Source: a bacterium (GTDB taxonomy: Bacteria; JAJRZV01). From it: DNA of 24,971 nucleotides. The position numbers were made by a program, and so were the translations under genes. The stretch is from assembly GCA_024275095.1 (NCBI GenBank), contig JAJRZV010000132.1, forward strand, positions 1 through 24,971, read 5' to 3'. Under the pieces are notes generated by a model. That model was not told the DNA's origin and did no database searches. It saw only the letters and a program-made list of their open reading frames with translations. Positions 1 to 24,971 of this stretch are shown piece after piece. Within the stretch, counting starts at the first letter, position 1. Each line of letters opens with the position of its first letter.

Positions 1-1397
1 GCTCCTGCCGCCTCTACCAGCCGTGCCGCCGTTTCTTCCATCTTCACCGCATTCTGAGCAATCGCATGTGCCACTTCGTTTACCTCTGAAAGTGCCTCGG
101 TCATCTGCTCACTGGATGCCACCTGCTGCTTGGTGGAAAGACTGATCTCCTGGCTGACATCCAGCGCACGCGAAGCAGCTTTGTTAATCTCATCGAAAAT
201 AGAACCCACCTTTCCCAGCACCTTTACAACTTCATCAAATGATCTCACGCCCGTCTCAGTGGCCATAACCGTACGAGAAGTGGTTTCCTGAATTTCGGAA
301 ATAATATTCCTGATATCATTCGTCGCCTCTTTTGTCCGGCGTGCAAGGTTCCTGATCTCCGATGCCACCACCCCAAAGCGCCTGCCGGCCTCGCCCGCAC
401 CTGCCGCCTCGATGGCTGCATTCACAGCAAGAAGGTTGGTCTGTTCAGAGATATCCTCAATCAATCCTGTAATTCCTGTGATCCGGCGTGACATCTCGGC
501 CAGGCCAAGAATGGTCTGAGCCAGGTCCTCGATTTTTTTCTTGATATTGTAAATCTCGCTTATGAGAGACTGTATCTCCTCTTGAGAAGACTCTACCACA
601 GAGAACGTCTCGCGCGATGCTTTTTCCACACGAGCTGCTTTTTCCGAAATTTGCTTGGCAGCAGCTGCAATTTCTTCAGATGCAGTGGTAAGCTCCTGTA
701 CGGAAGACGCTTGCTGGGAAGTTCCAGCCCTGAATTCCATGACTGTACTGCTGATTTCTTGAGAGGAACTCGAGAGCACATCCACCGCATATCGGGCAGG
801 ATCGGATATCTGGGTCTTGGCGAAATACACTGCTGCCGCCGCACACACCAGAAACGAAAGAATGACCACGACCAGGCCGTGCATGAAAACTTCTTTAATG
901 AGGCTCTTTACGCGTCGGAGAGAGTAAAACACACGTAGCTGACCAACGACTTCTTTCTTTCCGGTTTCGTTCACGTTGATGATGGGATACTCTGTAATAA
1001 GAACCGTATGGTCGCCGATATTTCTCTTGTGCGTGACCGGTTTGTTCACCAATCTAAAGGGAAGATTTTCTTCAAGTCTTCCCAGCTCAGCCAGCAAAAC
1101 CCCTTTTGCATTAAATATCTGCGCTTTCAAAACGGCTTTATCATTTTTCAACACCTCCAGCTGTTTTTCCAGGGACATGGAATCCTCAACCGCCACCCCG
1201 AAAACGCTTTTTTCAGCGATCTGGGATGCGATGCGGTTGGTCCAGTACTTCAGCTCTCCGTACATGACGCTTGAGGTTTTGAAATAGGAAAAAACGCCGA
1301 TGGTGATACAGAACACAAGGAGCACGCTGAAAACCAGGGCAATAAGTTTCTTGGTGATATCAAATTTTATAAGTTTCGAAAATATTTCCTTCCACAT
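1..1397 (-). CDS. methyl-accepting chemotaxis protein, 3' end beyond window
   Basis: Inner-membrane chemoreceptor that would signal to CheA/CheW. Reading from ATG at 1397 gives at least 465 residues before the window edge, with no stop. TM1 lies at about residues 14-34, a periplasmic sensor of roughly 130 residues follows, and TM2 is at about 174-195. The conserved signalling tip is visible near residues 308-356 (EQTNLLAVNAAIEAA, then GRRFGVVASEIRNLA). No HAMP domain is apparent: TM2 runs almost directly into Ser/Ala/Gln-rich coiled coil. The start has an ideal AGGAGG at 1404-1409, six bases upstream. The sensor resembles small Cache/CHASE-like domains in size, but I cannot name the family or ligand. 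The C-terminal methylation helix and any CheR-binding tail lie outside the window. Confidence 0.93.
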   Translation of the reverse strand, partial: MWKEIFSKLIKFDITKKLIALVFSVLLVFCITIGVFSYFKTSSVMYGELKYWTNRIASQIAEKSVFGVAVEDSMSLEKQLEVLKNDKAVLKAQIFNAKGVLLAELGRLEENLPFRLVNKPVTHKRNIGDHTVLITEYPIINVNETGKKEVVGQLRVFYSLRRVKSLIKEVFMHGLVVVILSFLVCAAAAVYFAKTQISDPARYAVDVLSSSSQEISSTVMEFRAGTSQQASSVQELTTASEEIAAAAKQISEKAARVEKASRETFSVVESSQEEIQSLISEIYNIKKKIEDLAQTILGLAEMSRRITGITGLIEDISEQTNLLAVNAAIEAAGAGEAGRRFGVVASEIRNLARRTKEATNDIRNIISEIQETTSRTVMATETGVRSFDEVVKVLGKVGSIFDEINKAASRALDVSQEISLSTKQQVASSEQMTEALSEVNEVAHAIAQNAVKMEETAARLVEAAG

Positions 1398-1426
1398 GTA
1401 AATCCTCCTGGCTTTAATTCCATCAA

Positions 1427-1455
1427 ATTATAAATGCCCTGCATCCACCTGACCA
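1427..1455 (-). promoter_or_regulatory. sigma-70-like promoter of the chemoreceptor gene
   Basis: Reading leftward, TGGTCA (1455-1450), a 17-base spacer and a perfect TATAAT (1432-1427) lie upstream of the chemoreceptor. The predicted transcription start near 1420 gives a leader of about 23 bases containing the AGGAGG. The 11-mer TCAAATTATAA that includes this -10 recurs exactly 40 bp upstream at 1463-1473. Confidence 0.5.
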
Positions 1456-1547
1456 TTAAATTTCAAATTATAACATGAGGTTAGAAATACTCCTTCTCCA
1501 CCCTCTATTGTCAACATGTTCTCACCAAATAATACGTAAATAAATAG

Positions 1548-2816
1548 TTAAAACACCCTGAAAGGTTTGTTCTTTCTATTCAAGCCGGGGTAATCCTCTG
1601 CAAATGAAAGACGCTGAATCTGGTTTGTACCTTCATAAATCTGTGTCAACTTTACATCACGGAAAGCCTTTTCAACTTCGTTGCCCACCTTCACACCCTC
1701 GTCTCCCATAAAATCCACCACACGGGAACACACGTCCATAGCCACATCAGATGCAAAGCACTTGGCCGTTGCCGAAAGCCAGGATACAGGTGGAAACGTG
1801 GAACACGCGCGCCACACCACAGTCCGCGCAGCCTCAATTTTCATGAGCATATCGGCAAAAATGTGCTGCACGTGCCTGTCCCTGAGGAGGCCCTCCTTCT
1901 CCGCGTATTCAAGCCCTTTTCTCACGGCATGCTGAGCAGCACCAAGAGCGATAAAACCAACGGGTGGACGCGATGTATCGAGAGTCAACAAATTCAACTT
2001 CCAGCCTTCACCTTCACGACCCACACGGTTTGCAGAAGGCACTTTCACATCTTCAAAAATCAGCTCAGCCGCGGGGGAAGCCCGCTGTCCCATCTTATCT
2101 TCTATCCTTCCTACGGAAAATCCTTTCATCCCTCGCTCCACCACGAAGCACGTCCACGAATCAATCCCTTTTTCTTTGTCCGTTGCTGCAAATACTGTAA
2201 TAATACTGGCTACAGAGCCATTGGAAATGAAACACTTACGGCCGTTAAGTACATAATAGCCGTCTTTCTTTTTCGCGTAGGTGAGGAGCTTTGCCCTCCG
2301 AGCACCATGTGTATCTTCTGCATCAGAACCAGCCGCAGGTTCGGTAATGGCAAAAGCACAAAGCTCAGGCTTTCCTGACCTGGCAGCATCTGTAACACGT
2401 GAAAGAAACCGGCGTCCTGCCTTAAAATCCATTGACAGCAAAATGGGGAGCAATCCAAGCATGTGCGCACCGAAAATCACGGCTACTCCCGGACATACCT
2501 TGGAAAGTTCTTCAATAATCAATGCACCGTGAAGTGTACCGTGGCGGAAGAAATCGAGAAGCCGACCACCGCCGCCGAAAGTCCGCGGGATCAGGTCAGT
2601 GAGAAGGCCGATTTCGGCTCCCTTGCGCACAATCTCCCACGGGAATTCTTCCTTTGCGCGCCTGTCCAACTCTTCCACAACAGGCAAGATCTCTTCTTCA
2701 GCCCAGTGCCTCACCTCCTGGCGTTTCTTCTCTACATGGCGCGGAAGCCGACAGGGGTCTTTAATAAAGCCTCTGTGCGTGTAAAGAAAATTTAAGAGTT
2801 TATCCCGCAAACTCAT
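1548..2816 (-). CDS. acyl-CoA dehydrogenase (catalytic type)
   Basis: FAD-dependent oxidation of an acyl-CoA thioester to the 2-enoyl-CoA, with electrons normally passed to electron-transfer flavoprotein. The 422 residues are slightly longer than the usual 380-400. The helical N-domain covers about 1-150. The first family signature ends in AITEPAAGSD (156-165) and the beta domain continues to about 260. The C-terminal helical domain carries the second signature (GDEGVKVGNEVEKAFRD), followed by YEGT, whose Glu395 matches the catalytic base position. The ATG overlaps the stop of the upstream acyl-CoA dehydrogenase-like gene by 4 bp (ATGA), so the two are almost certainly co-translated and may form a heteromer. 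Chain-length or aromatic substrate specificity cannot be read from the sequence. Confidence 0.93.
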   Translation of the reverse strand: MSLRDKLLNFLYTHRGFIKDPCRLPRHVEKKRQEVRHWAEEEILPVVEELDRRAKEEFPWEIVRKGAEIGLLTDLIPRTFGGGGRLLDFFRHGTLHGALIIEELSKVCPGVAVIFGAHMLGLLPILLSMDFKAGRRFLSRVTDAARSGKPELCAFAITEPAAGSDAEDTHGARRAKLLTYAKKKDGYYVLNGRKCFISNGSVASIITVFAATDKEKGIDSWTCFVVERGMKGFSVGRIEDKMGQRASPAAELIFEDVKVPSANRVGREGEGWKLNLLTLDTSRPPVGFIALGAAQHAVRKGLEYAEKEGLLRDRHVQHIFADMLMKIEAARTVVWRACSTFPPVSWLSATAKCFASDVAMDVCSRVVDFMGDEGVKVGNEVEKAFRDVKLTQIYEGTNQIQRLSFAEDYPGLNRKNKPFRVF

Positions 2817-3763
2817 AGCAACTTCTCTTCTATTACCTGTTTGAAAAGTGCTGTACTACCCCGGTCCAACGCCGCGATGGTCTTCGCATCACGCAGTTTC
2901 CGTTCCACAACGTAGTCCTTCATGTAACCGTACCCTCCCAGCAACTGAACGGCATCAACACATACTTCCTCACATAATACGGCAGCAAGTGCTCTCGCCA
3001 TGAGTTTATCCTCTGTACCGCCGGCCGCGGCTTTAAGAACCCCTGCCTCAGAGAGAAGAACTTTCGCTTTCATGCGGCCCAGTATCTCCTGTACAATGCC
3101 ATGCCTGATAATTACATCTCCGCCCTGATACCGTTCGTTGGCATATCCTTCTGCTATCCGTAATGCATCCATTGCATTACCCACAGCCACCGCGGCAAGC
3201 AGATTCTGGACACGTGCATATATGTGCTTCTGTTCGTGCAGATTTAACTCTCCCAGCTCTTTCGCATGAACATCAGAAGTGGTTACAAACACGCTGCATC
3301 CCTGCAATCCCAGAAGAGCAACTTGATTGCTTCTCTCTCGCAGTTGATCACCGGTTACAAGCTCTACCCTTCCAGCCTCAACCACCACGGCATTGTGTAT
3401 GAATGGAGCAGCAATCACATGATGACTGAGCAGTCCTGCAGATGCGTAAAACATGTTCCTGTCTACGGTGACGTTCAGCGACTGAAGCACGTAAATGCCC
3501 GCATAATGCGAAAGCAACGCAACAGCAAAAGACGCACTCGCTTTGCCCAGCTCCAGCAGCACCCCGCACAACTCCTGCTCTCCCAATCCAACACCACCGT
3601 GTTCCTCTGAAAGAGGAGCAAGATGTAACACCGTCTCATGCAGCCACTTCCTGCACCTTTCCCATGCGTCCACATCTCCCTTCTCCATATCAGCAGAAAG
3701 CTCCGTCAGTTCTCTTTTTACAAAAGACTCTACGGCTCCAGCAATCTGCTGATAAAGATTCAT
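2813..3763 (-). CDS. degenerate acyl-CoA dehydrogenase-like subunit
   Basis: A 316-residue protein, much shorter than the usual 380-400. The C-terminal helical domain is clear: YANERYQGG near 207 and LLGGYGYMKDYVVERKLRDAK near 274-294. The part between about 90 and 175 is shortened and lacks the TEPxxGSD flavin-side signature. Where catalytic members have YEGT, this one reads ALDRGST, so the canonical Glu is absent. A GGAG sits five bases before ATG 3763. The 4-bp overlap with the intact enzyme downstream suggests a fixed-ratio complex. Heteromeric acyl-CoA dehydrogenases with one partly degenerate subunit are known (for example the actinobacterial FadE pairs). Whether this one binds FAD or is purely structural is open. 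Confidence 0.85.
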   Translation of the reverse strand: MNLYQQIAGAVESFVKRELTELSADMEKGDVDAWERCRKWLHETVLHLAPLSEEHGGVGLGEQELCGVLLELGKASASFAVALLSHYAGIYVLQSLNVTVDRNMFYASAGLLSHHVIAAPFIHNAVVVEAGRVELVTGDQLRERSNQVALLGLQGCSVFVTTSDVHAKELGELNLHEQKHIYARVQNLLAAVAVGNAMDALRIAEGYANERYQGGDVIIRHGIVQEILGRMKAKVLLSEAGVLKAAAGGTEDKLMARALAAVLCEEVCVDAVQLLGGYGYMKDYVVERKLRDAKTIAALDRGSTALFKQVIEEKLL

Positions 3764-3773
3764 CTTTACTCCA

Positions 3774-3992
3774 TCAGAAAGTTATCAGATAGTGCATACT
3801 GACCTGATCGTGGGGAGTAAAACCTGGAACTTTGCACAATCTTATATCACCTGCCATCCGGGGATACATGAAATTATCTACAGTTCCCGAAGGATTGGAC
3901 TTCTGCAGGTACCAACGGACATCTTCTACTTGTATACACAATAATACTACATTACGTGGCAACTCACTCATCTTCTTTATCTCTTCCATCAC
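3774..3992 (-). CDS. hypothetical 72-aa ORF upstream of the acyl-CoA dehydrogenases
   Basis: Unrecognised. The product is a mixed hydrophobic/charged 72-residue chain with no signal peptide, membrane segment or motif I know. Its stop lies only 10 bases before the ATG of the degenerate acyl-CoA dehydrogenase, as expected for a coupled leader gene. However, there is no Shine-Dalgarno before its own ATG, and it sits in a scarred region next to a transposase remnant, so it may be the 3' end of a lost gene or chance. A TATAAT at 4029-4024 could start a transcript about 25 bases upstream of it. Confidence 0.25.
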   Translation of the reverse strand: MMEEIKKMSELPRNVVLLCIQVEDVRWYLQKSNPSGTVDNFMYPRMAGDIRLCKVPGFTPHDQVSMHYLITF

Positions 3993-4023
3993 ATGCAGTG
4001 CAAGTCAACATTTTTCACAAAAA

Positions 4024-4029
4024 ATTATA
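4024..4029 (-). promoter_or_regulatory. candidate -10 box ahead of the acyl-CoA dehydrogenase operon
   Basis: A perfect TATAAT read leftward, placing a start site near 4017. No convincing -35 hexamer is found 16-18 bases upstream. It is the best promoter candidate in the interval before the acyl-CoA dehydrogenase pair, but the support is weak. Confidence 0.25.
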
Positions 4030-4146
4030 CATGCCATGCTTTACCGAATGTAGCGCAGCTGTTACACTTTTGCCTGTTGTCCTCGTAAACAGGGAAATTG
4101 CAGGTGCGTTGGCTCAGGAAAAAGCGAAACATATTCTCTGAAAAAA

Positions 4147-4168
4147 CATGAGAGACCTTCTTCTCATG
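4147..4168 (-). terminator. rho-independent terminator overlapping transposase stop
   Basis: Read leftward: stem CATGAGA (4168-4162), an 8-base loop, the complementary TCTCATG (4153-4147), then six T residues (4146-4141). The TGA stop of the transposase remnant (4166-4164) lies inside the stem. The stem is short and not GC-rich, so strength is uncertain, but stem plus U-tract is the classic intrinsic terminator form. Confidence 0.55.
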
Positions 4169-4598
4169 CGTGCATCTCCTGGATCGATATTTTATACCCG
4201 GTCACACCTGAGTCAAAGCTCAACCTTCTGATCTCGTGAAAAGATTTATTTAGATAAACTTCTGCTGGTGTTCTCAGTCCTGATGCCCAGTGGGGCCTGC
4301 GCGAGCCCGGGTACCAGGTGTAGTGTTCTACGCTCTTCATCAGGTGAAGTATATTCTGCACTTCACCGGGATAAATGGCTTCCTGTTTGAGATTCTGATG
4401 GTATCTCTCGATCACTCCAATCTGCTCAGGTGATCTGTATCCCATCCTTATGTATGTGCCTGAAAAGGTTTTCAAAAAATTTTGCTTCCACCGGTGTACC
4501 GTCCCGGGCGATACCGGGTACCGCCCGGCCGCCTCCTCAACCGATAGCCCGCCTCTCGAAACCGCAAGCACAACCTCAAGTTTCTGCTCAACAGGCAT
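4164..4598 (-). pseudogene. DDE transposase remnant with internal deletion
   Basis: The 144 codons join the two ends of a longer transposase. Residues 1-46 are an N-terminal helix-turn-helix (SVEEAAGRYPVSPGTVHRWK) of the kind found in IS3/IS481-like transposases. From about residue 57 the text is the tail of an rve integrase core (SPEQIGVIERYHQNLKQEA), keeping the last catalytic Glu in the IER motif and the C-terminal region. The central part with both catalytic Asp residues is missing, so it cannot transpose by itself, although the frame is preserved across the junction. AGGAG lies just upstream of ATG 4598 and a terminator covers the stop, so a short DNA-binding product could still be made. 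Exact IS family not assigned. Confidence 0.75.
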
Positions 4599-4754
4599 CT
4601 CTGCTCTCCTGCCCGTGGCTCACCTCCTCATTTGAAACTGTTTCTATTTTATCCCTGACCTTTGAGCTGATTGAATTCCTGCCAGTTTTTCTTTTTCTAT
4701 TTTCGCCCTGAAGGCCCCGAACCTGCTCGTGAGGTCTCACTTATTAAATGTTTC

Positions 4755-4775
4755 GGTTTAGGTGGGGCAATACAG
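4755..4775 (-). repeat. putative IS terminal end inside rimP
   Basis: Homology of the rimP fragment stops within one codon at about 4775. The sequence that replaces it, read leftward, begins TGTATTGCCCCACC, and TG is a common first dinucleotide of IS ends. The transposase remnant begins about 180 bases further along on the same strand, as expected for an IS left end. I could not find a matching inverted copy between 3764 and 4164, so the other end appears to be lost or diverged. Confidence 0.4.
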
Positions 4776-4979
4776 GTCTTCCACATCCAGCAAGGGATCA
4801 AGACAATGACTTACGTAGACGCAATCGTTAATGGTCACCCCACCGGGCCTGTCTATATAAACACGCAAAATCCATCGCCCCTGTGATTGAAAAAACTGAA
4901 CATCCACGAGTTCGAAACCTTCCCCAGTAACCACCTCTTCAATTAACTGGAAAAGCCTGGCCGAATCCACGTCTTTCAT
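4758..4979 (-). pseudogene. rimP: truncated ribosome maturation factor RimP
   Basis: RimP assists 30S ribosomal subunit maturation and is normally about 150 residues. Here only the N-terminal domain is present: GFELVDVQFF, LRVYIDRPGG, INDCVYVSHCLDPLLDVEDL. After that the expected YxLEVSSPGLDRPL is replaced by five foreign codons and a stop. The neighbours usually found after rimP (nusA, infB) are absent. There is no Shine-Dalgarno before the ATG. Instead a -35/-10 pair lies upstream so that the predicted start of transcription almost coincides with the start codon. It is either a truncated duplicate or the native gene broken by IS insertion followed by deletion; an intact copy elsewhere would be expected if it matters for growth. 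Confidence 0.8.
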
Positions 4980-4986
4980 AGCTTTT

Positions 4987-5015
4987 ATTATGCGCTGTGA
5001 TTCAGTCTCTCACAA
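4987..5015 (-). promoter_or_regulatory. promoter abutting the rimP start codon
   Basis: Read leftward: TTGTGA (5015-5010), 17-base spacer, CATAAT (4992-4987), then seven bases to the ATG at 4979. The predicted transcription start falls within about one base of the start codon, so the message would be essentially leaderless. Confidence 0.45.
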
Positions 5016-5083
5016 GAAACTTTCTGGGTTATCTTGCAACTACGGATTGCTATAGTAATATCCCTGTGTTACTTTTCTTTACC

Positions 5084-7135
5084 ATGAAATCTCTAAAAGG
5101 GTTTATAGGCAAAGTTCTGTTTGTTTTAAGAGTTTACAAATCTACCAATTTCAATGTAACAGCACGGTTTATACGACAAATAATCCAAGCTCGAATAATA
5201 CGCTTCAAGTTCCTCCTTATCAAATATGGTGTAATTCCAGCATACCCTTCCCTCAAACCTTTTCTTAACACCTTCAGCGAAGAAAATAAGTTAATAGACC
5301 ACATCAGAACCAACATGTCCTGCTTTTTTATCCCTATGGCCAAAGAAATCCATCAAATAAAAAACAACCATCCGGACTATGTAAATCGGATTATATCGCA
5401 AGCCAACCGCATATTAGACAACACTTATTCCTTTTTGGGATCAGGGGACATCACTTTTCGTCAAGGAAATCTACCTTGGCATACGGATATTAAATCGGGA
5501 TACCACTGGGACAAGAAGACTTTTTACAAAAAAATCCGATACGGCCATATCGAAGGAGCGGACGTAAAGGTCCCGTGGGAGATGTCACGCTTACAAATGC
5601 TTCCTATACTTTCCCTTGCTTATCTTTTCACCGATGAAGACATCTATGTACGAAAGTTTATGGAAATATTTCGGAATTGGGTAGATGAAAATCCTCCGTA
5701 CCAGGGAGTCAATTGGGCTTGTACCATGGACGTTGCCATTCGCATGGTGAATATGACCGTAGGATTTCTTAACATTCTAAATTCCAAAGCAGTGACAGAT
5801 GACGATATTCGGATATTCTTGAAAGTTCATCTGCAACATGCCCGTCATATCCGTACTAACCTCGAATGGTCTCCGTTTCTTACATCAAACCACTACATGG
5901 CTAATATATGCGGTCTTTTTGCAGCATGCCTGCCTTTTGAGAAGTTCCCGGAATACAAGCGCTATTTGAACTTCTGCCGCAGGGAGATGGAAACCGAAAT
6001 CTTTAAACAATTCCGTAACGACGGCACAAATTTCGAATCGTCAACTTATTACCATGCATTCGTCACGGAAATGCTTCTTTATCCGTACGTATTCTCCCGC
6101 ATCAAAGGAGGGATAACCTTTTCACCCGCTTTCGAGGAACGCTTAAAAAAAGCCTGTTTTGTCATTCGTGAAATAACAACACCCGCCCAGCGTATCCCTC
6201 AAATCGGCGATACGGATAGCGGCAAGTTTCTATGCTTTGATTCACGCGACATTCTCGACTACACACACATTATCACTCATGCGGCGGTATTGTTTCCAGA
6301 CTTCCATCTACCTGAAAATCTCCATCCATCACCAGAGGTGCATCTGTTCTATGACAAAGAGCACATAACTTCAGCTATTATGCGGCGGCAGTCAGCCGAA
6401 GCCTCATTGATCTCGTTTAATGAAGGAGGCCTGCATATATACCGTGACCCGAATATGTATTTTATATTCTACGCTACTCCCCAGGGGACCGATGGTATAG
6501 GCAATCATAACCACAATGACAAATTGTCTTTCATCCTATTCGTATACGGGCAAGAGATCGTGACAGATCCAGGCACATATGTTTACACACCATATCCCAA
6601 ATGGCGGAACACCTTTCGTTCAACACGCTACCACAACACTGTCATGGTCAACAAAGAAGAACAATGTCGATTCGTCGATTGGTCTCTGTTTTATACCGTA
6701 AACGATGCTGAGGTCTCTTCAAAAGCTGAAAATAAAAAAAACTTGATATTATTCAAAGGTAAACACACCGGTTACAAACGTATCGGCATAATACATGAGC
6801 GCACCGTTAAACTTTCGCCTGGGGATATGCGCTTGGAAATAGAAGATTCCCTCACACCTGTGGAGGAAAGTAAAAACCCAAAAATAGCAGCTTCTATTTT
6901 TCTGCATCTGCATCCCGCCGTGCAAGCAGAGCAACACGGGAGCGAAATCAACCTTTACTGCAACCATGTGCTTTCACGTGTAGAGGTGCATTGCAAGAAT
7001 GTCAAAATAATACAGTCTTGGCACTCCCCCGAATACGGCCTCAAAGAAAGTTCAAGTGCCATCGAGTGTCGCCTCCACGACACCTTACCCATCACTCACC
7101 GTATGATTCTGTCGTTTTCCCGGAGGAGTATTTGA
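5084..7135 (+). CDS. heparinase II/III family protein
   Basis: Alginate/heparin-lyase-type protein with an alpha-helical toroid followed by a beta-sandwich, a class common in exopolysaccharide loci, where members may trim, edit or epimerise uronic-acid glycans. The helical part is marked by GVNWACTMDVAIRMVNMT, and the heparinase II/III domain by NHNHNDKLSF and the following DPGTYVYTPYP and RYHNTVMVN, with several candidate catalytic His and Tyr residues. From ATG 5084 the product is 683 residues. The frame is open back to a GTG at 4997 (712 residues); neither start has a Shine-Dalgarno, and the later ATG is preferred because it gives a more typical basic N-terminus. No signal peptide is evident. 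Its TGA overlaps the TTG start of the flippase, so the two are coupled. Confidence 0.85.
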   Translation: MKSLKGFIGKVLFVLRVYKSTNFNVTARFIRQIIQARIIRFKFLLIKYGVIPAYPSLKPFLNTFSEENKLIDHIRTNMSCFFIPMAKEIHQIKNNHPDYVNRIISQANRILDNTYSFLGSGDITFRQGNLPWHTDIKSGYHWDKKTFYKKIRYGHIEGADVKVPWEMSRLQMLPILSLAYLFTDEDIYVRKFMEIFRNWVDENPPYQGVNWACTMDVAIRMVNMTVGFLNILNSKAVTDDDIRIFLKVHLQHARHIRTNLEWSPFLTSNHYMANICGLFAACLPFEKFPEYKRYLNFCRREMETEIFKQFRNDGTNFESSTYYHAFVTEMLLYPYVFSRIKGGITFSPAFEERLKKACFVIREITTPAQRIPQIGDTDSGKFLCFDSRDILDYTHIITHAAVLFPDFHLPENLHPSPEVHLFYDKEHITSAIMRRQSAEASLISFNEGGLHIYRDPNMYFIFYATPQGTDGIGNHNHNDKLSFILFVYGQEIVTDPGTYVYTPYPKWRNTFRSTRYHNTVMVNKEEQCRFVDWSLFYTVNDAEVSSKAENKKNLILFKGKHTGYKRIGIIHERTVKLSPGDMRLEIEDSLTPVEESKNPKIAASIFLHLHPAVQAEQHGSEINLYCNHVLSRVEVHCKNVKIIQSWHSPEYGLKESSSAIECRLHDTLPITHRMILSFSRRSI

Positions 7136-8415
7136 AATTTTCATTTCAGGTGTTGCTTACATTTTTTTCGCGATTACTAATCAGGGTGCTCAGCTTCATC
7201 ATAAGTGTATTGATCGCCAGGTTCCTCGGCCCCGTGGGGAAAGGACTTATCTCGTATGTCAACACTATTGTGGCTCTCCTCAATCAATTCGGTACATTCG
7301 GTTTTAGTGCGTCCACCATATACTTTCTTGCTAAAGAAAAAGAACGTCGTCATATAGTCGCCAGTACCATAATCGCCTTCTCTTCCGGAGTTGTCTTGCT
7401 GTTCGATGGAGCACTCTTCGCTGCGTGGTGGTTCCTCAACATATTTCACGATCTGAACACTTTACTGATACTCATTGTGTTGCTGAGATTTCCTTTCATG
7501 CTTTTTGCACAGCGCATGAGTGACTTTTACCTGGCATACCAGAAAATCAAACTTTACAACGCCGTATCTTCTGCATCAGCCGTACTATCAGTAATTGTAA
7601 CAGCCGTTATTATCCTTTTATTTCACGGAGGCGCCGTCCACGTTCTCCTCGGGCACCTCGCCGTATCATTTGTTCAATTCGCATTCAACATAGGATTCTG
7701 GCTGTATAACAGGGTCGTCAGATTTGTTGTAGACAAGATGCTTCTTTCGGAAATGGTGAAATACGGGCTCAAATTTTACGTAAACAACTTGTGTGCGTTT
7801 ATGGTTCTCAGGTCGGACATACTGTTTATCAAACACTACCATGACAATTGGCATGTAGGGCAATATTCCGTAGCGGTACAAGCGGCGGAACTTATTTATA
7901 TGGTAGTGTCAACCGCCTCTCTTCTGTTATTCCCAAAACTGGCGGACAAGTCTCCGCAGGAGGCTGCATACTACGTGCGACGGACCCTGCGCATCACCTT
8001 GCACTTGATGCTTATACTCCTGACCGTGTGGGCGTTCACCGGCCGGATTTTTATCATCGCCGTATTTTCTTCACGGTTCGCCCCGGCTGTTTCGCCGTTT
8101 TACATCCTTCTTCCGGGAATGTTTTTCTTGGCTCTCTGGAGTGTCAGCACGCGATATTTTGCTGTCACCGGTATGCCTTTGTTCGTGCCCATGGCATGGG
8201 TAATATTTTCGGCTGTGAATATCATTTTAAATATCTTCTTAATACCCTCATTGGGTGTCGCTGGCGCGGCTGCAGCATCTTCCCTTACCTATATGTGTGT
8301 CGCCGGATTCCTCCTTTACAAATTTTTTACAATCACCGGCACACCGGTAAAAAAGGTTTTCTATACTTCCTGGGAAGAACTTAAGGAAGATGCCAAACTT
8401 CTCTTACCCGTGTGA
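7132..8415 (+). CDS. polysaccharide flippase, Wzx/MATE-like
   Basis: Integral membrane protein of 428 residues, strongly hydrophobic throughout with about 12 predicted membrane spans. It probably moves a lipid-linked glycan unit across the inner membrane. The N-terminal pattern of a Phe-rich first helix, then IARFLGPVGKGLISYV, is characteristic of oligosaccharide flippases (IARxLGPxxxGxxS). The start chosen is TTG 7132, preceded by GGAGGA at 7122-7127 and overlapping the heparinase stop as TTGA. The open frame extends to 6991 inside the upstream gene, but that stretch is highly basic and not flippase-like. It ends 12 bp from the stop of the convergent phosphatase gene. Confidence 0.9.
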   Translation: MKFSFQVLLTFFSRLLIRVLSFIISVLIARFLGPVGKGLISYVNTIVALLNQFGTFGFSASTIYFLAKEKERRHIVASTIIAFSSGVVLLFDGALFAAWWFLNIFHDLNTLLILIVLLRFPFMLFAQRMSDFYLAYQKIKLYNAVSSASAVLSVIVTAVIILLFHGGAVHVLLGHLAVSFVQFAFNIGFWLYNRVVRFVVDKMLLSEMVKYGLKFYVNNLCAFMVLRSDILFIKHYHDNWHVGQYSVAVQAAELIYMVVSTASLLLFPKLADKSPQEAAYYVRRTLRITLHLMLILLTVWAFTGRIFIIAVFSSRFAPAVSPFYILLPGMFFLALWSVSTRYFAVTGMPLFVPMAWVIFSAVNIILNIFLIPSLGVAGAAAASSLTYMCVAGFLLYKFFTITGTPVKKVFYTSWEELKEDAKLLLPV

Positions 8416-8427
8416 TATTACGAATTA

Positions 8428-10107
8428 TCAATCAATATACCCAAGATCCCTAAGGCGTTTCATAACTTTTTCGCGTTCCTCATCAGAAAAGGCATCTTCG
8501 TCGTTTTCCCTTGTAAGTGGAGAGACTTTTACACGAATAGTCTTTTCCGGGAGTTTAAAATAGCGTTCATCAACGGCTGGGCACCCGTCGAATTCCACAT
8601 CCGCATCAACGCCTTCACACTTCAACAATGTCGGCAAAAAATCATACACATTGAAAGGAGGAAGCGTCCCTTTCTTAATATCTTTTCCTGCAGTCATAAA
8701 AACACCGTCAGGATGATGATTAGCTCCTCCTTTGAAGGTGGTAAGGATCTGTTTTTCTCCCGGATCATTAACAATCCCAACGCCCGGAGCAGCTATCATC
8801 AACAGTTCGGGAAGAATCCTATCCTTTTCCATAAGAGTTTTACGGAACGATGGCCTGAATACCCTGCTGACAAGAGAAGTTCCCTGGGCTTCCGCTGATT
8901 CAAGAACATCTTTAATTTTGTTGATCAGGTCTTCTTTTTCAGATTCTGGCACAGCACCTTTTAAGAAATCTATTTTGTCATTTATGTATATGCCCCCGCT
9001 CATTCCAAAAGAAAACGCCTTGGTTTTATCCCATGCCAATGCATCCAAATCCGCACTCGCGGGAATCTCCAGCGGGGCCCGACCTGTTTTTACTAATAGT
9101 TTATTGACAGTGTTTGAACCCGGCATAAGAGTAAAAAACGATAGCAGCACTTTGCGTTTCATGGAAAGCCAGGGAACGCTCCAAATACGCATGGCTCGAT
9201 GAATAGTACGAAAATATTGATAAGCAAAAGATAACTCCAGATAGCCTTTCTCCCTCAAATATGCATTTAAAGCGAAGTTTTTGTCCACATCCTGAGCGCC
9301 ATGATCTGAGACCACATAGTAGCGGCAAGCCTCTCCAAACATTTCCACCACTGCAGTTACAACATCATCCACTCCCGCATAAGACTGTGTGACAGGATCA
9401 AATTCTTCTTGTATCGCGGCAGCACCTTTGAAAAATCTCCATCCATAATGCTGTACGGTATCAACATCCGTGAAAGCGATGATTGCATAGTCAAAGGCGT
9501 ATTCTTTCAGCAAGAAACTTATAAGTTCCTTCCTGTGCATGAGACTATCTTTTTCTATTTCCATATAATCACGGAAATATCTACCTTCAGTATCATTCAT
9601 AAATGCGGTACGTGAAAATCCTGGATGATTTGCATAATGATTGGGGAAACGCATCTTCAAGTTTTTTTCAATTTCAGGATCGGAACAGACCCGGGCGCAT
9701 TGCGAAAGAGGTTTGGGTGCTCCCATAAAAACCACCGTATTTTTATAACCCCGATCCATAAGTTCCCTGGTAAAGGGGACATTGAACAAAAGCCCCCGCA
9801 TACCTGCGCTTTCCATAATTTCCCAGAGGTTCCAGGGCTGGTAATAGGATCGTTCGATATCCAACGTGTGATCCGGCTTTATTTTCAAAAAATCCAGGAT
9901 CCCGTGTGATATGACATCAAGCCCTGTAAATATGCTGTTCCACGCAGAAGGGGACATTGGCGGTATTGTGGATTTCAACGTCGCCCGAATCCCCTCGTCC
10001 ATCATCCATCCCAGGGCTTTCAATTGATGCTCAGCCCTCATATAGTCGAGTACGGAAAAAGATGCGGCATCTATTCCAAAAACAATAAATTTAGGAGCCG
10101 CCGACAT
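8428..10107 (-). CDS. alkaline-phosphatase-superfamily phosphodiesterase/phosphatase
   Basis: Type I phosphodiesterase/nucleotide pyrophosphatase fold, 559 residues, with two-metal catalysis. Candidate ligands and catalytic residues in order: Asp13 in GIDAAS; Ser52 in PPMSPSAW, where family members place the Ser/Thr nucleophile; His70; Asp214-x-Asp216 with His220 in TDVDTVQHYGW; Asp268-His269 in VVSDHGAQ; and His464-His465 in GANHHPDG. No signal peptide is visible, so a cytoplasmic or peripheral location is likely. Members are common in glycan clusters, where they may act on phospho-sugar or lipid-linked intermediates. AGGAGGTGAA precedes the ATG. It is the last gene of a minus-strand cassette, 24 bp after the methyltransferase. 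Substrate unknown. Confidence 0.87.
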   Translation of the reverse strand: MSAAPKFIVFGIDAASFSVLDYMRAEHQLKALGWMMDEGIRATLKSTIPPMSPSAWNSIFTGLDVISHGILDFLKIKPDHTLDIERSYYQPWNLWEIMESAGMRGLLFNVPFTRELMDRGYKNTVVFMGAPKPLSQCARVCSDPEIEKNLKMRFPNHYANHPGFSRTAFMNDTEGRYFRDYMEIEKDSLMHRKELISFLLKEYAFDYAIIAFTDVDTVQHYGWRFFKGAAAIQEEFDPVTQSYAGVDDVVTAVVEMFGEACRYYVVSDHGAQDVDKNFALNAYLREKGYLELSFAYQYFRTIHRAMRIWSVPWLSMKRKVLLSFFTLMPGSNTVNKLLVKTGRAPLEIPASADLDALAWDKTKAFSFGMSGGIYINDKIDFLKGAVPESEKEDLINKIKDVLESAEAQGTSLVSRVFRPSFRKTLMEKDRILPELLMIAAPGVGIVNDPGEKQILTTFKGGANHHPDGVFMTAGKDIKKGTLPPFNVYDFLPTLLKCEGVDADVEFDGCPAVDERYFKLPEKTIRVKVSPLTRENDEDAFSDEEREKVMKRLRDLGYID

Positions 10108-10131
10108 ATGGGTTCACCTCCTCTAAAATGG

Positions 10132-11025
10132 TTACTTCTGTGCTTCAACAATAATATACCAGCCCACCCTTCGCCCAATGAGATCAAGGAGCAAATTCGG
10201 TTTATGTCTGTTTCTGAAAACTCGAGCTACGTAAGCAATATCTGCAGGCACGAGATGGCGCACATATGCCTTTACCTTTGAAAAATCCTCAAAAAGCCTG
10301 GAAAAGCCCCGCTTTGTATATAGTTTAACAACAAGGTTTTCATTCGTATGAGGATATTCAATAAGACTCAAATGTTGTTTTAATGTGCGCACCCTATAGT
10401 TGCCCGCTATAAGATAATTTAATGCAAATACATTCCACAAAAAAAATATAGAGCGTTTGTTATACACAGCGATGTAACACCTGCCGCCCTTCTTCAAAAC
10501 TCTGTGAACTTCACTTATCGCTTTTGCAGTATTCGGAACATGGTGCAACACACCCAGAGAATACACGAAATCAAAAGATTCATCCTCAAAAGGCAGAGAT
10601 TCCGCATCTCCTATAAGAAGGCGCGTCTTCATCCCGTAAATATCAAAAAGAGCTCGAGTCTCTTCAATACATCTGGGAGTAATATCCACTCCAAACATAT
10701 TCGCACCTCGTCCGGCAAGTTGCAGATGATCTGTGCCGGCACCCACACCAATTTCAAGTACCCTCTTCCCCTCAATATCAAAGGACTCTATGGCCTTCTT
10801 TATCCAAGGATGAGAAAAATAACGGAATCGGCGAATTTCCTCAAAATACTCCTTGGTGAGATGCGGCGCTTTAGCGACGTGTGTGCCTGCAGGAGCTTGA
10901 GACCATACTCTTCTGGCTGATTTTTTGTATTTCGGACTGTATGAATATTCAACGGTGTCACGCAGTTCCATCAAGGCCGAAAAGAAATCTTTTATCCTGG
11001 AAGAGATGTTACTTTTGATCTTCAT
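10132..11025 (-). CDS. class I SAM-dependent methyltransferase (paralogue of 16799-17641)
   Basis: A 297-residue methyltransferase_11-type enzyme. SAM motif I is VLEIGVGAGTD (89-99), the acidic ribose-binding residue lies in GVDIT (near 114), and the later motif is FDFVYSLGVLHHV followed by VLKKGG. The C-terminal 100 residues end in VGWYIIVE, a tail shared with the methyltransferase at 16799-17641, so the two are paralogues. Its ATG overlaps the stop of the upstream beta-propeller gene by 4 bp and GGTGGG serves as ribosome site. It is probably a sugar or glycolipid O-methyltransferase of the cluster; the acceptor cannot be deduced. Confidence 0.88.
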   Translation of the reverse strand: MKIKSNISSRIKDFFSALMELRDTVEYSYSPKYKKSARRVWSQAPAGTHVAKAPHLTKEYFEEIRRFRYFSHPWIKKAIESFDIEGKRVLEIGVGAGTDHLQLAGRGANMFGVDITPRCIEETRALFDIYGMKTRLLIGDAESLPFEDESFDFVYSLGVLHHVPNTAKAISEVHRVLKKGGRCYIAVYNKRSIFFLWNVFALNYLIAGNYRVRTLKQHLSLIEYPHTNENLVVKLYTKRGFSRLFEDFSKVKAYVRHLVPADIAYVARVFRNRHKPNLLLDLIGRRVGWYIIVEAQK

Positions 11026-12188
11026 TGCCCACCATATTCAAACACACTCATAAATTGAGTGCTGTTGGCTGGATGAATCCGATATACCAAGGAAGTTTTC
11101 GATGTATACTTTGCTGCTTTTTTTAAAAATTCTTCCGCTGTTGCAGGCAGAGTAAAGAAGCGTTTTTCGTAAAGAAGTGTATTCTTATTTATGTCGTATA
11201 TAGCAATGGTGTTATGATCAGACACCGAAAACGCATAAATATCGCCGCTGAGTTGCGTCGCGTCATGAAGCCACCTAGAGTTCACCTTGAACCTCCGCTG
11301 GATTCTCCCTTCATCATCAATAAAAACAAGACTCCCCGTTACGCTATCAGCGAAATAAATACGACCTTCCCGCGACATACGCGATCCGTGGCATCCTACA
11401 AAACCCCTTGTTATTTCTTTATATGAACCTTTACGCCAGTCAAAAACACCTACAGCCCCTTGTATTAAAGTAGAAACAATTATCTTGTCACCGGCTGTAT
11501 CGGGATAGGCACAGTTAATGTGTGTCGTCTGGCAATCATTGTTAATATAGTGCTTGTGTAGATCCATATCTTCACTCAAATCATAATTTTTCCCGTAAAG
11601 TTCTTCCGGCATTCTCAGGATCTTTTCAACAACTCCATTTTCAACATTCAACATCAACACAGCATCGGGAGCTGATGCAGAAACAGCCACCATCTTATCG
11701 CTGACAGGAAATACCGTGTGCAAGCCTGCAAAAAACGGGTGATTGTAAGTTCTCAAATTCCGGCATGGTTCACCAGCAATGGACTTCCATTTTTCCACCG
11801 GAGTCTCAAACTCCCACATTTCAATAAAATGTTCATAGCATACTACAAGTCGGCGGCTGTCCATCATAACCACATGCTGAATTTTGTGATCAGATTTTTT
11901 CATACCGAGATAATCCACCTTTACTTTATTGCCAGAAGATACAAGAACACGGAAAGCTGAAACTGCCCCGGCGTAAAAATAGTCAGCAGGCTTCAAGGAT
12001 TCAAAAGGAGGGAGTTTTTTTAACCTATCCGGATCTGCATAACGTTGAGTAAGAAAATTAAGGGAACATCGAGAATAATCGGTAACCCTGCTCGAATGGG
12101 TTAAAAAAAGAATAAAATATCTATCATTCATTAGAAAAGCACTTGATTTCCAACCTGTCCGGGTTAAATGTATTCTAAAGTCTGCCAT
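11022..12188 (-). CDS. uncharacterised beta-propeller protein with histidine-led blades
   Basis: I do not recognise a named family. From ATG 12188 it has 388 residues. The sequence resolves into repeats in which a His is followed by a strand, a turn, a second strand and a third strand: QHVVMMDSRRLVV, LHTVFPVSDKMVAV, THINCAYPDTAGDKIIV, CHGSRMSREGRIYF, LHDATQLSGDIYAF. Their His residues (105, 157, 223, 267, 308) are 41-66 residues apart, the spacing of propeller blades. Segment SSAFLMNDRYFILFLT near the N-terminus looks like a further blade. Five histidines lining a central channel would suit metal or anion binding, as in some NHL-type lyases and arylsulfotransferases, but that is inference. 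No signal peptide. It heads a cassette with a methyltransferase (4-bp overlap) and a phosphatase. TTG 12200 is an alternative start. Confidence 0.75.
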   Translation of the reverse strand: MADFRIHLTRTGWKSSAFLMNDRYFILFLTHSSRVTDYSRCSLNFLTQRYADPDRLKKLPPFESLKPADYFYAGAVSAFRVLVSSGNKVKVDYLGMKKSDHKIQHVVMMDSRRLVVCYEHFIEMWEFETPVEKWKSIAGEPCRNLRTYNHPFFAGLHTVFPVSDKMVAVSASAPDAVLMLNVENGVVEKILRMPEELYGKNYDLSEDMDLHKHYINNDCQTTHINCAYPDTAGDKIIVSTLIQGAVGVFDWRKGSYKEITRGFVGCHGSRMSREGRIYFADSVTGSLVFIDDEGRIQRRFKVNSRWLHDATQLSGDIYAFSVSDHNTIAIYDINKNTLLYEKRFFTLPATAEEFLKKAAKYTSKTSLVYRIHPANSTQFMSVFEYGGQ

Positions 12189-12200
12189 GAAAACTGTCAA
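12172..12200 (-). promoter_or_regulatory. candidate promoter at the 5' end of the beta-propeller gene
   Basis: Read leftward: perfect TTGACA (12200-12195), 17-base spacer, TAGAAT (12177-12172). It matches consensus very well but lies over the annotated start of the beta-propeller gene; transcription from about 12165 would force initiation at the internal ATG 12131, cutting a blade-like segment. Either the short form is real or the match is fortuitous. Confidence 0.35.
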
Positions 12201-12229
12201 CTCCCGATATTTCTATAACGTCAGGGCTG

Positions 12230-12258
12230 TTGAACAAGCTGGATGCGCTTCGTATAAT
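12230..12258 (+). promoter_or_regulatory. promoter of the plus-strand methyltransferase
   Basis: TTGAAC (12230-12235), 17-base spacer, perfect TATAAT (12253-12258). The ATG at 12268 is ten bases beyond the -10 box, leaving at most a few leader bases. It faces away from the TTGACA/TAGAAT pair on the other strand. Confidence 0.5.
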
Positions 12259-12267
12259 GCTTTTGGA

Positions 12268-13071
12268 ATGGACAATTTAAGAGAAAATATTTACGGGCAT
12301 AAAAAACGCTTCGAACATATTCTGCAAGAAATCGAGAAATATCGTATTCAGCAAGGAATCTCCAAAAATGAGTTAGAAATACTGGATGTCGGCTGTGGCA
12401 CAGGTGTAATGTTGACCTTCCCGCTGGGCCATGCAGGCTTTCATGTCACGGGCTTGGACATTGATTCTAAAAGCATCCAAGCGGCACAATCCCTTAGTCC
12501 TCCCGAGAATGTGAAGTTCATATGCGGCACACTGGAAGATTTGAAACAACGTTTCCACGTCATTGTGTGCTCTGAAGTGCTGGAACATATTAATGACCCA
12601 GAAAACTTTCTTAGAAAAGTTGCCCAGCATCTTCGCAGCGATGGAATTCTCATCCTTACTGTTCCCAACGGTTACGGGGCTTTTGAAATTGAAAAATTTA
12701 TATACGAAAAATTAGGCGGAAAACCCGCCATCAATATTACGGAAAAAATTATTTATCGCATCCGCCGAATGCTCATACGCACGGGGCTTTATCAGCCTCC
12801 TCCCTCCCTGCCGTGCCCGTCCACGCTCAACAAAAGTCCTCATGTACAAAGATTCACATTAAAAAAATTGGTGTCTTTGGCAGAAAAATGTGGACTAAGG
12901 GCAATAAATATCAGAGGAAGTACAGTGGTAGGAGGAGCTGTGACCCATTTTTTGATTGGCTGGTCTGAATTTTTCGTAAAAATGAATGCTGTCTTGGGAG
13001 ATCGGGTACCACTACCTGCAGCGAGTGGGTGGTATGTCACCCTGAAAAAGATCGAGAAGACAGGCCCATAA
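12268..13071 (+). CDS. class I SAM-dependent methyltransferase
   Basis: A methyltransferase of 267 residues from ATG 12268, related to UbiG/Methyltransf_23-type enzymes. Motif I is ILDVGCGTG (38-46), with GLDID for ribose binding and VICSEVLEHI/ILTVPNG for the later motifs (the first reads VIVCSEVLEHIND). It is not closely similar to the other two methyltransferases here. The frame is open to ATG 12187, but that extension would overlap the start of the divergent beta-propeller gene and lacks a ribosome site, while a good promoter ends ten bases before 12268. The 3' end overlaps the convergent glycosyltransferase by 35 bp. Probably methylates a glycan or lipid-linked intermediate. Confidence 0.85.
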   Translation: MDNLRENIYGHKKRFEHILQEIEKYRIQQGISKNELEILDVGCGTGVMLTFPLGHAGFHVTGLDIDSKSIQAAQSLSPPENVKFICGTLEDLKQRFHVIVCSEVLEHINDPENFLRKVAQHLRSDGILILTVPNGYGAFEIEKFIYEKLGGKPAINITEKIIYRIRRMLIRTGLYQPPPSLPCPSTLNKSPHVQRFTLKKLVSLAEKCGLRAINIRGSTVVGGAVTHFLIGWSEFFVKMNAVLGDRVPLPAASGWYVTLKKIEKTGP

Positions 13072-14680
13072 ACTCAATTATCCTTCTCACATGTGCTTGC
13101 CAGGTATAATGAGCAAGTGCTTCTTCGCGTGCACTTCTGCCCAGGCGCATACGCATTTCATCATTCTTAATCAGTTTTTCGATGCCATCACAAAGGGCTT
13201 GCACGTTCCCCGGTTCCACCAGCAATGCTGTTTCACCCTCACGCAGGATTTCACTTATTTGACCCAAAGCGCTTGCTACAATGGGCCGACCTGCCATCAT
13301 GTATTCAAATAATTTAGTAGGTGAACCGAAAAATTCGGAACCGTCAGGGTTGGGCACGTGGGGCGAGACGAGCACGTCACAGGCAAGAAGATATACAGGC
13401 ACATCTTCAGGTGGAATCATTCCTGTAAAAATAGTCAAGTGGACCACTCCTTCGTGTGAGGCGATCTCTTCTGCAAACCGTCTCCGGACACCATCGCCGA
13501 TAAAGAGAAAACTTACATCAGGAATACGCTTCGATAAGGGCTTAACCGCTTTCGCCAGCACTTCTGCACCGTGCCATGGACCGAATGTGCCCACAAATCC
13601 CACCACATAGCGATTCTGTAAACCAAGCTTTTTTCGCAAATTTTCTACTTCCTCCCGCTGGACCTTAATAAAAGGCTCGGGATCTACACCATTTGGGTTT
13701 ACAAGGACTCGCTCCTTTTTAGCTCCACGATTTAAGAGTTCATCCCGTAATGATCGAGACACCACTACAATATAATCCGCTCCCTGTATAACTATGTTTT
13801 CATACCACAATGCAACACTGCTGCCTGAGCGTCCTTCCCCCCATTTCTCCGCAATCCAAACTTCAGAACCGTTGTATTCCAAAACCAACGGGATTCGCCT
13901 CAAACGAGCATAAAGCACTCCTGCAATAGCATATATGGAATAACGCTGGTAGAGAAAAGCGGGACGACCGAATTCTCTCTCCAAGTGGATCATATGCATG
14001 AAAACACGGAGGTTGAAAAGAATAAGCGCAGGGATACGAAGGTTGGCAAACCAACGGAACGGATTTACAAGCCTGCGGACCGCTTCTTCAGGTTCAATCA
14101 TAGGATTATCCTCAACCGCTACAAATACACAGCTTATACCGCATCGTCTAAACCCCTTTATCACACCGGCTGTATGGGTTACGGATCCACCGGCTTTAAT
14201 GCCTTTTTTATAGTTCATTCGAAGATAAAAACACATATCACCACTGGGCGGCATTGGGCGGCGGTGAAGTAACATCCTAGCCGCACAGCCCATAATCAGC
14301 GCCACAGGCCAAGCCACAATGCTTGTAAGTAATTCTAAAAACAAATGCGGAATATCCTTCCCGAACAAACGCATCCACGAAATGCGCCTGATGTTTCCCT
14401 CCGTATCTATTATCATTCGTTCTGCCGCTGGAGTGACAAGAAGAAGAAGCGCAATCAACACCAGTGGTTGAACCATACTTGTGTCGGAGACGGCAAACAG
14501 GCTTTTATGTACGGTCCCCCATTGCCGCCTGCGATTCCTTATGAAACTCGAGATCTCGCGACGAAGACTCGTAACTTCTATTGTATCCACAAGCTCATCA
14601 CGTAAAAAGCGCTCTCGAACCTCACTGGCAAAGCGGCTTTCGCCCCAGAAGTGGAACAGGAGAGTCTTCCCAAACGACAC
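13037..14680 (-). CDS. GT4 family glycosyltransferase with N-terminal membrane extension
   Basis: Retaining GT-B glycosyltransferase of 547 residues. The catalytic part starts near residue 150 (GGSVTHTAGVIKGF, the acceptor-side loop of GT4 enzymes), continues with FVGTFGPWHG at the start of the donor domain, and has the nucleotide-sugar motif SPTKLFEYMMAGRPIVA. The first 150 residues are extra: two hydrophobic segments at about 70-85 and 110-138 that would anchor the enzyme to the inner membrane. The start is GTG 14680, sharing one base with the stop of the amidotransferase gene; AGGAGG lies ten bases upstream. It is the only recognisable glycosyltransferase in the island. Donor sugar unknown. 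Confidence 0.9.
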   Translation of the reverse strand: MSFGKTLLFHFWGESRFASEVRERFLRDELVDTIEVTSLRREISSFIRNRRRQWGTVHKSLFAVSDTSMVQPLVLIALLLLVTPAAERMIIDTEGNIRRISWMRLFGKDIPHLFLELLTSIVAWPVALIMGCAARMLLHRRPMPPSGDMCFYLRMNYKKGIKAGGSVTHTAGVIKGFRRCGISCVFVAVEDNPMIEPEEAVRRLVNPFRWFANLRIPALILFNLRVFMHMIHLEREFGRPAFLYQRYSIYAIAGVLYARLRRIPLVLEYNGSEVWIAEKWGEGRSGSSVALWYENIVIQGADYIVVVSRSLRDELLNRGAKKERVLVNPNGVDPEPFIKVQREEVENLRKKLGLQNRYVVGFVGTFGPWHGAEVLAKAVKPLSKRIPDVSFLFIGDGVRRRFAEEIASHEGVVHLTIFTGMIPPEDVPVYLLACDVLVSPHVPNPDGSEFFGSPTKLFEYMMAGRPIVASALGQISEILREGETALLVEPGNVQALCDGIEKLIKNDEMRMRLGRSAREEALAHYTWQAHVRRIIEFMGLSSRSFSG

Positions 14681-16587
14681 TACAGTATTGCCTCCTTCCC
14701 CTCAATCCACATTTCATACCAGAGCACAAAATTAAGTAGATACCACAACTTAACACCTTTAGTGGTTTCAAGAAATTCTTGGAGGTACTGTCTATCAAAA
14801 AACTCAGTGCGGCTGGCGAACTCCAACAACTTTCTCCTTCCCACTTCGCCCAATCGACTCTCAAACCATTCGTACACAGGAACACCGAACCCCTGTTTTT
14901 TACGGTATACGATTTCGTGAGGTAAAATATTTTCCACTGCTTTTTTCAAAATGTATTTCAGTTCATCGTTTTTAGTTTTCAAATCTTCGGGAATACCCAT
15001 TACATATTCCACAAAGCGATGATCAAGAAACGGAACCCGTGCCTCAAGAGATACCGCCATACTCATTTTATCTACGCGCATCAAAAGCAGTTCCGGGAGT
15101 CTGAAATTCAAATCGAGATACGTCATCCACAGCAATGGATCTTTCTTCACGCTTCTTGTCCGGCAGAATCTCCTGTAAAATGGCTCTATTGCATCAAAGG
15201 ACGAAATTTCTCCCAGTTCATCCTTTACATCGGTGGATAAAAGATTGCGTTTTTCTGCTTCATAAAAGGCCTCAGCGCCTCCCCAGAAGACAGGTTGTCC
15301 CTCTGTGTTGCGACGCAAAAATTCATAGTAGCCAGAACTTCCTTTACCCAGCATCCGTATTGCACTCAGCAACACACGTTTGAAAAGCCGGGGCACAGGC
15401 AAATTACCCCAGCGCTGAAGCTGAAGCAAAATTTTCCAGCCGGGATAACCCCAGAAAAGCTCGTCGCTCCCCTCTCCAACCTGGCACACAATCACCCCGT
15501 TGTCTCGGGCAAGCTTTGACACGTAGTAAACAGGCACACACACAGGGTCACCGATGGGTTCGTCCTGGTGGTAAACGAGCGACGAGAGAAAGGAAATGAG
15601 GTCGTCTTCACCTATGACAATCTCATGGTGTCGTGCACCGATCATTTGTGCCACCCGCCGCGCGTATTCGAATTCGTTGGCGTACGTTTTGTAGTCTCCC
15701 CTGTAACCTATGGAAAATGTACATACCGGTTCTCCACGAGAATGCTTTGAAAAGAGCACCGCGTTTGTACTTGAATCTATTCCTCCTGAAAGAAACACAC
15801 CAACAGGCACATCACTCACCATGCGATAGCGCACAGCCTCTTCAAGCCGTGCCAGCAGTTCTGCAGAAATATCTTCCTCACTACCGGAAATACTTTCCGC
15901 GTTCTCAATTGGGTCCCAGTATCTATGTTCTTGAACGTTACCTCTTTCATCCACCTTGAGCCATGTAGCTGGCGGCAGTTTGTATATACCTTTGAATAAT
16001 GTTTTAGGAGCCGGAGACGTAAGGAAAGACATATAATGATAGAAGGCTTCAATATCCACCGCCCTTTCTACCCGGGGGTGCTGCAACAATGCCTTTATCT
16101 CACTGGCGAAAAGAATGCTTGAAGAACTGAGGGTGTAATATAAAGGCTTAATCCCTATTCGATCCCTCACAAGGTAAAGTTCCCTTTTTCTTGCGTCCCA
16201 CAATGCAAATGCGAACATCCCTCTGAACCTGTGGATACACTCAATCCCCCATTCCCGATACGCGTAAAGGATAACTTCTGTATCCGAACGGGTGCGAAAA
16301 TGGTGCATGTCCTTGAGCTCATCTCTCAATTCTGCAAAATTGTAAATTTCGCCGTTGTAAACCACCCATATCTCACCGGAATCATCACTCATGGGCTGTG
16401 AAGCTGCCTCGCTCAGGTCAATGATGGAAAGCCTCCTGTGCCCGAGACCCACCGACCCGTCATCAGCAATCCAGGTACCGCCCGCGTCTGGACCACGGTG
16501 GGTCATTACATTGATCATGCGCTCGATCAGAAGCCTGTCCACCTCCTTCTTCTTGCCGAAACAAAAGCATCCTGCAATTCCACACAT
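14680..16587 (-). CDS. asnB: asparagine synthase (glutamine-hydrolysing) family amidotransferase
   Basis: The N-terminal class II glutaminase begins directly with MCGIAG, giving the catalytic Cys2 after Met removal, and has RGPDAGG, RRLSIIDLS and YNGEIYNF. The synthetase half has the ATP-pyrophosphatase loop SGGIDSS (267-273) and later EGSDELFWGY and EARVPFLDHRFVEY. The 635 residues are typical. Classical AsnB makes asparagine from aspartate, but copies inside glycan clusters often amidate uronic acids or other carboxylates, which would fit the lyase-type protein nearby. GGAGG precedes the ATG; a TATAAT lies at 16624-16619. It is cotranscribed with the glycosyltransferase. Assignment to free asparagine synthesis versus glycan amidation is not decidable here. 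Confidence 0.9.
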   Translation of the reverse strand: MCGIAGCFCFGKKKEVDRLLIERMINVMTHRGPDAGGTWIADDGSVGLGHRRLSIIDLSEAASQPMSDDSGEIWVVYNGEIYNFAELRDELKDMHHFRTRSDTEVILYAYREWGIECIHRFRGMFAFALWDARKRELYLVRDRIGIKPLYYTLSSSSILFASEIKALLQHPRVERAVDIEAFYHYMSFLTSPAPKTLFKGIYKLPPATWLKVDERGNVQEHRYWDPIENAESISGSEEDISAELLARLEEAVRYRMVSDVPVGVFLSGGIDSSTNAVLFSKHSRGEPVCTFSIGYRGDYKTYANEFEYARRVAQMIGARHHEIVIGEDDLISFLSSLVYHQDEPIGDPVCVPVYYVSKLARDNGVIVCQVGEGSDELFWGYPGWKILLQLQRWGNLPVPRLFKRVLLSAIRMLGKGSSGYYEFLRRNTEGQPVFWGGAEAFYEAEKRNLLSTDVKDELGEISSFDAIEPFYRRFCRTRSVKKDPLLWMTYLDLNFRLPELLLMRVDKMSMAVSLEARVPFLDHRFVEYVMGIPEDLKTKNDELKYILKKAVENILPHEIVYRKKQGFGVPVYEWFESRLGEVGRRKLLEFASRTEFFDRQYLQEFLETTKGVKLWYLLNFVLWYEMWIEGKEAIL

Positions 16588-16618
16588 AAAAGAATCCTCC
16601 AGCTGCGTTCTTTTGAGT

Positions 16619-16624
16619 ATTATA
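16619..16624 (-). promoter_or_regulatory. -10 box of the asnB-glycosyltransferase operon
   Basis: Perfect TATAAT read leftward, giving a start near 16612 and a leader of about 25 bases that contains the GGAGG site. No good -35 hexamer is seen at 16-18 bases. The rest of the 211-bp divergent gap (16588-16798) is AT-rich and shows only the opposing promoter at 16762-16790. Confidence 0.4.
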
Positions 16625-16761
16625 CCCTCACAAATTTTATTCTTTCGCTACAAAACAAACATGCATCGTTCAAATTTACAAATTTTTACAATTCATTACC
16701 TGTTTGAATCAAAAGGTGTAAACCCTGTTAACTTCTAAATGGATCTGGAGCATGGCGTGTC

Positions 16762-16790
16762 TTGAAAAAATTTTCATCCGCTGATAGTGT
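16762..16790 (+). promoter_or_regulatory. candidate promoter abutting the third methyltransferase
   Basis: TTGAAA (16762-16767), 17-base spacer, weak -10 TAGTGT (16785-16790), then eight bases to ATG 16799. As with the other plus-strand methyltransferase there is no Shine-Dalgarno, and the start codon lies at the expected transcription start. Confidence 0.35.
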
Positions 16791-16798
16791 AACTCTCC

Positions 16799-17641
16799 AT
16801 GCCTGCAGAAGAACCCAAAAAAGCTTCAAGAACGCGGCAAGAAAAGTATGGGGCACACACCGGCATGATTCACTCGCTCCTTCTCTCAAGCCGGGGCACG
16901 AAGGAATTTTTCGAGGCAGTATTGCAGAAAAGGTCGCAAACAGAACTTAACTGGTTATTTGGAATCATCGACTTCAACTCGTTTTCAGGAAAACGAGTTC
17001 TTGAAGTAGGTTTTGGGGCAGGATATGATGCCTATGCTTTCTGCAAGCATGGTGCTCATTATTTCGGCGTGGACATCGCCTTTGAAAACGCCATCAGGTG
17101 TATAAAACACTTGTCTTACTACAACTTAACCCCTCAGGTGATCCAGGGAGATGCTGAAAACATCCCGTTTAAAAACTCAACGTTTGATTATTACTTCAGC
17201 TTTGGTGTCCTGCATCACACGCCGGATTTCGAAAAGGCCCTGCATGAAGCAGCAAGGGTTCTGAAACCAGGTGCGGGTGGTGTAATTATCGTTTACAACA
17301 GGAATTCCATAATTTACTGGATTAACATCTTTCTGTTGAAATACCTGTTACGAGGCAAATTTTTAAGATCGAGCCTGTCCGATGTGCTGAGTGAAATAGA
17401 ATACACCCACAGCGAATGCAGGCCCCTGGTCAGGGTATATACCAAACGGCAGTTGAGAAAAACATTCGAAAAAACGGAATCAAATATTACGTCTATGAAA
17501 GTGAGAAAGTTACTTAAAGAAGATCTGCCCAGACTAAAAGAATTGGGCACTCTTTTCTATAACCTTATTCCTGAAAAAATCTTTTATTTAATCAGCAGAC
17601 ATGTTGGATGGTATATCATTGTGGAATTTTGCAAAAAATAA
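16799..17641 (+). CDS. class I SAM-dependent methyltransferase (paralogue of 10132-11025)
   Basis: A 280-residue enzyme with motif I VLEVGFGAG (67-75), YFGVDIA, the acidic GDAENIPF step and YFSFGVLHHTPD. Layout and wording match the methyltransferase at 10132-11025 along its length: GKRVLE, IPF/LPF, LGVLHH-type motif, VYNRNSI/VYNKRSI, EY-H, VYTKR/LYTKR, and the terminal VGWYIIVE. The two therefore arose by duplication and diverged. The gene stands alone on the plus strand between divergent asnB and the downstream TrkA-type gene, with no Shine-Dalgarno before its ATG. It probably methylates another position or intermediate of the same glycan. Confidence 0.88.
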   Translation: MPAEEPKKASRTRQEKYGAHTGMIHSLLLSSRGTKEFFEAVLQKRSQTELNWLFGIIDFNSFSGKRVLEVGFGAGYDAYAFCKHGAHYFGVDIAFENAIRCIKHLSYYNLTPQVIQGDAENIPFKNSTFDYYFSFGVLHHTPDFEKALHEAARVLKPGAGGVIIVYNRNSIIYWINIFLLKYLLRGKFLRSSLSDVLSEIEYTHSECRPLVRVYTKRQLRKTFEKTESNITSMKVRKLLKEDLPRLKELGTLFYNLIPEKIFYLISRHVGWYIIVEFCKK

Positions 17642-17773
17642 GTGCATTTAGCTCAAGAGGCAAATAACATGAAATAAATTTGAACTTCAAACGAGTACAA
17701 TCAGCCTCATGCATTAAGTAGCACACAATGTTGTTTTGATTTACAATTTCATCATCATGTTTCAGGAGGCGCA

Positions 17774-19201
17774 ATGAACATTCCCAGACCCAGCATCATC
17801 ATCGTAGGAGCCGGTCAAACAGGACGCGATCTGGCCAACAAACTTGTTCCCGACTGGGACGTGGTTGTGGTGGATGTGGAAGAAACCAAGTTGAAGCTTC
17901 TCCCGGAGTCGAAACACATTACCCGCGTGAAGGGAGACGCCACCAGCCGGCTGGTTTTGAAAAAACTCGAGTTGACAACCGCATCTTACTTCATCATTGC
18001 TACAGGGCGAGACGACGTCAATCTTGAAGTGGCACGTCTTGCACTGGAGCGCGGTACCAGGCGTATTATTGCTGTAAGCATCGATGTCAAGCGTAACGAC
18101 GAGTATCTCAAGCTGGGAGTAGAAGTCGTTAACAGGGCACATGCAGTGGTAGGAATACTTTTTTCCAAAATCGAAAAAGGCAAAGTCGTCGCTTCGGGAA
18201 TTGGTCTCGGCAAGGGAGAAATCATCGAAGTAACCGTTCTGCCCGGGTCAGTCGTTGTTGGCAAACGTCTGTCCGAACTCCGACCCAAGGCATGGCTGGT
18301 AGGAGCAGTTTATCGAAGAGACGAATTCATTGTCCCTCACGGCGACACGAAGATACAGGTGGGTGATAGGATTCTCCTCATCGGAAACCCCGATATCATC
18401 AAAGTCATTGCCGAACTTTTACGTACAGGCTCACCGGAATTCCCGCTCCAATATGGGGCGAGATTACTCACATACATGCCATCGTATGCCCCGGAGGTTT
18501 CTAAGGAGGAGCTGGAATATCTTTTAAAAAACACACGCGCTTATGAAGCGAGAATCGCCGGTTCCAACACCCGTGCTTGCTGGAAACTGGAATCAGATCT
18601 GAAAAATGCGGGATTAAAAATCTCCTACGATCCTCAGATTAAATTCCAGGAAAATCCCCAAGACGTTCTTGATAAAGAAGATGTGGGTCTTGTGATAATG
18701 CCTCCTTTTTCCCTGAGCATACTTGAAATTATCGGTTTGAAAAAAGGTTGGGCGTCCAGGATATTCGATCGCGTAAACATTCCGGTCCTCATTGCAAGAG
18801 GGACTCATCCTTACGAAAAAATCACACTGTTTGCCACAAGTCGAGAAACCCTGAGAAGAGAAGCTGAACTGGCCATAGATCTAGCCCGGCTTTTGGGAAG
18901 TCAGTTAACAATTGCTACGGTTGTACCTCCAGAGTTCAGCGTTGACAGAGAAGTAAAGGTAGAGTCAGAGCACATTCTTTCTGAGGCCCTGCAAATCGCC
19001 CTCATGTACGGTATCAAGATACAGGAAGTATGCCTCGAGGGTAATCCGATTGAAGAGATGGAACAATTTTCCGAAACTCAAAATCTTATCATCATAGGGC
19101 ACAAGAGGGGGGTGTGGAACCACGTCTTTAAACCGGATGTAAGCCTCCACGTGGCGTCAAGGTCTCACTGTTCCTGCATTATTGTTCCTCACGAGGGCTG
19201 A
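17774..19201 (+). CDS. TrkA-N/TrkA-C protein with universal-stress-type C-terminus
   Basis: Cytoplasmic regulatory protein of 475 residues. Residues 1-120 form a TrkA-N (KTN) Rossmann domain with the nucleotide loop GAGQTG (12-17) and acidic VVDVEE after strand 2, predicted to bind NAD(H) or a nucleotide. Residues about 140-225 look like TrkA-C (VLPGSVVVGKRLSEL, VGDRILLIG). From about 225 two alpha/beta segments follow; the last (PYEKITLFATS to SHCSCIIVP) resembles a universal stress protein domain. AGGAGG lies at 17764-17769. Two bases after its stop comes the antiporter start, so it probably gates that transporter in response to nucleotides. KTN domains usually pair with K+ channels or antiporters; the USP-type fusion is less common. 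Confidence 0.85.
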   Translation: MNIPRPSIIIVGAGQTGRDLANKLVPDWDVVVVDVEETKLKLLPESKHITRVKGDATSRLVLKKLELTTASYFIIATGRDDVNLEVARLALERGTRRIIAVSIDVKRNDEYLKLGVEVVNRAHAVVGILFSKIEKGKVVASGIGLGKGEIIEVTVLPGSVVVGKRLSELRPKAWLVGAVYRRDEFIVPHGDTKIQVGDRILLIGNPDIIKVIAELLRTGSPEFPLQYGARLLTYMPSYAPEVSKEELEYLLKNTRAYEARIAGSNTRACWKLESDLKNAGLKISYDPQIKFQENPQDVLDKEDVGLVIMPPFSLSILEIIGLKKGWASRIFDRVNIPVLIARGTHPYEKITLFATSRETLRREAELAIDLARLLGSQLTIATVVPPEFSVDREVKVESEHILSEALQIALMYGIKIQEVCLEGNPIEEMEQFSETQNLIIIGHKRGVWNHVFKPDVSLHVASRSHCSCIIVPHEG

Positions 19202-19203
19202 GT

Positions 19204-20355
19204 TTGAACCATTCCGAGGCCCTACCCCTGATCGCAACCGCGGTGGGAGCATTTATTACACCGCTCATATCAAACAGGTTAGGACTGCCAGCACCTGTAG
19301 GAGAAATGATTTACGGTGTAATTCTCGGACAATTCATATGGTTCACCGAAGGAACCCTGCTGAAATTTTTGGCCGAAATAGGCTTTTTAATCCTCCTTTT
19401 TATCGCAGGATCAGAAGTACAGATGGAAATAATAGAGAAACCCCTATGGCCGGTAATTTTCAGCCCTTTTGTGGCCGTGGGCATCCCGTTCATGCTTGTT
19501 TCACTGTTCAACATATCCCTATTTGTAGCACTTTCTGCAGCAGCAATTTCCGTGGGCATGGTTCACGTGTTCACGCGGAGCATGCAACAGCATCCTGATC
19601 CTCATTTTCCCCATCTCATGGTATGGGCCTCTATCGGGGAAGTGCTCACACTTCTTCTCCTGGCGATCATACCCCATCTGATGATGAATCAGCCGGCGCT
19701 GGTTTCGCTAAAAAAAATCCTGGAAATTGCCGGTGTATTCCTTGGAGCATATTTGTTTTTTATAGGTATCAAAACATACACCTGGTGGTTCCCTCACGAT
19801 ATATCACGCATGCTTTCTGAAGCAGACCCTTCAGAGCTGGGTATACGCGCAGCATTCGCTGCCACGTTCGTTATGGCGGGGTTGTGTCTGCTTCTTGAAA
19901 TAGAACCAATCATCGGTGCATTTCTCACAGGCATGATTTTTTCGCTGGTATTCAAAAAGCGCGAAATACTCACCTACAAAATCAACGCCATGGCCAACGG
20001 TTTTTTCATCCCCATATTTTTCATCCACGTGGGCGCTTCATTTAACATTGCCCACGTTTTCAAGGTGCGGGAATCGATACTACTCCTGGTATTACTCTTC
20101 TTCATATCCTTTGTGGCGAAACTGATCGCAATGCTCTCTTTTACGGCACTTCGAATGCGCCTGAGAAAAATTGTATCTTATGTGTTTGTTGTCTCAGCTC
20201 CTTTGAGCCTCATTGTAGCGATAGCCAGTGTGGGAGCAGAAAAAGGCCTTGTCAATGAAACAGAAGCTTCTATTCTTATCGCGTATGCTCTTATCAGTGC
20301 CGTAGTGTTTCCTGCTGCCGGCAAAACGCTCATGAAAAATTCAAAAGAAGAGTAG
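19204..20355 (+). CDS. CPA2 family cation/proton antiporter
   Basis: Membrane protein of 383 residues with about 11-12 spans. Family marks are LGLPAPVGEMIYGVILG in TM2 and LAEIGFLILLFIAGSE in the next span. Where most CPA2 proteins carry Asn-Asp or Asp-Asp in the ion-binding helix, this one reads WASIGEVLTLLLL, leaving Glu146 as the only carboxylate. It lacks an attached C-terminal TrkA domain; that function is supplied by the gene upstream. The start is TTG 19204 with GAGG just before it, two bases after the TrkA-type stop. Likely K+ or Na+ exchange for H+, contributing to pH and osmotic control. Direction and ion are not deducible. Confidence 0.87.
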   Translation: MNHSEALPLIATAVGAFITPLISNRLGLPAPVGEMIYGVILGQFIWFTEGTLLKFLAEIGFLILLFIAGSEVQMEIIEKPLWPVIFSPFVAVGIPFMLVSLFNISLFVALSAAAISVGMVHVFTRSMQQHPDPHFPHLMVWASIGEVLTLLLLAIIPHLMMNQPALVSLKKILEIAGVFLGAYLFFIGIKTYTWWFPHDISRMLSEADPSELGIRAAFAATFVMAGLCLLLEIEPIIGAFLTGMIFSLVFKKREILTYKINAMANGFFIPIFFIHVGASFNIAHVFKVRESILLLVLLFFISFVAKLIAMLSFTALRMRLRKIVSYVFVVSAPLSLIVAIASVGAEKGLVNETEASILIAYALISAVVFPAAGKTLMKNSKEE

Positions 20356-20381
20356 TTCAGGCTTTCACCCAACAACGTGTA

Positions 20382-20780
20382 TCACTCTACTTCCAGCTGG
20401 GCCACAAGAGAGACCACGAGTTCTTCTACCTTATCACGGGTGCGCCTGTAAGCTTCTATATCTCTCTCAAAAGGGTCTGGTACAGGCCTTGTGATTATCT
20501 TTTTACCTGGTAAATTGTGCAAGTTGATATTGTTGTCAAGAAACACGATCAGATCGAACGGAGCCTCATGAAGAACCTCGTCAATGTGTTTGGGACGCTG
20601 TGAAGAGACATCTATCCCTTTTTCAGCCATAACCTTAACGGTTTTGGAAGTTACTCGATTAAGGGGCATAATTCCGGCACTGAAAACCTCTATTTTCCCT
20701 TCGCCGTACTTGCGAGCAAAACCTTCCGCCATCTGACTTCTACAGGCATTTCCAATGCACACGAACAGCAACTTCAACAT
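20382..20780 (-). CDS. low-molecular-weight protein tyrosine phosphatase / arsenate reductase family
   Basis: A 132-residue single-domain protein with the phosphatase loop CIGNACRS (CX5RS, Cys8) and the general-acid Asp in VPDPFE. It fits the thioredoxin-coupled ArsC-like branch and the tyrosine phosphatases equally well. Arsenate reductases of this fold use extra cysteines in a flexible segment; here only Cys8 and Cys13 are present, so classical ArsC chemistry is doubtful. AGGAGAG lies before the ATG, 12 bp after the bamA stop, making it the third gene of a lolD-bamA operon. No ars genes are nearby. It ends 26 bp from the convergent antiporter gene. Confidence 0.82.
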   Translation of the reverse strand: MLKLLFVCIGNACRSQMAEGFARKYGEGKIEVFSAGIMPLNRVTSKTVKVMAEKGIDVSSQRPKHIDEVLHEAPFDLIVFLDNNINLHNLPGKKIITRPVPDPFERDIEAYRRTRDKVEELVVSLVAQLEVE

Positions 20781-20792
20781 TTCTGTCTCTCC

Positions 20793-21290
20793 TTAGAAGA
20801 ATGTACCAATTGAAAATTCAAACACCACAGACCGCTCCCCGGGTTTCTTCTTGATGGGAAATCCCCACTCGAACCGGAAGGGAGCAATGGGAGTAAACCA
20901 GCGGAACCCAACACCCCAGCCCATCCTCATCCTGGTAAGGTCAAGTGGTTCATCTTCAGCATAAGCTCGACCTGCATCAAAAAAAATAACACCTTTTATC
21001 CCGGCCTGCTCGAAAATAGGGAACAGCAGTTCTGTATTAATAATAAAGGCCTTGTTGCCTCCGTAAACAACGTCACGGGTATAGGAATAGGGTTCATCAG
21101 AAAGCTCAAGAACTCTGGTGGTGGGACTGAGTGAATTATAGTCGTATCCTCGCACAGTATAAATGCCTCCCACGAAAAAGCGTTCGGAAAATGGCATGCG
21201 TCCCCCGTTGAGCTCATAACCGGCTCTCAATTTGGCACCGAGCATAAACACGAGTTTCCACACTGGATTAAAGTACATCTGATGCCCCAC
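20793..21290 (-). pseudogene. bamA: BamA C-terminal barrel fragment (frameshifted part)
   Basis: The C-terminal part of BamA, separated from the main frame by a single-base shift. It contains the barrel-lumen loop VRGYDYNSLSP, RMGWGVGFRWFTPI and the terminal beta-strand ending GTFF, with the C-terminal Phe typical of outer-membrane barrels. Coding similarity extends upstream of ATG 21290 to about 21337 (FAGTYLGGDFDFVKTT in this frame), showing the ATG is not a true start. With one base restored the joined protein would be 761 residues, a normal BamA size. Confidence 0.85.
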
Positions 21291-21298
21291 AGTCGTTT

Positions 21299-23077
21299 TT
21301 ACAAAATCAAAATCACCGCCAAGGTATGTTCCTGCAAAGTGGTAGAGATAATCGTGTACTGACCTTTTTTGGGGTCAAAGGGATGGTCCCTTGTATCACG
21401 GACCAACTCGAGCGACATACTGCTCGTCCATCCACCCTCAAAAAGCGAGGAAAGACCGCTTCCGCTGATGTCAGTAATCCCCACTTTCTCCAGCTTGTAA
21501 GAGATGTAAAAACGTGTGAAATCCGTGATAAGGCGCCCCACGCGAATGACACCGCCGTACGCACGCCTGGTAAAATCAATGTAATTCTGGTCCTGTGCGT
21601 ACATGTCCAGTCCAAAAGACCAATCCGTGTCCAGAAAGTAATTATCCAGAAAAGAAAGGGCGGCATTTTTGCGTCGTGAAGATATCTCAAAATTCATTCT
21701 TACACGCTGGCCGTATCCCATGAAATTCCCAAAAGATGCCTGAAAGGTGCCGATGAAACTTTCGAAAGAACTGAAACCAACTCCTGCTGTCAGTGTACCT
21801 GTGCGTCCTTCTTTAACATCCACAACCAGATTCATCCGCCGTTCACCCTGGGGTCTCGTCTTGATTTTCACCTCTTCAAAAAAACCTGTAGCCATGAGCC
21901 TCTGGCGCGAAAACGCTAGCAAACTCGCATTGTAAAGGTCACCCTCTCCCAGCCTTATCTCTCTGCGAATAACTTTATCACGTGTTTTTGTGTTGCCGGT
22001 GATATCAATTCGATTGATGTAAACAAGTTCACCTGTCTCAATGCGAAAGGTGATATCCACTGTCTTGTTTACGTCGTCAGGACGTATAATTGGCTCCACA
22101 TTACAATACGCATATCCAATATCTTCATACTTGCGCGTGAGGGTCAGTATATCCATTCCCACTTTGGAACGGCTGAACGGTTCACCTTCCTTTGTCTTCA
22201 ATGATTTAATAATTTCAGACCGGCTGAAAATCACATTGTTTTCAACGTCTATTTTTCCAATATAATATTTATCTCCTTCTTCCACAGGAATGGAAATGTA
22301 AATATACTTTTTATCACGGGAGACCTCTACAACAGGCTGGCCCACGGACACACGCAAAAAACCTTTGTCCATATAATAAAACCGAATACGATCCAGATCT
22401 TCAGACAGCTTGTCCACTTCGTATTTTCCCGAGCGGGTGAGAAAGGAAAGAGGCCACCATTCCCTCGTCTGCATAATTCTTTTTATCTCCTCATCAGGAA
22501 TCTGAACATTCCCGGATATAAATATTCGCTTTACACGCACAGGGCTTCCTTCTTTTACGTCGTAAATCACTTCCACGGCATTCTTACCACTATCCTTAAC
22601 CACAGGGTTCACTTCTGCCAGGAAATATCCCTTCTCCTCGTATGCCCGCCGAATAGTCTTTACATCTTTATCAAGGCGTGACTTGTCGAAGAAACGTCCT
22701 TTCTTCAGCTGTAAATCTTTTTCTATATCTTCCTTTTTGACCTTCTTCATGCCCCGAAATTTCACATCCCTCACGTATTTCTTCTCTTTCAACCGATAAA
22801 TAAGAACTACGCCTCCTGTGACAGGTTTCGTATACACGCGTATGTTTTCAAAATATCCCAGATTGTAAAGGGACTTTATATCATTACGCACAGCATCTTT
22901 ATCGAGAATGTCCCCTTCTCTTATAGATATGTACTCTCTTACGAGTTCAGAAGAAATTCGATAAAGTCCTTCTATGATGATCTCTTCGACTTTCTGTTTC
23001 GAAACATCAGCAGCATGGGACGCTACAGAGAACAACACCAGTACCATCAGGATTAATCCTCGGAAAAACTTCAGCAC
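21299..23077 (-). pseudogene. bamA: BamA outer-membrane assembly protein, N-terminal part (frameshifted)
   Basis: BamA inserts beta-barrel proteins into the outer membrane. The product begins with a signal peptide (residues about 1-22, ending SHAA), followed by five POTRA repeats to about residue 425 (for example VEEIIIEGLYRIS, RDVKFRGMKKVKKEDI, VKRIFISGNVQIPDEEI, IGKIDVENNVIFSRSEI, INRIDITGNTKTRDKVI) and then barrel strands. The frame reaches DTRDHPFDPKKGQYTIISTT and then goes out of register within a few codons, stopping at 21299; barrel coding continues in another frame. The shift maps to the AAA at 21336-21338. The start is GTG 23077, five bases after the lolD stop. As bamA is essential, a sequencing or assembly error is the simplest explanation. 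Confidence 0.9.
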
Positions 23078-23082
23078 GGTTG

Positions 23083-23772
23083 CTATCCTGCAGAGTGTTC
23101 CATCTTATAAAGAAGTCCGTTTTCCATTTTAAACGTTTTACCCGCTTTAAGCGCCAGGGCTTCATTGTGTGTTACCACGAGTAACGATGCCCTGTATTCC
23201 CTTACGGCTCGGAGAAAAAGGTCGAATACCAGTTTCTGCGTTTCTGTGTCCAGATTACCTGTGGGCTCGTCCGCGAGCACAAGAGCAGGATTGTTCACCA
23301 GAGCTCTGGCTATAGCCACGCGCTGCTGTTCGCCTCCCGATAGTTCGCCTGGCTTGTGTTCCAGTCTCTCTCCCAGCCCAAGATATTCCAGAAGTTCACC
23401 TGCGCGTACAAAAGCCTCCTTACGGGAAACGCCGGCAATAAGTGCAGGCATGGCCACATTCTCCAACGCTGTAAATTCAGGCATAAGGTAGTGAAACTGA
23501 AAAACGAAACCGATGTGACGATTCCGAAATTCATCGAGTTCACACTCGTTCATAGCAGTGATATCCTCTCCCCTGAAAAGAATCCTTCCCCGAGTGGGAC
23601 GATCGATGGCACCAACAATCTGAAGTAATGTGGTCTTACCCACGCCTGAGACGCCCACGATACTGACCGTCTCCCCTTCTTCCATGGAGAAATCAATCCC
23701 TTTCAGTACCTTTAACGTTCGGTTCCTTATGCAAAATTCTTTTTCCAATCCTATAACCTTTAACAAGCTCAA
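23083..23772 (-). CDS. lolD: lipoprotein-release ABC transporter ATPase LolD
   Basis: ATPase subunit that powers lipoprotein extraction from the inner membrane together with LolC/LolE. From TTG 23772 it has 229 residues. Walker A is GVSGVGKTT, the Q-loop lies in GFVFQFHYLMPEFTALENV, the signature is LSGGEQQRVAIARAL, Walker B is LVLADEPTGNLD, and the switch His is in VVTHNEA. The Q-loop wording and Tyr-Leu-Met-Pro segment are typical of the LolD/MacB group. The TTG is chosen because AGGAGG lies seven bases upstream; the open frame extends to 23832 without conserved content. Its permease partner lolC is not adjacent: a divergent transporter gene occupies that place. A related function in the same family (MacB, FtsE) is less likely next to bamA. 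Confidence 0.87.
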   Translation of the reverse strand: MSLLKVIGLEKEFCIRNRTLKVLKGIDFSMEEGETVSIVGVSGVGKTTLLQIVGAIDRPTRGRILFRGEDITAMNECELDEFRNRHIGFVFQFHYLMPEFTALENVAMPALIAGVSRKEAFVRAGELLEYLGLGERLEHKPGELSGGEQQRVAIARALVNNPALVLADEPTGNLDTETQKLVFDLFLRAVREYRASLLVVTHNEALALKAGKTFKMENGLLYKMEHSAG

Positions 23773-23855
23773 AGGGAAACCTCCTGTTGAAGGTTGCCCG
23801 TTGAAGTTACATCCAACTGGCTCGAAATTCAAGGCTACATGTTACCAATCTCACC

Positions 23856-23884
23856 TTGACCAGGCTACACCACCTTTTTACAAT
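23856..23884 (+). promoter_or_regulatory. promoter abutting the cation-efflux gene
   Basis: TTGACC (23856-23861), 17-base spacer, TACAAT (23879-23884), then six bases to ATG 23891. The start codon lies exactly at the predicted +1 position, the clearest leaderless arrangement in the window. No Zur-, Fur- or MerR-type operator was recognised. Confidence 0.55.
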
Positions 23885-23890
23885 GAGAGC

Positions 23891-24796
23891 ATGACTCACG
23901 ACCACAAGGATGAAGTTTTTCCAGCCCAAAGACGTGCACTCATTATTGCACTTGTGATCAATTTTCTGTTTCTCGTTGTTGAGTTCGTAGGGGGACTGCT
24001 TACCAATTCCATGGCACTCATTGCAGATGCAGGGCACATGCTTACAGACGTGATGGCACTGGGTGTAGCACTGTTTGCCCTCAATATTTCCAGGAAGCCG
24101 CCCACGCTTCAGAAAACATACGGGTTCAGGCGTGCAGAGATCATCGCCGCATTTATTAACGGACTTACACTGTGGTTGATTGTTCTCGTCATCATATACG
24201 AGTCGTTTGAACGATTTTTGCACCCACCTGATGTAAAAACCACCGAAATGCTCATCATCGCCATACTCGGGCTTGCTGCCAATGTAGGGAGTTCAATAGC
24301 CGTGTTGCGCCATGCACACGAAAATCTCAACATCAAAGGCGCATTCCTGCACCTCGTGGCAGACGCGCTGGGATCAGTAGGAGTTATCGCTGGTGCAATA
24401 ATTATTTTGCTTACAGGCTGGATGGTGGTTGATCCTATCATCAGCGTACTTATCTGTGTGCTCATTGTGGCAGGGAGCATCGACATTATTAAAGAATCTC
24501 TCAACATTCTCATGCAGGGGACACCTCCCGAACTTGATCTCTCGGCACTAAAGGCGGACCTTCAGGAACTTGAAGGTGTCAGGGATGTTCACGACATGCA
24601 CGCCTGGGCGTTGTCGCGTGGACTTAATGCACTGAGTGCACACGTGGTTGTAGAAAAAGAAGTGAATCATGAAATACTCCTTTCCCAGATTGTAAAGCTG
24701 GTCACTAGTAAGTACCCTGTACATCACGTGACGATACAGATGGAAACCACAAACATTCAGCCTCTCATATGCACCGATTGTGGTGCACCTGTCTAA
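23891..24796 (+). CDS. cation diffusion facilitator, zinc-type
   Basis: Six-span metal/proton antiporter of 301 residues exporting Zn2+ and similar divalent ions from the cytoplasm. The transport site is read as His49 and Asp53 in TM2 (ADAGHMLTD) with His154 and Asp158 in TM5 (HLVADALGS), the His-Asp/His-Asp set typical of zinc-preferring members such as ZitB, rather than the all-Asp TM2 pair. The cytoplasmic domain follows with VRDVHDMHAW and HHVTIQ. The tail ends CTDCGAPV, a Cys-x-x-Cys pair that could add a metal site. The frame is open back to 23630 across the divergent promoter region, but the ATG at 23891 follows a good promoter directly and starts a typical His-containing N-terminus. 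Confidence 0.9.
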   Translation: MTHDHKDEVFPAQRRALIIALVINFLFLVVEFVGGLLTNSMALIADAGHMLTDVMALGVALFALNISRKPPTLQKTYGFRRAEIIAAFINGLTLWLIVLVIIYESFERFLHPPDVKTTEMLIIAILGLAANVGSSIAVLRHAHENLNIKGAFLHLVADALGSVGVIAGAIIILLTGWMVVDPIISVLICVLIVAGSIDIIKESLNILMQGTPPELDLSALKADLQELEGVRDVHDMHAWALSRGLNALSAHVVVEKEVNHEILLSQIVKLVTSKYPVHHVTIQMETTNIQPLICTDCGAPV

Positions 24797-24811
24797 TTAA
24801 AGATAGGTACT

Positions 24812-24971
24812 ATGCCGATCATCACACTGCTTACTGATTTCGGGCTTCAGGATGAATATGTGGGTGCGATGAAAGGAATTATTCTTTCAATCTCTCCAGA
24901 AGCTACAATCGTTGATATTTCCCACATGATTGAACCAGGAGACATACTTCATGCTCAATTTCTCCTTCAAA
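24812..24971 (+). CDS. SAM hydrolase/hydroxide adenosyltransferase (DUF62), 5' part
   Basis: Only the first 53 residues are inside the window. They begin MPIITLLTDFGLQDEYVGAM and continue with GIILSISPEATIVDISH and IEPGDI, the conserved N-terminus of the S-adenosyl-L-methionine hydroxide adenosyltransferases related to the SalL/fluorinase fold. These split SAM to adenosine and methionine. Asp9 and the TDFG segment are the family's substrate-binding start. The gene follows the efflux gene by 15 bp on the same strand with a weak AGGT ribosome site, so it is probably cotranscribed. Confidence 0.9.
   Translation, partial: MPIITLLTDFGLQDEYVGAMKGIILSISPEATIVDISHMIEPGDILHAQFLLQ

Follow-up and report, generated by a model that had tools for sequence, protein, structure and literature searches.

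A predicted beta-propeller protein distantly related to arylsulfate sulfotransferases in a probable surface polysaccharide cluster

The locus and its genes

The window analyzed here, i.e., the whole stretch of bacterial DNA under study, is 24,971 nucleotides long (contig JAJRZV010000132.1). An ORF listing of this DNA places a 388-amino-acid reading frame on the minus strand (12200/12188..11022), and the plus strand at 11022-12188 contains many stops. The TGA stop codon of the reading frame and the ATG of the adjacent methyltransferase gene overlap by 4 bp (11022-11025), which bears out the translational coupling proposed for these two genes in a preliminary description of this DNA. The true start codon is uncertain, being either ATG 12188 or ATG 12131 (M20); the latter would be favoured by a promoter-like sequence (TTGACA-17-TAGAAT) that extends across 12200-12172, although promoter-like sites were no more numerous in the region than in shuffled sequence. 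Two good promoter-like sites are located back to back (12172-12268) between this gene and a plus strand methyltransferase gene; the longest-ORF starts of these two genes overlap, and each gene may actually begin at a start codon farther downstream. No significant and meaningful family match to the encoded protein was found in Pfam, NCBIfam or PHROG.

The surrounding genes (Table 1), which include three methyltransferase genes in all, probably form a cluster that builds a surface polysaccharide. Elsewhere in the window, on the minus strand, a bamA-like outer-membrane assembly gene (20793-23077) is present as two ORFs, apparently by frameshift, with the POTRA domains and the start of the Omp85 barrel in one (21299-23077) and the rest of the barrel in the other (20793-21290). 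Because this gene is normally essential, the split is possibly an assembly error. The same strand carries two adjacent, overlapping acyl-CoA dehydrogenase genes (1548-3763), the second of which has no middle-domain match.

Table 1. Coordinates of the propeller gene, of residues discussed in the text and of neighbouring genes in the window.
Feature	Position	Strand	Remarks
Beta-propeller protein CDS (predicted), 388 aa	11022..12188	-	ATG 12188, alternative ATG 12131; ORF, predicted model, homology
H105, strand A of first well-defined blade	11874..11876	-	not His in relatives
H157, E. coli ASST His252 position	11718..11720	-	His in 3/4 family members
H223-I-N225, ASST His356-x-Asn358 position	11514..11522	-	invariant in family
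L241, ASST Arg374 position	11466..11468	-	L/F in family, R in ASSTs; defining arginine lost
H267, catalytic ASST His436 position	11388..11390	-	invariant in family
H308, ASST Thr501 position	11265..11267	-	Q/Q/R in relatives
SAM-dependent methyltransferase (Methyltransf_11)	10132..11025	-	E 7e-25; start codon overlaps propeller stop
Type I phosphodiesterase/nucleotide pyrophosphatase (alkaline phosphatase superfamily)	8428..10107	-	PF01663 E 1e-23; next in operon
Heparinase II/III-like protein and Wzx-type polysaccharide flippase	4997..8415	+	polysaccharide locus context
GT4 glycosyltransferase and asparagine-synthase-type amidotransferase	13037..16587	-	polysaccharide locus context

Predicted fold and placement of the histidines

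The protein was modelled with AlphaFold2 from an alignment of two rows, the protein itself and one homologue fragment. This model had a mean pLDDT of 58 and a pTM of 0.60, with most of the C-terminal half at 70-89, and a single-sequence model made without homologues was weak (pLDDT 51, pTM 0.48). Confidence in the two-row model is low to medium. In structure comparisons, both models matched propellers throughout. For the two-row model, Foldseek matched beta-propellers in 1,664 PDB chains at E<=0.001, and the best match in VIA-align, also a propeller, had a Z score of 21.7 and an rmsd of 3.0 over 269 residues. Entries for arylsulfate sulfotransferase (ASST) were absent among the 50 matches listed by VIA-align or Foldseek, the lists being filled with WD40 proteins. 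Five clear four-stranded blades are seen in the model; the N-terminal ~100 residues are ill-defined, and the blade count could be 6 or 7. Thus, the protein is predicted to be a beta-propeller, a circular array of four-stranded blades, as the preliminary description had suggested when it called the protein an uncharacterised beta-propeller and proposed structure prediction as a check; its coding strand is corrected to minus.

That description had also listed five histidine-led peptides, all of which are present at exactly the spacing given (H105, H157, H223, H267 and H308; 52, 66, 44 and 41 residues apart), and had stated that successive blades begin with histidine. In the model, strand A, the inner strand, starts at residues 103, 156, 224, 266 and 307 in five consecutive blades, and the five histidines fall at residue -1 to +2 of these strands, in agreement with that statement. 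When the sequence was shuffled, a histidine occurred in the four-residue window at all five strand starts with a frequency of 2.5e-5, and the pattern therefore exceeds chance.

A small family with an invariant HxN and histidine core

One clear relative was found in a Nitrospirae MAG, a protein of 308 residues that is 31% identical over 125 residues (BLASTP E 5e-10; L002, identical to L029). A plasmid search with the window protein itself gave no direct relative, and the same search with the L029 homologue matched a hypothetical protein of an Eleftheria terrae plasmid (tblastn E 9e-6), which aligns with the window propeller at a pairwise E of 4e-10. A fourth and weaker relative, L060, was matched in one genome by a three-member profile (E 7e-7; pairwise BLAST E 0.13), and we include it in the family provisionally on the strength of that profile match. 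Sampling of about 386 diverse genomes by sequence or profile yielded the one clear relative and L060, the remaining profile matches being ordinary NHL, SGL or ASST-like propellers. We also scanned 84,980 genomes for Q-x-T-H-[IMLF]-N-C-[AV]-x-P, a strict motif that does not gauge the full spread of the family; a relative was encoded at one of the 14 loci found (L029, in the Nitrospirae MAG). Viral and phage searches returned no relatives. Among the sampled genomes, the family seems to be rare.

Conservation was judged without close relatives, the source genome being the sole member of its phylum among those searched, and from four sequences: the window protein, L029, the Eleftheria terrae protein and L060. 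Although overall identity is about 20-30% across these distant taxa, H223, N225 and H267 are invariant in all four. H157 is histidine in three of the four and arginine in L029. At the other two positions only the window protein has histidine; H308 is replaced by Gln, Gln and Arg in the relatives (blade F of L060 was read from its sequence). The ring of five histidines envisaged in the preliminary description is therefore partly specific to this lineage, as H105 and H308 are not conserved. The conserved core consists of an H-x-N plus a histidine, usually with a third histidine.

Similarity to arylsulfate sulfotransferases

The active site of ASST comprises His252, His356, Asn358, Arg374, His436 and Thr501 (PMC13426309). 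We compared a three-member profile of the propeller family (A3) with a profile built from nine ASSTs (PF05935) of other genomes (A8). The two profiles matched in hhalign with a probability of 96.6%, an E value of 5.4e-10 and a score of 78, a result that depends on the match columns, since another choice of columns gave only 31%. In control comparisons, 60 column-shuffled decoys reached at most 17.7, a reversed profile 13.3 and an unrelated methyltransferase 25. The L029 homologue independently matched an archaeal 'arylsulfotransferase (asst)' in the plasmid search (tblastn E 0.01), and hhalign matched the family to this protein at 93-95%, also under the other match-column choice. Matches to NHL and SGL propellers were lower (65-70%).

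Placed on E. coli ASST (3elq), the ASST profile reproduces His252, His356, Asn358, Arg374 and Thr501; His436 appears in the profile alignment as QH, which is read as QN in the 4p04 sequence. The window protein has H157 at the position of His252, H223 at His356, N225 at Asn358, L241 at Arg374, H267 at His436 and H308 at Thr501, the last of these placements being the least certain, as it was made by eye from the pattern of the neighbouring blade. The blade with the HxN aligns without gaps (window, THINCAYPDTAGDKIIVSTLIQGAV; 3elq, AHVNSIAYDAKDDSIILSSRHQGVV). As four of the five histidines coincide with ASST active-site positions, their convergence on the central channel is plausible from this alignment. 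The position of Arg374 is occupied by Leu241 in the window protein and by Phe in L029 and the Eleftheria protein, the three core members. Thr501 is a weak criterion, because many of the ASSTs in the A8 profile carry G or S there.

The window protein thus resembles ASST/AssT (PF05935; E. coli 3ELQ) in its propeller fold, in the His252, His356-x-Asn358 and His436 positions, and, locally, in the sequence of the blade with the HxN, but it lacks Arg374, Thr501, the FDNG motif and a signal peptide, has no detectable N-terminal beta-sandwich domain, and falls below Pfam detection. No PF05935 match was found for the protein or elsewhere in its genome, and the Eleftheria relative matched PF05935 at an E of only 0.33. 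A sulfotransferase had been among the functions suggested for this propeller, together with HMM searches against NHL, ASST and DUF4915 families. The histidines and the HxN on ASST positions and the homology at profile level speak for that suggestion; the loss of Arg374 and Thr501 speaks against it, and neither the curated PF05935 score nor the NHL and DUF4915 searches gave a match. The protein is best called a divergent propeller of the ASST superfamily, a distant relative of the known enzymes. Although it perhaps works like one, we do not file it as an ASST, because it falls short of the curated cut-off and lacks Arg374 and the export features.

The nearest named relatives in sequence are archaeal ASST-like proteins (PF14269/PF05935, e.g., QIO25454.1 of Haloarcula JP-L23), which share the His and HxN positions but, unlike the window protein, keep the arginine and have a hydrophobic stretch at the N-terminus, either a signal or an anchor. 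The maximal 15-residue hydropathy within the first 65 residues is 0.91 in the window protein versus 2.26 in the Haloarcula ASST, which agrees with an earlier remark that no signal peptide is present, and none of the four family members has a hydrophobic N-terminus. Therefore, unlike ASSTs such as the periplasmic E. coli enzyme (PMC13426309), the window protein is probably cytoplasmic, as judged from its N-terminal sequence.

NHL-repeat, SGL and ScyD/ScyE propellers have similar blade repeats and were weakly matched by the L029 homologue, but the match of the window family to ASST is stronger, and Pfam detected no NHL repeats (PF01436) in the window protein. DUF4915/TIGR03032 (PF16261) shows a similar H ... 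HLN ... PHS pattern by eye, which has no statistical support. Identity with DUF4915 was rejected: hhalign gave 2% or less, and there was neither a curated match nor a match of the model in the genome. In the DUF4915 proteins themselves (L056 1423-2505 and L057 1330-2523), H ... HLNG ... PHS can be read by eye as in ASSTs and in the propeller family; they are possibly a distant branch, for which a profile comparison with two sequences gave no support. A literature search found nothing on DUF4915/TIGR03032.

Gene context of the relatives

The L060/L062 relative is surrounded by five proteins with PAPS-sulfotransferase domains, a sulfatase and glycosyltransferases. This region (L062, G236:C69, 415-14004) is a dense cluster of genes for sulfotransferase-domain proteins, some of which are fusions with family 2 glycosyltransferases; it also includes a sulfatase and the ASST-like propeller, and looks like a sulfated-glycan locus. 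By inspection, the Nitrospirae relative (L029) adjoins a MarR-like regulator and dehydratase-like genes; the Eleftheria relative is flanked by FG-GAP repeat proteins and a PEMT/ICMT-type membrane methyltransferase. Thus, two of the four family loci are polysaccharide or sulfation clusters, and the other two (L029 and L042) are not obvious glycan clusters.

A recurring propeller-methyltransferase-phosphodiesterase triplet was rejected, as a neighbourhood search found other neighbours at L029/L063, L042 and L062, and the Eleftheria methyltransferase is of the PEMT/ICMT type. The glycan-modifying role that had been suggested along with this triplet is plausible from the window neighbourhood, but as a cassette the triplet does not recur. 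A PF01663 homologue on a haloarchaeal plasmid likewise has genes for a glycosyltransferase, an epimerase and a polysaccharide deacetylase nearby. A literature search for ASST-like propellers in exopolysaccharide loci brought up no relevant work.

Proposed function and alternatives

We tentatively propose, as a reading that is possible but falls short of probable, that the protein is a cytoplasmic, divergent ASST-type propeller that uses histidine chemistry to transfer or remove a group in glycan modification. In this proposal, H223, N225 and H267, with H157 and H308, would line the channel as the active site, and H267, at the His436 position, would be the nucleophile or acid-base, acting with H223 and N225. 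A small, probably anionic group would be transferred to, or removed from, a sugar or lipid-linked intermediate during polysaccharide assembly, and the coupled methyltransferase and phosphodiesterase would work on that product or on one close to it. Given the loss of the sulfuryl-binding Arg374, the group is probably something other than sulfuryl taken from an aryl sulfate, and plain aryl-sulfate sulfotransfer is unlikely, as judged from the sequence. With Arg374 replaced by Leu or Phe, Thr501 by His or Gln, and the signal peptide missing, ASST chemistry may even be lost altogether.

Metal-binding propellers use strand-A histidine geometry of the kind found here, at four to five equivalent positions, and the protein could be a metal-dependent lyase or isomerase, or a metal-binding propeller, in which H157, H223, H267 and H308 hold the metal as in propellers of the peptidyl-hydroxyglycine lyase type, and no histidine would serve as the nucleophile that accepts the group. 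The absence of the anion-binding arginine and the presence of virginiamycin B lyase (2z2n) among the Foldseek matches listed are consistent with this explanation. However, two invariant histidines, with Gln or Arg elsewhere in place of H308, are thin for a conserved metal site, and in sequence the protein matches the ASST group best, whose described active site is metal-free (PMC13426309), so that we consider a metal site rather unlikely.

We regard with similar doubt the explanation that the protein is non-catalytic, i.e., a glycan- or protein-binding scaffold or a sensor in polysaccharide assembly that inherited the ASST histidines and no longer uses them. Many propellers are binding modules, Arg374 is lost in all family members inspected, and conservation is poor outside the core; however, the invariance of H223, N225 and H267 at such low overall identity suggests that chemistry or the binding of a ligand has been kept at this site. 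It is very improbable that this is a generic NHL/WD40-type propeller with a chance histidine pattern and only a shared fold with ASST. Weaker profile matches to NHL and SGL propellers do exist, and the first matches in a PDB profile search were 'Pizza' proteins, which are designed and of NHL type; however, the ASST match has a far higher score and puts the histidines on catalytic positions, and the shuffling frequency was low.

To return to the ASST-type reading, its most far-reaching form is an ASST-derived cytoplasmic family with a hydrophobic residue in place of the arginine and a histidine-rich channel, which would carry out an undescribed group transfer or elimination on glycans in sequence with the methyltransferase and phosphodiesterase; in this form we consider it unlikely. 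If the histidine core does work without Arg374 in the cytoplasm, this would show that the assembly of polysaccharides has put the ASST propeller to a new chemical use, and proteins now labelled hypothetical would form a testable family. If it does not, the His/HxN/His signature would still be a useful annotation, tying unnamed propellers of glycan loci to a solved enzyme.
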